A DNA stretch of 64,000 nt from positions 20,629 to 84,628 of the forward strand of contig JAUWCL010000007.1 of NCBI GenBank assembly GCA_030609325.1, read 5' to 3'. A program made the translations under genes and the position numbers. The number at the start of each line of letters is the position of its first letter. Positions within the stretch are counted from its first letter, which is position 1. The notes beneath the pieces were generated by a model. The model did no database searches, was not told the origin of the DNA, and saw nothing but the letters and a program-made list of their open reading frames with translations. This DNA is from Candidatus Krumholzibacteriota bacterium. Lineage in GTDB: Bacteria; Krumholzibacteriota; Krumholzibacteriia; Krumholzibacteriales; Krumholzibacteriaceae. Shown piece after piece: positions 1 through 64,000 of the stretch.

Positions 1-909
1 TACGGCGAGAATCCGCACCAGAAGGCGGCCCTATACATCGATCAATCACCAGCCGGGTCCTTTCACGAGTTTGTTCAGCACCAGGGGAAAGAGCTGTCGT
101 TCAACAATATCCAGGACATGTGGGCGGCCTTCCTGCTCGCACGGGACCTCGGTGAGAAAGCCTGCGCGATCCTCAAGCACATGAATCCATGCGGCGCGGC
201 AGTCTGCGATACAGTCGGGGAGAGTTTCATACGGGCGAGAAAGACAGATCCAGTGTCGGCGTTCGGCAGCGTCATCTCCGTCAACGGGATTGTCGACGAG
301 GACCTCGCAGTTGCCTCCAAGGAGGGATTCGTCGAGGTCATACTCGCCAGGGGATTCACAGAAGGGGCTCTCGAGGCGCTCAAGAAGAAAAAGAACCTCA
401 GGCTGATCACCATCCCCGAAGAGGAGTGGGACAGGGATATCTCCGGTCTTGTCTCCAGGGAGGCCGGGCCGATGCTTCTCGTCCAGGAGAGGGACACCGG
501 ATTCACCGAGATAGAAAAACTCGAGATCGTCACTTCGAGAAAGCCCTCTCCCGATGAGGAAAAGGCGATGCGCCTCTCGTGGAAGATAGTAAAGCACATG
601 AAGTCGAACGGGATCGTCATCTGCGATTCCCTAGGTACGGTCGGCGTGGGCGCAGGTCAGATGAGCAGGGTCGATTCCTGCAGGATCGCCGTCGACAAGG
701 CGCAGATGGAAGGGATGAAGATAGAAGGCGCATCGGCCGGTTCCGACGCGTTCTTCCCCTTCCCGGACGGCGTCGAGACTCTGGTCGAGGCAGGGGTGAG
801 ATGCATCATCCAGCCCGGAGGATCGATAAGGGACGACGAAATCATCGCAGCTGCCGAGAGCCTCGGAATAACGATGGCGATAACCGGCAGAAGGCATTTC
901 AGGCACTAG
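1..909 (+). CDS. purH: Bifunctional AICAR formyltransferase/IMP cyclohydrolase, C-terminal part (5' end outside window)
   Basis: Frame open from base 1 (YGENPHQKAA...); NPCGAAV, DPVSAFGS, SDAFFPFPDGVE, QPGGSIRDDE motifs; ends ...GRRHFRH stop. Confidence 0.97.
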   Translation, partial: YGENPHQKAALYIDQSPAGSFHEFVQHQGKELSFNNIQDMWAAFLLARDLGEKACAILKHMNPCGAAVCDTVGESFIRARKTDPVSAFGSVISVNGIVDEDLAVASKEGFVEVILARGFTEGALEALKKKKNLRLITIPEEEWDRDISGLVSREAGPMLLVQERDTGFTEIEKLEIVTSRKPSPDEEKAMRLSWKIVKHMKSNGIVICDSLGTVGVGAGQMSRVDSCRIAVDKAQMEGMKIEGASAGSDAFFPFPDGVETLVEAGVRCIIQPGGSIRDDEIIAAAESLGITMAITGRRHFRH

Positions 910-924
910 GAGGAGTATCAGCTT

Positions 925-2475
925 ATGATGAGGGAGTGGGAAGGCGAATCCATTGTCATCCTCGATTTTGGATCCCAGTACACCCAGTTGATCGCCCGCA
1001 GGATAAGGGCAGAGCACGTATTCTCCGTCATCCTGCCGCATTCAGCCCGGATCGAAGATATTATGGACGAAAAACCGAAAGGACTCGTCCTGTCCGGAGG
1101 CCCGGCCGACCTGACTGAGGAAAACGCGCTTCGCCTGGAAGCGGATATATTGTCCCTCGGAATCCCTGTACTTGGTATATGTTACGGCATGCAGCTCATA
1201 TCCCAGATGAAGGGTGCCGAGCTCGAGAGGGCCGACCACAGGGAGTATGGACACACCAAGATCGAGGCTGATACAGATACCTCCCTCTTCAGGGGAACTC
1301 CCGTGGAGCAGAAGGTCTGGATGAGCCACGGCGTTCGCCTCAAGTCGATGCCGGCCGGTTTCAAAGCGGTCGCCTCGTCTGTCGGCTGCCCCATAGCCGC
1401 CATGAGCAATGACGAGGAACGGATATACGGCCTGCAGTTCCATCCCGAGGTCTTCCACACTGAGAATGGAGTCGAAATACTGCAGAATTTCCTTTTCGAG
1501 ATCTGCCTCTGCGACAGGGTGTGGAGCTCGAAATCCTTCGTCGAGCTGGAAGTGTCGCGGATCAGGGAGAGGGTAGGTAACGCAAGGGTGCTCTGCGCCG
1601 TCAGCGGCGGGGTGGACAGCTCGGTTATGGCCGCGCTGGTCGACCGCGCGATAGGAAAGCAACTCGTCCCGGTATTCGTCGATAACGGACTCCTGAGAGA
1701 AAACGAGGCGGAAGAGGTTCGGGAGATACTTGCCGGCTGCCTAACTACCGACCTCGTATTCGTGGACGCGGCGAACGAATTTCTCTCGAGGCTCGATGGC
1801 GTCACCGACCCGGAGGAGAAGAGGAAGATAATCGGCGCTGCCTTCATCGACGTCTTCGAGAGGGAAAGCGAGCAGCACGGGCCCTTCGCTTTCCTCGCCC
1901 AGGGGACGCTCTATCCCGACGTGATCGAGAGCCGGTCGACGTTCGGCCCTTCCGATACTATCAAGTCACACCACAATGTAGGAGGCCTTCCCGACGAGAT
2001 GAGCTTCGAGCTCATCGAGCCGCTCTCGCTTCTCTTCAAGGACGAGGTCAGGGAGGTAGGGAAGTTCCTCGATCTACCTGCCGTCCAGATAGAGCGCCAC
2101 CCGTTCCCCGGGCCGGGCCTGGGTGTCAGGGTCCCCGGAGCGATCGTCAGGGAGGACCTCGATCTCCTGCGCAGGGTCGACAGGATCTTCATAGACGGCC
2201 TAAGACGCGAGGGTCTTTACGACGATGTCTGGCAGGCGTTCGCGGTATTGCTTCCCGTTAGAAGCGTAGGCGTGATGGGGGACGAGCGTACCTACCAGAA
2301 GGCCGCGGCCCTCAGGGCGGTGACGAGCACCGACGGGATGACGGCCGACTGGGCAAGGCTGCCGTACGACTTCCTGCAGGATATCGCGAACGAGATAATC
2401 AACAGGGTCGACGGAGTCAACAGGGTCGTATACGACATCAGCTCCAAGCCGCCCAGCACTATCGAATGGGAATGA
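925..2475 (+). CDS. guaA: GMP synthase (glutamine-hydrolysing)
   Basis: GATase triad region (GICYGMQ, QFHPEV), ATP-PPase SGGVDSSV, C-terminal ISSKPPSTIEWE; alternative ATG at 931. Confidence 0.98.
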   Translation: MMREWEGESIVILDFGSQYTQLIARRIRAEHVFSVILPHSARIEDIMDEKPKGLVLSGGPADLTEENALRLEADILSLGIPVLGICYGMQLISQMKGAELERADHREYGHTKIEADTDTSLFRGTPVEQKVWMSHGVRLKSMPAGFKAVASSVGCPIAAMSNDEERIYGLQFHPEVFHTENGVEILQNFLFEICLCDRVWSSKSFVELEVSRIRERVGNARVLCAVSGGVDSSVMAALVDRAIGKQLVPVFVDNGLLRENEAEEVREILAGCLTTDLVFVDAANEFLSRLDGVTDPEEKRKIIGAAFIDVFERESEQHGPFAFLAQGTLYPDVIESRSTFGPSDTIKSHHNVGGLPDEMSFELIEPLSLLFKDEVREVGKFLDLPAVQIERHPFPGPGLGVRVPGAIVREDLDLLRRVDRIFIDGLRREGLYDDVWQAFAVLLPVRSVGVMGDERTYQKAAALRAVTSTDGMTADWARLPYDFLQDIANEIINRVDGVNRVVYDISSKPPSTIEWE

Positions 2476-2523
2476 TCCGGAGACGATGACTCCGGCACCA
2501 CTCTTGCCAGTATCCCGATTACT

Positions 2524-4551
2524 ATGATCACTGGGAAAAGAATTCTTCTGATCTCGATAACCGTTTTTCTGTTCGTGCCGGTCAGTGGCGCCAGGGGAGA
2601 TTCTCTTGCGGACGCTATGAGGGCGTTTGAATCCGGCAGCTTCGCCACGGTGCTGGAACTCTCGACCGTCCGACAATCAAATCCATGGCTGGAGGTATAC
2701 AGGCTTTGCGTGAGGGCGGAAGCGTTCCTCGCGGCCGGAGACAGCGCCGCCTCCGCCGGACGGGCGGTATCGGCGTCACGCCTGGTATACTCCGGTGAAG
2801 CGGGAGGTCATCCCGCGGGCGGGCGGCTGATCGATATCGTCATCCTTTGCGGAGGATCGGAGATCGTCCTGCCCTTCTTCACCGATGAGCTCCCGGCGTC
2901 TCTCGCCCCCCGTTCACTGCTGCTAATGGGTCAGCACTATTTCGAACTCGGAGACAGCTCTGCAGCGGCATCGTGCCTCACGCTCGCAGCACGAGGCAGG
3001 CCGGGTGAGGAAGAGATGGGGTTGCTGAACGAGCTGGCTGACAACGGGACTTTATATGCACGGGGAATCTCCCGCGAGATCGTAGCAGATTTTGCCTCGG
3101 CGGCGATATCGGCGGGAGACGACGCTACGGCGAAGCGTCTAATCGGACTGGTTCGATTAACGGGAGAATACTCCTGGCTGGCGGATATACTCGAAGCCGA
3201 TCTGCTTGCCGCTTCCGGAAAGAGATCGAAAGCGCTGGCGCGCTACAGGTCGGTCTTCCGATCCGGGACCTGCCCGGTTGAGGGAAAGAAGGAAGCGCTT
3301 CAGCGGCTTGCCGCCCTTCAGTACAGGATGAAGAGGTTCAGGGACTCTTCTGTCAGTTACAGGACTTACGGCATCTACTATCCGGACGACCCGCTCGCCG
3401 AGATGTCGACGGACAGGGCGGCAAGGATCGATGTGGCGTCCGGCAGGTGGGACGCCGCCGTAGATACATGGAAGAGGATTGCGGATGCGGGGCCGGAGAC
3501 CCTGATCGGCAGAGAGGCGATACTCGGAATGGCGGTGTCTCTCGAGAGGATGGGAAGAAAAAGCGAGGCATGCGCGGTTCTGATCGACAACCTGCAGGGA
3601 GTCAGGGGCGGGTTCCGTGCGGCGTACCTGTACTGGATCGTCAGGACCTGCGGCGATGAGCAGCTGCGTTCGGATCATGCAATGATACTGAGCGGGGAGT
3701 CCGCGCACTCGTTTTACTCAAGGGTGATCGAGGATGGACCGGGGTTTCTGACTGTAGCCATGGATCGGACGGACATTCCAGTGATCAGTCTGCTGGAGAT
3801 CACTACACGGAAGGCGCCGTTTCCCGGAACCGGCACTGCCGTCGATCATCCTTCTCTCGGGGCCTTCAGGTATTTTGCTGGTGAGGGAATGAAGTTGGAG
3901 GCCTCCGACTGCGCCCGTGGTTATATAGCGGCGCAAGAAGGGCATGACGGGGCGAGCGGCATCGGGATCATTTACCGGGAGGCGAGAGAAGCAGGGATAG
4001 AGAGCCTCTGCCTGGAGCTGGTGGTTGCTAATCCCGATCTGTTTGCCGGAAGGGATGATTACATCGAATTCCTCTACCCTTTCGTGTATGGCTGCGAGAT
4101 CGACGGCGGCTCTGATAAGCGATACCTCCCGCCAGAGATGGTGCTTGCGGTCATCAGGGAGGAAAGCAGGTTCGACGAGAACGTCATGTCTCCGGCTGGC
4201 GCCTACGGCCTGATGCAGATCATGCCTTCGACCGGAGAGTGGATAGGGGGGAAGATCGGCAGAAAGGGTGTCACGGTGTCTGATCTGAGAGATCCCGGTT
4301 TCAACGTCGCCGCTGGATGCTGGTATCTTCGATTTCTTCTCGATCGTGCCGAAGATTCCATAGTTGCAGCGCTGGCCGCCTACAACGCCGGTCACGGGAG
4401 GATGAGATCCTGGAAGAAGAAGTTCAGGCCGCACAGGGATCCGCTCGCCGCGATCGAGCTCATCGGTCCTTCAGAGACGAGACGGTACGTCCGCCGAGTA
4501 CTCGATTCGATGGCGGTATACGAGGTACAGGCCTCCCGTTACGGTAAGTGA
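2524..4551 (+). CDS. Soluble lytic murein transglycosylase-like protein with helical/TPR N-terminal region
   Basis: Signal peptide; SLT motifs EESRFDENVMSPAGAYGLMQIMPSTG and AALAAYNAGHGRM near C terminus. Confidence 0.9.
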   Translation: MITGKRILLISITVFLFVPVSGARGDSLADAMRAFESGSFATVLELSTVRQSNPWLEVYRLCVRAEAFLAAGDSAASAGRAVSASRLVYSGEAGGHPAGGRLIDIVILCGGSEIVLPFFTDELPASLAPRSLLLMGQHYFELGDSSAAASCLTLAARGRPGEEEMGLLNELADNGTLYARGISREIVADFASAAISAGDDATAKRLIGLVRLTGEYSWLADILEADLLAASGKRSKALARYRSVFRSGTCPVEGKKEALQRLAALQYRMKRFRDSSVSYRTYGIYYPDDPLAEMSTDRAARIDVASGRWDAAVDTWKRIADAGPETLIGREAILGMAVSLERMGRKSEACAVLIDNLQGVRGGFRAAYLYWIVRTCGDEQLRSDHAMILSGESAHSFYSRVIEDGPGFLTVAMDRTDIPVISLLEITTRKAPFPGTGTAVDHPSLGAFRYFAGEGMKLEASDCARGYIAAQEGHDGASGIGIIYREAREAGIESLCLELVVANPDLFAGRDDYIEFLYPFVYGCEIDGGSDKRYLPPEMVLAVIREESRFDENVMSPAGAYGLMQIMPSTGEWIGGKIGRKGVTVSDLRDPGFNVAAGCWYLRFLLDRAEDSIVAALAAYNAGHGRMRSWKKKFRPHRDPLAAIELIGPSETRRYVRRVLDSMAVYEVQASRYGK

Positions 4552-4830
4552 AACTCCGGTGCAACATCCGCAGAATGCAAGCGTCACCTCTGGTATACGT
4601 CAGGATTTTCATCAATACGGCATTTATTCTGTCAGGAGTTCCATCGGGTACGCTCCCATTCCCTGTACCTTGCATCATCAGTTCATACAATCTATTGTTA
4701 TAATAGCAGTTGAGTCTTGAAAGCCGAACTGCTTCATATTGTCCCGTTTGGCCTGTGACTTGCTAATCATTACGCGAGGGGTGTCCTGAAGACACAATGT
4801 CCGAGAGCGAGGCAAGGAAGGTCGGATAAT

Positions 4831-5772
4831 ATGTTCATTGAAAGGTACATCAGATTTTTCCCGAAAAACAATCTCAAGAAAGCCATAGGGTTTCTCAACA
4901 AGGGCGATTACAGGAAGGCCTGCAGGGAATTCGAAGCCTACATCGACCATGCCGGTGAACTGGACGCAGGCAAGGATCAGGAACTGATCCGGATGTACAT
5001 GATCGAATCGTACATCGAGTATTCGAAGAAACTCGAAGACGACGGCGACACATCGGCCGCCGTGAAACAGCTCGAGAAGGCGATCGAAATCCAGCCGAAA
5101 TACGCCGACGTTCATTACGGACTCGGAAATCTCTACGAAAAGGCGGGCAACAGGGTCGATTCGAGGGAAAGCCTCAAGAGGGCCCTGATGATCAACCCGA
5201 ATTATTTCAAGGCGCGCGTTATGCTGTCCAGGAGTTACTGGCTCGACGGCAAGTATGACCGCTCCGAGGAGGAACTCGTCGCCAGCCTTTCGGCATCTCC
5301 CTCGTTCTTCATCGAGCAGGTCCAGGAGCTCGCTGGAATGGTTAAAATCGATCCAGGCAACGAGGATATCAGGGATCTCTTCAGGAAGCTTCTCGTGGAG
5401 AGGCCTTCCTCCTCGCAGGTCAGCAAGCAGCTCGCACTCGAATCGATACAGAACGGCGATTACGACTTCGCCCTTGCCGAGCTCAGGAAGGCCCTTTCTT
5501 TTCACCCTGACTATCCCGACCTGCACAACATGCTCGGTATCGCCTATGCCAATACCGGGATGACCGACGATGCGATAATGGAATTCGAGACGGCTCTCAA
5601 GGTAAACCCGGATTACCTCAAGGCGAGACTTAATCTCGCTCTTTCGCTCTACGAGAAGGGTGCATGGGAGGAATCTAGGAAGAACCTCGACATGGTAATC
5701 AGGATCGATCCGGAGAATGTGCTGGCGAAAAATCTCATGAACGAACTTTCACCGGTAGGGAGCAAGAGGTAA
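4831..5772 (+). CDS. Tetratricopeptide repeat protein
   Basis: Repeated TPR signatures (YADVHYGLGNLYEKAGN; YPDLHNMLGIAYANTG; YLKARLNLALSLYEKG). Confidence 0.85.
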   Translation: MFIERYIRFFPKNNLKKAIGFLNKGDYRKACREFEAYIDHAGELDAGKDQELIRMYMIESYIEYSKKLEDDGDTSAAVKQLEKAIEIQPKYADVHYGLGNLYEKAGNRVDSRESLKRALMINPNYFKARVMLSRSYWLDGKYDRSEEELVASLSASPSFFIEQVQELAGMVKIDPGNEDIRDLFRKLLVERPSSSQVSKQLALESIQNGDYDFALAELRKALSFHPDYPDLHNMLGIAYANTGMTDDAIMEFETALKVNPDYLKARLNLALSLYEKGAWEESRKNLDMVIRIDPENVLAKNLMNELSPVGSKR

Positions 5773-6474
5773 GTGGCCGTGAACAAGACAAAGCCTGACT
5801 ATTATTCCATACTGGAAGTATGGCCCAAGTCCTCCGAAGAAGAGATAAAGAAGAACTATTTCCGCCTCGCCAAGCTGTACCATCCCGATGTGGCCGGCGA
5901 CAAGCCCGAGAACAGGGAGAGGTTCAAGCTTATCAATGAGGCTTTCGGTGTCCTGAGCGATTCGCAGAAGCGCAGGCAATACGACGAGTTGATGAACGTG
6001 AAAGGAGGCGCAACAAAGAACGGCAAGGAGATGCGCGAGCAGGACGGCAGGAGTGCCTCGATGGCGTTCAAGCAGGCCCGCGACGCGATGAGGGCCGGAA
6101 GGTACGATAAGGCGATTATGCTGCTCAGAACGGCAATCAGGTTCGACGATTCAGATCCAGCGTATCACAGCTGGTACGGCTTCTGCCTGGCGATGACGAA
6201 CTCCGATCTCCACGAGGCGAGGGACGTATGCAGGAAAGCAATCGAGAACGAGTTCTACAGCGCCGATTATCACGCGAACCTCGGGTTTGTCTACTTCAAG
6301 GCCGGTCTGAAGAACCTGGCCGTGAAGCATTTCACCGAAGCGCTGAAATGGGATCCAGACCATTCTCTGGCGATGAAGATCCTGGCCCAGCTCGACGGTG
6401 CGAACTCGATGTACGGGGAGACCGGGCCGATAGACAAACTGGTAGCGGGATTCAAGAAAATATTCGTCGGCTGA
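5773..6474 (+). CDS. J-domain (DnaJ-like) protein with C-terminal TPRs
   Basis: GTG start; YYSILEVWPKSSEEEIKKNYFRLAKLYHPD...INEAFGVLSD..RRQYDEL with HPD motif; C-terminal TPR. Confidence 0.85.
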   Translation: MAVNKTKPDYYSILEVWPKSSEEEIKKNYFRLAKLYHPDVAGDKPENRERFKLINEAFGVLSDSQKRRQYDELMNVKGGATKNGKEMREQDGRSASMAFKQARDAMRAGRYDKAIMLLRTAIRFDDSDPAYHSWYGFCLAMTNSDLHEARDVCRKAIENEFYSADYHANLGFVYFKAGLKNLAVKHFTEALKWDPDHSLAMKILAQLDGANSMYGETGPIDKLVAGFKKIFVG

Positions 6475-6552
6475 CAAAAAGCGGTTTTTCTATCCGATTA
6501 ATTGTTGATTTTTCAGGCGCCTGTGGCTAACCTCTCTCCCGAGGTGATTGCC

Positions 6553-8484
6553 ATGAGAAGGACCTGCTTTGTTTGTTACGGCGCCGGCGGCAAGAAAAAC
6601 TCTCTCACCTATCACGAAATCTCACGGAAAACAGAGGGAGATGAATTTTTCGTCTTCCTTTCCTGGGCAAGGCCCGAGGACGAGGTTCCGCTGAGAGATC
6701 TTTACCGGCGGGTCGTGTCTTCCTCCAGACTGGGTCACCCGGCACGGTTCTTCAGAGAACTGGCCGAGTCCGTTGGGACGGGGGCGAAAGACAGCCGGGA
6801 CGATTCATGGCTGGAAAAATCCTGCATTCTCATGGTGTATAGAAAGGGCGAAGAGGCCTTTCTCTTCAGGAACAAGAGGGTAGAGCCCGTGCATTTCGAT
6901 TCTGCCACTGGCCGGGAGGGAACGATCCAGTCCCTTGAGGACAGGGTAGAGATCGTCCTTCAGAGGGACGGGAGCCAGGCTGATCTGTTCGATAAGAAGT
7001 ACGGGGATCTTTTCACTCTCGATCAATTCAGGATGTCGGCAGTTGGACATACGCTCCTCTTCGCACCGACGAGGGATTTCGTACGGAGAAACAGGGAGGC
7101 GCTTCTCGACAGCGTCCTCTTTCCGTCCTTCGACGTGCCGTCGAGCGGGGAGCTGGAGGTGGATACGGACAGGTCGATGGGGGCGATGCACTGGGGAAGA
7201 GGAAAGAACATCAGCGACTTTCCGGAACGCAAGAAACGGGGTGTGGAGATCATGAAGTCTTCTGTACCGATGGCAGCGGGGGCAGTGACGCTCGTCCTTG
7301 CCATTCTGTTCATTTTCAAGCCTTTCGGAGACGAAGGGGACCAGGCCGGCAGCGGTGAGGACGTCTTCCTGGTTCCGGCGGGAAATACCGAGACCGGTGA
7401 TATCGGGACCGGCGCCGGAGACGGTGTCGTGGAGGAGTTGACCGCCGATTCCGATGCGGGTGAGCCCGCTTCGACCGCGGCAGGGGCGAATATGCCGTCG
7501 GCGGTCAAGGTGGTCATAACAGAGGGATGGAAGAAAAAATTCGACGCAGCTGTGACCTCGTCGCCGGTGATCTGCGGCGACAACGTGACGTTCGGGTGCA
7601 GAGACGGGAATCTCTACTGCTTCTCGCTCGACGGTAACATCAACTGGAAATACGAAGCGGCAACAGGCGTCGGCGCAACTCCGGCATGCTCGGGAAAGCG
7701 GGTAGTGGGAGCCGATTACGAGGGGAACGTATTCTGCCTGGAGACCGCGGACGGGAAGAGGATCTGGAACTACCGCAGCGGCGCCAGGATCGTCAGCAGT
7801 CCCGTGATAAGGAATAAGATTGTCATAGTCAGCACGATGGACGGGCGTATCATCTCGCTCGACCTCGAGTCAGGAAAAAGGAACTGGAGCCAGAAGATCG
7901 GGGACCAGGTATGGGCCACCTCGTCTGTAGGCAAGGACTACATAGTGGCGGCCACTACCGACGGCTCCCTTGTACGGATGACCATCGACGGAAGGATCGT
8001 CTGGAGGGTGGCGCCCGGAGGATCGATCCATTCTTCCCCTCTCTGTCTCGAAAAGGAAGATCTCGTTGTCGTCGGCACCGGCGACAGGTATCTGATCGGA
8101 TATTCCCTCTCCAGGGGGATGCTGATGTGGAGATACGGGGCCGGCAGCGAGGTCAGAAGCGCTCCGGTGACCTCCGGCGGAAGGATCGTCGCGGGGACCG
8201 AGGACGGGATCCTCATAGCCATGGACAATAACGGTCAGCTGCTCTGGAAGAAGGACCTTGGGGGAGCGATCAGGTCGAAACCCTTGATTCTGGGTGAAAT
8301 GATCGCTGTAACGTCTTACAGCTCAAAATTATCCATACTGTCGTTGTCCGACGGATCGGTCGCGGCGGAGTACAGGGCCGATGCTCCCATCTACTCCTCA
8401 CCCGCCTATCACGACGGCAGGGTGTTCTTCGGCTCGAACGGGGGATTTCTCCACGCTCCGGTGGTATCGACGACCGTAGAATGA
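6553..8484 (+). CDS. Membrane-anchored PQQ-like beta-propeller protein with unusual N-terminal cytoplasmic domain
   Basis: ATG at 6553 preceded by GAGGTG; one TM helix (VPMAAGAVTLVLAILFIF); repeated 'GxxWxxxxG..V.ssP' propeller blades. Confidence 0.75.
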   Translation: MRRTCFVCYGAGGKKNSLTYHEISRKTEGDEFFVFLSWARPEDEVPLRDLYRRVVSSSRLGHPARFFRELAESVGTGAKDSRDDSWLEKSCILMVYRKGEEAFLFRNKRVEPVHFDSATGREGTIQSLEDRVEIVLQRDGSQADLFDKKYGDLFTLDQFRMSAVGHTLLFAPTRDFVRRNREALLDSVLFPSFDVPSSGELEVDTDRSMGAMHWGRGKNISDFPERKKRGVEIMKSSVPMAAGAVTLVLAILFIFKPFGDEGDQAGSGEDVFLVPAGNTETGDIGTGAGDGVVEELTADSDAGEPASTAAGANMPSAVKVVITEGWKKKFDAAVTSSPVICGDNVTFGCRDGNLYCFSLDGNINWKYEAATGVGATPACSGKRVVGADYEGNVFCLETADGKRIWNYRSGARIVSSPVIRNKIVIVSTMDGRIISLDLESGKRNWSQKIGDQVWATSSVGKDYIVAATTDGSLVRMTIDGRIVWRVAPGGSIHSSPLCLEKEDLVVVGTGDRYLIGYSLSRGMLMWRYGAGSEVRSAPVTSGGRIVAGTEDGILIAMDNNGQLLWKKDLGGAIRSKPLILGEMIAVTSYSSKLSILSLSDGSVAAEYRADAPIYSSPAYHDGRVFFGSNGGFLHAPVVSTTVE

Positions 8485-8598
8485 TCCGAAGGGCCGGATC
8501 CCGGCATATCTACGCCTCCACCGCTCGATCAGGGGACGAACTTGATTGACAGGAGGTGTTGTATTATCTTGCTGTACGACTGACTGGAGGTTCTTTTT

Positions 8599-11500
8599 TT
8601 GTTCAAGGGACTGATACATAGATTCGTCGGCGACAGGAAGACGAGGCTGATGAAGCGCTATGCGCCAGGCATCGCCGAGGTCAAGGAATGGGCCGAAAGA
8701 TATTCCGGAATCTCCGACGATGATTTCCCCACCAGGACCTTGGAGTTCGTCGAGAGGCTGCGGAACGGCGAGACGGTCGACGGCATCATGCCGGAGGCCT
8801 TCGGGCTCGTCTACGAAGCCTGCAGAAGACACGTGGGCAAGACCTGGAACGTTGTCGGCCAAGAAATTACCTGGGAGATGGTGCCGTTCGACGTCCAGAT
8901 CGCGGGCGCAATAGCCCTGCACGAGGGATCGATAGCCGAGATGGCCACCGGAGAGGGCAAGACCCTTGTTGCGGTCATGCCGCTCTATCTCAACGCCCTC
9001 GAGAAGAGGGGCACCCACCTGATCACGGTGAATGACTACCTCGCCAGGCGAGACGCCGAGTGGATGGGTAAGATATACGAGTTTCTCGGGCTGACGGTCG
9101 GCTATCTACAGAACGAGATGGGACCCGAGGAACGCAAGGGAATCTACGGCTGCGATATCACTTACGGAACGAACAACGAGTTCGGATTCGACTATCTCAG
9201 GGACAACATGAAGCTCAGCGGCGAATACCAGGTCCAGAAGGTGCACCATTTTGCCATCGTAGACGAGGTAGACTCGGTGCTCGTCGACGAGGCGAGGACT
9301 CCGCTGATCATATCGGGCCCCGTCCCCGGCTCGTCGAGGGACGAGAACTTCTCCTTTCTGCGTACGAGGGTCGAGGACCTGGTACGCAAGCAGAAAAGGA
9401 TGATAAACGACCTGATGACCGAGGTCGAGAAGGCGGCAGGAGCGGACGGGGAAAACGGCAGCGATGACGACGACCTGGGCGTGAAGCTCCTGCTCGCCCG
9501 GCGCGGCGATCCAAAAAACAAGAGATTCATGAAGATCCGCAAGATGCCCGGGTTCGAGCGGATGATGCTCAGCGCCGAAGCGGGCTTCATGAGGGAGAAG
9601 AGGATGCACGAGCTCGACGAGGAGCTCTTCTTCGTCGTTGAAGAGAAATCCAATGTCGTAGACCTGACAGAGAAAGGCCACAACAATCTCTCCAGGGAGG
9701 ACAGGGAACTCTTCATCCTTCCCGACCTCAGCATCAAGGTTAAGGATATCGATTCGGACGACTTCCTCGATCCGGCGGAGAAGATCAGGAAGAAAGACGC
9801 CGCCTACAGGCGATACGCGGAGAAGAGCGAGGTCATCCACAACTTCTCCCAGCTGATGAAAGCCTATACGCTCTTCGAGAAGGACATCGATTACGTCGTC
9901 CAGGACGGAAAGGTCCTGATCGTCGACGAGTTCACCGGCAGGCTGATGGCCGGCAGGCGGTTCAGCGACGGGCTCCACCAGGCTCTCGAGGCCAAGGAGA
10001 AGGTTCGTATAGAGGGAGAGACGCAGACCTTCGCCACGATCACCCTCCAGAATTACTTCAGGATGTACGAGAAGCTCTCCGGCATGACCGGTACCGCCGA
10101 GACCGAGGAAGAGGAATTCCACAAGATCTACGATCTGGTGGTAAACGTCATCCCGACGAACAGGCCGGTCAGAAGAATTGATTACGACGACATAATATTC
10201 CGCACGAAACGGGAGAAATATGCCGCGATCATACAGGAGACCAGGAGGTTACACGAAGCCGGGCTGCCCGTGCTCGTCGGCACTGTCACCGTCGAGGTAT
10301 CCGAGACTATCAGCCGGATGCTGAAGCGCGAAGGCATTCCTCACAACGTTCTCAACGCCAAGCAGCACCAGAAAGAGGCGGAGATCGTCGCCTGTGCCGG
10401 AAAGAAGGGTGCCGTCACGATCGCCACCAACATGGCCGGAAGGGGAACCGACATCAAGCTGGAGAAGGGGATAGTCCAGTGCAAGAGGTGCTGCATCCTG
10501 TGCGAGACCCCCGACGGATGCGCCGAATGCCCTAACGACGAAAAGAAGACCGACTGTCTCGATGACGTGCCCTGCGGCCTGCAGATAATCGGTACAGAAA
10601 GGCACGAGAGCCGCAGGATCGACAGGCAGCTCCGGGGAAGGACGGGCAGGCAGGGCGATCCGGGAGCGTCGAGGTTCTTCATCTCGCTCGAGGACGACCT
10701 CATGCGGCTTTTCGGGTCCGAGAGGATCTCCAGCGTGATGGACAGGCTGGGAGCCGAGGAGGGCGAGGTCATCACTCATCCCTTCATCACCAAGGCGATC
10801 GAAAAATCGCAGAAGAAGGTCGAGCTTTACAACTTCGGGATCAGGAAGCGCCTTCTCGAGTATGACGACGTGATGAACAAGCAGCGCGAGGTCATCTACG
10901 GCCGGAGGAACAGCATCCTCGATACCGACGATCTCGACGGGATGGTTCACGGGCTCATCGACAACGTGATAGACCAGGTGATCGACGGATACATGCCCCC
11001 CGATACGCTCCACGAAGAATGGGACATCGAGGGTGCCGCCGGCGAGTTCGAGACGATATTCCTCTTCAGATTCGACACTTCGGGTCTGTCCGAGATGGAC
11101 CGGAAGGAAGAGCAGGCGATTATCAGTTTCTTTCGCTCTGAGGCGAGGAAGGCCTTCGAGCTGAGAAAATCGATGATTCCGGAAGAAATTATGCTGCAAC
11201 TCGAGAAGATGATCATGCTGCAGAGCATCGACGAGAAATGGATGGATCACCTCAGGGAGCTTGACAGCCTGCGGGAAGGGATCCATTTCAGGTCGTACGC
11301 GCAGAAGGACCCGCTCGTCGAGTACAAGCAGGAGGCATTCCAGATGTTCTCCGAGATGGTGGACGACATCGACAGAACGGTCCTGTGGGGACTGTTCCAC
11401 GCGAGGGTAGATTCCCCGGAGAAAGCCGAGCGGAAACAGTTCCATCGGGAGGTCGCAATGCACAGGACGGTGGACGCCTATGCTGCTGCTCCCGCGCCGC

Positions 11501-11667
11501 AGGAGGCGCCGGCACAGACTGCCGTTCCCGGAGGAGCCATCGGTCCCGCAAGTTCTCGGAAGAACGTTCAGCCCCGGCAGCGTGAAGAGCCGAAGGTAGG
11601 AAGAAATGCCCCGTGCCCCTGCGGCAGCGGCAAGAAATATAAAAAGTGTTGCGGTCGGGGTGACTGA
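8599..11667 (+). CDS. secA: Preprotein translocase ATPase SecA
   Basis: [73 protein letters not shown]-terminal SEC-C zinc motif [18 protein letters not shown] start. Confidence 0.98.
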
Positions 11668-11716
11668 GGGACATTATTCAGGCTTTCCGACACCAGGCAG
11701 GGAAAGGACTACACCA

Positions 11717-12163
11717 GTGACCGGCAGAGATGACAACGAACGCATCAGAGAGATCATCTCCTGGATAATTGAAAACGAACCGGAAGACCATTACGATCCC
11801 GGGACCCTGTACGCGAGACTCGAGAATATGGGTTACTCCCCTGAGGAGATCCGCCAGGCCATGCTTCTTCTCGACACCGATTCGGTAAGGGGCGGTATAA
11901 TCGCCGATGACGGGTTCGACAGGGGCACCCGCATTCTGTCCTCAATGGAGAGGGGCATGCTCAGCCTCGAGGCACAGGGCTGGCTCCTGTGGCTGCGGAG
12001 CACCGGGTGGATATCGGAGATACATCTGAGCCTGATCATAGAGAGCGCGGGACTGGAGTACAGGCCTCCCGCTTCACTCGAGGAAGTGATGGAGATAGCA
12101 CTGCGGTACGTTCCTTCGATACCGGGTGAGTACGAAGAGAATGGGAGCGGCAATATCAACTGA
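11717..12163 (+). CDS. DUF494 / Smg-like protein
   Basis: GTG start; small acidic helical protein with ..ERGMLSLEAQGWLLWLRSTGWISE.. resembling Smg; located immediately upstream of topA as in other bacteria. Confidence 0.6.
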   Translation: MTGRDDNERIREIISWIIENEPEDHYDPGTLYARLENMGYSPEEIRQAMLLLDTDSVRGGIIADDGFDRGTRILSSMERGMLSLEAQGWLLWLRSTGWISEIHLSLIIESAGLEYRPPASLEEVMEIALRYVPSIPGEYEENGSGNIN

Positions 12164-12169
12164 GGACGC

Positions 12170-14371
12170 GTGAAAGTGGATAAAGTACTCGTCATAGTAG
12201 AGTCGCCTGCCAAGGCGCGGACAATAAAGAAGTATCTCGGGAAGGGGTACGACGTAAAGGCATCCGTCGGACACATCCGTGACCTGCCGAAGCGTGAGCT
12301 CGGCATAGATGTGGAGAAGGACTTCAAACCGAAATACGTAAGCATGCGCGCAAAGAGCAAGGTCCTCAAGGAACTGCGAGACAAGGCCTCGGAAAGTTCG
12401 AGCGTACTCCTGGCTACCGATATGGACCGCGAGGGAGAGGCGATAGCCTGGCATCTCGAGGAGCTTCTTAAGAAGACAGGCGCACCGATCAAGAGGATCA
12501 TATTCAACGAGATCACGAAGAACGCGATCAAGGAAGCGGTCGATCATCCCAGGGACATCGACATCGACAAGGTGAACGCTCAGCAGGCGCGCAGGATACT
12601 CGACCGCCTCGTCGGCTATCTCGTCAGCCCAGTTCTTTGGAAGATATTCTATCGCGGACTGTCGGCCGGTCGTGTACAGACTGTCGGGCTCCGTCTCATT
12701 TGCGAGCGTGAAAACGAGATCAAGGCATTCATCCCGGTCGAGTACTGGACGATAGAAGGAGTACTGTGCTGCGGCGGAGACAGGGATTTCGAGGCGAAGC
12801 TTCTGAAGATCGCCGGTAAAAAACCGGAGATCGTATCTGAAGCGGAAGCACGCAGCATCGTCGAGGAGATAAAAGCCTCGGAGATCGTGATCGAGGCTGT
12901 CAGGGACAGGAAGAAGAAGAGAAATCCCCAGCCTCCGTTCATCACCAGTACGCTGCAGAGAGAAGCGGCCGGACGACTCGGCTTCTCGGCAAAGAGGACG
13001 ATGGCCGTCGCCCAGCAGCTCTACGAGGGTATCGTGCTGGGTAAAGAGGGTTCGGTCGGACTGATAAGCTACATGAGGACCGATTCCACCCGCGTGAGCC
13101 AGGAGGCCTGGGCGCAGGGAAAGAAGTGGATAGAGGAAAACCTGGGTAAGGACCATGTCGGCGTAGGGCGGAGGCATGCGAAGGGCAAGCTCGCCCAGGA
13201 CGCGCACGAGGCGATCAGGCCGACCGATTCGTACAAGAAACCGGAAAACGTGTCGTCTTTCCTTACGAAAGACCAGAAGGCCCTGTACGATCTGATATGG
13301 AGGAGATTCCTATCATCGCTCGCATCGCCGGCTGTATACGACGTACGCGAGATCGACATCGCGGCGGGTGACGACTATCTTCTGCGGGCCGGGGGCAGGA
13401 AGCTCGTTCACCCTGGATTCCTCGCTCTTTATCCAGACAGGCAGGTCGAGGAGGGCAGCTGGATACCCGACCTGTCCGAGGGAGAGGCGGTCGATATCAG
13501 GAGTCTCGACGCTTCACAGCACTTCACCGAGCCGCCTCCGAGATTCACCGAGGCTTCGTTGATCAAGGAGCTCGAGGACAAGGGCATCGGGCGCCCGAGC
13601 ACGTACGCCAGCATCATCAGCATCATCCAGGACCGTGGTTACGTTGAAAAGGACGGAAGGGCCTTCAACCCGACCGATCTCGGCGAGAAGGTCTGGGAAT
13701 CCCTTGCGGCGCTTTTCAACGATATCTTCGAGGTCGATTTCACCGCACGCATGGAAACCGAGCTCGACAAGGTCGAGGGATCGGAGGAAAAATGGCAGGA
13801 CGTAGTCAGGTTCTACTACGATCCGCTCCTGATCGACCTCGAAAAGTTCAGTGACCGCAGGGACGAATTAAAGAAGCTCGTACAGGAGGAGACGGACGAG
13901 GACTGCCCCAAATGCGGGCGCAAGCTGGTTAAAAAATGGAGCAGGAACGGCCCCTTCCTCGCGTGCCCCGGATTTCCAGAATGCCGCCATTCGAGATCAC
14001 TCGAGGAGGAGGAAGCTCTCGGCAGGGAGTGCCCGGAATGCGGCGGACAACTCGTGTACAAATCGGGAAGGTTCGGCAGATTCATTGCGTGCGGAAACTA
14101 TCCGGACTGCAAGTACACTGAGGCTGTTTCCCTCGGGATCTCATGCCCGGAGAAGGACTGCGACGGCCAGATCTCTGAGCGGAAGACCCGCAGAGGAAAG
14201 ATCTTCTACGGCTGCACCAGATATCCCAAGTGTAAATTCGCCAGCTGGGACAAGCCGGTCGAGCGGGAGTGCCCTTCATGCGGTAACCCCTGGATGGTGG
14301 AGAAGACCACCAAGAATAAGGGGAGCTTCCATCGCTGTCCCTCATGCAAACATGAGGTCGCTCCCGAATGA
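12170..14371 (+). CDS. topA: DNA topoisomerase I with three C-terminal zinc-ribbon modules
   Basis: VIVESPAKARTIKKYLG, LATDMDREGEAIAWHL, SYMRTDSTR, GIGRPSTYASII; CPKCG/CPECG zinc ribbons at C terminus. Confidence 0.97.
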   Translation: MKVDKVLVIVESPAKARTIKKYLGKGYDVKASVGHIRDLPKRELGIDVEKDFKPKYVSMRAKSKVLKELRDKASESSSVLLATDMDREGEAIAWHLEELLKKTGAPIKRIIFNEITKNAIKEAVDHPRDIDIDKVNAQQARRILDRLVGYLVSPVLWKIFYRGLSAGRVQTVGLRLICERENEIKAFIPVEYWTIEGVLCCGGDRDFEAKLLKIAGKKPEIVSEAEARSIVEEIKASEIVIEAVRDRKKKRNPQPPFITSTLQREAAGRLGFSAKRTMAVAQQLYEGIVLGKEGSVGLISYMRTDSTRVSQEAWAQGKKWIEENLGKDHVGVGRRHAKGKLAQDAHEAIRPTDSYKKPENVSSFLTKDQKALYDLIWRRFLSSLASPAVYDVREIDIAAGDDYLLRAGGRKLVHPGFLALYPDRQVEEGSWIPDLSEGEAVDIRSLDASQHFTEPPPRFTEASLIKELEDKGIGRPSTYASIISIIQDRGYVEKDGRAFNPTDLGEKVWESLAALFNDIFEVDFTARMETELDKVEGSEEKWQDVVRFYYDPLLIDLEKFSDRRDELKKLVQEETDEDCPKCGRKLVKKWSRNGPFLACPGFPECRHSRSLEEEEALGRECPECGGQLVYKSGRFGRFIACGNYPDCKYTEAVSLGISCPEKDCDGQISERKTRRGKIFYGCTRYPKCKFASWDKPVERECPSCGNPWMVEKTTKNKGSFHRCPSCKHEVAPE

Positions 14372-15690
14372 GGAGGGTGACCGTCATCGGCGGCGGTCTG
14401 GCCGGTTGCGAGGCCGCTCTCCAGTTGGCTTCCCGTAACATCTCTGTCAGAATGATCGAGATGAGGCCGGTCGTTGAGACGCCAGCGCACAGGACGTCCC
14501 TGCTCGCCGAGCTCGTTTGCAGCAACTCCCTCAAGTCTACAGATCCTGTCACGGCCTCGGGCCTTCTCAAGGCCGAGCTGAAGGCCCTCGGATGCAGACT
14601 TCTCGAGACGGCCTCCAGATGCGCAGTTCCTGCGGGCCATGCCCTCGCTGTGGACAGGGAGCTATTCGCCTCCGAAGTCACCTCCACAATCGAGCGTTCT
14701 CCACTGATAGAGGTAGAGCGCATGGAGCAGGCCGCCTTGCCGGTGAACGGATGCGCAATCGTCGCCACCGGCCCTCTGACTTCGGACAGCCTTTCCACCT
14801 CGATAGAGGAGCATTTCGAGGGCGGAAGGCTCTATTTCTACGACGCGATCTCCATATCGGTAGAGGCAGAGACCATCGACGAGTCGCTCATCTTCCGCGG
14901 GTCGCGTTACGGAAAGGGAGGAGACGATTATCTCAACATCCCCATTACCGAGAAAGGGTATTCCGATCTCGTTGGATTCCTGCTGGAAGCACCCAGGACG
15001 GAGAAGCGGGGATTCGAAAAGGGGCGGTATTTCGAAGCGTGCCTGCCGGTAGAGGTGATCGCCTCAAGGGGAGAGGAATCGCTGAGATACGGACCCCTGA
15101 AACCGAGGGGGCTCGCCGATCCATCGACCGGGAAGGAACCGCACGCAGTGCTGCAGCTACGCCAGGAGAAGCGGGACGGTTCGATGCTCGGCCTCGTAGG
15201 ATTCCAGACCCGCCTGACGCGTCCCGCGCAGAAGCAGCTCCTGAAGATGCTTCCCGGGCTGGAAGAGGCGACGGTATTAAGGTGGGGAGCGATCCACAGG
15301 AACACCTATCTCGACTCTCCACGCCTGCTCGACGATAGACAGATGTCGGCGAGGCAGGAGGGGCTTTTCTTCGCCGGACAACTTGTCGGAGTCGAGGGTT
15401 ACGTCGAGTCGATCGCCCACGGGCTTCTCACCGCACTCAATGCCGCCGCATACCTCGAGGGAAAGAGAATGCCCCTGCTTCCCGCCGACACGATTACGGG
15501 TGCCCTGCAGCGCCATCTCTCCGGCACTGAAGGGGATTTTCAGCCTATGAACGCCAACATGGGAATCCTGCCGCCGGTCATGGGAAACAGGAGGGAGCGA
15601 AAGGCGAGGAAGGCCGAAAGGGCGTTCGCCTCCCTCGATTGCTATCTTGCCGAAAACAGGACGTTTACGGACCGATCGGATTCTGCATAG
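14368..15690 (+). CDS. trmFO: Methylenetetrahydrofolate-tRNA-(uracil-5-)-methyltransferase (Gid family)
   Basis: VTVIGGGLAGCEAALQLA, ELVCSNSLKS, FAGQLVGVEGYVESIAHG; ATGA overlap with topA. Confidence 0.96.
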   Translation: MRRVTVIGGGLAGCEAALQLASRNISVRMIEMRPVVETPAHRTSLLAELVCSNSLKSTDPVTASGLLKAELKALGCRLLETASRCAVPAGHALAVDRELFASEVTSTIERSPLIEVERMEQAALPVNGCAIVATGPLTSDSLSTSIEEHFEGGRLYFYDAISISVEAETIDESLIFRGSRYGKGGDDYLNIPITEKGYSDLVGFLLEAPRTEKRGFEKGRYFEACLPVEVIASRGEESLRYGPLKPRGLADPSTGKEPHAVLQLRQEKRDGSMLGLVGFQTRLTRPAQKQLLKMLPGLEEATVLRWGAIHRNTYLDSPRLLDDRQMSARQEGLFFAGQLVGVEGYVESIAHGLLTALNAAAYLEGKRMPLLPADTITGALQRHLSGTEGDFQPMNANMGILPPVMGNRRERKARKAERAFASLDCYLAENRTFTDRSDSA

Positions 15691-15733
15691 CATCCTTGAT
15701 GATATTCCTCCGGCTGTGCTAGTATCGTCCCCT

Positions 15734-16666
15734 ATGATGGATAAAACGCTGAAGAGATATATGATCCATCTCGGAATAGAGAAAGGGGTCTCGGAGTCGA
15801 CCCTGCGGGCGTACGAGGGCGACATACTCCAGTTCTTCGCCTACCTGCGGGATTCCGGCGGCAGGGTGGATCCCTGCTCCACGGCTTCCGCGCACGTGAA
15901 GAGCTGGCTCGGCTCGCTCTCGAGAAACGGGTACACGGCGCGGAGCATATCGCGAAAGGTTGCTTCTCTCCGGAGCTTCTTCTCGTGGCTTGCGAGTCAT
16001 GGAGAGATAGAAAGGGACCCTACGCTCGGCATCTCGACCCCGAAGGCGGGTCGCGACCTTCCCGTCTTCGCAGGCAGGGAAGCGGTGAAAAGAATGATGG
16101 AGCTTCCGCCCGGGGATTCAAGGAAGGGATTGAGGGATAGGGCGGTCCTCGAGCTTCTCTACGGCACGGGGATGAGGTTGGCGGAGCTCTTCGGCTGCAG
16201 CGTCATGAGCTGCGATTTCAAGAGGGGAACGATCCGGGTCGTCGGAAAGCGCGACAAGGAGAGGATCCTTCCACTGAGCGGAGAAGCTTCCGCCAGTCTC
16301 GAAGCATGGATGAAGGAGATATTCGGGATACCTGGCGAGGCTTTTATGGACAGGGCCCGTTATACCGCTTTTTTTGCCGACAGACCGGGTACACCCCTCT
16401 TTCCCGGCCGCGGTGGAAAGAGCATCAGCAGGCGCACCATACAGCGCATCGTGAGGAAATACCTTGAGCAGGTCGCCGCGCTGACAAAGATGAGCCCCCA
16501 TGTAATGAGGCACACATTCGCCACACACCTTCTAGACGGGGGAGCAGACCTTCGCGCCGTTCAGGAACTTCTCGGCCATGTCGACCTTACGACGACACAG
16601 ATATATACGCACGTGACGATGGAAAAGCTGCGGGAGATTTATGACCGGTCCCATCCCAGGGCCTGA
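15734..16666 (+). CDS. xerC: Tyrosine recombinase (XerC-like)
   Basis: LLYGTGMRLAEL, SPHVMRHTFATHLLDGGADLRAVQELLGHVDLTTTQIYTHVT; position between trmFO and hslV. Confidence 0.9.
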   Translation: MMDKTLKRYMIHLGIEKGVSESTLRAYEGDILQFFAYLRDSGGRVDPCSTASAHVKSWLGSLSRNGYTARSISRKVASLRSFFSWLASHGEIERDPTLGISTPKAGRDLPVFAGREAVKRMMELPPGDSRKGLRDRAVLELLYGTGMRLAELFGCSVMSCDFKRGTIRVVGKRDKERILPLSGEASASLEAWMKEIFGIPGEAFMDRARYTAFFADRPGTPLFPGRGGKSISRRTIQRIVRKYLEQVAALTKMSPHVMRHTFATHLLDGGADLRAVQELLGHVDLTTTQIYTHVTMEKLREIYDRSHPRA

Positions 16667-16748
16667 GTAAGCTGCTGAATGCAGGAAAAGATTGAATCGG
16701 ACGGAGCGACGATTATATTACTATAAGCTGCGCCAGACGGAGGATGAG

Positions 16749-17276
16749 ATGTTCAGGGGAACGACGATACTCGGAGTGAAGACCGCGAACAGCGCCGCCC
16801 TCGGGGGAGACGGACAGGTAACCTTCGGAGACACGGTCGTAAAGCACGGCGCGAGGAAGATAAGAAACCTCAGGGACGGAGATGTCCTCGCGGGATTCGC
16901 GGGAAGCACAGCCGACGCGATGACCCTTTTCTCGAAGTTCGAGGGGAAACTCGATGAGCATGACGGCAACATCGTCAAGGGGGCCGTCGAGCTGGCAAGG
17001 GAGTGGCGAAGCGACAAGGTTCTCCGACACCTCGAGGCGCTGCTTGCCGTTGTGAGCAGGGAGCACTGCCTGATAATATCGGGCAAGGGTGACGTGGTGG
17101 AGCCGGACGACGGGATCGTTTCGATCGGCTCGGGCGGGCCTTACGCGCTAGCCGCCGCGAGGGCGTTTATCGAGAGCGGCAGGGAGGACGCCGTCGGCAT
17201 TGTCCAGGGCGCTCTGGAGATAACCTCGCAGATATGTATCTACACAAACGACCGGATAACGGTCGAATCGATCTGA
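16749..17276 (+). CDS. hslV: ATP-dependent protease peptidase subunit HslV (ClpQ)
   Basis: [12 protein letters not shown]...[42 protein letters not shown]. Confidence 0.96.
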
Positions 17277-17291
17277 ATCAGGGGAATACCG

Positions 17292-18629
17292 ATGTACGAA
17301 CTGACGCCTAAGCAGATTGTCGGCGAACTCGATAAATACATCATCGGCCAGGACGAGGCGAAGCGGTCTGTAGCCATAGCCCTGAGGAACCGGTGGAGGA
17401 GAAAAAACGTCGAGGACTCGATAAGGGACGAGATACTTCCCAACAACATTATCATGATCGGCCCGACGGGAGTCGGAAAGACCGAGATAGCGAGAAGACT
17501 CGCAAGGCTTTCGCAGGCACCCTTCATCAAGGTCGAGGCCACTAAATTTACCGAAGTCGGATACGTCGGCCGTGACGTCGAGTCAATGATAAGAGACCTG
17601 GTGGAGATCGGCATCAGCATGGAGAAGGAGAAGGTCTACAAGGAGGTGGAGGATAGGGCTTCGCAACTCGCTGACGATAGGCTGCTCGACCTGCTGCTGC
17701 CGTCGGCCTCACAGGACGGGTCTGAGGATTCCGTTATGGAGGAGAGAAGGCAGCGCACCAAGGAGAAGCTGAAGAAGAAGCTCGATGAGGGCGCGCTCGA
17801 CGCAAGGGAAGTGACCATCGAGACATTCGAGCGCCCGTCGAACTGGATTGAGATCATTTCGGGTTCCGGTATCGAGGAGATGGGGCTCAAGTTTCCCGAC
17901 AACCTCGGGAACATGATGCCGAAGAAAAAGAAGGGAAGACGGGTTTCGGTCGAGGAAGCGCGGAAGATCCTCGAGGCGGAGGAAAGGGAAAAGCTCGTCG
18001 ACCACGACAAGGTGACTTCGAGTGCGCTGAAGGCGGTTGAAGAGACCGGTATAGTCTTCATCGACGAAATCGACAAGATCGCCGCGACGGGGCAGAAGTA
18101 CGGACCGGACGTCTCGAGGGAAGGCGTACAGAGGGACATCCTGCCGATCGTAGAGGGCTCGGCCGTAAACACGAAGTACGGAGTGGTCAAGACAGACCAT
18201 ATTCTCTTCATCGCGGCTGGGGCGTTTCACATGTCAAAACCATCAGATCTCATTCCCGAGCTGCAGGGCCGATTTCCGATAAGGGTCGAGCTCGACTCGC
18301 TTACGGCTGAGGATTTCGAGAGGATCCTTCTCGAGCCGGAAAACGCGCTTCTCAAGCAGTACATGGCGATTATCCAGACCGAGAGCTGCACGGTCACATT
18401 CACGAAGGGTGCCGTGAAGGAGATCGCCCGCGTGGCCTTCCTCGTCAACCGCAAGATGGAGAACATAGGAGCGCGGCGCCTGCATACCGTTATGACGACC
18501 CTTCTCGACGAGATACTGTTCGATCTCCCCAATCCGGAGATCGTAAAGATCACAATCAAGGAAAAAACAGTCAGGGATAAGCTGGAAAAGATCGTAGAGG
18601 ACGAAGATCTTGCAAGATACATACTGTAG
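17292..18629 (+). CDS. hslU: ATP-dependent protease ATPase subunit HslU (ClpY)
   Basis: [70 protein letters not shown]-terminal ARYIL. Confidence 0.98.
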
Positions 18630-18641
18630 GAAGGAGTCTGG

Positions 18642-19562
18642 ATGAAACTCGGGAAGAAGGATTTTCTGCGCATCACGGATTTCACCAGGGAAGAGCTCCA
18701 GGAAATCCTCGATCTCGCTATTAAGCAGAAACCCCTCGCACGCAACTTCACGCTCGAACACTCTCATCCGGGCCGTGTTCTGGTATGCATCTTCCATAAG
18801 CCGAGTCTGCGGACCAGGATCAGCTTCGAAGTGGCGATCAGGCAGCTCGGAGGCAGCAGCCTTTACATCACCGACAGGGAGATAGGAATAGGCAGCAGGG
18901 AAGCGCCGAAGGATATCGGCGAGGTTCTGTCACGTTATGTCGACGGGATCATGATCAGGACGTTCGAACAGAAGATGGTCGAAGAGCTGGCCTCGAACGC
19001 TTCCGTTCCCGTCATCAACGGTCTTACCGATCTGCTCCATCCCTGCCAGATCATGGGCGATCTCCAGACTATCATCGAGCACTGCGGGCTGATCGAAGGC
19101 AAGAAGATCGTCTTCATAGGTGACGGTAACAATGTCGCGAGGAGCTGGCTGAACGCCGCTGCGAGATTCCCGTTCAAGTTCGTTCTGACCTCTCCCGCCG
19201 GATACGAGATATCCGATTCGTACGTTGAAGAGGTTCGCGGCCTCGGCGATCCCGATTACGAGTGGATGGAGGATCCAAGGGAGGCGGTCCGCGGCGCGGA
19301 CGTGATCTATTCCGACGTGTGGGCCAGCATGGGCCAGGAATCGGAAAAGGCCGAGAGACTCAAGGCCTTCGAGACATACCGGGTCAACGAGGAACTGATG
19401 GCCCTCGCCGATGAGAATGCGGTATTCATGCACTGTCTTCCGGCTCACAGGGGAGAGGAAGTGACAGACGCCGTGATAGACGGGAAGCAATCCATCGTCT
19501 TCGACGAGGCGGAGAACCGCATGCATATCCAGCGGGCCATCATAGCGCTTCTCCTGAAGTAA
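18642..19562 (+). CDS. argF: Ornithine carbamoyltransferase
   Basis: FHKPSLRTRISFEVA (carbamoyl-phosphate motif, here FxKPSxRTR), HPCQIMGDLQT, MHCLPAHRGEEVTD. Confidence 0.92.
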   Translation: MKLGKKDFLRITDFTREELQEILDLAIKQKPLARNFTLEHSHPGRVLVCIFHKPSLRTRISFEVAIRQLGGSSLYITDREIGIGSREAPKDIGEVLSRYVDGIMIRTFEQKMVEELASNASVPVINGLTDLLHPCQIMGDLQTIIEHCGLIEGKKIVFIGDGNNVARSWLNAAARFPFKFVLTSPAGYEISDSYVEEVRGLGDPDYEWMEDPREAVRGADVIYSDVWASMGQESEKAERLKAFETYRVNEELMALADENAVFMHCLPAHRGEEVTDAVIDGKQSIVFDEAENRMHIQRAIIALLLK

Positions 19563-19572
19563 CGCGGGGAGC

Positions 19573-20649
19573 ATGGAATTGAGAAAAGCCCTGTTGCTTA
19601 CGACCGCGCTGACACTCCTGTCATGCGCGGTCATGGAGCCCCCTGAGGGAGGTCCGAAGGACGAGACCCCGCCCGAGGTGATCGGCATCATGCCCATACC
19701 GGGCAGTTCTGACGTAGACAGGAATTCTTCGATACGTATCACCTTCTCCGAGAAGATCGACGGGGACAGCTTCAAGAAACTCCTGCAGGTCTATCCGCCT
19801 CTCGCATTCGACAGGATCGGCGCAAAGGGCGAGATTTTCGAGATCAGATTCCGAGAGGAGCTCCCGGAGACGACTATCTGCGTAGTCATAAGGAAGGGGT
19901 ATGCCGATTATCACAATGTGAAGGGGACGAGCGCGATCAACTTCTGCTTCTCGACTGCCGATTCGATCGAGACTGGAAGCATCTCCGGAAGGAACCTCTT
20001 CAAAATGTCTCCCGATTCGACAGGCCTCGCGAAGCTTGTCGCGGTCTCCGCTATCGATTCGACGGGTGACGTGACGCGCGCGCTCGAGTCTAGGGTGGCC
20101 TTCTGCGGGAGAGACGGATCGTTCAGCTTCGAGTCGCTTCCAACCGACGGGACGATGTTCCGACTGTGGGTATTCATCGACAGGAACGGGGACACGAGAT
20201 TTTCACGTGGTGACGAGTTCTCGACCGTGCTGGAGGATACCTTCGTCCTCACGCCTGAAAGGCCCGCCATCGCAGGCCTGGAGATTAACATAATCGATCC
20301 CGATGAACCCGGCAGGATAGAGGGGACGATTACGGATCTGACCGGCTTCGGCATATCTCCGTCCGCGAGGTTCGAACCGCTCTTCGAAGACGGCACGACT
20401 CTCCTCGTTAGAGCCGATTCGACCGGACTGTACACGGTACACTCGATACCACCGGGCGATTACACGTTCACGGCGTTCATCGACGTTATTTCAGACAGCC
20501 TTCCCAGGTCGTACGCTGATCCTTCCGATTCAACGAGGACGCTGTATGAACCGTTCGCCGTCTATCCGGACACCGTGGTCGTACTGCCCGGTGCGAGGAT
20601 TACACTCGATCCGATTTATGTACAGAAGGATTCGAAGACAGATGAGTGA
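19573..20649 (+). CDS. Lipoprotein with N-terminal bacterial Ig-like (Big_5/SbsA-type) domain
   Basis: Lipobox LLSC; GGPKDETPPEVIGIMPIPGSSDVDRNSSIRITFSEKID typical of Ig-like 5 domain lipoproteins. Confidence 0.7.
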   Translation: MELRKALLLTTALTLLSCAVMEPPEGGPKDETPPEVIGIMPIPGSSDVDRNSSIRITFSEKIDGDSFKKLLQVYPPLAFDRIGAKGEIFEIRFREELPETTICVVIRKGYADYHNVKGTSAINFCFSTADSIETGSISGRNLFKMSPDSTGLAKLVAVSAIDSTGDVTRALESRVAFCGRDGSFSFESLPTDGTMFRLWVFIDRNGDTRFSRGDEFSTVLEDTFVLTPERPAIAGLEINIIDPDEPGRIEGTITDLTGFGISPSARFEPLFEDGTTLLVRADSTGLYTVHSIPPGDYTFTAFIDVISDSLPRSYADPSDSTRTLYEPFAVYPDTVVVLPGARITLDPIYVQKDSKTDE

Positions 20650-21466
20650 GTTCGAGTTTACCAAGATGCACGGCGCCGGAAACGACTTTATAATGATTGA
20701 TGACATGAATAGTGCCTTCGAGGAAAGACCTGAAAATATCGCCGCGCTCTGCGAGTTTCACCGCGGTATAGGAGCTGACGGCCTCATCCTGCTCAGGCCC
20801 TCCGAAGGACACGACTTCGAGATGAGGTATTTCAACAGCGACGGGAGCGAAGCCGAGATGTGCGGCAACGGCGCAAGGTGCGCCGCGATGTTCGCACGTG
20901 ACCGGGGGATCGCCGGGGAAAGACTGACTTTCTCCACGGGTGCGGGACCCGTCTCTGCAGAGGTGATCGGAGATTGTGTGAAGATCGGTCTCGAACCGGT
21001 CCAAGGAATCCGTCTCGCGATCGAGCTGCCGGGAGGCACGACGGCGGGGTTTGCAGTCATCGGGGTTCCACACGCGGCGATAATGGTCGACGACGTGAGA
21101 AGCTGGGAAAGGGAGAGATTCGTCGAGACGGCGAGAGGGATCAGGTTCGATCCGGTTTTCGAGCCGGCAGGGACTAATGTCAATATCGTCACCGTTGACT
21201 CTCCCCAAAGCCTCGTCTACAGGACGTACGAGAGGGGCATCGAGGACGAGACGCTCGCATGCGGGACCGGAGCGCTCGGCGTATCCGTGATAGCCGCGCA
21301 CATGGGGCTCGTCTCGCCGCCTGTAACATGCGAGACGTCAGGCGGTGATATACTCGAGACCGGTTTCGAGCTCACGGGAGACGGGGCGAAACGATGCACC
21401 CTCGCTGGTCCCGCGAAAATCGCTTTCAGGGGAATTGCAGATCTTTCCCGTTATCTTTCCAGATGA
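20642..21466 (+). CDS. dapF: Diaminopimelate epimerase
   Basis: FTKMHGAGNDFIMID, MRYFNSDGSEAEMCGNGARC, ACGTGALG; ATG overlaps previous stop. Confidence 0.96.
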   Translation: MSEFEFTKMHGAGNDFIMIDDMNSAFEERPENIAALCEFHRGIGADGLILLRPSEGHDFEMRYFNSDGSEAEMCGNGARCAAMFARDRGIAGERLTFSTGAGPVSAEVIGDCVKIGLEPVQGIRLAIELPGGTTAGFAVIGVPHAAIMVDDVRSWERERFVETARGIRFDPVFEPAGTNVNIVTVDSPQSLVYRTYERGIEDETLACGTGALGVSVIAAHMGLVSPPVTCETSGGDILETGFELTGDGAKRCTLAGPAKIAFRGIADLSRYLSR

Positions 21467-21482
21467 ATCCCGGATTCAACTT

Positions 21483-23318
21483 CTAGCTGTCCAGTACCTC
21501 GAGAGCGAGCCTGTACCTGTTGCACGGGGCGCTCAACTGCACGCCGTCGACAATTGGCAGGACCTTGCGCAGTATATCAGCGGCGATCTCCACACCGGTC
21601 TTCATAGCGTCTTTTCCTCCGCCGGACTCTTCCATCCTCTTCATTATCCAGTCCGGCACCGAAACGCCGGGAAGCTCGTTATTCATGAACTCGGCGTTCT
21701 TGAGGCTGGTCAACGGCCAGATCCCGGCGATGACGGGAATCCGGAGGGATCTCGATTCTATGTACTCGATGAATCTCTCGAGAAGGACCTGATCGAAGAC
21801 GGGCTGCGTCACGGCGAATTCGGCCCCCGCTTCGACCTTCCAGTAGAATCTCTTCATCTCCTCATCGAAATCGACCGCTCCTGGATTTACTCCCACGCCG
21901 ATCAGGAAGGATGTGGGCGCATCGAGGCTCCGACTGCCTATGTCGGTTCCCATGTTGAGTTGATGGATGACGTTGGTCAGGCCGATAGAGTCTATGTCGA
22001 ACACCGCCGTCGCGTCGGGGTAGTCCCCTGTCTTTATCGGATCGCCCGTTATGACAAGGATATTCCTGAGTCCCAGCGCGTGCGCCCCCAATATGTCCGA
22101 CTGCATGCCCAGTATGTTCCTGTCCCGGCAGCAGTAATGAAGGACAGTCTCTATGCCCGCGTCCCGTTCGATGAGCACGGCCAGGGCGAGGGGGCTCATC
22201 CTCGACGATGCACGGGGGCTGTCGGGGATGTTTATCGCGTCGATGCCCGCCCCGGAGAGGAGAGCTGCACCCTCGAGGACATTGCCGGGATTTCCCCCGC
22301 GCGGGGGGACCATCTCCACCATCCGCACGAATTCTCCCGCGGCGATCTTACCGCCGAGAGAGGACTTCTCGGCAAGGGGAACGGCACGCGAGATCTCGAT
22401 GCGTTCCTCGTGATCGCGGCGGACCGTCATACCGGCCTTCCTCGGCCTGACCGTTTTCAGCGCGTCGGCGATGGCCCTGATATGGGCAGGCGTCGTGCCG
22501 CAGCACCCTCCTACGATCCGTGCACCTGCCTTGACGAACCTGCAGGCGTATTCGGCCATGTACTCGGGCGAGGTCATGTATATGTTCCTGCCGTCGACGC
22601 TCTGGGGGATTCCCGCGTTCGGCTGTGCCGATATCCATTTATCAACCTTGCCGGAGATCTTCTCGACCGCTTCGAGCATCACCTTCGGGCCTACCGAACA
22701 GTTCATGCCCACCACATCTACTTCCCAGCCGTCGAGACGAACCGCGAATTCTGCGGGTTCTGTCCCGTATAGGCCGAGGCCGTCCTGCTGAAGGGTCATC
22801 TGCGCGACGATCGGCAGATCGGTGACGGATCGAACTCCGTTGATCGCCTGTTGGATCTCGTTGAGGTCAGCGAAGGTCTCGAGGACGAAGATGTCAACGC
22901 CGCCCTCGAGTAGCGCTGCCGCCTGCTCTGCGAATGCCGCGGCGGCTTCCTCGTTTGAAGTTGGGCCCCAGGGCTCTATACGTATCCCGAGAGGACCGAT
23001 CGCACCGGCGACTGCGGCCCTGCCGTCCGATACGCGCAGAGCCGCTTCGGCGCCGGCCCTGTTGATCTCGGAGAGCCTGTCGTCGAGGCCGTGAAGCGTC
23101 AGCTTGAACCTGTTGGCACCGAATGTGTTCGTCTCGATGACACAGGCTCCGGCATCGATATATTCACTGTGGATGCCTTCCACCAAGGCGGGATTGCTGA
23201 GATTGATCTCGTCGAAGCACCTGTTTATAAAGACACCCCGGTCGTAGAGCATCGTGCCCATCGCGCCGTCGAACAGCACGACTCCTTCAGACAGCATATC
23301 GAGAAACCGGGAGCTCAT
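21483..23318 (-). CDS. Bifunctional homocysteine S-methyltransferase / methylenetetrahydrofolate reductase
   Basis: N-terminal VLFDGAMGTMLYDRG...ETNTFGAN...VGGCCGTTPAHI (HMT zinc GGCC); C-terminal MTHFR (EMVPPRGGNPGN, VTQPVFDQVLLERFIEYI, IPVIAGIWPLTSLKNAEFMNNE). Confidence 0.92.
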   Translation of the reverse strand: MSSRFLDMLSEGVVLFDGAMGTMLYDRGVFINRCFDEINLSNPALVEGIHSEYIDAGACVIETNTFGANRFKLTLHGLDDRLSEINRAGAEAALRVSDGRAAVAGAIGPLGIRIEPWGPTSNEEAAAAFAEQAAALLEGGVDIFVLETFADLNEIQQAINGVRSVTDLPIVAQMTLQQDGLGLYGTEPAEFAVRLDGWEVDVVGMNCSVGPKVMLEAVEKISGKVDKWISAQPNAGIPQSVDGRNIYMTSPEYMAEYACRFVKAGARIVGGCCGTTPAHIRAIADALKTVRPRKAGMTVRRDHEERIEISRAVPLAEKSSLGGKIAAGEFVRMVEMVPPRGGNPGNVLEGAALLSGAGIDAINIPDSPRASSRMSPLALAVLIERDAGIETVLHYCCRDRNILGMQSDILGAHALGLRNILVITGDPIKTGDYPDATAVFDIDSIGLTNVIHQLNMGTDIGSRSLDAPTSFLIGVGVNPGAVDFDEEMKRFYWKVEAGAEFAVTQPVFDQVLLERFIEYIESRSLRIPVIAGIWPLTSLKNAEFMNNELPGVSVPDWIMKRMEESGGGKDAMKTGVEIAADILRKVLPIVDGVQLSAPCNRYRLALEVLDS

Positions 23319-23445
23319 CGGCAGCAGCCTTTCGCATCGGCCAGTTCAACCTTGCATAGGCGGAACGTAACGTAGTATATACTGATTGCATGCAGAATCA
23401 ATCGATTATCGCCGGCCTTCGGGCCGGAGAAAAGAAAGAGGGAAA

Positions 23446-25152
23446 ATGCGCTGGTCCGAGAGCTGTATACCTACACTGAAGGAAAATCCCAGGGAAGCCG
23501 AGATACCGAGCCACATGCTGATGCTAAGGGCCGGATTGATAAAGAAACTGACGTCGGGGATCTATACGTTTCTGCCGACAGGTCTCAGGGTCCTGAAGAA
23601 GATAGAGCGTATCATACGCGAGGAAATGGACGCGGCAGGATGCCAGGAGCTCCTCATGCCGATCCTCCATCCGGAGGAGATCTACGCCGATAGCGGGAGG
23701 CTGAAGAGCTTCGGCCCGGAGCTGTTCAAGCTCAGGGACAGCAGGGGAAGGGTCTTCGCCCTCGGCCCGACGCACGAGGAGGTCATCACGCTTATAGCCC
23801 GCGACGAGATGCGGAGCTATCGCGATCTTCCGCAGACTTATTACCAGATTCTCACAAAATTCAGGGACGAGATCAGACCGAGATACGGAGTGATGCGCGC
23901 CCGCGAGTTCATCATGAAGGACGCCTACTCGTTCCATGCAGACGACGAATGCCTCGACAGGATGTACAGGCGTATCGAGAAGGCCTACCGGAAGATCATC
24001 GAGAGATGCGGCCTCGAGTACGTTATTGTGGAGGCCGAGTCCGGATACATCGGCGGAAACGAATCCCACGAGTTCATGGTGCTCGCGGATAACGGTGAGG
24101 ACATGCTGCTCTCATGCATGTGCGGCTACGCGGTGAACCTCGAGAAGGCCTCTGCCAGAGTCAGCGATGGCTTCAGGGGCGAACCGCTCGATCCGTACGA
24201 GAAGATATCCACCCCCGGGGCATCGACGATTGAACAGGTGTCTGAGTTCCTTGGAGTGCCCGATGAGGGTATCGTCAAAACGCTTCTCTACAAGACCGGG
24301 GAGAGGAACGTTGCCGTACTCGTGCCCGGAGACCGGGAAGTGAACGACATCAAACTCGTCCGCGTGTTCGACGACCCGGACATCCGCTTCCTCGAGCCGT
24401 TCGAGATCGAAGAGGCCACAGGAGGCCCCGTGGGATTTTCCGGACCCGTCGGTCTCCCCGAAGATGTAGAGATCGTGGCCGATACGCTCATCCGGGACTT
24501 TGAGGGGATGGTCGCAGGAGCGAACAGGGCCGACACCCATCTGAAGGGAGTCGTTGCAGGAAGGGATTTCGAGATCGGCAGGTTCGAGGATCTCGTCTTC
24601 GCCCGCGAGGGAGACCTGTGCCCGGACTGCGGCAGGGGCCTCGCCTTGAGCCGGGGGATAGAAGTCGGCCACATATTCAAGCTTGGCACGAAGTACTCAT
24701 CGTCTATGAACGCGACATTCCTCGACGACAAGGGTGAGAGCCACCCCTTCATCATGGGCTGCTACGGATTCGGAGTGAGCAGAATGGTGGCAGCAGCGAT
24801 CGAACAGAACTTCGACAAGGACGGTATTGTCTGGCCGATGTCGATCGCGCCCTTTCATGTCCTGCTGCTTCCGCTGAATACGGGCGACGAAACCGTCATG
24901 AACGCCGCCTTGAAGCTCGAGGAAGAACTGGCCGGCGTCGGCCTCGAAGTGCTGATGGACGACAGGGACCTGAGTCCCGGAGTAAAGTTCAAGGACGCCG
25001 ACCTTACTGGCGTTCCCCTGAGGATCACCATAGGCAGAAAGATAAAGGACGGGGTAGTCGAGCTGTTTCACAGAAAGACGGGACAGGTCGATGACGTAGC
25101 CATTGACGATGCCGCCGGGAAGGTCCTTGAAATAGCGGGGATCAGGGACTAG
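23446..25152 (+). CDS. proS: Prolyl-tRNA synthetase (bacterial type with editing insertion)
   Basis: PTHEEVIT, FRDEIRPRYGVMRAREFIMKDAYSFH, MGCYGFGVSRMVAAAIEQ. Confidence 0.97.
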   Translation: MRWSESCIPTLKENPREAEIPSHMLMLRAGLIKKLTSGIYTFLPTGLRVLKKIERIIREEMDAAGCQELLMPILHPEEIYADSGRLKSFGPELFKLRDSRGRVFALGPTHEEVITLIARDEMRSYRDLPQTYYQILTKFRDEIRPRYGVMRAREFIMKDAYSFHADDECLDRMYRRIEKAYRKIIERCGLEYVIVEAESGYIGGNESHEFMVLADNGEDMLLSCMCGYAVNLEKASARVSDGFRGEPLDPYEKISTPGASTIEQVSEFLGVPDEGIVKTLLYKTGERNVAVLVPGDREVNDIKLVRVFDDPDIRFLEPFEIEEATGGPVGFSGPVGLPEDVEIVADTLIRDFEGMVAGANRADTHLKGVVAGRDFEIGRFEDLVFAREGDLCPDCGRGLALSRGIEVGHIFKLGTKYSSSMNATFLDDKGESHPFIMGCYGFGVSRMVAAAIEQNFDKDGIVWPMSIAPFHVLLLPLNTGDETVMNAALKLEEELAGVGLEVLMDDRDLSPGVKFKDADLTGVPLRITIGRKIKDGVVELFHRKTGQVDDVAIDDAAGKVLEIAGIRD

Positions 25153-25394
25153 AGAGCCTTTCTGGTAAGCCTGGACTTGATACGCGCGGCGGTTCTGTGA
25201 TGGATGATGCCCATCTTGGCCGACTTGTCGACCCTGGAAGCGAGAGCGGGATAGCTCTCTTTCGCCACGGCGCTGTCCTCGATGGCCTTATAGCTCTTGA
25301 TCGCCTTGCGGAGAATAGTCCTGTATTTCTTGTTCATCAGGCGCCTCTTCTCGTTCTGGCGCATTCTTTTCCATGCAGACTTGTGATTCGGCAT
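25149..25394 (-). CDS. rpsT: 30S ribosomal protein S20
   Basis: MPNHKSAWKRMRQNEKRRLMNKKYRT...GIIHHRTAARIKSRLTRK. Confidence 0.96.
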   Translation of the reverse strand: MPNHKSAWKRMRQNEKRRLMNKKYRTILRKAIKSYKAIEDSAVAKESYPALASRVDKSAKMGIIHHRTAARIKSRLTRKAL

Positions 25395-25421
25395 CCGGTT
25401 TTTACCTCCAAGTGATTCGAT

Positions 25422-25450
25422 AACATAACGGAAGGCTCCTGCTTTGTCAA
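25422..25450 (-). promoter_or_regulatory. Putative rpsT promoter on minus strand
   Basis: Minus strand TTGACA - 17 nt - TATGTT; -35 overlaps the uvrC TTG start codon region. Confidence 0.5.
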
Positions 25451-27255
25451 GTGATCAGAAGAACAAAATCCGCAGAAAGATAGAGCGGATGCCCGACTCT
25501 CCCGGGGTCTATTTCTTCAAGAATCCGAGAGGCCGGATTATATACGTCGGTAAGGCGAGAAAACTCGTCAGCAGGGCGCGCAGCTACATGCAGGCTCACG
25601 AAAGGCTGGACCCGAAGACTAAGGCGCTCATGGAGGCGGTCGACTCGGTCGACTATATAGCCACGGGGAACGAGGTGGAGGCCCTCGTGCTCGAGGCGAG
25701 CATGATCAGGGAATACCGACCCCGTTACAATATCCGCCTGAAGGACGACAAACGGTATCCATATCTGAAGATAACGGCAAACGAGGAATTCCCGAGGCTC
25801 CTGATCGTCCGAAGGGTGCTCGATGACGGCGCCGAGTACTTCGGGCCGTATACCGACGCAGGAGCGGTTCGGCGAACGCTTAAGGCGATCAAGACGATTT
25901 TTCCCCTGAGGGATTGCAAGGGTAGTTTCAGAAGGCGTACGCGTGAGTGCCTCAACTTCCAGATCGGGAGATGCCGCGGCCCGTGCACGGGGAAGGTCGA
26001 TTCCGATGAATACGCCGCCGTTGTGAGGCAGCTGAGGATGTTCCTGCGGGGCCACAGCGAGGCGCTCGTGAAGGAGCTGCAGAGGTCCATGGAATCTCTC
26101 TCGGAGAAAAGGCGCTACGAGGAAGCCTCCGTGGCGAGGGATCAGATCGCCTCGATCAGAAAGATCAACGAGAGGCAGCACGCCGTCGACCCTGGAGGAG
26201 CGGACGAGGACGCCGTTGCGATTGCAAGGGAGGGAAGCAGCGCCTGCGGAGTCGTCATGAAGGTACGGGAGGGAAGGATCCTCAGTTCCGAGGCATTCAT
26301 GATGCCTGTCGCGCCATCGGACGATATAATAGCATCATACGAGGTTTTTTTCAAGTTATACTACAATACATCGCTCGACATTCCACCGGGCATCCTCGCT
26401 CAGTACGAGCTTCCGGACGGCAAACTTATCGGCCGGTGGCTTAAAGAGAAAACCGGGAAGCCGGTCTCCATCTCGATCCCGTCGCGGGGGCACCGGAGAA
26501 AACTCATCGACCTGGCCGAGAAAAACGCAGCCTCGAGACTGCTCACCCCTCGCGGAAGGAAAACGTCGGCCAAAAGGGTGCTCGGAGACCTGAAGAAATT
26601 ACTCGGGCTGCCCGCCACACCATCCCGGATAGAGGCCTTCGACATATCGAACATACAGGGCTCCGTGGCTGTCGGCTCGATGGTGACCTTCGTGGACGGC
26701 CGGCCGTTGAAATCGGGATACAGGCATTTCAGGATCAGGACAGTCGAGGGCCCCGACGATTTCGCGATGATGAGGGAGGTCCTGCTGCGGAGGCTGGATC
26801 GTTTGAAGGACGGAAAGAGCAGGCGTCCCGACCTGATTCTTATCGACGGAGGGAAGGGACAGGTCTCTGCCGTCATGAAAGCCATGCGTACGAGCGGGCT
26901 CTCCCCGATAAGCGTGATCGGGCTTGCCAAAAGGAACGAGGAGATATTCGTTCCGGGAGGGAAGGACCCGATCGTACTTTCCCGCAGAAGCCCCGTGCTG
27001 AAACTCCTGCAGAAGGCACGTGACGAGGCTCACAGATTCGCCGTAGAATACCACAGGAAGCTGCGGAGCAGCGGACTTGTCGAATCGGGCATGGACGGGA
27101 TACCTGGAGTAGGGGAGTACAGGAAGATGCAGCTCCTCGTCCGCTTCGGCAGCCTTACGGGGCTAAAGAATGCCACGGAGGACGAGATAGCAGCCCTGCC
27201 GGGCATCGGCCCGGCTATAGCGCGGAAGATACATGAGCACATCAACGGGGAATGA
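25444..27255 (+). CDS. uvrC: Excinuclease ABC subunit C
   Basis: MPDSPGVYFFKNPRGRIIYVGKARKLVSRARSY; ECLNFQIGRCRGPC; FDISNIQG; C-terminal HhH; TTG start. Confidence 0.97.
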   Translation: MSSDQKNKIRRKIERMPDSPGVYFFKNPRGRIIYVGKARKLVSRARSYMQAHERLDPKTKALMEAVDSVDYIATGNEVEALVLEASMIREYRPRYNIRLKDDKRYPYLKITANEEFPRLLIVRRVLDDGAEYFGPYTDAGAVRRTLKAIKTIFPLRDCKGSFRRRTRECLNFQIGRCRGPCTGKVDSDEYAAVVRQLRMFLRGHSEALVKELQRSMESLSEKRRYEEASVARDQIASIRKINERQHAVDPGGADEDAVAIAREGSSACGVVMKVREGRILSSEAFMMPVAPSDDIIASYEVFFKLYYNTSLDIPPGILAQYELPDGKLIGRWLKEKTGKPVSISIPSRGHRRKLIDLAEKNAASRLLTPRGRKTSAKRVLGDLKKLLGLPATPSRIEAFDISNIQGSVAVGSMVTFVDGRPLKSGYRHFRIRTVEGPDDFAMMREVLLRRLDRLKDGKSRRPDLILIDGGKGQVSAVMKAMRTSGLSPISVIGLAKRNEEIFVPGGKDPIVLSRRSPVLKLLQKARDEAHRFAVEYHRKLRSSGLVESGMDGIPGVGEYRKMQLLVRFGSLTGLKNATEDEIAALPGIGPAIARKIHEHINGE

Positions 27256-28150
27256 AAGCTCCGGCCTGTTCGAGACGCTTGGAGAGGCGTACATCGACCA
27301 CCTCGCCGTCGAGAAAGGCCTCAGCCCGCTGACGATAGACGCGTACAGGAGCGACCTGCGCGAATATTTCGTCTGGCTTGAAGGAGCCGGTATCGATTCG
27401 CCCGAGGGCATCGACCTCGAATCGAGCCTGCGTTTTGCCGCCGGTCTAGAAAGTAGAAAGAGCCGGGCATCCAGGTCGAGGCTTCTGAGCGCCGTGAAGG
27501 GATTTCACAGATATCTCTACCGGGAGGGAGAGCTTCACGATCTCGATATTACATCGATATCCGCTCCGAGGATAAGAAGGCGTGTGCCGTTCGTCCTGTC
27601 CCAGGAAGAGACGGCAAGTCTTCTCGAGCAACCCGACGACTCGAAGACGGGGCTCCGCGACAGGGCGATGCTCGAGCTTGCCTATTCCACCGGCATGAGG
27701 GTATCCGAGGTCTGCGGCCTTCGTTTCGAATCGCTCGATTTCGAATCGAGGCTCGTGCGGATCAGGGGAAAGGGGAACAAGGAGAGGATCGTGCCCGTCG
27801 GATCGCCTGCCGTGAGATTGCTCGAGAGATACATCGCCGAATCGAGGCAGGAGTTCCTGTCCGATTCTCCTTCACCCTTCGTATTCCTCAACTACCGGGG
27901 AGGGCCCATCTCGAGGGTCAGCTTCTGGAAAATACTCAAGAAGTACGCCGCGATGGCGGGGCTCCCCGTCGATGTGACGCCCCATACACTCCGCCATTCA
28001 TTCGCCACTCACCTGGTAGAGGGTGGAGCGGATCTGAGAGCGGTCCAGGAGCTTCTCGGTCATTCGAGTATAGCGACTACCCAGATATACACGCGTCTCG
28101 ATATCGATTACCTCCTAGAGGTTCACAGGACCTTCCACCCGAGAGGATGA
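27233..28150 (+). CDS. xerD: Tyrosine recombinase (XerD-like)
   Basis: YSTGMRVSEVCGLR, TPHTLRHSFATHLVEGGADLRAVQELLGHSSIATTQIYTRLD; overlaps uvrC 3' end. Confidence 0.88.
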   Translation: MSTSTGNESSGLFETLGEAYIDHLAVEKGLSPLTIDAYRSDLREYFVWLEGAGIDSPEGIDLESSLRFAAGLESRKSRASRSRLLSAVKGFHRYLYREGELHDLDITSISAPRIRRRVPFVLSQEETASLLEQPDDSKTGLRDRAMLELAYSTGMRVSEVCGLRFESLDFESRLVRIRGKGNKERIVPVGSPAVRLLERYIAESRQEFLSDSPSPFVFLNYRGGPISRVSFWKILKKYAAMAGLPVDVTPHTLRHSFATHLVEGGADLRAVQELLGHSSIATTQIYTRLDIDYLLEVHRTFHPRG

Positions 28151-28172
28151 CCGGGACGATCCAAACATCTTG

Positions 28173-28201
28173 TTGACACAAACCAGTGCATCACTTAGCA
28201 T
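28173..28201 (+). promoter_or_regulatory. Putative sigma70 promoter for scpA operon
   Basis: TTGACA - 17 nt - TAGCAT, about 70 nt upstream of scpA ATG. Confidence 0.45.
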
Positions 28202-28272
28202 TCCGTTTGATCAACAACGCTTGGAGGATCCTCTGGAGGGTTTCTCCGTAATCTCAGAGGAACTGAACGTTT

Positions 28273-29028
28273 ATGAGCTACCACGTTCGCCTGACACAGT
28301 TCGAGGGTCCCCTCGACCTCCTCCTGCATCTGATACGCAGGGACAAGATCAATATCTACGACATACCGATCTCCCATATAACGAAGGAATACCTCTCGCA
28401 CATCGAGGTAATGCAGGAGCTGAGTCTCGAGGTGGCGGGAGAGTTCTTCGTGATGGCGGCTACTCTGATGCGGATCAAGGCGCAGATGCTCCTCCCGAGA
28501 AGGCCGGATGATGAGGACGAGGAGGACCCTAGGGAAGAGCTTGTGAGGAACCTGCTCGAGTACCGCAAGTTCAAGGAAGCGGCCAATCATTTCGCCGACA
28601 GGGAGAGCGACAGGAGGAAGGTATTCACCAGACCGGCTATCAGGCCGCCGGAAGGAGAACAGGACACGTCGCTGATGGAGGTCTCCATATTCGACCTTGT
28701 TGAGGCCTTCAAGAAGGTGATGGAGGACCTGAAAAAGCAGATCAGCTACAGGATCGAGAAAGAATCGCATACTGTCAAAGAGAAAATAGATCTTATCCGC
28801 GACAGGGTTGCTGCCAGCTCGGAAATCCTCTTCACGGAGCTCTTCTCCGGCGATACGGACCGGTTGGAAATCATAGTCACCTTCCTCGCCATACTAGAAA
28901 TGGTAAGGCTCGGCGAACTCTCCGCGAGACAAATGACATCCGGCAGGGACGTCTGGCTGTACAGGCCGGGCGTCGCGCCAAAGGAAGGACTGAAGGAAAT
29001 ACCCGATGGAGTCAGGGAACAGAGTTGA
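28273..29028 (+). CDS. scpA: Segregation and condensation protein A
   Basis: YHVRLTQFEGPLDLLLHLIRRDKINIYDIPISHITKEYL; EFFVMAATLMRIKAQMLLP. Confidence 0.96.
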   Translation: MSYHVRLTQFEGPLDLLLHLIRRDKINIYDIPISHITKEYLSHIEVMQELSLEVAGEFFVMAATLMRIKAQMLLPRRPDDEDEEDPREELVRNLLEYRKFKEAANHFADRESDRRKVFTRPAIRPPEGEQDTSLMEVSIFDLVEAFKKVMEDLKKQISYRIEKESHTVKEKIDLIRDRVAASSEILFTELFSGDTDRLEIIVTFLAILEMVRLGELSARQMTSGRDVWLYRPGVAPKEGLKEIPDGVREQS

Positions 29029-29659
29029 GACCGGCAGGCTTGCCGCAGAGATAGAAGCACTCCTCTTCGCCTCCGACGCGCCTCTGAGCGTCGGAAGGCT
29101 CTCCTCGATTACCGGCGAATCCTCTACGAAATCAATAAAGGAAGCACTTGGGAAACTGGAGGAGTTCTACCGTTCATGCGGGCGAAGCTTCGGAATCGTA
29201 GAGGTCGCGGGAGGATACCAGATAACCACACTGCCGGAATACGTTGCGACGGTATCTCTCCTGTTCAAGAGCAGGAGAAAGGCGAAACTCTCGCAGCCGG
29301 CGCTAGAGACTCTCGCGATCGTCGCCTACAGGCAGCCTATCAGCAGGTCCTCTGTGGAGGCCATAAGGGGGGTCAACTGTGACGGTGTCCTCGCCACGCT
29401 GACGGAGAGGGAACTGATCGCGATCAGCGGAAGGGGTGAAGGTCTCGGAAGGCCGTTCCTCTATTCGACCACATCGAGATTCCTTGAGTACCTCGGCCTC
29501 AAGGACATCAGGGACATTCCCGACATGGAAGAGCTTGAGAAAAGCCTCGAGACAATCGATCTCATTCCGCCCGTGGAACATTCCGTAGAGGCCGGCGTGG
29601 GACCGGCACCCGGAGAAGTACTCGAGGCCGGCAACACCGGAGAAGACGACGGGAGCTGA
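29006..29659 (+). CDS. scpB: Segregation and condensation protein B
   Basis: IEALLFASDAPLSVGRLSSI; QPALETLAIVAYRQPISRSSVEAIRGVNCDGVL; overlaps scpA. Confidence 0.95.
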   Translation: MESGNRVETGRLAAEIEALLFASDAPLSVGRLSSITGESSTKSIKEALGKLEEFYRSCGRSFGIVEVAGGYQITTLPEYVATVSLLFKSRRKAKLSQPALETLAIVAYRQPISRSSVEAIRGVNCDGVLATLTERELIAISGRGEGLGRPFLYSTTSRFLEYLGLKDIRDIPDMEELEKSLETIDLIPPVEHSVEAGVGPAPGEVLEAGNTGEDDGS

Positions 29660-30396
29660 TGAGCCCGAAGATGAGGATCAACCGGTTTCTCGCGTCGGCG
29701 GGGATCGGATCGAGAAGGAACTGCGAAAATCTTATCAGGGAGGGGAGGGTTCAGGTAAACGGTAATACAGTCTCGGAACTTGCCAGTTTCATCGACACTG
29801 ATTCCGACCTGGTAAGCGTCGATGGCAAACACGTCGAGCAGGTTGCGGGAAAGATGATACTCGTCATCAACAAGCCTTTCGGAGTTCTCAGCACGGTGAA
29901 GGACGAGCGCGGCAGAAGGACCGTCATCAAGCTGGCCAGGGAGATGGGGTACGGGGAAAGGCTCTTTCCGGTAGGACGCCTGGACATGGACACCACCGGC
30001 CTGCTTCTGCTGACAAACGACGGTGATCTTGCTTACCGACTGACGCATCCCCGGTTCAAGATAGAGAAGAGATATGTCGTGACCGTCGAAGGTCTGATAG
30101 AAGACCGGACGGTCGAAGCTATCGGTTCCGGAGTCGACCTGGTAGATTACGTCACTATGCCCTGCACCGTGAAGGTGATCGGGAGATCTGAAGATTCCTC
30201 CTCGCTGGAGATCCGGTTGAAGGAGGGAAAGAAGCGGCAGATAAGGAGGATGTTCGCCGAATCGGGACACAGGGTGCTGGAGCTGAGACGGGTCGCTCTC
30301 GGCGACCTGGAATTCAACGACCTTGAGCCGGGCGACATCCGCCCCCTGACCGAAAAAGAGGAATTCAGGCTCAGAGAGCTGACAGGCCTGATATGA
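29659..30396 (+). CDS. rluB: Pseudouridine synthase (RluB/RsuA family)
   Basis: S4 domain (MRINRFLASAGIGSRRNCENLIREGRVQVNG); LFPVGRLDMDTTGLLLLTNDG. Confidence 0.88.
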   Translation: MSPKMRINRFLASAGIGSRRNCENLIREGRVQVNGNTVSELASFIDTDSDLVSVDGKHVEQVAGKMILVINKPFGVLSTVKDERGRRTVIKLAREMGYGERLFPVGRLDMDTTGLLLLTNDGDLAYRLTHPRFKIEKRYVVTVEGLIEDRTVEAIGSGVDLVDYVTMPCTVKVIGRSEDSSSLEIRLKEGKKRQIRRMFAESGHRVLELRRVALGDLEFNDLEPGDIRPLTEKEEFRLRELTGLI

Positions 30397-30409
30397 AGGA
30401 GATAACCGG

Positions 30410-31513
30410 ATGGACTTCAAGAAACTGATGCAGCCCCATCTCAAGCGTGTCAAACCGTACGTACCGGGCAAACCGATCGAAGAGCTGCGGAGGGAACGCA
30501 ACATAGGGAGCGAGATCATCAAGCTCGCCTCGAACGAGAATCCCTATCAGCCTCTGGATGAGATCAAGCGGGCAATCATCGATGAACTCGACAACGTCAA
30601 CCGGTACCCCAACTCGGGCAGTCATTACCTCTCTCTCGAGCTCTCCGAGAGGCACGGCCTTGAGCATGGCCAGATATTCGTGGGAAACGGCTCGAATGAG
30701 ATAATCGAGCTCCTCGTCAGGGCCTTCGTCAAGCCGGACGAGAACGTGATGTATCCCTATCCGAGCTTTATTGCCTATCCTCTGATCGTACATCAGGCCG
30801 GAGTGGGCGAGGTGAAGGTCCCACTCTCCGATTACACCCTCGACCTGGAGGCGATGAGAAGCGCGGTGAACCGGAAGACCAAGATGGTCTTCGTCTGCAA
30901 TCCCAACAACCCCACGGGGACGTACGTGCCCGAGGGAGACGTGGTAGCATTCCTCGAGGGAATCAGGAAAAACATCATAGTAGTTTTCGACGAGGCGTAT
31001 TACGAATACGTTACGGCAGAGGATTATCCGGATTCGAAGAAGCTCCTCGACAGGTTCAGGAACGTCGTGATACTCAGGACATTCTCCAAGGTCCACTCGC
31101 TGTCCGGAGTCAGGGCGGGATATGCGATGGCGGACGCGGAGCTCGTGACGATCCTCCACATGGTCAGGCAGCCGTTCAACGTCAACCGGCTGGCGCAGGC
31201 GGCGGCAAGGGCCGCACTGAGGCACTCCGACGATCTCGGCACGAGAATAGATGAAAACAACAGCGAGAGATCGAGAATCGCGGACGAGTTGAGGGAACTG
31301 GGGTTCACCGTACCCGATTCCCAGACAAACTTCCTTCTCGCCGTACCCAAAGGACCTGACAGGAACATAGTGGACAGGTTGATGGATCTCGGGGTCATAG
31401 TCAGGAGTGGTGCTCCATGGGGGCTCGGTGTGGAATCGTTCCGCGTCTCGATCGGCACTCCAGCCGAGAACAACAGGTTCCTCAAGGGGCTCCGGGAGGT
31501 CCTGTCCCGATAG
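30410..31513 (+). CDS. hisC: Histidinol-phosphate aminotransferase
   Basis: LASNENPYQP, GNGSNEIIELL, NPNNPTGT, RTFSKVHSLSGVRAGY. Confidence 0.92.
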   Translation: MDFKKLMQPHLKRVKPYVPGKPIEELRRERNIGSEIIKLASNENPYQPLDEIKRAIIDELDNVNRYPNSGSHYLSLELSERHGLEHGQIFVGNGSNEIIELLVRAFVKPDENVMYPYPSFIAYPLIVHQAGVGEVKVPLSDYTLDLEAMRSAVNRKTKMVFVCNPNNPTGTYVPEGDVVAFLEGIRKNIIVVFDEAYYEYVTAEDYPDSKKLLDRFRNVVILRTFSKVHSLSGVRAGYAMADAELVTILHMVRQPFNVNRLAQAAARAALRHSDDLGTRIDENNSERSRIADELRELGFTVPDSQTNFLLAVPKGPDRNIVDRLMDLGVIVRSGAPWGLGVESFRVSIGTPAENNRFLKGLREVLSR

Positions 31514-31526
31514 AGTGGTGCCGCCC

Positions 31527-32894
31527 ATGAGAGATAACGACATCTCCATAAATAAACTCCGGGACATGATCGTCACGGTCGACGGCCCCGCCGGTTCGGG
31601 CAAGAGCACGACGGCGCAGGCCCTGTCGGAGCGCCTCGGCCTGACCTATCTCGATACCGGTGCCATGTACAGGGCCGTGACCTGGAAGGTACTTCAGTCC
31701 GGTATCGATCCGGACGACAGGGAAGCGGTCACAAATATCGCCGAGGAGACATCCCTCGAGATCGATATCAGTGACAGCGCTCCGGTCCTCTTCGTAGACG
31801 GCGTACCCACAGGGAGCGAGATACGCGGCCCGGAGGTATCGGAGGCCGTCTCTCCCGTCAGCAGGCACCCGGGCGTCCGACGGGCGATGATCCGATTCCA
31901 GAGAAAAGCAGGGAACAGGGGGGGAATAGTCGCCGAGGGGCGCGATACCGGCAGCACGGTCTTTCCTTTCGCCCACGTCAAGATCTATCTCGTAGCCGAC
32001 ATGGAAGCCCGCACGAAGCGCCGGGTGAAACAGCTCAAACAGATGGGCATCACCCAGACCGAAGATGAGATCCGTCACAATCTCGCCATTAGGGATGAGA
32101 TCGACTCGGGCCGTGAGTACAGTCCCCTCGTGCGTCCTGTCGGCGCCTTTGTTGTCGATACGTCTGGTATCACGATCGAGGATCAGGTGACGATCGTCGA
32201 GGAGATCATAAGACGGGAGTCCTCCCGTCTGGGAGACCTGTACGAACCGAAGGGGAGAAAGAATCCATACAAGAGAGGGCGGAGCGCCTACTTCTCAATA
32301 GTTCAGATGATGATCAAGTTCTTCGCCAGGCTCCTTTTCGGTCTGAGGATCTACGGCTCGGAAACTCTGAGGTTCTCGGAGAGCTTCTTCTTCGCCTCGA
32401 ACCATATTTCCTGGTACGATTCGACCCTCGTCGGTTCGACCCTCGAACGAGAGACCTGGTTCGTCGCGAAAAAGGAGCTGTTCACGAACAGGTTCTTATC
32501 GTGGCTGCTCAGGAAACAGCACGCGATCCCGATCGACAGGAAAGGATTCAACAGGTCGACGATCAAGGCCATCGACAACGCTTTCAAGCGTGGAGACTCG
32601 GTCCTGATGTTTCCCGAGGGCACAAGATCGAAGACGGGAAGACTCAAGGATTTCAAGCCGGGGATAGGGATGCTCGCCTACCGGTCGGGGAAGACGATCG
32701 TCCCTGCCTATATATCCGGGTCGAACGCGTTGAAGGACTGTTTCCTGAGGAGGAGACGACTCGAGGTGCGCATAGGGAGGGCCATACGCATTCCCGACGG
32801 CTGCGAATCGGACGACAGGAAGAGAGATTACGCGGTACTCTCATCGATGATACATGAGGCGATGAAGATGCTCGAGGACGAGACGTATGCTTGA
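31527..32894 (+). CDS. Cytidylate kinase fused to 1-acyl-sn-glycerol-3-phosphate acyltransferase (PlsC)
   Basis: N-term VTVDGPAGSGKSTTAQALSERLGLTYLDTGAMYRAVTWK (Cmk); C-term FFFASNHISWYDS (HX4D), VLMFPEGTRSKTGRLKDFKPG (PlsC) in one uninterrupted frame. Confidence 0.95.
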   Translation: MRDNDISINKLRDMIVTVDGPAGSGKSTTAQALSERLGLTYLDTGAMYRAVTWKVLQSGIDPDDREAVTNIAEETSLEIDISDSAPVLFVDGVPTGSEIRGPEVSEAVSPVSRHPGVRRAMIRFQRKAGNRGGIVAEGRDTGSTVFPFAHVKIYLVADMEARTKRRVKQLKQMGITQTEDEIRHNLAIRDEIDSGREYSPLVRPVGAFVVDTSGITIEDQVTIVEEIIRRESSRLGDLYEPKGRKNPYKRGRSAYFSIVQMMIKFFARLLFGLRIYGSETLRFSESFFFASNHISWYDSTLVGSTLERETWFVAKKELFTNRFLSWLLRKQHAIPIDRKGFNRSTIKAIDNAFKRGDSVLMFPEGTRSKTGRLKDFKPGIGMLAYRSGKTIVPAYISGSNALKDCFLRRRRLEVRIGRAIRIPDGCESDDRKRDYAVLSSMIHEAMKMLEDETYA

Positions 32895-33735
32895 AGTTAT
32901 AATGTCGCCGATCACCGGTTTCTGCTTCGGTGTGAAGAGAGCTATGAGCCTCATCGAGGAGGGCCTCGGCAACAGAGGAAAGACTATATACTCGATCGGC
33001 GACGTAATCCACAATCCGCAGGCCGTAGAGGATCTGAAATCGAGAGGCGTGATCCCGGTCTTCTCGATGGATGAGCTTTCCGGTGGGGATACACTCATCA
33101 TAAGGGCTCACGGCGTGATGCCGGACCTGATCGATGAGGCCCGCAGGAGGGGCATCGATCTTATCGACACGACGTGCCCCTTTGTTCAAAAGAGCCAGGA
33201 ATACGTGCGGCAGATGGCCGATGAGGCGAGGAAGGTCATCATATTGGGAGACAGCAGCCATCCGGAAGTCCGCGCTATCTCCGGACAGGCCGGCTCCGAT
33301 CCTGTCATCATTTCTACCCTCCAAGAGGCCGAATCGGTCGGCGTGATAGACCGGGCCGGCGTCGTGATCCAGACGACCTTCTCGCGTGAGAAGGCTATGA
33401 GGATCATAGGAGAGCTCGAGAAGAGTATCGAAGACCTCAGGGTCCACGACACGATATGCCAGGCTACGGTCCTCAGACGGGAAGCGACGCTCGAACTCGC
33501 CGGCAACGTTGACATAGTGCTCGTCGTTGGAGGAAAGGGCAGTTCCAACACGAAGAGGCTGTACCAGATGTGCGTCGACGAGGGGATCACGGCCAAGTTC
33601 ATAGAAACAGCGGACGATATCGACCCTTCCTGGTTCGAGGACGGAGACAGGATAGGAATCACGACCGGGACATCTACGCCCGACTGGGTGATCGATGATG
33701 TCCTGGCACGTCTACGGGAGATCTCCGACTGTTGA
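32887..33735 (+). CDS. ispH: 4-hydroxy-3-methylbut-2-enyl diphosphate reductase
   Basis: ITGFCFGVKRAM, IIRAHGVMPD, DTTCPFVQKSQEY, VVGGKGSSNTKRLYQMC, TGTSTPDWVIDDV. Confidence 0.97.
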   Translation: MLEVIMSPITGFCFGVKRAMSLIEEGLGNRGKTIYSIGDVIHNPQAVEDLKSRGVIPVFSMDELSGGDTLIIRAHGVMPDLIDEARRRGIDLIDTTCPFVQKSQEYVRQMADEARKVIILGDSSHPEVRAISGQAGSDPVIISTLQEAESVGVIDRAGVVIQTTFSREKAMRIIGELEKSIEDLRVHDTICQATVLRREATLELAGNVDIVLVVGGKGSSNTKRLYQMCVDEGITAKFIETADDIDPSWFEDGDRIGITTGTSTPDWVIDDVLARLREISDC

Positions 33736-33830
33736 GAAGGCTCCCCGTTCCTGTGATAATTTGCTTGCTAACGGCCCCGAAACTGCATATCATATTTCAT
33801 TAAATCCATTACGAAAGGGGAAATAGCTTA

Positions 33831-35765
33831 ATGCAGGAAGAAACATTCGAGTCAACACAGCATGACCCCGGGACACCCGGGACAAAAATGAAAAAGGAGG
33901 GTGAAAACCCTGCGGGCAGGAACGACCTGTCGTATCTCAAGATCTTCGACCAAGTGACTCAGGAGGAGCTCGAGGAGAAGGACACAACCGAGGAAGACTG
34001 GATCGCGATGGTGGAGGCCGTACCCGCCCTGAACGAGGAGCTCAAAGAGGGCAAAATCGTCAAGGGGATTGTCTATTCCGTCAATGAGAAGGAAGTCATC
34101 CTCGACGTCGGATTCAAGAGCGAGGGCACGATCCCCATCTCCGAATTCGCCAACTGCGCCGAAGTCAAGCACGGCGATTCGTTCGACGTGTTCCTCGAGA
34201 AGATGGAAAACCAGGACGGCCTGATCGTACTTTCGAAGATCAAGGCAGATTTCCTCAGGGCCTGGGACGAGATCAAGGATTCCTACGACAGCGGCCACGT
34301 CGTCAGTGCGATCGTCGACAGGAGGATCAAGGGCGGGCTTGTCGTCAAGCTCATGGGCGTCGACGCATTCCTTCCCGGATCGCAGATCGCTCTCAGGCAG
34401 GTTCCCAATCTCGACGATATGCTCGGCGAGAACCTCGACTGCAAGATCATCAAGCTCAACAAGAGGCGCCGCAACATCGTCGTCTCACGCCGTGTGGTCC
34501 TTGAAGAGGAGCGTGAAGAGAAGAAAAAGACACTTCTGGCCGAGCTCGAAGTCGGACAGGAAAGGGAAGGAATCGTCAAGAATATCACCGATTTCGGAGC
34601 CTTCGTCGACCTAGGCGGTATCGACGGCCTTCTTCACCTCACAGACCTCACCTGGGGCCGCGTGAGCCATCCTTCGGAGGTCGTCGCGATAAGCGACAAG
34701 CTCAAGATCAAGATCCTCGATTTCGACCGCGAGAGGGAGAGGATATCCCTAGGCCTCAAGCAGCTCACCCCGTATCCCTGGGAAGGCGTCGATGACCGCT
34801 ATCCCATCGGGGACAAGATGCGCGGCAAGGTCGTTTCGATTACGGACTACGGCGCATTCGTCGAGCTTGAAAAGGGAATCGAGGGCCTCATCCACATCTC
34901 CGAGATGTCATGGACGAGACACGTCAAACATCCCTCCAAGGTCGTCGCAATAGGCGATACCGTCGAGGCTGTCGTCCTGAACGTTGACAAGGAGCACGAG
35001 AAGATATCGCTCGGCCTAAAACAGCTCGAGCCGGATCCGTGGAAGGCACTCGAGAGCAAATACCCTCCCGGTACGAGGCTAAAGGGCAAGGTCCGGAATC
35101 TTACAAACTTTGGAGCTTTCGTCGAGATCGAGGACGGGATCGATGGACTGGTCCACATCTCGGACATGTCATGGGCCAAGAGGATCCGCCACCCGTCGGA
35201 GATGGTCAAGAAGGGCGACGACGTCGAGGTGGTTGTCCTAGAGATAGACAGCGACAAGCGGCGTATCAGTCTCGGCATGAAGCAGACGCGGGAGAACCCC
35301 TGGACCGAGCTCGCTAACGAGTTCAACATCGGCACCGAGACCAGCGGCGTCATCACACGCCTCCTCGACAGGGGAGCGGTTGTTGAACTGCGTAACGATG
35401 TCGAGGGATTCGTGCCCCTCTCGCACCTAGGTGTCGAGGATATGAAGCAGCCTGCCGAGTTCTTCGAAAACGGTATGGAGCTTCCGCTCAAGGTCATAAA
35501 GGTCGATCCGCAGAACAAGCGCATAGTCCTCAGCGTGAATGCCTTCTTCGAGGGCAAACCTGCCACCGAGATTGCCGAATACAGGGATTCTCACCCCCGC
35601 AAGATCGCCGCCGAGCCAGAAGAGGCCGTCGTCGAGGAGCCGGTAGCGGAAGAGCCTGCTGTCGAGGCATCCCCCGCTGAGCCTGTATCCGATGAGCCGG
35701 AAGCTCCGGTCGCGGAGGAGCAGGTGGAGGCGGAAGAGCCTGAAGATAAAAAGGGAACCGAATAG
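33831..35765 (+). CDS. rpsA: 30S ribosomal protein S1, six S1 domains plus acidic C-terminal tail
   Basis: Six S1 repeats (e.g. GKVVSITDYGAFVELEKGIEGLIHISEMSW); E/P/A/V-rich tail. Confidence 0.96.
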   Translation: MQEETFESTQHDPGTPGTKMKKEGENPAGRNDLSYLKIFDQVTQEELEEKDTTEEDWIAMVEAVPALNEELKEGKIVKGIVYSVNEKEVILDVGFKSEGTIPISEFANCAEVKHGDSFDVFLEKMENQDGLIVLSKIKADFLRAWDEIKDSYDSGHVVSAIVDRRIKGGLVVKLMGVDAFLPGSQIALRQVPNLDDMLGENLDCKIIKLNKRRRNIVVSRRVVLEEEREEKKKTLLAELEVGQEREGIVKNITDFGAFVDLGGIDGLLHLTDLTWGRVSHPSEVVAISDKLKIKILDFDRERERISLGLKQLTPYPWEGVDDRYPIGDKMRGKVVSITDYGAFVELEKGIEGLIHISEMSWTRHVKHPSKVVAIGDTVEAVVLNVDKEHEKISLGLKQLEPDPWKALESKYPPGTRLKGKVRNLTNFGAFVEIEDGIDGLVHISDMSWAKRIRHPSEMVKKGDDVEVVVLEIDSDKRRISLGMKQTRENPWTELANEFNIGTETSGVITRLLDRGAVVELRNDVEGFVPLSHLGVEDMKQPAEFFENGMELPLKVIKVDPQNKRIVLSVNAFFEGKPATEIAEYRDSHPRKIAAEPEEAVVEEPVAEEPAVEASPAEPVSDEPEAPVAEEQVEAEEPEDKKGTE

Positions 35766-35797
35766 GCTCCCTGACTATCTATGCAGTTCGATGAACG

Positions 35798-35830
35798 GAA
35801 GTGAGGGTGGTGTTCCACCCTCACTTCTTT
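35798..35830 (+). terminator. Rho-independent terminator after rpsA
   Basis: GAAGTGAGGGTGG-TGTT-CCACCCTCACTTC followed by TTTAT. Confidence 0.85.
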
Positions 35831-35876
35831 ATCAGCCTCATGGAGACAGGAATTGAATAGATGCAGTGAAGAAGCA

Positions 35877-37166
35877 ATGCCGACATTCTCGATCACTACA
35901 CTCGGCTGCAAGCTGAACCAGTACGAATCGGAATGCATGCGGCAGGCGCTTATAGGAAGGAAATGGAAATTCAGGAGCTTCGGCGAGAATGCGGATTACT
36001 ATATCATCAATACCTGTACCGTGACAGGCAAAACGGACTCCCGATGCAGAAACGCCGTCCGAAGGGCAAGAAAAGCCGCTCCCGATTCGACCATCATCGT
36101 CACCGGCTGCTACGCTGAGACCCAGGCCGGGAGACTCGAGAAGATGACCGAGACCGACCTTGTCATCGGTAACGATGACAAGGATTCGATTGTAGGCATC
36201 CTCGAGAAACTGGCAGGCCGGGATATCCCGGGCCCGCCGCCCGAAAGATTGGGAAGCTTTGATATATCGGAATTTCACGAGCACTCGAGGGCGTTCATCA
36301 AGATACAGGAGGGATGCGACGCGTGTTGTACCTACTGCATCATTCCCAGGGCCAGGGGGAGGAGCCGGAGCGTTCCGTTCGAGCGCGTCCTCGGACAGGT
36401 GAAGAAACTCGAGGAAAACGGCATCGAGGAAATTGTTCTCACGGGGATCCACATCGGAAGGTACGGAAAGGATATCGCTGACGGAACGGCGCTCGACGTC
36501 CTGGTGGAGTCGATCCTAGCGGATACTCACAAGCTGAGGATAAGGCTCAGCAGCATCGAAGTGAACGAGGTAACTGACGGACTTCTCAGCCTAATATCAG
36601 GGACGGACAGGTTGACGCCGCATCTCCATATACCTCTTCAGAGCGGGGACGATCTAATTCTCGACGCGATGAAAAGGCCTTACGACACATCATTCTTCAG
36701 GAAAAGAATCGAAGCTGTCAGAAAGCTCTCCGGCGGCATCGGCATAGGCACCGATATCATAACCGGATTTCCGGGAGAGGACGACGCAAGTTTCAGGAGA
36801 ACGTTCGAATTCGCCAAATCGCTTCCGCTGACCTATTTTCACGTATTCTCGTACTCGAAACGTCCGGGAACTCCTGCTGAGACGATGGACGGCCAGGTCG
36901 ATCCGGATACGCGGAAACGCCGCAGTCGGAAGCTGATCAGGCTGGGAAAATCAAAGAAGAGGGAATTCATGAGATCGCGCACGGGAAGCCGCGAACTCGC
37001 CGTAATCCAGCGAAAGGCAAGACGTTACTCGCGGTTCTCGACCGCTCTGACCGGCAGTTACTGCGAGGTGAGCGTCGACTGCCCTTCGTCTCTTGACGGA
37101 AAGCTTGTTCCTGTCGACATCACGCATTACTCCATGGGAAGGCTGTACGGAAGGGTCGGATCATGA
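35877..37166 (+). CDS. mtaB: tRNA t6A37 methylthiotransferase MtaB
   Basis: TLGCKLNQYESE, INTCTVTGKTDSRCRNAVRR, QEGCDACCTYCIIPRARGRSRS (radical SAM CxxxCxxC). Confidence 0.92.
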   Translation: MPTFSITTLGCKLNQYESECMRQALIGRKWKFRSFGENADYYIINTCTVTGKTDSRCRNAVRRARKAAPDSTIIVTGCYAETQAGRLEKMTETDLVIGNDDKDSIVGILEKLAGRDIPGPPPERLGSFDISEFHEHSRAFIKIQEGCDACCTYCIIPRARGRSRSVPFERVLGQVKKLEENGIEEIVLTGIHIGRYGKDIADGTALDVLVESILADTHKLRIRLSSIEVNEVTDGLLSLISGTDRLTPHLHIPLQSGDDLILDAMKRPYDTSFFRKRIEAVRKLSGGIGIGTDIITGFPGEDDASFRRTFEFAKSLPLTYFHVFSYSKRPGTPAETMDGQVDPDTRKRRSRKLIRLGKSKKREFMRSRTGSRELAVIQRKARRYSRFSTALTGSYCEVSVDCPSSLDGKLVPVDITHYSMGRLYGRVGS

Positions 37167-38467
37167 GTCCGAAGAATGTCTACCTTGAGTGCTTCGGCTG
37201 CCAGATGAACGCTTTCGATACGGAAGTACTCGAATCGATACTCGAGAGCGAAGGGTTCGGGATATTGCAGGATCCGTCGGAAGCGGACGCCATCCTCGTC
37301 AACACCTGCAGCGTCAGGGAAAATGCCGAAAGGAGGGCGATAGGTCGGCTCAACGACCTCTCCAGGTATAAAGGCACAGTACTGGCCGTCTGCGGTTGCA
37401 TGGCGCAGAGACTCGGCGACAGGCTCTTCGAACTCGTACCTGCGCTCGATATCGTCGCCGGGCCGGACAACTACGCGGCGCTGCCTTCCGCCATTTCAGC
37501 GGCCATCTCCGGAGAGGGCCGAAAAGTCCTTGTCGAGAAGGACGGCTCTGTCACTTACAGGCTTAGGAGCGTTTCGGGCTCTTCGCCTTCCCGTTATCTT
37601 TCCGTAACTCGTGGCTGCGAGAACTACTGCTCTTACTGCATCGTGCCCTACGTCAGGGGAAGTTTCCGGAGCAAGGAAGCCGGCGGCGTCATCGAGGACA
37701 TCGGGCTGCTTAAGGCCTCGGGAGCGAAGGAGGTCACTCTTCTCGGTCAGAACGTGATGGCCTACCGTTCAGGGGATTGCGGATTTGTCGATCTGCTCGG
37801 CAGAATACTCGAAGAGACGGATATCGAAAGGATCAGATTCCTCACGACGCACCCCAGGGATGTCGACGACGGGATATTCACCCTGATGGCGGAAACCGAC
37901 AGGGTATGCCCGCACATGCACCTTCCGTTCCAGGCAGGAAGCGACCGGATCCTGTCCATGATGAACAGGGGGTATACGAGGTCAGGATATCTCGATATCA
38001 TCGACAGGGCAAGGGCGCTTCGCCCCGATATTGCCTTAACCACCGACGTAATCGTGGGGTTTCCGGGAGAGACGGAGGACGACTTCGAGGAGACACTCGA
38101 CATCGTCGAGAGGGTGAGGTTCGACTCGGCTTTCACATTCAAGTACTCCCAGAGAGAAGGCACGAAGGCTGCGGGTCTCGAGGACGATGTGCCCGTCGAG
38201 GTGAAGAAATCGAGGCTCGATAACCTCAATGCCGCCATACGGAGAATAAGGATGGAGATCATGGCCGCCCGCATCGGGTCGGTCGAGGAAATCCTCCTTG
38301 ACGCTCGAGTCAAAAAGGGAGAATATCAGTTCCTGAAAGGAAGAACACTGCATTTCAGGAACGTTCTCGTCGAGTCGGAAAACCGGAAGCCCGGGGATAC
38401 CGTAAGCGTAGTTCTGAAGGAACTGAGTAAATTTACTTTTATCGGAGAAGAAATCACGGGGAGGTAA
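37163..38467 (+). CDS. miaB: tRNA i6A37 methylthiotransferase MiaB
   Basis: ECFGCQMNAFDTEVLES, NTCSVRENAERRAIGRL, TRGCENYCSYCIVPYVRG, TRAM domain; ATGA overlap with mtaB. Confidence 0.94.
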   Translation: MSPKNVYLECFGCQMNAFDTEVLESILESEGFGILQDPSEADAILVNTCSVRENAERRAIGRLNDLSRYKGTVLAVCGCMAQRLGDRLFELVPALDIVAGPDNYAALPSAISAAISGEGRKVLVEKDGSVTYRLRSVSGSSPSRYLSVTRGCENYCSYCIVPYVRGSFRSKEAGGVIEDIGLLKASGAKEVTLLGQNVMAYRSGDCGFVDLLGRILEETDIERIRFLTTHPRDVDDGIFTLMAETDRVCPHMHLPFQAGSDRILSMMNRGYTRSGYLDIIDRARALRPDIALTTDVIVGFPGETEDDFEETLDIVERVRFDSAFTFKYSQREGTKAAGLEDDVPVEVKKSRLDNLNAAIRRIRMEIMAARIGSVEEILLDARVKKGEYQFLKGRTLHFRNVLVESENRKPGDTVSVVLKELSKFTFIGEEITGR

Positions 38468-38472
38468 CTGGC

Positions 38473-38796
38473 GTGTGGATCATAAGAGGGATTATACTCC
38501 TTGTCGGCGTCATCGGGCTCGTGTGGCTGGGAACGCTCAACGCCGGAACGAAAATGACCTTTCGATTCTTCAACTGGACCTGCTACAACCTTGAGCTCAA
38601 CGTCATCATGGTCGTGACGTTCATAGCCGGAATGCTCGTCTGGGCGATCGGAGGATGGATCAGGGAAGCCCAGCTTCTCCTCCGTGTCGGCAGGGAGAAA
38701 AAGAACTGCCGGAAGCTGCAGGATGAGCTCGAGGCCCTGCGGAACCTGCCCCTGGAGGAAGAATCGGAAGAGGTCCTGCCGGAGGACATGCCCTGA
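38473..38796 (+). CDS. lapA: LapA-domain (DUF1049-like) small membrane protein
   Basis: Two TM helices, N-in/C-in organisation, coiled C terminus; immediately upstream of LapB-like TPR protein; GTG start. Confidence 0.65.
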   Translation: MWIIRGIILLVGVIGLVWLGTLNAGTKMTFRFFNWTCYNLELNVIMVVTFIAGMLVWAIGGWIREAQLLLRVGREKKNCRKLQDELEALRNLPLEEESEEVLPEDMP

Positions 38797-38811
38797 CGGG
38801 AGCGGCATCGT

Positions 38812-39969
38812 ATGGATAACGTAAATATCAGAATTATCGTAATCGCCGTCCTTGCCTGCGTCGTTGTGCTGCTCTCCGTGATAGTCCTCCTGCAGAGGAA
38901 AAAACGGGGCAGGGCAAGGCGCAGCAGATATATCGAGGCCCTCTACGCCTTGATAGGCGGGAGAAAGGACGACGCATATACTCTTCTGGCGTCAGCGGTC
39001 CGGAACGGTGAGAACGATATAGACGCCTACATACAGCTCGGCGACCTGATGCGTGAGAGGGGCCAGGCCGAGAAGGCCCTCCAGCTGCACCGGGGGCTTA
39101 CTGTCAGGCCCGGTCTGAGCTTTGATGACGAAAAAGCCGTTCAGCTCTCCATAGCGGAAGACCTTGCCGTCCTGGGAAAGATAGAGCGGGCCGTGGCAAC
39201 TCTCGAAACGGTGAGGAAGAAGAGGAAGGACGCCGACGTGCTGGCCGCCCTCCACAGACTCTACCATATACAGCGGGATTTCGAGAGCGCCTACGGCGCC
39301 CTCCGAGAGCTGTCCCGCATCGACGACTCCGTCACTCCCAGCATGAGAGCGTCCTACCTTACATCTGTGGCCTGCGCCCTGATAGAGTCAGGCGACCGTG
39401 ACAGAGCGGGGAAATACCTCGACAAGGCGAGGAAGGAAGACAGGGCCTGTACCGAAGCGATTTATCTCATTTCCGGCCTGGCAATGGACGGTGGGGACCT
39501 CGACAGGGCGGCAAGAAGGTGGGAAGAGCTGCTCTCGATTGACATGGGCTATTTCCCCGAAGTCGCGGCAAAGCTGGAGAAGGCTCTTTTCGAATCGGGG
39601 AGGTTCGACGAGCTCGAGGGCATTCTGTCAAGGCTGCTCACTAAATATCCGTCCGACTCTCTGCTTCTCGCCTCGCTCGCAGGATTTTACGCAAAGAAGG
39701 GTGAGATATTGCGCGGCATCGACCTGCTCGAAAGCGAGAGAGGAAGGATAGCGGGCGACAACAATCTGGCCGTCGCTCTAGCGTCGCTGTACATCAAGAA
39801 CGGCAGAACCGATGAAGCGCTCAGTGTGCTCGAGGAGAACGGCAGGATCCCGCCAGTCCCGGGCAGCTGGAAATGCGGCAGTTGCGGGGAAACGTACGAC
39901 ACCAGCCTTGGATTCTGCAGGACCTGCTGCAGTTTCGATTCAATTCGAAAAGATGAAACCACTCAGTAA
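38812..39969 (+). CDS. lapB: LapB (YciM)-like TPR protein with C-terminal rubredoxin-like zinc ribbon
   Basis: N-terminal TM, TPR array, C-terminal WKCGSCGETYDTSLGFCRTC; adjacent to lapA. Confidence 0.75.
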   Translation: MDNVNIRIIVIAVLACVVVLLSVIVLLQRKKRGRARRSRYIEALYALIGGRKDDAYTLLASAVRNGENDIDAYIQLGDLMRERGQAEKALQLHRGLTVRPGLSFDDEKAVQLSIAEDLAVLGKIERAVATLETVRKKRKDADVLAALHRLYHIQRDFESAYGALRELSRIDDSVTPSMRASYLTSVACALIESGDRDRAGKYLDKARKEDRACTEAIYLISGLAMDGGDLDRAARRWEELLSIDMGYFPEVAAKLEKALFESGRFDELEGILSRLLTKYPSDSLLLASLAGFYAKKGEILRGIDLLESERGRIAGDNNLAVALASLYIKNGRTDEALSVLEENGRIPPVPGSWKCGSCGETYDTSLGFCRTCCSFDSIRKDETTQ

Positions 39970-41014
39970 GGCAGTCATGATCGTTGCCGTCGCGGCGGCC
40001 TTTCCGGCAATGTCGCCGGCCGATGCAGGCGGCGCCGGCCTGAGGACCATCCGCGGCATGTTCAACCGCAAGGAGTACAGAAAGGCCGAGAAGAACCTGC
40101 GGGAAGAGCTTCCAGGTATGAGGGGAAGGACCCGGGACCAGGCGAGGCTGATGCTGGCTGATCTGAGAACAGATTCCCGCGGGGCGAGCCTCATACTCGA
40201 GGAGGTCATCAACACCGGCGATGACAGGGAGGCCCTGAGAGCACGCGTCGAACTAGCCAAACTCAACTACGCAACAGGAGAATATCATCAGACCATCAGG
40301 CTGCTCGAAGGCATACGTGCCGAGGGAAGGGGGGGCGTCAAATACGAGGCCGTCTATTTCAGAGGGCTGGCAAGGAAGCAGCTCGGCGATCTCGACGGCG
40401 CCAGAAGAGATTTCGAGAGTATCGACAGGGGCGACTACCTCCACTGGAGTTATATTGCCCTCGCCGAGATAGACATCCGCTATGGCAGGATCAGCGAGGC
40501 GGTCGACAGGTACGAGACCATCGCAGCCGGTCTCTCCAGCCCTGTTGCGGGTTTCCGGCTGGGCGAGTGTTACGAGATGACCGGGGAAAGAGAAAAAGCA
40601 CTTCAGACATACAGGAACGTAGCGAGGAATTTTCCCGGGTCGCCTGAGGCACCGAAAGCCAGGGAAAAGATCAAGATGATCCATTCCGCGCTGAAACGGA
40701 CCGGATCTGAAACAAGCATGGAGGGAGGTGAAGAGGGGGAGACTCCTTCCGCGGGGACGGCACCTGAGACAGACGGATCTCCGGGGTACACGCTTCAGTT
40801 CGGGGCTTTCAGCGAGAGGGAAAACGCCCATGCGTTCATCTCCGATCTCGGCTCGATAATAGACGATCTGCACATTGAGGTAGCCGAAAGCGGAGGCAGC
40901 ATATGGTACCGCGTACGCGCAGGCAGATACGCTACCCGTGAGGAAGCCGAAGAGGCGGCCCTCAAGGCCATGGAACGTACCGGCTATTCAAGCAAGGTCC
41001 TCCCTGTCGAATAG
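39953..41014 (+). CDS. Secreted TPR protein with C-terminal SPOR domain
   Basis: Signal peptide; TPRs; C-term GYTLQFGAFSERENAHAFISDLGS...YRVRAGRYATREEAEEAALKA typical of SPOR. Confidence 0.82.
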   Translation: MKPLSKAVMIVAVAAAFPAMSPADAGGAGLRTIRGMFNRKEYRKAEKNLREELPGMRGRTRDQARLMLADLRTDSRGASLILEEVINTGDDREALRARVELAKLNYATGEYHQTIRLLEGIRAEGRGGVKYEAVYFRGLARKQLGDLDGARRDFESIDRGDYLHWSYIALAEIDIRYGRISEAVDRYETIAAGLSSPVAGFRLGECYEMTGEREKALQTYRNVARNFPGSPEAPKAREKIKMIHSALKRTGSETSMEGGEEGETPSAGTAPETDGSPGYTLQFGAFSERENAHAFISDLGSIIDDLHIEVAESGGSIWYRVRAGRYATREEAEEAALKAMERTGYSSKVLPVE

Positions 41015-43597
41015 ATGTCCTCGTCCAGGCTCTCACCTCTCATGTCCCAGTACCGGGAGATCAAGGATCGTTACAGCGATGGTATCCTCTTCTTTCAGGT
41101 CGGGGATTTCTACGAGACATTCTACGACGACGCGCGCGAGGTCTCGCGTATTCTCAACATCGCCCTTACATCACGGGACAAGAAGAATCCCATTCCTCTG
41201 GCGGGAGTCCCGGTTCATGCCGCCGATGCGTATATCAGCCGTCTTCTCAAGGCAGGAAAGAAGGTCGTTGTCTGCGACCAGATCGAAAAACCCGTAGAGG
41301 GGAAAAAGGTCGTCAGCAGACAGGTCACTGACGTAATCACTCCCGGGACATCTCTATCGCCGGCCATGCTTCCCGACAACGAGAACAACTTTATCCTTTC
41401 CGTCAAGTCGGAGGGTGCCGGGGTCGGCTTCGCGTTCATGGATCTTTCCACTGGGGAGTTCAGAGCAGGCGAGGACGAGACGGGATCTGTCGAAAGCATT
41501 ATCGCCGGCATTCCGGTCCGGGAAGCGATCGTCCCGGAAGGCTCGAACGGATCGGCGGAGTTCACGCGCGGACTCTTTCCGGGCTGCCCGATCGACACTC
41601 CGCCCTCCTTCGAATTCAGCGAGGGAGAGGCGCGGCGAATGCTCACCGGTCACTTCGGCGTCCCGGAACTTACCTGTTTCGGCCTCGAAGAGGAACCACT
41701 GGCCCTGTCGGCGGCCGGGGCCCTCCTTGCATACGTAAAGCAGCTCCGCAGAAGCGGTCTGGAACATGTGACGGCCATCAGGCGAATCGTCTCGAGTGAC
41801 ACACTGTTTCTAGACCAGGAGACTCTGAGAAACCTCGAGATATTCGAACCGCTTCGCGGCAATACCGACGAGACGACACTGGTTCACAACATAGACAGGA
41901 CAAGGACGGCCGCCGGCGGCAGGGAACTGCGCGAATGGCTGATGAGGCCCTCGAGGGACGCACGCCTCATCGAGGAACGGCTCGACTCCATCGAGGCTTT
42001 TACGGGCAATAAATCCATCCTCAGACGCCTGCGGGACGTACTCGAGGGAATGCCCGACATCGAGCGGATCCTCTCCAGGATAGCCACCGGCAAGGCAGGC
42101 CCGCGGGAGCTACTCTCCCTCACGTCCGCGCTCGAAAGGATTCCCGCCGTTGCCGGCATCTGTGCGGAGATCAAGGCAGATGCTATACGGAAAGCCGTAT
42201 CGGACATGAGCACTCCCGTCGAGGCGAACGGACTCGTCGAGAAGAGCATCGTGCCGGACTGCCCCTCCCATATGAGGGACGGCGGATTCATCCGCCGCGG
42301 TTTCAATCCGGAGCTGGACAAGCTGATCGACGATTCGGAGGGGGGCAAGAGCTGGATTGCCTCCCTTCAGAAAACGGAACGGGAACGGACTGGAATACCT
42401 ACCCTCAAGGTCGGCTTCAACAAGATCTTCGGCTACTACATCGAGGTGTCGAAGATCCACCAGGACAAGGTACCGGATGATTACATCGGCAAACAGACAC
42501 TGGTGAACTCGCAACGGTACATAACCGGGGATCTCAAGGAAAGGGAAAGCAGTATCCTCACGGCCGAATCGCACAGGGTCGAGATGGAACGCGAGATATT
42601 CGCCGGAATATGTGCGGATATCGCGGCCGAGAGTGCCGGCATGAGAAAGATCGCTGCGGCGATCTCCCGTGTCGACACCCTCTCGTCCCTGGCAGACCTT
42701 GCGCTGGATAGAGATTACTGCAGGCCGGAGATGAACGATTCGCTCGATCTCGTCATCACGGCAGGCAGGCATCCCGTTGTCGAGAACCTTTCCGGAACGA
42801 ACTTCATTCCTAACGATCTCGTTCTCAGGCCTGACGAGAGACAACTGCTCATCATCACCGGTCCCAACATGGGGGGCAAGTCGACTTATATCAGGCAGGC
42901 GGCCCTGATTTCGATTATGGCGCACATGGGCAGCTTCGTTCCGGCATCAAGGGTGGAGATAGGGATAATGGACCGGATATTCACTAGAGTCGGTTCAAGC
43001 GACAACCTCGCGAGAGGGAAGAGCACCTTTCTCGTCGAGATGGCCGAGACGGCGAGAATCCTCCACGGCTGCAGCTCGAGAAGCCTCGTACTGCTCGACG
43101 AGATCGGCCGGGGTACAAGTACGCTCGACGGCCTGAGCATCGCATGGGCCGTCACCGAATATCTCGTCGAAGATGAAGGCAGGAGGCCAAAGACACTCTT
43201 CGCCACGCATTACCACGAGCTGACCGATCTGGCCGCGAGGTTCGGCCAGATCCACAACGTAAGGATCGCTGTAAAGGAATGGGGCGATTCGATAGTATTC
43301 CTCTATCATATCGAGGAGGGAAAGAGCGACAGGAGCTACGGTATTCACGTAGCGCAGCTTGCCGGACTTCCGTCCAGCGTTGTAGACAGGGCCGGCAATA
43401 TCCTAGAAATGCTGGAAAGAGACACTACCGGACCCGAGATGGGCTCGATCTCCGTTGAAAGGCAGATGAACCTCTTTCATCCGGCCGATGAACTGCGCGA
43501 CAAGCTCAACTCTTTGGAAATAGACCACTTGACTCCCATTCAGGCCCTTGAGTTCCTCGCCGGACTGAAGGATATCATCTCGAGAGACAAGAATTGA
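41015..43597 (+). CDS. mutS: DNA mismatch repair protein MutS
   Basis: PLMSQYREIKDRYSDGILFFQVGDFYETF; ITGPNMGGKSTYIRQAALI; LLDEIGRGTSTLDGLSIAWAV. Confidence 0.98.
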   Translation: MSSSRLSPLMSQYREIKDRYSDGILFFQVGDFYETFYDDAREVSRILNIALTSRDKKNPIPLAGVPVHAADAYISRLLKAGKKVVVCDQIEKPVEGKKVVSRQVTDVITPGTSLSPAMLPDNENNFILSVKSEGAGVGFAFMDLSTGEFRAGEDETGSVESIIAGIPVREAIVPEGSNGSAEFTRGLFPGCPIDTPPSFEFSEGEARRMLTGHFGVPELTCFGLEEEPLALSAAGALLAYVKQLRRSGLEHVTAIRRIVSSDTLFLDQETLRNLEIFEPLRGNTDETTLVHNIDRTRTAAGGRELREWLMRPSRDARLIEERLDSIEAFTGNKSILRRLRDVLEGMPDIERILSRIATGKAGPRELLSLTSALERIPAVAGICAEIKADAIRKAVSDMSTPVEANGLVEKSIVPDCPSHMRDGGFIRRGFNPELDKLIDDSEGGKSWIASLQKTERERTGIPTLKVGFNKIFGYYIEVSKIHQDKVPDDYIGKQTLVNSQRYITGDLKERESSILTAESHRVEMEREIFAGICADIAAESAGMRKIAAAISRVDTLSSLADLALDRDYCRPEMNDSLDLVITAGRHPVVENLSGTNFIPNDLVLRPDERQLLIITGPNMGGKSTYIRQAALISIMAHMGSFVPASRVEIGIMDRIFTRVGSSDNLARGKSTFLVEMAETARILHGCSSRSLVLLDEIGRGTSTLDGLSIAWAVTEYLVEDEGRRPKTLFATHYHELTDLAARFGQIHNVRIAVKEWGDSIVFLYHIEEGKSDRSYGIHVAQLAGLPSSVVDRAGNILEMLERDTTGPEMGSISVERQMNLFHPADELRDKLNSLEIDHLTPIQALEFLAGLKDIISRDKN

Positions 43598-43670
43598 CCC
43601 CGAATGGCTTGATTTTTGCTAAATTATCACTCGGGGAACCGTTTTTCAGGGCAATATTCCGGAGGGAAAA

Positions 43671-45953
43671 GTGGAGGCGGCTAAAATAGCCATTCTGGGC
43701 GGCGGTGAGGACGAGCTGAACATCCTCAGCGAATATCACAGAGACACCGGATTCGAGATCATCGGCATCTACGATCGCGATCCGAGGGCCGTTGCTATGG
43801 AAGTCGCCGAGATCATCGGCGTATCCGTCTACATAGACAGGTCTTTCCTGCATGCCTTCCAAGAGGCGGACTATGTCGTCGTATCAGGAAAGGGCGGCCC
43901 CTACAGCGAAGAGATCGGGATGCTCTCCCGTGCGGGCGTGAAGATACTTAATCCCTCGGAAGCGGCTTCGGAGATGGCAGACAGCGCAGCCGGGAAGAAG
44001 AAGGAACCTCCCGAAAAAAATCCGTGGCCGAAACATCTCGAACAGGCTCTCCAGTACATAAACAGGATAACAGACCGTGACAGGCTGTTGAAATGGCTCC
44101 TTGAGATATCGGTCAGGGCTGTCGAGGCCTCAACCGGCTCCATAATGCTTCACTCCGAGCAGACCGGAGAGCTCTATATCGGGTACGCAATGGGTCTCAG
44201 CGACGTGGTGATCTCGGGCACGAGACAGAAGGTAGGCTCGGGGATCGCCGGAAAGGTAGCCGAGACAGGAGAAACGATGCTCGTGCACGATCTCGTCGAC
44301 AATCCGCTATACAGGGACGGACGAGAGAGAGAGACCATCAGCAGCTCGGTATCGGCCTCCCTCTCGGTCGGCAATACGCTGATCGGAGTACTCAATATAT
44401 CGACCAGCGAGGGTGAGCGGAAGCTCGACGAAAACGACCGGGCTACGATAGATCTTCTCGCATCAAAGATATCTCCGATCCTCGCGCAGCATCTCAGGAT
44501 AGATACTGAGAAGATACGGGACACGGAATTCAGGATCAGGAATTATATCGAATCGCTCTTCCAGAGAGACATCGAATTTCATGACAAGTTCCTCTTTCTG
44601 TGCCGTGCGCTGGCGGATATCCTTTCCGCCGATACGGTCACGATCTATACGGCCACTGACGAGGGTGACTGGCTCATCCTGGGCGGAAGCGACCAGCAGA
44701 TACATGACGGGGGGAAGGCGCCTCGTATTCACTGTATAAAGGGAAGCCTCGCCCGCTCCTATGTCAACAGGGAAGAGATAATGATGACCGAGGCGAGCCA
44801 CGATGCCGGCCTCAGGATCTCGGAGCGCAGCGACGCCATAACATCCATATACATACCGCTCGAGCACGATGACCCCCTGGGCGTGGCGCTCTTCGAATTC
44901 TCGAGTCTCGATTCTCTCGAGAACTTCCTGAAGATAAAGGACGTACTGCGTTTCCAGCTGGGCTTCTTCGTCTATACGCAGCTGAGAGAACTTCGACAGG
45001 CCCGTAAGATGAACAGCCTCGAAGATCTCTCCGGCCTGACGCCGTCACTCATGGTAGTGCCCGGTCTCAGAGACAAGATAAAAATGCTTCCCGAGCTCAT
45101 ATCGCCTATCATCGGCGCGAGCAGGGGCAGTTTCCACTTCATCGGCACGAGCGAAGAAGAGAGGTCGTATCATGGATTCCCTGAGGACGAACAGGAATGG
45201 TCTGCCCTCAGGGCCTGCGACGAGCATATGCTCACTCGTGCGCTGGAGAAGGGTAAACCGGAATGCATCAGTTTCCTGTCGAGGGATATCGGAACGTACG
45301 ACAATCCGCCTCCTTACAGGTCCCTCGTGATCTATCCCTTCATCGGCGCGAGGGAGTTCAATGCATACTACATCGGTTACGACCGGGTTCCCGGATCGCC
45401 CCTCGATCCCTCGATATTCGGAACATACGAGCTCAAGCTCCTCTCCAGGATCTCGGAGATAATTCTTCCCATCCTTCATGACAGCGGAGTTGAAAAGAGG
45501 GACAGAAAAGCCGCCTCCTTCGATGATCTTCTCCGGTCCAACCAGAAGATACTGCTCGAAAGGATAAACGAGGAGATCGAGCGGGCCGAGAGATATCACC
45601 ACGGGTTCATCGTCACGCTGTACAGGATAAACGGCCTGAAAGAGAAACTCGAGACAGACTACAATTCCACACTCGAACTCATCAACGAATTGAGTATCGG
45701 AATCAGAAAACAGGTGAGAAAGACCGATTATTTCTCGTGGATCGAGCCGGACATATTCACAGTAATCTCGCTGGAAAGCCATCACAGGATCGAGTTTCTC
45801 GAAAGCCGTTTGCTCGAGCTAATAGAAACAGCCCTGAAGAACAGGAACCTCTACGTCGAGAACGAGGTATTCCCCGATAGCTCCTATGCCATATATCCCG
45901 GCGGCTCGGAGACATCCGCCGAACTCATCACCGAAGCAAAGAACCGGTTCTGA
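43671..45953 (+). CDS. Signalling protein: N-terminal nucleotide-binding-like domain, GAF domain(s), C-terminal degenerate GGDEF-like domain
   Basis: AKIAILGGGEDELNILSEY N-term; GAF pattern (GSGIAGKVAETGETMLVHDL..LSVGNTLIGVLNIS); C-terminal ~150 aa with diguanylate-cyclase-like layout but SWIEPD in place of GGDEF. Confidence 0.65.
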   Translation: MEAAKIAILGGGEDELNILSEYHRDTGFEIIGIYDRDPRAVAMEVAEIIGVSVYIDRSFLHAFQEADYVVVSGKGGPYSEEIGMLSRAGVKILNPSEAASEMADSAAGKKKEPPEKNPWPKHLEQALQYINRITDRDRLLKWLLEISVRAVEASTGSIMLHSEQTGELYIGYAMGLSDVVISGTRQKVGSGIAGKVAETGETMLVHDLVDNPLYRDGRERETISSSVSASLSVGNTLIGVLNISTSEGERKLDENDRATIDLLASKISPILAQHLRIDTEKIRDTEFRIRNYIESLFQRDIEFHDKFLFLCRALADILSADTVTIYTATDEGDWLILGGSDQQIHDGGKAPRIHCIKGSLARSYVNREEIMMTEASHDAGLRISERSDAITSIYIPLEHDDPLGVALFEFSSLDSLENFLKIKDVLRFQLGFFVYTQLRELRQARKMNSLEDLSGLTPSLMVVPGLRDKIKMLPELISPIIGASRGSFHFIGTSEEERSYHGFPEDEQEWSALRACDEHMLTRALEKGKPECISFLSRDIGTYDNPPPYRSLVIYPFIGAREFNAYYIGYDRVPGSPLDPSIFGTYELKLLSRISEIILPILHDSGVEKRDRKAASFDDLLRSNQKILLERINEEIERAERYHHGFIVTLYRINGLKEKLETDYNSTLELINELSIGIRKQVRKTDYFSWIEPDIFTVISLESHHRIEFLESRLLELIETALKNRNLYVENEVFPDSSYAIYPGGSETSAELITEAKNRF

Positions 45954-46085
45954 TCCTCCGGCTGATGCTTCATTCACCGTTGCCATCACGCGAAATACTG
46001 TGGTATCTTAACTCTTAGGAAGGCACCACCCCTGGGTGTACTATCCGTTCAGTAGCCATAACTGCTATAATGACGGGATGTTGCT

Positions 46086-47834
46086 GTGGGAAGGATTCGA
46101 AAACTCACGCCCGAGACTACGGGAAAGATAGCGGCAGGCGAGGTTGTCGAGCGCCCGTTCAGCGTAGTCAAGGAGCTCGTCGAAAACTCCCTTGACGCTT
46201 CCGCGAAGAGAATCGTCCTCGAGATAGAAGGCGGAGGGAAGCGTTCGATCAGGATCGACGACGATGGAACGGGTATCGCCGCTGAGGATATGGCGAGGGC
46301 AGTCGAGAACTATTCCACCAGCAAGATAACGGTTATCGAGGACATCTACAGGGTGCGCTCCCTCGGGTTCAGGGGCGAGGCTCTTGCGAGCATCAACGCG
46401 GTCTCGAGAATGACCATCCGGTCGATGGAGGAGGGGACGGATGTAGGGCGCGAGATGCACTGGGTGGCAGGTGAGATCCGGAACGACGGCCCGTTAGTGA
46501 GGACCAACGGCACGGAGATCATTGTGGAAGACCTCTTCTTCAATCTTCCGGCAAGGAAGAAGTTTCTTTCATCAGACGCCTCCGAGACTAGAAGGATCAC
46601 TTCCGCCATACAGGGCTTTGCGCTCGCATGGCCGCATACGGCATTCGTTATGCGGAGCAACGGGAGAGAGATCCTGTCCTTTCCAGCGTGTACTCTCGAG
46701 GAGCGTGTCGAGATGGTCCTCGGGGCTTCCGTATTGCCGCACCTCAAACCGTTCGCAAAGACTGACGGCCGCATCGAGGTCAGCGGATACGCGTCGATGC
46801 CTTCGATGACAAAGGGGAACCGCTCGTCCCAGTTCATTTTCGTCAACGGCAGGGCCGTCAAAGACAGGTTGATCGGACACGCCGTCCGGCAGGCGTACCA
46901 GTCGATCATTCCCGGAGACAGGTTCCCGATCGTCGTTCTGATGCTCGACATCCCGCCCGGGATGCTCGACGTCAACGTTCATCCGGCGAAGGCCGAGGTG
47001 CGTTTCGAGAATGAACGTGATATCCACAGGCTCGTATCCTCGGCAGTCAGAGAGGCTCTCGAAGACAAGACCATCTCCTTCAGGGAAAAGGTCGAATCAG
47101 TTTACAAGACCATATTCCCCGGAGACGAAGCAACGGGCGGAAATGCAGAGGATCACCATTCAGGCGCCGAAATGGCCGGAGAACCGGGCAGATCGGACTG
47201 GCTCTTCCAGGAGTCTCCGCATCCTCTTTTTGAGAACGATTCCGGCGAGGTGCGCGGGCAGGTGTCCACCGGCCTTTACTGGCAGCTTCATGACAGCTAC
47301 ATCATGATCCAGATAAGGGGCGGCATGGTCATCATCGATCAGCATGCCGCGCACGAGAGGATCCTCTACGACAGTGCGAGAAGAAACGCCGGAGGAGAAA
47401 AGCCGGCCGTCCAGTCGCTTCTCTTCCCCGCTACCCTCGAGCTCTCATCAGATGAATTCGACAGTTTCGAGAAGATCACCGATACTCTGCCAACACTCGG
47501 TTTCGAGGCTGAACCGTTCGGCATGAGGTCGATAATAGTCCGTGGGATACCGGCTGGAGTCCGGAACTGGGATGACGGAAAACTTCTCCGCTCGATCCTT
47601 TCGGATCTGGGAGGAGGACTGCCGGCTACCGATTCCATACTCAAATCGTTCGCATGCCATTCAGCCGTCAGGGCCGGCGAGCCTCTGACCCTGGAGGAGA
47701 TGGAAAGCCTGACCGACCAGCTCTTCGCTACGGAATTTCCGTTTACCTGTCCCCACGGAAGACCGACCATGCTTCGCGTCGAGATGCGAGAGCTCGAGAA
47801 GAGATTCCATCGCACCTCTAAACCGGAGGGGTAG
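46086..47834 (+). CDS. mutL: DNA mismatch repair protein MutL
   Basis: IAAGEVVERPFSVVKELVENSLDASAKRI, DDGTGI, SLGFRGEALASI, DQHAAHERILY; GTG start. Confidence 0.97.
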   Translation: MGRIRKLTPETTGKIAAGEVVERPFSVVKELVENSLDASAKRIVLEIEGGGKRSIRIDDDGTGIAAEDMARAVENYSTSKITVIEDIYRVRSLGFRGEALASINAVSRMTIRSMEEGTDVGREMHWVAGEIRNDGPLVRTNGTEIIVEDLFFNLPARKKFLSSDASETRRITSAIQGFALAWPHTAFVMRSNGREILSFPACTLEERVEMVLGASVLPHLKPFAKTDGRIEVSGYASMPSMTKGNRSSQFIFVNGRAVKDRLIGHAVRQAYQSIIPGDRFPIVVLMLDIPPGMLDVNVHPAKAEVRFENERDIHRLVSSAVREALEDKTISFREKVESVYKTIFPGDEATGGNAEDHHSGAEMAGEPGRSDWLFQESPHPLFENDSGEVRGQVSTGLYWQLHDSYIMIQIRGGMVIIDQHAAHERILYDSARRNAGGEKPAVQSLLFPATLELSSDEFDSFEKITDTLPTLGFEAEPFGMRSIIVRGIPAGVRNWDDGKLLRSILSDLGGGLPATDSILKSFACHSAVRAGEPLTLEEMESLTDQLFATEFPFTCPHGRPTMLRVEMRELEKRFHRTSKPEG

Positions 47835-48758
47835 ATGAACGGCGTCGTCATCATCGGGCCCACCGCCGTGGGCAAGAGCTCCCTCGGGATGGAGCTGGCT
47901 GAAAGGCTCGGTGGAGAGATCGTCTCGATAGATTCCAGACAGATCTATCGGCACCTCGACATCGGCACCGCCAAGGCGACTGCCGGCGAACGGTCCAGGA
48001 TCAGGCACCACTGCATCGATATCCTCGACATCACTGAAAAGAGCAACGCTCGATGGTTCGCGGATCAGGCCCGAAAGGCCATCGACGGCATAAGGGCCGG
48101 TGGAAAGATCCCGGTACTCGTCGGAGGATCCGGCCTCTACCTTCGTTCGGTGACGCAAGGTCTCTTCGAGATCGAACTCGTTCCATCCGAACGCAGGAGA
48201 TTCGAATCAGGCATCGAGGATATCGCTACATTCGAGCTTTATTCAAGGCTGAAGGAAGCCGATCCCGAGAGCGGAGAGAGGATACACGAAAACGACCGGT
48301 ACAGGATCGTCAGGGCTCTCGAGGTCCTCGAGCTCACCGGAACACCGCTGAGCGAGCACTTCAGGCTGCAGAAGGAGACAAGCGGGGACAACATGCCGGA
48401 GCTCGTCAGGATCGGTCTAGACATGGACAGGAAACGCCTCCGCGCCCGCATCGTCGAGAGGACGTGGGAGATGTACGATGCGGGTTGGCCAGACGAGGTC
48501 TCCGGTCTGCTGGACGGCGGAGCAGATCCCGGATGCCCGGGGCTTCGGACACTCGGATATCCCGATACAGTCAGGTTCGTGAGAGGAAAACTCGGCCGAG
48601 AGGCCGCCATCGGGAACATCGCCGTGCTTTCGGGCCAGTACGCCAAGAGGCAGATGACGTGGTTCCGGAAGGAGCCGGGAGTGAGATGGCTCGACGCAGG
48701 CAGGAAGGGTCTCGCGGAATCGGCGCTCAACATACTTGACAGCGCCGGTGCCAGTTGA
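47835..48758 (+). CDS. miaA: tRNA dimethylallyltransferase
   Basis: VIIGPTAVGKSSLGMELAERLGGEIVSIDSRQIYRHLDIGTAK; VGGSGLYLRSVTQG. Confidence 0.96.
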   Translation: MNGVVIIGPTAVGKSSLGMELAERLGGEIVSIDSRQIYRHLDIGTAKATAGERSRIRHHCIDILDITEKSNARWFADQARKAIDGIRAGGKIPVLVGGSGLYLRSVTQGLFEIELVPSERRRFESGIEDIATFELYSRLKEADPESGERIHENDRYRIVRALEVLELTGTPLSEHFRLQKETSGDNMPELVRIGLDMDRKRLRARIVERTWEMYDAGWPDEVSGLLDGGADPGCPGLRTLGYPDTVRFVRGKLGREAAIGNIAVLSGQYAKRQMTWFRKEPGVRWLDAGRKGLAESALNILDSAGAS

Positions 48759-48784
48759 TAGCTTCGAGGGAAAAGGAATTGTAT

Positions 48785-48857
48785 GCGGGCATAACTCAGC
48801 TGGTAGAGTATCAGCTTCCCAAGCTGAGGGTCGCGGGTTCGAATCCCGTTGCCCGCT
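48785..48857 (+). tRNA. tRNA-Gly (anticodon CCC), CCA not encoded
   Basis: GCGGGCA...TGCCCGC acceptor stem; TCAGC-TTCCCAA-GCTGA anticodon arm; GCGGGTTCGAATCCCGT T arm. Confidence 0.95.
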
Positions 48858-48866
48858 CTTTTTAAT

Positions 48867-48907
48867 AGAGCGCGCAACCTGTGAGTTAAAGGCGGGTTGC
48901 GCGCTCT
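48867..48907. other. 13-bp perfect inverted repeat (hairpin) downstream of tRNA-Gly
   Basis: AGAGCGCGCAACC ... GGTTGCGCGCTCT, loop TGTGAGTTAAAGGCG; no T-run after it on either strand. Confidence 0.75.
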
Positions 48908-48939
48908 CTCATTCTCCGGGACACGGCCCGGGAATACAG

Positions 48940-50250
48940 ATGTCGGTAAAAATCGTGGAAATATGCGGCAGAGAGGGATTCTTCCGAAGGGGAGACCGTA
49001 TAGTCGCCGTCGACGGAAGAAAGATCGGCGACCAACTCGATCTGTACTATCACATGTCCGGGGTCGATTCAGCGCTCTTCAGACTGGAACGGGAGAACGG
49101 CGGGAAGGCGGAGAGAAGAATACGCGTCGAGACCCTCGAAAGAGCCGCTCCGGTCTTCGAGAAGATGCGTTTTATCCGTTGCGCCTCGCGCTGCATCTTC
49201 TGCTTCGTCGACCAGATGCCTGCCGGGATGAGGGAAACGCTATATTTAAAGGATGACGATTACAGGCTCAGTTTTCTCTTCGGCAACTACATCACCCTAA
49301 ACGATATCTCACGGGCGCAGATGAAGCGGATCATCGAATACAACCTGTCGCCGCTCTACGTGTCCGTGCACGCTACGGACGGAAGGATACGCACGAAAAT
49401 ATTCGGTCGGCCTATGAAGAACGACATCATGACCGTCCTTTCGGAGCTGGCTGACGGCGGGATCTCGATACACGCCCAGGTCGTCGTCATCCCGGGGGTG
49501 AACGACGGCCGCGTTCTCGCCAGGACGATGAGGGACCTCTTCACATTATACCCGGCCTGCAGGACCCTTGCCGTGGTGCCTGTCGGCCTGACCGGCAACA
49601 GGAAGGGCCTTCCCAGATTGAGAAAGGTCTCGGCCGCCGAAGCGAGAGAGATGATAGACCTGGCCGGAAACATGAACGGCAGATTCCTGAAGAAGACGGG
49701 CGGCCATGCTTTCGTATTCATGTCTGACGAGTTCTACCTTCTCGCAGACAGGATCTTCCCCGAGGCGAAAGTGTACGGCGGGTTCGAACAGCTCTCAAAC
49801 GGGGTCGGCATGAGCAGACTGTTCATCGACGGCATAAGGGACAGGATCGAGCACCTGAAGAAACGGAGAGTCCCGCCAACCGGCATGATGACCCTGATCA
49901 CCGGGCGCCTGGGAAGCAGGCTGATGCGAAGGCACGTGCTTCCAATAGTGAACCGGGCGCTGCCGGGCCTTGCCATCGAGCTCGTCACAGTAAGCAATTC
50001 CACCTTCGGCAGATCTGTCAGCGTATCCGGTCTCCTCTCCGGAGCCGACATATCAGCCGCTGTAAGACGAGCCGGCGGCCCGAATGGAATACTGGTACTC
50101 CCCCCCAACATCGTCAATCACGAGGGAAAGATGATCGACGACATCCGCCCATCCACGCTGGAAAGAGAGCTCGGGACAAAGATACTCGTTCCCTCAGAAG
50201 ATTTTCTGGAGGACAGGATTCTCATGGCATGCAGGAGGTCTGTCAGATGA
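48940..50250 (+). CDS. DUF512 / radical SAM-like protein (N-terminal PDZ-like domain)
   Basis: [74 protein letters not shown] Cys cluster; upstream of der. Confidence 0.85.
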
Positions 50251-51572
50251 AGAGGCCCCCGACAGTGGCGATCATAGGCAAGACTAATTCCGGCAAGTCG
50301 ACGCTCTTCAACCGCATCATAGGCTCGAGGAAGGCGATCACCCACGCAACGCCGGGTGTTACTAGGGATACGATGGAGTGTACCGCTTCCTGGAGCGACA
50401 GGGATTTCATCGTGATAGATACCGGCGGCTTCGGTTTCGATTCGGGCGATCATCTCCAGAAGAGTATAACCGAGAGGATCGAACGGACCGTGCGCGACGC
50501 CCACTCGATCATCCTCCTGGTCGACGTCGACACAGGTCCGACCGACGAGGACGATAAACTGCTCTCCAGATTCCGCGACCACAGGAACCGAATGGTCCTC
50601 GCCGTGAACAAGGTCGAGAACGCCCAGGACGAGATCGAGGCGAATATCTTCTATCGTCTCGGATTCGACAGGCTTTTCATGATCAGCGCCCTTCACGGCA
50701 GGGGAGTGGGCGATCTGCTCGACGCAGTGACGGCCGGTCTCCCCGACAGCGTTACCGTATCGGACGGGCCGGCGGAGATGAAGATCGCCGTCACCGGGAG
50801 ACCCAATGTGGGGAAGAGTTCCCTCATAAACGCGCTCTCCGGCGAGGACAGGCATATCGTTTCGGAGATCCCCGGGACAACGAGGGATACAATAGACATA
50901 AGGATAAGATATCACGGCAGAGATATCGTTCTGGTCGATACAGCCGGTGTTAAAAGGAGGGCCAGGACCGAGAAAGGGCTCGATTCGATAAGCAGCCTGA
51001 TGAGCATAAGAAGCGTAGAACGCGCCGATATAGTGCTCGTTTTGCTCGACGCCTCTACCGGGACGATATCGAACCAGGACACACGAATGGCCTCTCTCGC
51101 CCACAAGGCGAAAAAGGGTGCGCTGATCCTGATGAACAAATGGGATCTCGTCGAACGGCAGACCGACACATTCAAGCTGTTCGAGAGGAAGATCAGGGAG
51201 GAAATGCAGTTCCTTTCCTATGCCCCGATACTTTCGATCTCGGCCGTAACGGGCACACGCCTGTCGAGGATCATTCCGGCCTGCCTCAGGATACACGAGC
51301 AGCGAAACAGGCGGATCGGGACCTCCGAGCTGAACAGGCTCTTCGAGGATGCCGTAAGAAAGAATCCTCCGAAGTTCCATGCGGGGGGAGCCGGAAAGAT
51401 CTACTACGCTACCCAGACGGGCGTGGAACCCCCTACCTTCACCCTGTTTGTAAATAAAGCAGCCTATTTCCCTCGTTCTTATATACGTTATCTCAATAAC
51501 CAGGTAAGAAAAATGTTTACCTTCGAGGGGACCGCGGTTAGAATCTCCCTGAGGTCCAAAGGAGAGTCTTGA
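50247..51572 (+). CDS. der: Ribosome biogenesis GTPase Der (EngA)
   Basis: Two G domains ([28 protein letters not shown]), KH-like C terminus. Confidence 0.96.
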
Positions 51573-52186
51573 TGAATACCGCGCTGAGAGTCGCGCTGCT
51601 TGTCGTAACGAGTTATTTCCTGGGCGCTGTACCGTTCAGCTACATATCCGGAAAGCTCCTCAGGGGGATAGACCTGAGAGAGCACGGCAGCGGAAACCTC
51701 GGCGCCGCCAACACATTCAGGGTCCTTGGAAAGGGCGCAGCGATCCCGGTGCTCCTCGCCGATATCGGCAAGGGCTACCTGGCCGTCAAGATGGTGCAGA
51801 TCTACGGCTTCGAAGGCTATCAGTACGTGCTCATCGCCGCACTCGTCGTCATCATCGGACACAATTACTCCATATTCGTCGGTTTCGCCGGAGGAAAGGG
51901 CGTCGGTACTACCGCCGGCACTTTTCTGGCCATGGCGCCCTGCGCCGTCCTCGTGTGCCTCACCGTGTGGGCACTCGTTCTGATGATCTCAAGGATAGTA
52001 TCGGTGGCCAGCATTGTCTCCGCCGCATGCCTGCCGGCATCCGTTGCGTTCATGAACAGGTTCGCGGCCTGCTCGACGCATATCTCCGTCTTCTACCTGT
52101 CGATCATCGTGACCCTTTTCGTCATCTGCAAGCACCGGTCCAATATGCGCAGACTGCGCGAAGGTACCGAGAAAAGGATCTTCTGA
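51572..52186 (+). CDS. plsY: Acyl-phosphate glycerol-3-phosphate acyltransferase PlsY
   Basis: YFLGAVPFSYISGKLLRGIDLREHGSGNLGAANTFRVLG; GHNYSIFVGFAGGKGVGTTAG. Confidence 0.95.
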   Translation: MNTALRVALLVVTSYFLGAVPFSYISGKLLRGIDLREHGSGNLGAANTFRVLGKGAAIPVLLADIGKGYLAVKMVQIYGFEGYQYVLIAALVVIIGHNYSIFVGFAGGKGVGTTAGTFLAMAPCAVLVCLTVWALVLMISRIVSVASIVSAACLPASVAFMNRFAACSTHISVFYLSIIVTLFVICKHRSNMRRLREGTEKRIF

Positions 52187-52188
52187 CA

Positions 52189-53220
52189 GTGACTGCAAAG
52201 AAAAGGAAATCCATACACATCACTGTTCTCGGAGCAGGCAGCTGGGGAACAACGCTCGCCCTCCTGCTGAACGACAACGGGCACGAGGTCGTTCTCTGGG
52301 AATTCTTCAGCGATCTCGCCGGGACGATCTTCAGAAAGAGAGAAAACGAAAAATACCTTCCCGGGGTGAAGATCCCAACCTCGATCACCGTGACATCCGA
52401 TCTGGAAAACGCCCTTGACGGCTGCTCTCACGTGCTCTTCGTAACGCCGAGCCATACGGTCAGGAATGTCGCCGGTATGGTGCGTTCCGTTCAGACTTTC
52501 AGGAGATCATCCGTCATCATCAACGCATCGAAGGGCCTGGAGGAAAAAAGCCTCTGCAGGATGAGCGAGGTGCTTGGACAGGAACTTCCCCAGACCAAGG
52601 GCAGAATCGTCGGCCTCCTCGGCCCGAGCCACGCCGAGGAAGTGAGCAGGAAGATGCCCACATCGGTAGTGGTCGCCGGTTCTAACCTTGAGATCCTCGA
52701 CAGGACACAGCAGATATTCATGAACGAGTATTTCAGGGTGTACACGAACACAGACCTGGTCGGCGTCGAGCTGGGCGTCTCCCTGAAAAACACGATAGCC
52801 ATCGCGGCCGGTATCTGCGACGGGCTCGGATTCGGAGACAACACGAAGGCCGCTCTCCTCACGCGCGGGCTGGCCGAGATCAAACGCCTCGTCTCGAAGC
52901 TCGGCGGCAGGGAAGAGACACTCAGCGGTCTCGCCGGCGTAGGCGATCTCATCGTGACATGTATGAGCAGGCACAGCAGAAACAGATACGTCGGAGAGCA
53001 GATCGGGCGGGGCAAGGGTCTCCAGGAGGTTCTCGACGGGATGGTGATGGTAGCCGAGGGCGTGAAGACGACGAAAGCCGCAGTGGCCCTTTCGCGGAGG
53101 GCCGGCGTGGAGCTGCCGATCGCCGAACAGGTATACCGCGTTCTTTTTTACGGAAAGGATCCCAGGAAGGCTATCAGGGACCTGATGGTCCGGAAGGCAA
53201 AGAAGGAAATGTACCGCTGA
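52189..53220 (+). CDS. gpsA: Glycerol-3-phosphate dehydrogenase [NAD(P)+]
   Basis: [72 protein letters not shown] start. Confidence 0.96.
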
Positions 53221-53239
53221 AACGAAAGGGTTCCAGAGT

Positions 53240-53602
53240 ATGATGAAGGTTCAGAAACTGTACTACTCGATCGGGGAGGTCAGCGAACTTCTCGGTGTCA
53301 AGGCTCATGTTCTGAGATACTGGGAGACCCAGTTTCCCATGCTCAAGCCCAGGAAGAACAGGGCCGGAAACAGGACGTACAAGGTCAGGGACATAAAGTT
53401 CCTGTTGACGATCAAGAACCTGCTCTACGATAGAGGTTACACGATCGCGGGAGCGCGCCAGAAACTCAGGGAATCGAACAACAATCCCGACGCCCTGATC
53501 GAGCAGCTGGCGATCCCGTTCGCCGATCCGTCAAATAGAAAGAGACTGCTTTCTTTGAAGCAGGATCTTCTCGAGCTGAAAGAGATGGTCAACAGCCTCT
53601 AG
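53240..53602 (+). CDS. MerR-family transcriptional regulator, short form
   Basis: [69 protein letters not shown]. Confidence 0.88.
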
Positions 53603-53660
53603 CAGGCATGAAAATCAACCTTGTAAATCGAGTTGCAACCAATATATATTATGGTCTGGT

Positions 53661-53737
53661 CGGGGCGTGGCGCAGTCCGGTAGCGCACTTGCATGGGGGG
53701 CAAGTGGTCGCTGGTTCAAATCCAGTCGCCCCGACCA
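53661..53737 (+). tRNA. tRNA-Pro (anticodon GGG), CCA encoded
   Basis: CGGGGCG/CGCCCCG acceptor; CTTGC-ATGGGGG-GCAAG anticodon arm; GGTTCAAATCC T loop; ACCA end. Confidence 0.95.
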
Positions 53738-53801
53738 TTCTTTATTCCCGGGGGCGTGTTCACGTCGACGCTTCCCAATATCCCGAAACGGAGGACGGCC
53801 C

Positions 53802-54479
53802 TTGAACGAGGAATTCGGCGCAGTGATACCCGCTTTCAACGAGGCCGGACATATCGACGGCGTCATCCGAGGCGTAGCCGGACAGATCCCGGCCTCGAAT
53901 ATCCTCGTGATAGACGACGGCTCGTCTGACGGCACGGTTACTGAGGCCGGGGGTACGGGAGTCGAGGTCGTCAGGAATCCGGTAAATCTCGGGAAGGGCG
54001 CCACTCTCCTGAAGGGTTTCGGGCTGATGGCGGAGAAACCCGGTATCGAGGCCGTGTTTACCCTCGACGCCGACGGTCAGCATGCTCCCGGGGAGATGCC
54101 CGCCTTTATAGCCGCTTACCGCGAAGGAAGGGCAGATATAGTCATCGGCAGCAGGATGGCCGATATCACGGGGATGCCGGCGCTTCGGAGGTTCACGAAC
54201 AGGCTCACCTCGGCAGTGATCAGCCTGCGGGCCGGGGTCAGGATCGATGACAGCCAGTCGGGATACCGGCTGCTGAGACTCTCCATGATGGAGAAACTGG
54301 ATCTGGTAACCCGCAATTTCGACCTGGAGAGCGAGATCCTCATCAAGGCAGCACGCCTGGGAGCCATTATCGTATCGGTGCCGATCAGCACGATCTACGG
54401 AAAGGAAAAGAGCAAGATCAATCCACTGGTGGACTCGTGGCGATTCCTAAAACTGGTCATCCGGAGCTTTCTCTGGTAG
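53802..54479 (+). CDS. Family 2 glycosyltransferase (dolichol-phosphate-mannose synthase-like)
   Basis: GAVIPAFNEAGHIDGVIRGV, ILVIDDGSSDGT, NLGKGATLLKGF, FTLDADGQHAP, SQSGYRLL; TTG start. Confidence 0.88.
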   Translation: MNEEFGAVIPAFNEAGHIDGVIRGVAGQIPASNILVIDDGSSDGTVTEAGGTGVEVVRNPVNLGKGATLLKGFGLMAEKPGIEAVFTLDADGQHAPGEMPAFIAAYREGRADIVIGSRMADITGMPALRRFTNRLTSAVISLRAGVRIDDSQSGYRLLRLSMMEKLDLVTRNFDLESEILIKAARLGAIIVSVPISTIYGKEKSKINPLVDSWRFLKLVIRSFLW

Positions 54480-54492
54480 TATCCGCTTCCAT

Positions 54493-55254
54493 ATGGAAAA
54501 GACGATCCTCATAACGAACGACGACGGAATAAGAGCGGCAGGACTGAGAACTCTCGAGAGATCCCTGTCCGGACTGGGAAGAATCGTGATGGTCGCTCCC
54601 GAGAACGAGCAGAGCGCTACAAGCCACGCCATAACCCTCGACAGGCCCCTGCGCATAAAAGAATACTCTGAAAACAGATACAGCGTGACAGGCACGCCGA
54701 CCGACTGCGTGCTGCTGGCCTTCCATAGAATCCTCGATGCCAGACCCGACCTCGTCGTATCCGGGATAAACCACGGCCCGAACATGGGGGAGGACGTTAC
54801 ATACTCGGGTACTGTGGCCGCGGCGATAGAGGGCAACATCCTCGGTATAGACTCGATCGCTATATCGATCACGTCGTGGGACCCCGACTCGTTCGAAGCC
54901 GCGGGAAACATCTCTCGCTATCTCGCTTCGCGCATGCTGGACAGGGAAGGCAGGGGGGATGCGTTCATGTGGAACGTAAACATTCCTCCTCTCCCCGAGG
55001 AAGAACTCAGGGGGATGCGTGTAACGAAGCTTGGATCGAGAGTATATAACAACTCGATCGTGAAGAAGACCGACCCGAGGGGTAAGGACTATTTCTGGAT
55101 GGGAGGGGGGGAGCCGGGCTGGAACGTCGACGAGAAATCCGACTTCGCCGCGGTAAGCGGCGGCTACATATCCGTCACGCCTCTAAAGGTCGACATGACC
55201 GATTACAAGAGCGTCATCGAACTCGAACAGTGGAAACTCGACTGGAGATCATGA
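54493..55254 (+). CDS. surE: 5'-nucleotidase SurE
   Basis: ILITNDDGIRAAGLRTL, VVAPENEQSATSHAITL-like, VSGINHGPNMGEDVTYSGTVAAAIEG. Confidence 0.96.
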   Translation: MEKTILITNDDGIRAAGLRTLERSLSGLGRIVMVAPENEQSATSHAITLDRPLRIKEYSENRYSVTGTPTDCVLLAFHRILDARPDLVVSGINHGPNMGEDVTYSGTVAAAIEGNILGIDSIAISITSWDPDSFEAAGNISRYLASRMLDREGRGDAFMWNVNIPPLPEEELRGMRVTKLGSRVYNNSIVKKTDPRGKDYFWMGGGEPGWNVDEKSDFAAVSGGYISVTPLKVDMTDYKSVIELEQWKLDWRS

Positions 55255-55883
55255 CCGATTACGGGATAGCAAGAAGGCGGATGGTGGAGGAGCAGCTCGT
55301 GGCCCGCGGCATAAGGGACGAGCGGATAATCGATGCCTTTCTCGCCGTTCCTCGTCACCTCTTCGTCGATCCCGCCGTCAGGTCCCGGGCATATGACGGG
55401 TGCTCCTTCCCGATAGGGTACAACCAGACGATCTCGCAGCCCTTTATACAGGCGGCGATGATGCAGCATCTCGGAATAAAAAGTACCGACCGGGTCCTCG
55501 AGATAGGAACCGGATCCGGCTATCAGACGGCGATCCTCTCCATGATAGCCAGGGAGGTATGCTCCATCGAGAGAATCGAGGCACTAAGCGCGGCGGCCGA
55601 GGCAGTACTGAAAGATATCCCGACAGGAAGGATCAGGCTCAGAGCGGGAGACGGATCGGCGGGATGGCCGTATTACGCTCCGTTCGACAAGATCATCGTA
55701 TCGGCCGCAATGAGCAAGTGCTCCGAAGAGCTCCTGTCACAGCTGGCCGACGGAGGAGGTCTTATCGCGCCGGTACAGGACGTGGAGGAACAGCTCGTGC
55801 TTTACAGTAAGAAGGGTGAAGCGATCGAGGAACTGAAGCTCTCCAGATGCTCATTCGTACCCCTTCTGAAAGGAGTTGGCTGA
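55251..55883 (+). CDS. pcm: Protein-L-isoaspartate O-methyltransferase
   Basis: RRMVEEQLVARGIRDERIIDAFLAVPRHLFVD, VLEIGTGSGYQTAIL, APFDKIIVSAA. Confidence 0.95.
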   Translation: MTDYGIARRRMVEEQLVARGIRDERIIDAFLAVPRHLFVDPAVRSRAYDGCSFPIGYNQTISQPFIQAAMMQHLGIKSTDRVLEIGTGSGYQTAILSMIAREVCSIERIEALSAAAEAVLKDIPTGRIRLRAGDGSAGWPYYAPFDKIIVSAAMSKCSEELLSQLADGGGLIAPVQDVEEQLVLYSKKGEAIEELKLSRCSFVPLLKGVG

Positions 55884-56385
55884 TTTGCCCCCCCTTTTCG
55901 CTATTGCCCTCAATCTTTCACCGAAGGTGATGACCTTTCTCATCGCCATGCTTCCCATCTCTGAGTTGAGGGGGGCGATACCGTATGCGCTCTGGGCGGG
56001 AAACCTCGGCTGGAAGGAAGCTTATATCATAGCCGTCCTCGGCAACTTCCTCCCGGTGATTCCGCTCCTGCTGTTCATGGAGAAGGGGTCGGAATGGCTC
56101 AGGAGATATCCCCCGGGAGACAGGTTCTTCACCTGGTTCTTCAACAGGACGAGGAGAAAGGGGAAACTTATCGAGCGGTTCGAAGCTATCGGGCTTACCA
56201 TGTTCGTGGCTATCCCGCTGCCCGTCACCGGGGCCTGGACCGGATGCGCCGCAGCGATAATCTTCGGCATTCCCCGCAAGCGGGCCGTACCCACCATACT
56301 CCTCGGTATAATGATATCGGGGTGCATCGTCACCCTGGCCAGCATGGGGATCATATCTTTCTGGGGGATACAGGGAACAGGATAG
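55876..56385 (+). CDS. COG2426-type small membrane exporter-like protein
   Basis: LPISELRGAIPYALWAGNLGWKEAYIIAVLGNFLPVIPLLLF; VAIPLPVTGAWTGCAAAIIFGIPRKRA. Confidence 0.75.
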   Translation: MADLPPLFAIALNLSPKVMTFLIAMLPISELRGAIPYALWAGNLGWKEAYIIAVLGNFLPVIPLLLFMEKGSEWLRRYPPGDRFFTWFFNRTRRKGKLIERFEAIGLTMFVAIPLPVTGAWTGCAAAIIFGIPRKRAVPTILLGIMISGCIVTLASMGIISFWGIQGTG

Positions 56386-56436
56386 CTGAAATGATTTGTG
56401 TTGGAACGTGATAAATGATACTTTACCGATTGGTGT

Positions 56437-56514
56437 CGGGGTGTAGCGCAGTCCGGTTAGCGCGCCTGCTTCGGGAGCAGGAGGTCGCTGGTTCGATTCC
56501 AGTCACCCCGACCA
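56437..56514 (+). tRNA. tRNA-Pro (anticodon CGG), CCA encoded
   Basis: CGGGGTG/CACCCCG acceptor; CCTGC-TTCGGGA-GCAGG anticodon arm; GGTTCGATTCC; ACCA end. Confidence 0.95.
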
Positions 56515-56522
56515 CTCTTGAT

Positions 56523-57092
56523 ATGACATGCCGAATTTATCTATACCCAGCCATATCATTTTTCGTGCTGTGCGGTATTATGCTTGTCTCCTGCACGCCA
56601 TCGCCGCGCTATCGCGGTAGCACGGGAAAACCTGCGGCTGTGACCCGGGCGCCGACACGGGATGAGAAACCGGTTCACGGAGATCTGGGCATAGTCCTGA
56701 GAAATCCGCTCGGAGGAATCGGCGGGGTGAAGATAAACAGCCCATTCGGTATAAGAAAGCATCCTTCATACGGAACGCAGGAATTCCACCAGGGCGTGGA
56801 CTTCGAGGCCGAGACCGGGGATGCCGTCTATGCTGCAGCCAGCGGCAGGGTGACGTATGCCGGCAGGCAGAAGGGGTACGGAAAGGTCGTCATCATCGAT
56901 CATGGAAGGGACATATCGTCCGTCTACGCCCATCTCTCCGAGACGGCCGTCCGCAATGGGGATCAGGTGGAGGCCGGACAGTCTATAGGAAAAGTGGGGG
57001 TGAGCGGGAATGCAACGGGCTCCCATCTGCACTTCGAATTGAGAATATACGGAGAGGCGGTCGATCCTCTCGATTACATGGAGATAAGATGA
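56523..57092 (+). CDS. M23 peptidase (LytM/NlpD-like) lipoprotein
   Basis: Lipobox LVSC; INSPFGIRKHPSYGTQEFHQGVDFEAETGDAVYAAASGRVTYAG...VYAHLS...GNATGSHLHFELR. Confidence 0.88.
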   Translation: MTCRIYLYPAISFFVLCGIMLVSCTPSPRYRGSTGKPAAVTRAPTRDEKPVHGDLGIVLRNPLGGIGGVKINSPFGIRKHPSYGTQEFHQGVDFEAETGDAVYAAASGRVTYAGRQKGYGKVVIIDHGRDISSVYAHLSETAVRNGDQVEAGQSIGKVGVSGNATGSHLHFELRIYGEAVDPLDYMEIR

Positions 57093-57910
57093 CCGGAAAA
57101 CACCACGACAACGACATCCAGAGACAGTATTTCGAGGATATCAGCCGATATCCTGTTCTAACCAGGGAAGAAGAGAGAGATCTCTCCAGGAAGGCGCGTG
57201 ACGGCGACGAGGAGGCGAGGAAGAAGCTGATTGTAAGCAACCTCAAGCTCGTCATCACCATCGCCAAATCGTACTCATCTTACGGCGTTCCTTTTCTGGA
57301 CCTGATAGAGGAAGGCAATCTCGGGCTTATAAAGGCGGTCAGCAGGTTCGATCCGGAGAAGGGATTCCGCTTCAGCACGTATTCGTCATGGTGGATACGC
57401 CAGGCGATCGTCAGGGCGATATCGAACTACTCCAGGACGATCAGGATCCCGATCCACATCTTTCAGCTGATGACCAAATACATGGCGATCGAGAACTCGA
57501 GGAAGTACAGTACGTCCGAAGAAAAGGCATCCGTTCTCGGCGTATCGAAAAAGCGGTTCAAGACGCTCGAGAAGCTGGTCCGCAACATCCGGGCTCTCGA
57601 CCTTTCCAGTTCGATCGACACCTACAGCCAGCTGGCGACCAACCTCGAAGCCGTCGATTACTCCGATCCCGAGACGATAGTCCTCAGCCAGATAGAGCAC
57701 GAAGAGCTCTCTGCACTGCTCGACCGTCTGTCGGATAGGGAAAAGCTCATTATAAAGGTCAGATACGGATTCGATGACGGAGAACCCAGGACCCTGGCCG
57801 AGACGGGAAAACTCATACACGTGTCCAGGGAAAGGGTAAGGCAGCTAGAGATGCGAGCCCTGAGAAAGCTGAAATTCCTCGTGGAGCCCGAGAAGGCGAA
57901 CGAGAAATAA
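57089..57910 (+). CDS. Sigma-70 family RNA polymerase sigma factor (RpoD/RpoS group)
   Basis: YFEDISRYPVLTREEERDLSRKARDGDEEARKKLIVSNLKLVITIAKSYSSYGVPFLDLIEEGNLGLIKAVSRFDPEKGFRFSTYSSWWIRQAI; region 4 HVSRERVRQLEMRALRKL. Confidence 0.93.
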   Translation: MTGKHHDNDIQRQYFEDISRYPVLTREEERDLSRKARDGDEEARKKLIVSNLKLVITIAKSYSSYGVPFLDLIEEGNLGLIKAVSRFDPEKGFRFSTYSSWWIRQAIVRAISNYSRTIRIPIHIFQLMTKYMAIENSRKYSTSEEKASVLGVSKKRFKTLEKLVRNIRALDLSSSIDTYSQLATNLEAVDYSDPETIVLSQIEHEELSALLDRLSDREKLIIKVRYGFDDGEPRTLAETGKLIHVSRERVRQLEMRALRKLKFLVEPEKANEK

Positions 57911-57923
57911 TAAAGGAGCGACA

Positions 57924-58442
57924 ATGAAGCCGGACATCAGAAAGTGGATCAGGGATATCCCCGATTTCCCCGAGAAGGGAATAATGTTCAGGGACATAAC
58001 ACCGGCGCTCCTCGATCCGGTCCCATTCAGGAGAATCTGCGACAGCCTCGTGGAAAGGTACGAAGGCAGGGCGATCGACAAGATCGCGGGTATAGAAGCG
58101 AGAGGCTTTTTCTTCGCTTCGGTCCTCGCTTACAGGCTCGGCATCGGGATGATTCCCCTGAGAAAGCCGGGAAAGCTTCCCTGGAATACGGTGTCGAGAA
58201 GTTACAGCCTCGAGTACGGTGAGGCCACCGTGGAGATGCATGAAGACGCCGTCTCCGAAGGAGACAGTATTCTCCTCGTTGACGACCTTCTTGCCACCGG
58301 CGGGACAGCAGCGGCAGCTGCGGAGCTAATCGAAAGTCTGGGTGGAAAGATAGAGGAGATCGCTTTCGTCATAGAGCTTTCCGATCTGAAAGGGAGGGAG
58401 AAGCTCGGGGACAGGGAGATATTCTCCCTGCTGACCTATTGA
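57924..58442 (+). CDS. apt: Adenine phosphoribosyltransferase
   Basis: IRDIPDFPEKGIMFRDITPALLDP; KIAGIEARGFFFASVLAYRLG; ILLVDDLLATGGTAAAAAELIE. Confidence 0.96.
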   Translation: MKPDIRKWIRDIPDFPEKGIMFRDITPALLDPVPFRRICDSLVERYEGRAIDKIAGIEARGFFFASVLAYRLGIGMIPLRKPGKLPWNTVSRSYSLEYGEATVEMHEDAVSEGDSILLVDDLLATGGTAAAAAELIESLGGKIEEIAFVIELSDLKGREKLGDREIFSLLTY

Positions 58443-58497
58443 TAAACTGTTTGCCTTTCAGGCCGCTGATACATAATATTCCCGTTATGAAATAAAC

Positions 58498-58574
58498 GCC
58501 CCCGTAGCTCAGGTGGATAGAGCACCGGTTTCCTAAACCGGGTGTCGGACGTTCGAGTCGTCTCGGGGGCGCCA
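58498..58574 (+). tRNA. tRNA-Arg (anticodon CCT), CCA encoded
   Basis: GCCCCCG/CGGGGGC acceptor; CCGGT-TTCCTAA-ACCGG anticodon arm; ACGTTCGAGTCGT; GCCA end. Confidence 0.94.
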
Positions 58575-58578
58575 TTAC

Positions 58579-58616
58579 TAAAAAGGGATCGGCGTGATTC
58601 GCTGACCCCTTTTTAC
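58579..58616 (+). terminator. Probable terminator downstream of tRNA-Arg
   Basis: AAAAAGGG ATCGGCG...CGCTGA CCCCTTTTT imperfect hairpin ending in T-run. Confidence 0.65.
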
Positions 58617-58980
58617 TTTTCTGTCGAGTTATGCCATATCGCGTGCCGATATATCCTGTATTATCCATAATATTCCACCATAACGGAATGCTCGCATGGT
58701 TGCCCCTGGATACACATGGTATATTGCATGACTAATTGCATATATCCATCCACCATCCGGCAATATTCTAACCGGTCCTGTATACACTCGCAGGAGAGGT
58801 ACATCGCTGGATGTCTTTCGCTATAAAGGCTATCCCATGCATTTACAAAAGGTTAGAAAGTCCAAAGCTTCCCCGTAATTTCTCAGGATATCTTTTCGCG
58901 TAAAGGCACGCCGTATGCAATTCCATCATCAGCCGGATTTGCCGGCATAAATACTTCGCCGGGAGATTGAGAAATTTGCC

Positions 58981-59043
58981 ATGGAGGTGATCACGGTGCT
59001 GCCGATACTACTGATAATTGATCTGTTCTGGTGGCTTCGATGA
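58981..59043 (+). CDS. Candidate small hydrophobic peptide (15 aa from GTG 58996: MLPILLIIDLFWWLR; 20 aa from ATG 58981)
   Basis: GGAGGTGATC, a 10-nt match to the canonical anti-SD complement, 8 nt upstream of GTG 58996; TGA stop at 59041. Confidence 0.35.
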   Translation: MEVITVLPILLIIDLFWWLR

Positions 59044-59071
59044 AAACTCTGTCTCGCTCCTGAAAGGTATA

Positions 59072-59109
59072 AATGTTCCCGTCGATAGGGGTGTATCGGC
59101 GGGAACGTT
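59072..59109. other. 16-bp hairpin (two G-T wobbles) in AT-rich intergenic gap
   Basis: AATGTTCCCGTCGATA-GGGGTG-TATCGGCGGGAACGTT. Confidence 0.8.
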
Positions 59110-59232
59110 TAGTTTATCCCCCAAAAAGCATTTTGTCATTAAAATATCACAATATAACCTTAATTATAAAGTAATGGCTGTATTAATATGCATTTATTGC
59201 AGTTATAAAATGATAATAATTTGATATTTTTC

Positions 59233-59260
59233 TTGACAGACTGTTTTGGGTCCTTATAAT
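59233..59260 (+). promoter_or_regulatory. Consensus sigma70 promoter with AT-rich upstream tract
   Basis: TTGACA (59233-59238), 16-nt spacer, TATAAT (59255-59260); very AT-rich 59131-59232 resembles an UP element. Confidence 0.85.
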
Positions 59261-59265
59261 CAAAA

Positions 59266-59437
59266 GGAAATTGGGGCAGGCCGGACTGCGCGATCGTGAT
59301 TCATCGGCTCCCAAGCCAATCCTATCAAGCGAAGCGATCTTGCTGCTAAGGCCTCTGTAGAGTTGAAAAGACACGTAACGCAATGTAGTCCGACTGGTCC
59401 CAAATAAAATGGAGAGTGGTTTCCCACTCTCCATTTT
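59266..59437 (+). ncRNA. Candidate structured non-coding RNA (family not recognised)
   Basis: Starts just after a consensus promoter; 59271-59287 pairs with 59387-59403 (15 of 17 positions, mismatches symmetric); internal hairpins; ends in a strong terminator; no ORF. Confidence 0.65.
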
Positions 59438-59440
59438 ATA
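59405..59440. terminator. Bidirectional palindromic terminator between ncRNA candidate and convergent PP2C gene
   Basis: ATAAAATGGAGAGTGG-TTTC-CCACTCTCCATTTTAT, perfect 16-bp stem. Confidence 0.9.
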
Positions 59441-59458
59441 TTCCTCCGGGAACTCCGC

Positions 59459-61921
59459 CTACATGACCCTGAGGATCACCGCTGTCATATCGTCCATGAC
59501 GCTCCCGTCTCCGAAAGCAATCACGTCCCGGAAGAGCTTTTTCATGAGTTCTTCCATCTCCAGTGACCTGTTGGCCTTCAGGAACGCTATGAGCCTCTCC
59601 TCGCCGAAGTACTCGCCGGAACTGTTCTCCTGGTCTATGAATCCGTCCGTATACGATACGAGCAGATCGCCGCTCCTGAGCTTGAGTACGCCGTTGCTGA
59701 ATTTCGAGTCCGGATCAACGCCGACGAGAATACCTCCGCACTGAAGCTTCGTGATGACGCCGTCCGCGCGAAGGATGATGGGAGGGAAGGCACCGCCGTT
59801 GCAGTACTTCAATATTCTCGTCTCGTTGTCGTATACAGCGTAGAAAACCGTGGCGAATCTGCTCAGGTCGCTTCTATCGAAGAGCAGACGGTTGAGCGAG
59901 GTCAATACCTCGGCCGGTGATTTTCCCGCCGTCGCTTCCGCCCTGAATCCCGCCTGAAGCGTTGTCATAAGGAGAGAGGCAGGTATCCCTTTTCCGGACA
60001 CATCGGCCACGGCCAGGCCCGTGATCCCCGGAGCGAGATCGAGGTAGTCGTAGAAATCACCCCCAACCTCCCTGCTGGTCCTCATATCTCCGAGTATCTC
60101 GGCGTTTTTCATGATAGGAGGAGCGGTGGGGAGGAGACGCTGCTGTATCTTACTTGCCAGATGGACCTCCTCCTCGAGTTTTTCCTTCTCTTTCGAATCC
60201 CTGTAGAGAAGTTTGTTTCGGACGGCTGCGGCGCTTCTATCTCCGAGCAGCTCGAGTATCTCTGCATCGATCCTGCCGTAAGGTTTCCCTGAAAGTTTCC
60301 TGCCGAGGACGGCGAATCCCAGGAGTTCGCTCTGTTCCACGAGGGGAACTATAACCGAAGCTTCCGACAGGGACAGGAATTCTCTCGATGTCCTGTCGAG
60401 GTTGCTGTTTATCCAGATGCGGTCGTAGTATTCAACAATCAGGGGGAGTTTTTTCTCGCGGGCCAGATTGATCAGCCCCGTATCCCGGGGGAGAGAGGTA
60501 AGGGGAATTCCAGATCCATCGGGACTGCTGCCCGCCATGGCGAAGTTCCTGCCCCCGTCACCCAGAAAGAGAAAGACGTATTTGGCATCGAACAGATCCC
60601 TCAGAGTACAGGTAACGAATCCAGTCATCTGCTCCAGCGTTCCGTGCGACTGAATGCTCCTCGAGAACTCAATTACCTTTTCCCTGAAGATCTTCCTGTT
60701 GGTGTTGAAGATCCTGTCTATCATACCCAGCAGGCTCGATCGCGCCGGAATGAAGATCGCGATGACCAGCACGACGCTGAGGAATGCCAGGAAATAATAC
60801 CGGGCATAAAGGAATCCGGAATAGCTCTCCCCCATGATTCCTCCGAAGATGAACAGGGCGGCGGCCAGAACGGCCGACACCAGCACGAAGAACAGCCCGG
60901 CCCTGAAGACGAAGCTCAAGTCGAATGCTTCATGCCTCAGTATCGCGTAGGCGAATGAAGCCGAGATGAATGAGAGAAAGAGCACCGCGATGTGCTCGTG
61001 GGGGATCTGTACTCCCGGAAGAAAGAATCGGATCACCATTATCAGCAGCAGGGGAAGGATCCCGATCGTCAGCCCGATCGCTGCTATCCTGAACTTGACC
61101 TTCTGGATCAGGTCGGAAGTGAGGTATGTCCTGACGAAGAAAAAGACGCTGGCCAGCATGTACAGCAGCCAGTAGATCGACATCACGCCGTTGAGCGTGA
61201 GGACGATACCGCGTTCGATCCCGGATGAATATCTGAGCATGGCCACGACGAACAGTGCGAGGAAGATCAGGGTAGGGGGGATATACAGGGTCTTCCTTAT
61301 GAGATACCTCCTCGAGCCGGACCTGATCTCCTTTCCGGGAAAGATCAGGAAGAAGTGGAGGAAGAAGGCGGGGAAAAACGCCATCAGAAAATCGTAGACG
61401 AGCTCACCGGCAAGATGGAAGAAAGGCACAGTGGTAACCGGGCGGTCCGTCAGCAGAAACGCTATCGCCAGGTAGTTTGCTGTGAAAAGATAGCCCAGCT
61501 GGTCCGGTCTTCTGAGAATCACGACGAGCCCGAGGAATATGAAGGTGAAGGCCGTCAGGCTGTACGCGATACGTCTGTATATCCTCACGGCCGGCTGCGG
61601 AATACTCTGAACTGTCACTTCCAGGACCGAATATCCCCGGGCCACGGTATAGACCTGCGGCTCGCCATGCGGGGACAATCTGGTGAGAGAGCGGAAATGG
61701 TTGATGTTCCTTACATCGACGCCGTCGACCGCCACGATCTCGTCGCCCCGCTCCAGCGGTAGTGCCCTGTTGGGGCTTTCCTTCTCGAACTCGAAGAATA
61801 CGAGGTTGTTATGGCGTATTCCGGTGTAGGGAGCATTCGGCAGCCTCGATATCCCCGCGATGTCGAGAACGGTGATCAGAATAGCACCGGCGATCAGCCC
61901 CAGTCTGATGAACCTGATCAC
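59459..61921 (-). CDS. Membrane-bound PP2C/SpoIIE-type (RsbU-like) phosphatase with PDZ-like and GAF-like regions
   Basis: N-term NRALPLERGDEIVAVDGVDVRNINHFRSLT (PDZ-like), several TM helices, GAF-like segment, then LASKIQQRLLPTAPP...EVGGDFYDYLDLAPGITGLAVADVSGKGIPASLLMTTLQAGFRA. Confidence 0.85.
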   Translation of the reverse strand: MIRFIRLGLIAGAILITVLDIAGISRLPNAPYTGIRHNNLVFFEFEKESPNRALPLERGDEIVAVDGVDVRNINHFRSLTRLSPHGEPQVYTVARGYSVLEVTVQSIPQPAVRIYRRIAYSLTAFTFIFLGLVVILRRPDQLGYLFTANYLAIAFLLTDRPVTTVPFFHLAGELVYDFLMAFFPAFFLHFFLIFPGKEIRSGSRRYLIRKTLYIPPTLIFLALFVVAMLRYSSGIERGIVLTLNGVMSIYWLLYMLASVFFFVRTYLTSDLIQKVKFRIAAIGLTIGILPLLLIMVIRFFLPGVQIPHEHIAVLFLSFISASFAYAILRHEAFDLSFVFRAGLFFVLVSAVLAAALFIFGGIMGESYSGFLYARYYFLAFLSVVLVIAIFIPARSSLLGMIDRIFNTNRKIFREKVIEFSRSIQSHGTLEQMTGFVTCTLRDLFDAKYVFLFLGDGGRNFAMAGSSPDGSGIPLTSLPRDTGLINLAREKKLPLIVEYYDRIWINSNLDRTSREFLSLSEASVIVPLVEQSELLGFAVLGRKLSGKPYGRIDAEILELLGDRSAAAVRNKLLYRDSKEKEKLEEEVHLASKIQQRLLPTAPPIMKNAEILGDMRTSREVGGDFYDYLDLAPGITGLAVADVSGKGIPASLLMTTLQAGFRAEATAGKSPAEVLTSLNRLLFDRSDLSRFATVFYAVYDNETRILKYCNGGAFPPIILRADGVITKLQCGGILVGVDPDSKFSNGVLKLRSGDLLVSYTDGFIDQENSSGEYFGEERLIAFLKANRSLEMEELMKKLFRDVIAFGDGSVMDDMTAVILRVM

Positions 61922-62077
61922 ATTTCCCTCCCGGATCCGGACTGCCCGGACCCAGTTTCGCAGGAGAGGAATCGTCTGTCAAGCTTTTCAAAGATTCCCA
62001 TGCCCACCCGGGGTTGCGTTTTTCCTTGAAATCGAGGACGATCCGATGTTTATTACAACTAAAGGAGGTATCCGGAC

Positions 62078-62746
62078 TTGTCATATAAAAGACTATCGAA
62101 ACACGAGATAAAAGAGGACAATTTCGTTACGGTCGTTCTGCGTGCCAGGGAGTTCATCTACGCGCACCAGAACGCGTTTTTCATCGGGCTGATCGCTGTC
62201 ATCGTGATCATCGCCGGAGTCCTGTGGATGTCGAATTCAAGGGAGAAGATCCGGGAATCGGCTTCCACGCAATTCGCCGAAGCTCTCGCGTCTTTCCGAA
62301 GCGGTGACATCAAGACCGCCGAGGAGATGTTCAAGATCATCGACGAGAGATTCAGGGGAAGCGAGGAGGGAGCCTACTCTGCTTACCTCGCCGGGAAATG
62401 CGCGCTCGAGGACGGCAGGAACACTCACGCCATCGAGCTCTTCGACAGTTATCTCCGGAGATCCGGAAAACACCCGTTCTTCCATGACGCCGCTCTGGAG
62501 GGGCTTGCCACCTCCTGGGAAAACGAGCGCAATTACGAGAAGGCTTCCGAAGCGTACCTACGACTGGCCGGCGATATGAAGACGAACTCGTTCGTTGAGA
62601 CGGCCTATCTGAGAAAGGCGGCCGACGCTCTCAAGATGAGCGACAGGAGGGAAAAGGCGATAGAGATCCTGGAGAGACTCCACGAGCTGTCATCCGGAAT
62701 CGAGAAGCGAGACATAGAGATAGAGATCGAGATCCTGCGTGGTTGA
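62078..62746 (+). CDS. YfgM-like membrane-anchored TPR protein
   Basis: TTG start after AAGGAGG; one N-terminal TM (FFIGLIAVIVIIAGVLWM); TPR repeats. Confidence 0.75.
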   Translation: MSYKRLSKHEIKEDNFVTVVLRAREFIYAHQNAFFIGLIAVIVIIAGVLWMSNSREKIRESASTQFAEALASFRSGDIKTAEEMFKIIDERFRGSEEGAYSAYLAGKCALEDGRNTHAIELFDSYLRRSGKHPFFHDAALEGLATSWENERNYEKASEAYLRLAGDMKTNSFVETAYLRKAADALKMSDRREKAIEILERLHELSSGIEKRDIEIEIEILRG

Positions 62747-62750
62747 TCTC

Positions 62751-63161
62751 ATGGATAATGAACTGTCAAAAAGCCCACCCGAAGGGGAGGAGCTGACGAC
62801 TTCTCCCACGGAGAGATCGAGGTGGATAGCCGCGATGAGCTATCTCACCTTCTTCTGTTTTTTCTCTCTGTGGAGGTCGAAGGACGATCCCTTCATCAAG
62901 TACCATGCGAGACAGGGATTCCTGCTGCTGCTCGGCGAGTGCGTCGTCCTCGTGGCGATACTGATACTGGAGGCGACGATAGGAAAACTCAGACTTGTCG
63001 GGATGCTCGTCATCGGGTTGTTCCGGCTTGCAGCAGGGCTCGGCGCGCTGACACTGTCGGTAGTGGGGTTCGTCAAGGCCCTGTTCGGAGAATACTGGCA
63101 CCTGCCTCTGCTCGGTGACTACAGGGAGAAGGTCCCGGGGCTGCATGTCGAGGAAAAATAA
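62751..63161 (+). CDS. DUF4870-like small membrane protein
   Basis: ERSRWIAAMSYLTFFCFFSLWRSKDDPFIKYHARQGFLLLL pattern; TM helices. Confidence 0.6.
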   Translation: MDNELSKSPPEGEELTTSPTERSRWIAAMSYLTFFCFFSLWRSKDDPFIKYHARQGFLLLLGECVVLVAILILEATIGKLRLVGMLVIGLFRLAAGLGALTLSVVGFVKALFGEYWHLPLLGDYREKVPGLHVEEK

Positions 63162-63167
63162 TATTTC

Positions 63168-63196
63168 TTGACACTCCGAAAAATCTGCGGTTATTC
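63168..63196 (+). promoter_or_regulatory. Possible sigma70 promoter for the secreted hypothetical gene
   Basis: TTGACA - 17 nt - TTATTC, about 65 nt upstream of ATG 63261. Confidence 0.35.
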
Positions 63197-63260
63197 TGCG
63201 CCTGATTGGAAGCGAACGAACTGACGAAACAGGGCATGAGGGAAGAAGGAGGAAGGCAAG

Positions 63261-63836
63261 ATGAAGAGACTGTCAATGGCTGCGCTGCTCATAATAGCTC
63301 TCTCGACGGGAGCGTTCGCTCACCAGGGATCGATCGGCCTGTACACCGATGTGACCGCGACCGACTGCGACACTGACTTTATTCCGTTTAACCCATTTAG
63401 CATCGAGATCGTGTACTTCAAGAGCGATTCCGGACCGGACGGCATCTTCGCCGCAGAGTTCAAGGTGGAAGTGCCCGAGGGCGTGATGGTCATTCAGAGT
63501 TTTGAACCCAGCCCGGGGATGCTGCCCATGGGTGATATCAACACGGGGATCGCCTGCGCGTACGATGCGTGCGCCGGTATCGGCAGCGATTACACATCAA
63601 TAGGCACGATAACCGTCCTGCTGACGTCTGCCATGCCTGTACCTGTGCAGATCAGGGTTCTGCAGTCCGACAATCTTACGTATCCGCCTTTCGCGCCTAT
63701 AGTCGCCATGTGCAATGATCCGGAAAGGACGATAGTCGGCGTTCTCGGCGGATGGTTCACGTCGCCTGACGGCTCCTGCGATTTGGGGACAGAGGAGACG
63801 ACATGGGGCGGAATCAAGGAGATGTACAAGGACTAG
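63261..63836 (+). CDS. Secreted hypothetical protein
   Basis: Clear signal peptide (MKRLSMAALLIIALSTGAFA), SD upstream (GGAAGGCAAG), multiple Cys, followed by terminator. Confidence 0.7.
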   Translation: MKRLSMAALLIIALSTGAFAHQGSIGLYTDVTATDCDTDFIPFNPFSIEIVYFKSDSGPDGIFAAEFKVEVPEGVMVIQSFEPSPGMLPMGDINTGIACAYDACAGIGSDYTSIGTITVLLTSAMPVPVQIRVLQSDNLTYPPFAPIVAMCNDPERTIVGVLGGWFTSPDGSCDLGTEETTWGGIKEMYKD

Positions 63837-63862
63837 CCTCCAGACGGCAGTAAAAATAAAGA

Positions 63863-63896
63863 GGGGCCCGGTGACAAGCCGGGCCCTGTATTTTTC
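63863..63896 (+). terminator. Rho-independent terminator
   Basis: GGGCCCGG-TGACAAG-CCGGGCCC followed by TGTATTTTT. Confidence 0.88.
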
Positions 63897-64000
63897 CATT
63901 TCAGGAATGGCGCATAATATATATTATGTTAACCACCTGATCCCTGTAATTCCCTTCATCAATAATTTTCTGTTTCCATTGTTGTTATACGACTATGTTG

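Follow-up and report, generated by a model that had tools for sequence, protein, structure and literature searches.

A conserved structured RNA with a consensus sigma-70-type promoter, linked to a micropeptide gene in Krumholzibacteriia

Organization of the Locus

Within the window (the whole 64,000-nt stretch of DNA that was analyzed), a structured RNA is encoded between an unannotated micro-ORF and the gene for a membrane phosphatase, together with the following features.

58905–58918, + strand: sigma-54-type −24/−12 site, GGCACGCCGTATGC, upstream of the micro-ORF
58996–59043, + strand: micro-ORF VLPILLIIDLFWWLR*, 15 codons, unannotated, with a strong Shine-Dalgarno sequence (GGAGGTG)
59070–59111, + strand: terminator-like hairpin with the loop GGGGUG, 3′ of the micro-ORF (z = −5.7)
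59220–59232, + strand: AT-rich, UP-element-like tract abutting the −35 element
59233–59260, + strand: sigma-70-type promoter of the RNA, TTGACA-16-TATAAT, a 12/12 match to the consensus
59267–59405, + strand: structured non-coding RNA of about 135–140 nt, defined by covariance model matches and covariation
59404–59439, + strand: 16-bp terminator-type hairpin (arms 59404–59419/59424–59439), seen in the sequence
59459–61921, − strand: membrane phosphatase with PDZ-like, GAF, and SpoIIE (PP2C) domains, from Pfam

The promoter, composed of TTGACA at 59233–59238, a 16-nt spacer, and TATAAT at 59255–59260, is exactly as given in a preliminary description of this DNA, and when both strands of the 64-kb window are scanned it is the single site that matches at least 11 of 12 consensus positions at a spacing of 16–18. 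The AT-rich upstream tract reported there is likewise present, as a T-rich stretch before the −35 element that recurs in most relatives of GTDB family f1 (ATTTTTTTC-TTGACA); in several f7, f8, and f4 copies the tract is not T-rich. TTGACA is invariant in all 24 homologues and a near-consensus −10 is found in nearly all of them, across four families, with a spacer of 16–17 in f1, 18 in f7 and f8, and 17 in two of the three f4 copies, the remaining one (L123) having a poor −10. Judged from these elements, the RNA would start ∼7 nt past the −10, and the promoter points to high expression and an abundant transcript. No ORF of at least 60 amino acids is present on the + strand of the segment, and the proposal of an unannotated, strongly promoted non-coding RNA without an ORF holds up well, the segment having also proved to be conserved and to have no Rfam counterpart.

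At the 3′ end, the perfect pairing of the 16-bp hairpin was described correctly, but the stem leads into ATTCC and not into a clean T run, and the hairpin is not among the terminator-scan calls for the window. Unrelated hairpins or T runs occupy the terminator position in relatives, with T runs in most of them. In several families the T run comes directly after the closing helix of the RNA, which probably also acts as the terminator, and in the window copy the closing helix is followed by a separate hairpin.

Distribution and Conservation

In a marker-protein comparison, the nearest neighbors of the genome that holds the window are Candidatus Krumholzibacteriota/Krumholzibacteriia records. Of 58 related genomes, BLAST located the segment in 15, every one a member of family f1. 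A covariance model built from 15 f1 sequences (R1) reached five genomes in f7 and f8, and a second model made from the R1 set plus these five (R2) added one f7 genome and three f4 genomes, to give homologues in 24 of the 80 genomes of the class Krumholzibacteriia, in four GTDB families and as a single copy in each genome. The promoter is kept along with the segment in nearly all of these copies. No match was obtained in the 34 model-negative genomes of the class, where distant copies may escape detection, nor did the model search find an RNA downstream of the phosphatase gene in f2, f5, and f6. One f1 genome (G009) is likely model-negative because its contig ends soon past the micro-ORF, at an assembly edge. 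In a phosphatase tree, the deep branches of which are long and uncertain, f2 falls beside f1 and within the RNA-bearing group, which suggests that the RNA was probably lost in f2. Because the RNA occurs in only a section of a single class and is absent from the nested f2, the earlier term "housekeeping-level" non-coding RNA is too broad in its first part, although the second stands.

Searches beyond the class covered 22 genomes reached via the loci, some of which are known f1 genomes, and gave nothing new, and no RNA homologue was found in two Eisenbacteria-labelled groups (7 and 47 genomes) or in phages, plasmids, and viral contigs. Among the homologues, the conserved middle of the segment carries one- and two-base indels that shift every frame; there is thus no shared reading frame, and the RNA is not coding.

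Secondary Structure

Covariation favors a long irregular rod with a highly conserved apical domain as its cap, built from the following elements.

59271–59292, + strand: 5′ arm of the closing helix P1, partner 59379–59403, with compensatory changes
59379–59403, + strand: 3′ arm of P1, with an AAU bulge at 59382–59384
59295–59301, + strand: 5′ arm of P2, CGUG(A)UU, partner 59370–59375, with CGTG/CACG nearly invariant
59305–59310, + strand: 5′ arm of P3, partner 59360–59365
59313–59359, + strand: apical domain of ∼45 nt, near-invariant over four families, core AGCGRAGCGR..UUGCYGC..GGCCUC
59315–59317/59350–59352, + strand: proposed P4, paired in nearly all copies, one-sided variation only
59334–59336/59344–59346, + strand: proposed P5, paired in nearly all copies, one-sided variation only

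That the ends of the segment fold together had been proposed from the window alone, and the pairs of P1 are indeed present (59271–59277/59397–59403, 59282–59289/59385–59392, and 59290–59292/59379–59381), with compensatory changes among relatives in 7 of 8 outer and 5 of 6 inner pairs. The stem is continued, again as predicted, by CGTG/CACG (59295–59298/59372–59375) in P2, where the two pairs past the bulged A show weak covariation, and then by P3, which is 97% paired and has compensatory changes in 4 of 5 counted pairs. Support from covariation is therefore greatest in P1 and P3, with P2 nearly invariant. Further in, the preliminary description had placed three hairpins in a multibranched core. 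These can be drawn on paper, but they contain zero compensatory pairs and their covariation score lies below that of shuffles, whereas the continuous rod through P3 covaries, and in the rod version of this inner region four pairs covary and 98.3% of cells are paired.

In the alignment of all 24 sequences, which was fitted to model R2 and is so biased toward the structure of that model, 90.5% of cells are paired (slid controls, 33–49%), 20 of 34 pairs have double-sided changes, and there are 66 double-change cells against 23.8 ± 4.7 in shuffles. The unfitted alignment of 15 f1 sequences gives 88.7% paired cells, with 27 double-change cells compared with 12.6 ± 3.2 in shuffles. Folding energy is only moderate evidence, since the 180-nt segment that includes the terminator hairpin has a z of −6.2 (0 of 200 shuffles as stable) but the RNA alone has a z of −2.3 and its relatives range from −0.6 to −4.0; it is the comparative evidence that carries the case. 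We are highly confident that this is a real, functional, and new RNA family.

The apical domain reads AAGCY...AGCGRAGCGR..UUGCYGC..RGGCCUCUGA in its longer consensus form. Because this sequence is so highly conserved its fold is ambiguous: RNAalifold gives another apical pairing, and both this and P4/P5 fit the data. In alignment columns, the apical alternatives are 56–57:93–94 (GC/GC) with 75–77:85–87 (GCG/YGC), and 56–57:70–71 with 83–85:92–94.

Relationship to Known RNA Classes

None of the 4227 families of Rfam 15 matches the RNA at gathering or relaxed thresholds in the window and its relatives, and at gathering score the window gives only tRNAs. Relaxed thresholds produced sub-threshold matches to eukaryotic families that fall on the terminator hairpin or arise by chance, none of them found in the relatives. 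This agrees with the earlier impression that the RNA is not 6S, SRP, or RNase P RNA. A second SRP RNA (RF00169) and a second RNase P RNA (RF00010) were each considered and gave no model match; both RNAs are encoded elsewhere in the genome (75.7 and 307.5 bits, respectively). Bacterial SRP RNA resembles the new RNA in being a rod with a conserved apical domain that presumably binds protein, but the sequence and loop signatures of the two differ. We also rejected a cis-regulatory RNA or riboswitch. No same-strand gene lies downstream, and as the next gene is convergent (the phosphatase in the window, tRNA-Arg in f1 and f4), the RNA does not act in cis on a downstream gene.

Orphan structured RNA motifs from comparative genomics, such as those of PMC2864571 and PMC11109978, were likewise found by conservation, covariation, and intergenic position, often have no known function, and come from another phylum, and the new RNA differs from them in resembling no Rfam model and in its fixed linkage to a micro-ORF. 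The literature searched contained no description of small or non-coding RNA from Krumholzibacteria, and the present work adds to the phylum a well supported RNA family with a promoter, a consensus structure, and a covariance model.

The Linked Micro-ORF and the Neighboring Phosphatase

In all 24 RNA loci, a micro-ORF lies 221–404 nt upstream of the RNA on the same strand. It has 15–20 codons across loci and encodes a hydrophobic, membrane-like peptide that ends in ...DLFWWLR, with tails such as IDLFWWLR, LDLLWWLRR, LDLFWWLKD, and similar variants among relatives, and on the strength of this tail the micropeptide looks like a class-wide family. The motif GGCAY-N6-TGC, the −24/−12 pattern of sigma-54 promoters, precedes the micro-ORF in 26 of 38 loci, compared with 0.96 expected from shuffles. 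In the hairpin at 59070–59111 the stem varies while most copies in f1 and f2 retain the loop, which is unusual for a plain terminator.

Among relatives, the RNA is found ∼320–650 nt downstream of the phosphatase gene on the same strand in 16 of 18 cases, with the micro-ORF between the two, and the f1 and f4 copies of the RNA face a convergent tRNA-Arg(CCT). Comparison with other f1 genomes indicates that in the window a block from ∼58580 to 59440, which holds the micro-ORF and the RNA, is inverted with respect to the flanking tRNA-Arg and phosphatase, and it is for this reason that the RNA here converges with the phosphatase gene. The linkage of RNA and micro-ORF persists through this inversion, and it persists also where the phosphatase is not adjacent (loci L132 and L135; genomes G042 and G003). 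The micropeptide tail is kept near a SpoIIE/RsbU-type phosphatase in f1, f2, and f4–f8, and in the f2, f5, and f6 genomes the micro-ORF lies near the phosphatase without a detectable RNA. As the RNA always occurs with a micro-ORF of the sigma-54 type, the two probably belong to the same regulatory circuit, although the retention of the micro-ORF in f2, f5, and f6 means that the linkage may be plain synteny. Such a fixed linkage to a micropeptide, usually together with a signaling phosphatase, offers a concrete functional lead of a kind that most orphan RNA motifs are without.

The PDZ-like match of the phosphatase (PF17820) is located near the N terminus and scores under the curated cut-off. 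PDZ domains bind C-terminal peptides; the conserved part of the micropeptide is its C terminus, and the phosphatase bears this PDZ-like match.

Possible Modes of Action

Our leading reading, in which we place middling confidence, is that of a new family of stand-alone, constitutive, structured regulatory RNA of ∼130–145 nt that probably binds protein, and on the narrower point that protein binding is its main mode we regard the balance as about even. RNA polymerase would initiate at the near-consensus sigma-70 promoter, the ends of the transcript would zip together as the long closing helix, and the irregular rod would present the hyperconserved apical domain. A protein may then recognize this domain and be sequestered or scaffolded by the abundant RNA, which could in this way serve the regulatory circuit of the micro-ORF near the SpoIIE/RsbU-type phosphatase. 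With its 5′ end tied up in the closing helix, and with a conserved apex that is folded and keeps its pairing where bases change, the RNA fits recognition by protein better than a linear seed.

Base pairing and 6S-like action are both possible but less supported than protein binding. We give rather low credence to the first of these, a trans-acting sRNA with an apical seed that pairs with mRNAs, perhaps with a chaperone at a 3′ U tract. The strongly conserved AGCGAAGCG might just as well act as a seed for base pairing, AGCGRAGCG and UUGC are invariant in predicted loops, and the RNA has a strong promoter of its own. A U-tract terminator, a trait of base-pairing sRNAs, is approached by the T run near the end of most relatives, with none that is clean in the window. 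However, where the apical domain differs between families the bases change and local pairing is kept (GCG..UGC to GCG..CGC), and complementarity to the adjacent micro-ORF transcript is no better than for non-cognate pairs, the cognate and non-cognate duplex energies being equal in a comparison that ignores accessibility, with no recurrent complementary site.

It is decidedly unlikely that the RNA binds RNA polymerase or a sigma factor in the manner of 6S or Ms1 RNA with a distinct sequence. Ms1, known from mycobacteria and relatives, resembles the new RNA in being structured, stand-alone, and separate from 6S. Both 6S and Ms1 are known kinds of RNAP-binding RNA (PMC11077062), and 6S shares with the new RNA its stand-alone character, strong sigma-70 promoter, rod-like shape, and ends joined in a long helix. 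The new RNA differs from Ms1 in its host lineage and gives no Rfam match. The 6S model (RF00013) itself gives no match at E ≤ 10 in the segment or at E ≤ 1 in relatives, and the large open central bubble of 6S is absent, the consensus of 24 sequences having only small internal loops of a few nucleotides per side between P1, P2, and P3, and the conserved apical domain in place of the bubble. Canonical 6S RNA is moreover encoded at a separate locus in the source genome (G000:C55:32365–32550, 71.9 bits), and 6S is Rfam-detectable in 14 of 16 Krumholzibacteriia genomes tested. The two f4 genomes tested (G026 and G030) carry the new RNA without an Rfam-detectable 6S, a coincidence that would sit well with a 6S-like role.

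Short hydrophobic peptides are common among type I toxins, and with a hydrophobic peptide gene upstream of every RNA copy we considered whether the RNA is an antitoxin or direct regulator of the micropeptide in a type I toxin-antitoxin-like pair. We think this very improbable: the RNA is on the strand of the micro-ORF and does not overlap it, the duplex comparison above gives the cognate pairs no advantage and no recurrent site, the peptide is kept in three families without a detectable RNA, and a tail as conserved as DLFWWLR would suit a specific partner better than a pore. A conserved DNA element, transcript leader, or 3′ end fragment without a functional free RNA is barely credible, for although this intergenic stretch holds several conserved elements, the conserved promoter keeps a constant distance to the start of the helix, compensatory changes occur throughout, terminators lie behind the RNA, and no downstream gene is found on its strand.

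A more specific proposal, which we consider unlikely as it stands, joins the RNA with the sigma-54-type micropeptide in one conserved two-transcript cassette that would control the adjacent PDZ/GAF/SpoIIE membrane phosphatase. We know of no earlier description of such an RNA and micropeptide partner-switching circuit. Were the proposal true, a constitutive RNA and an inducible peptide of 15–20 amino acids would together feed a partner-switching signaling system.
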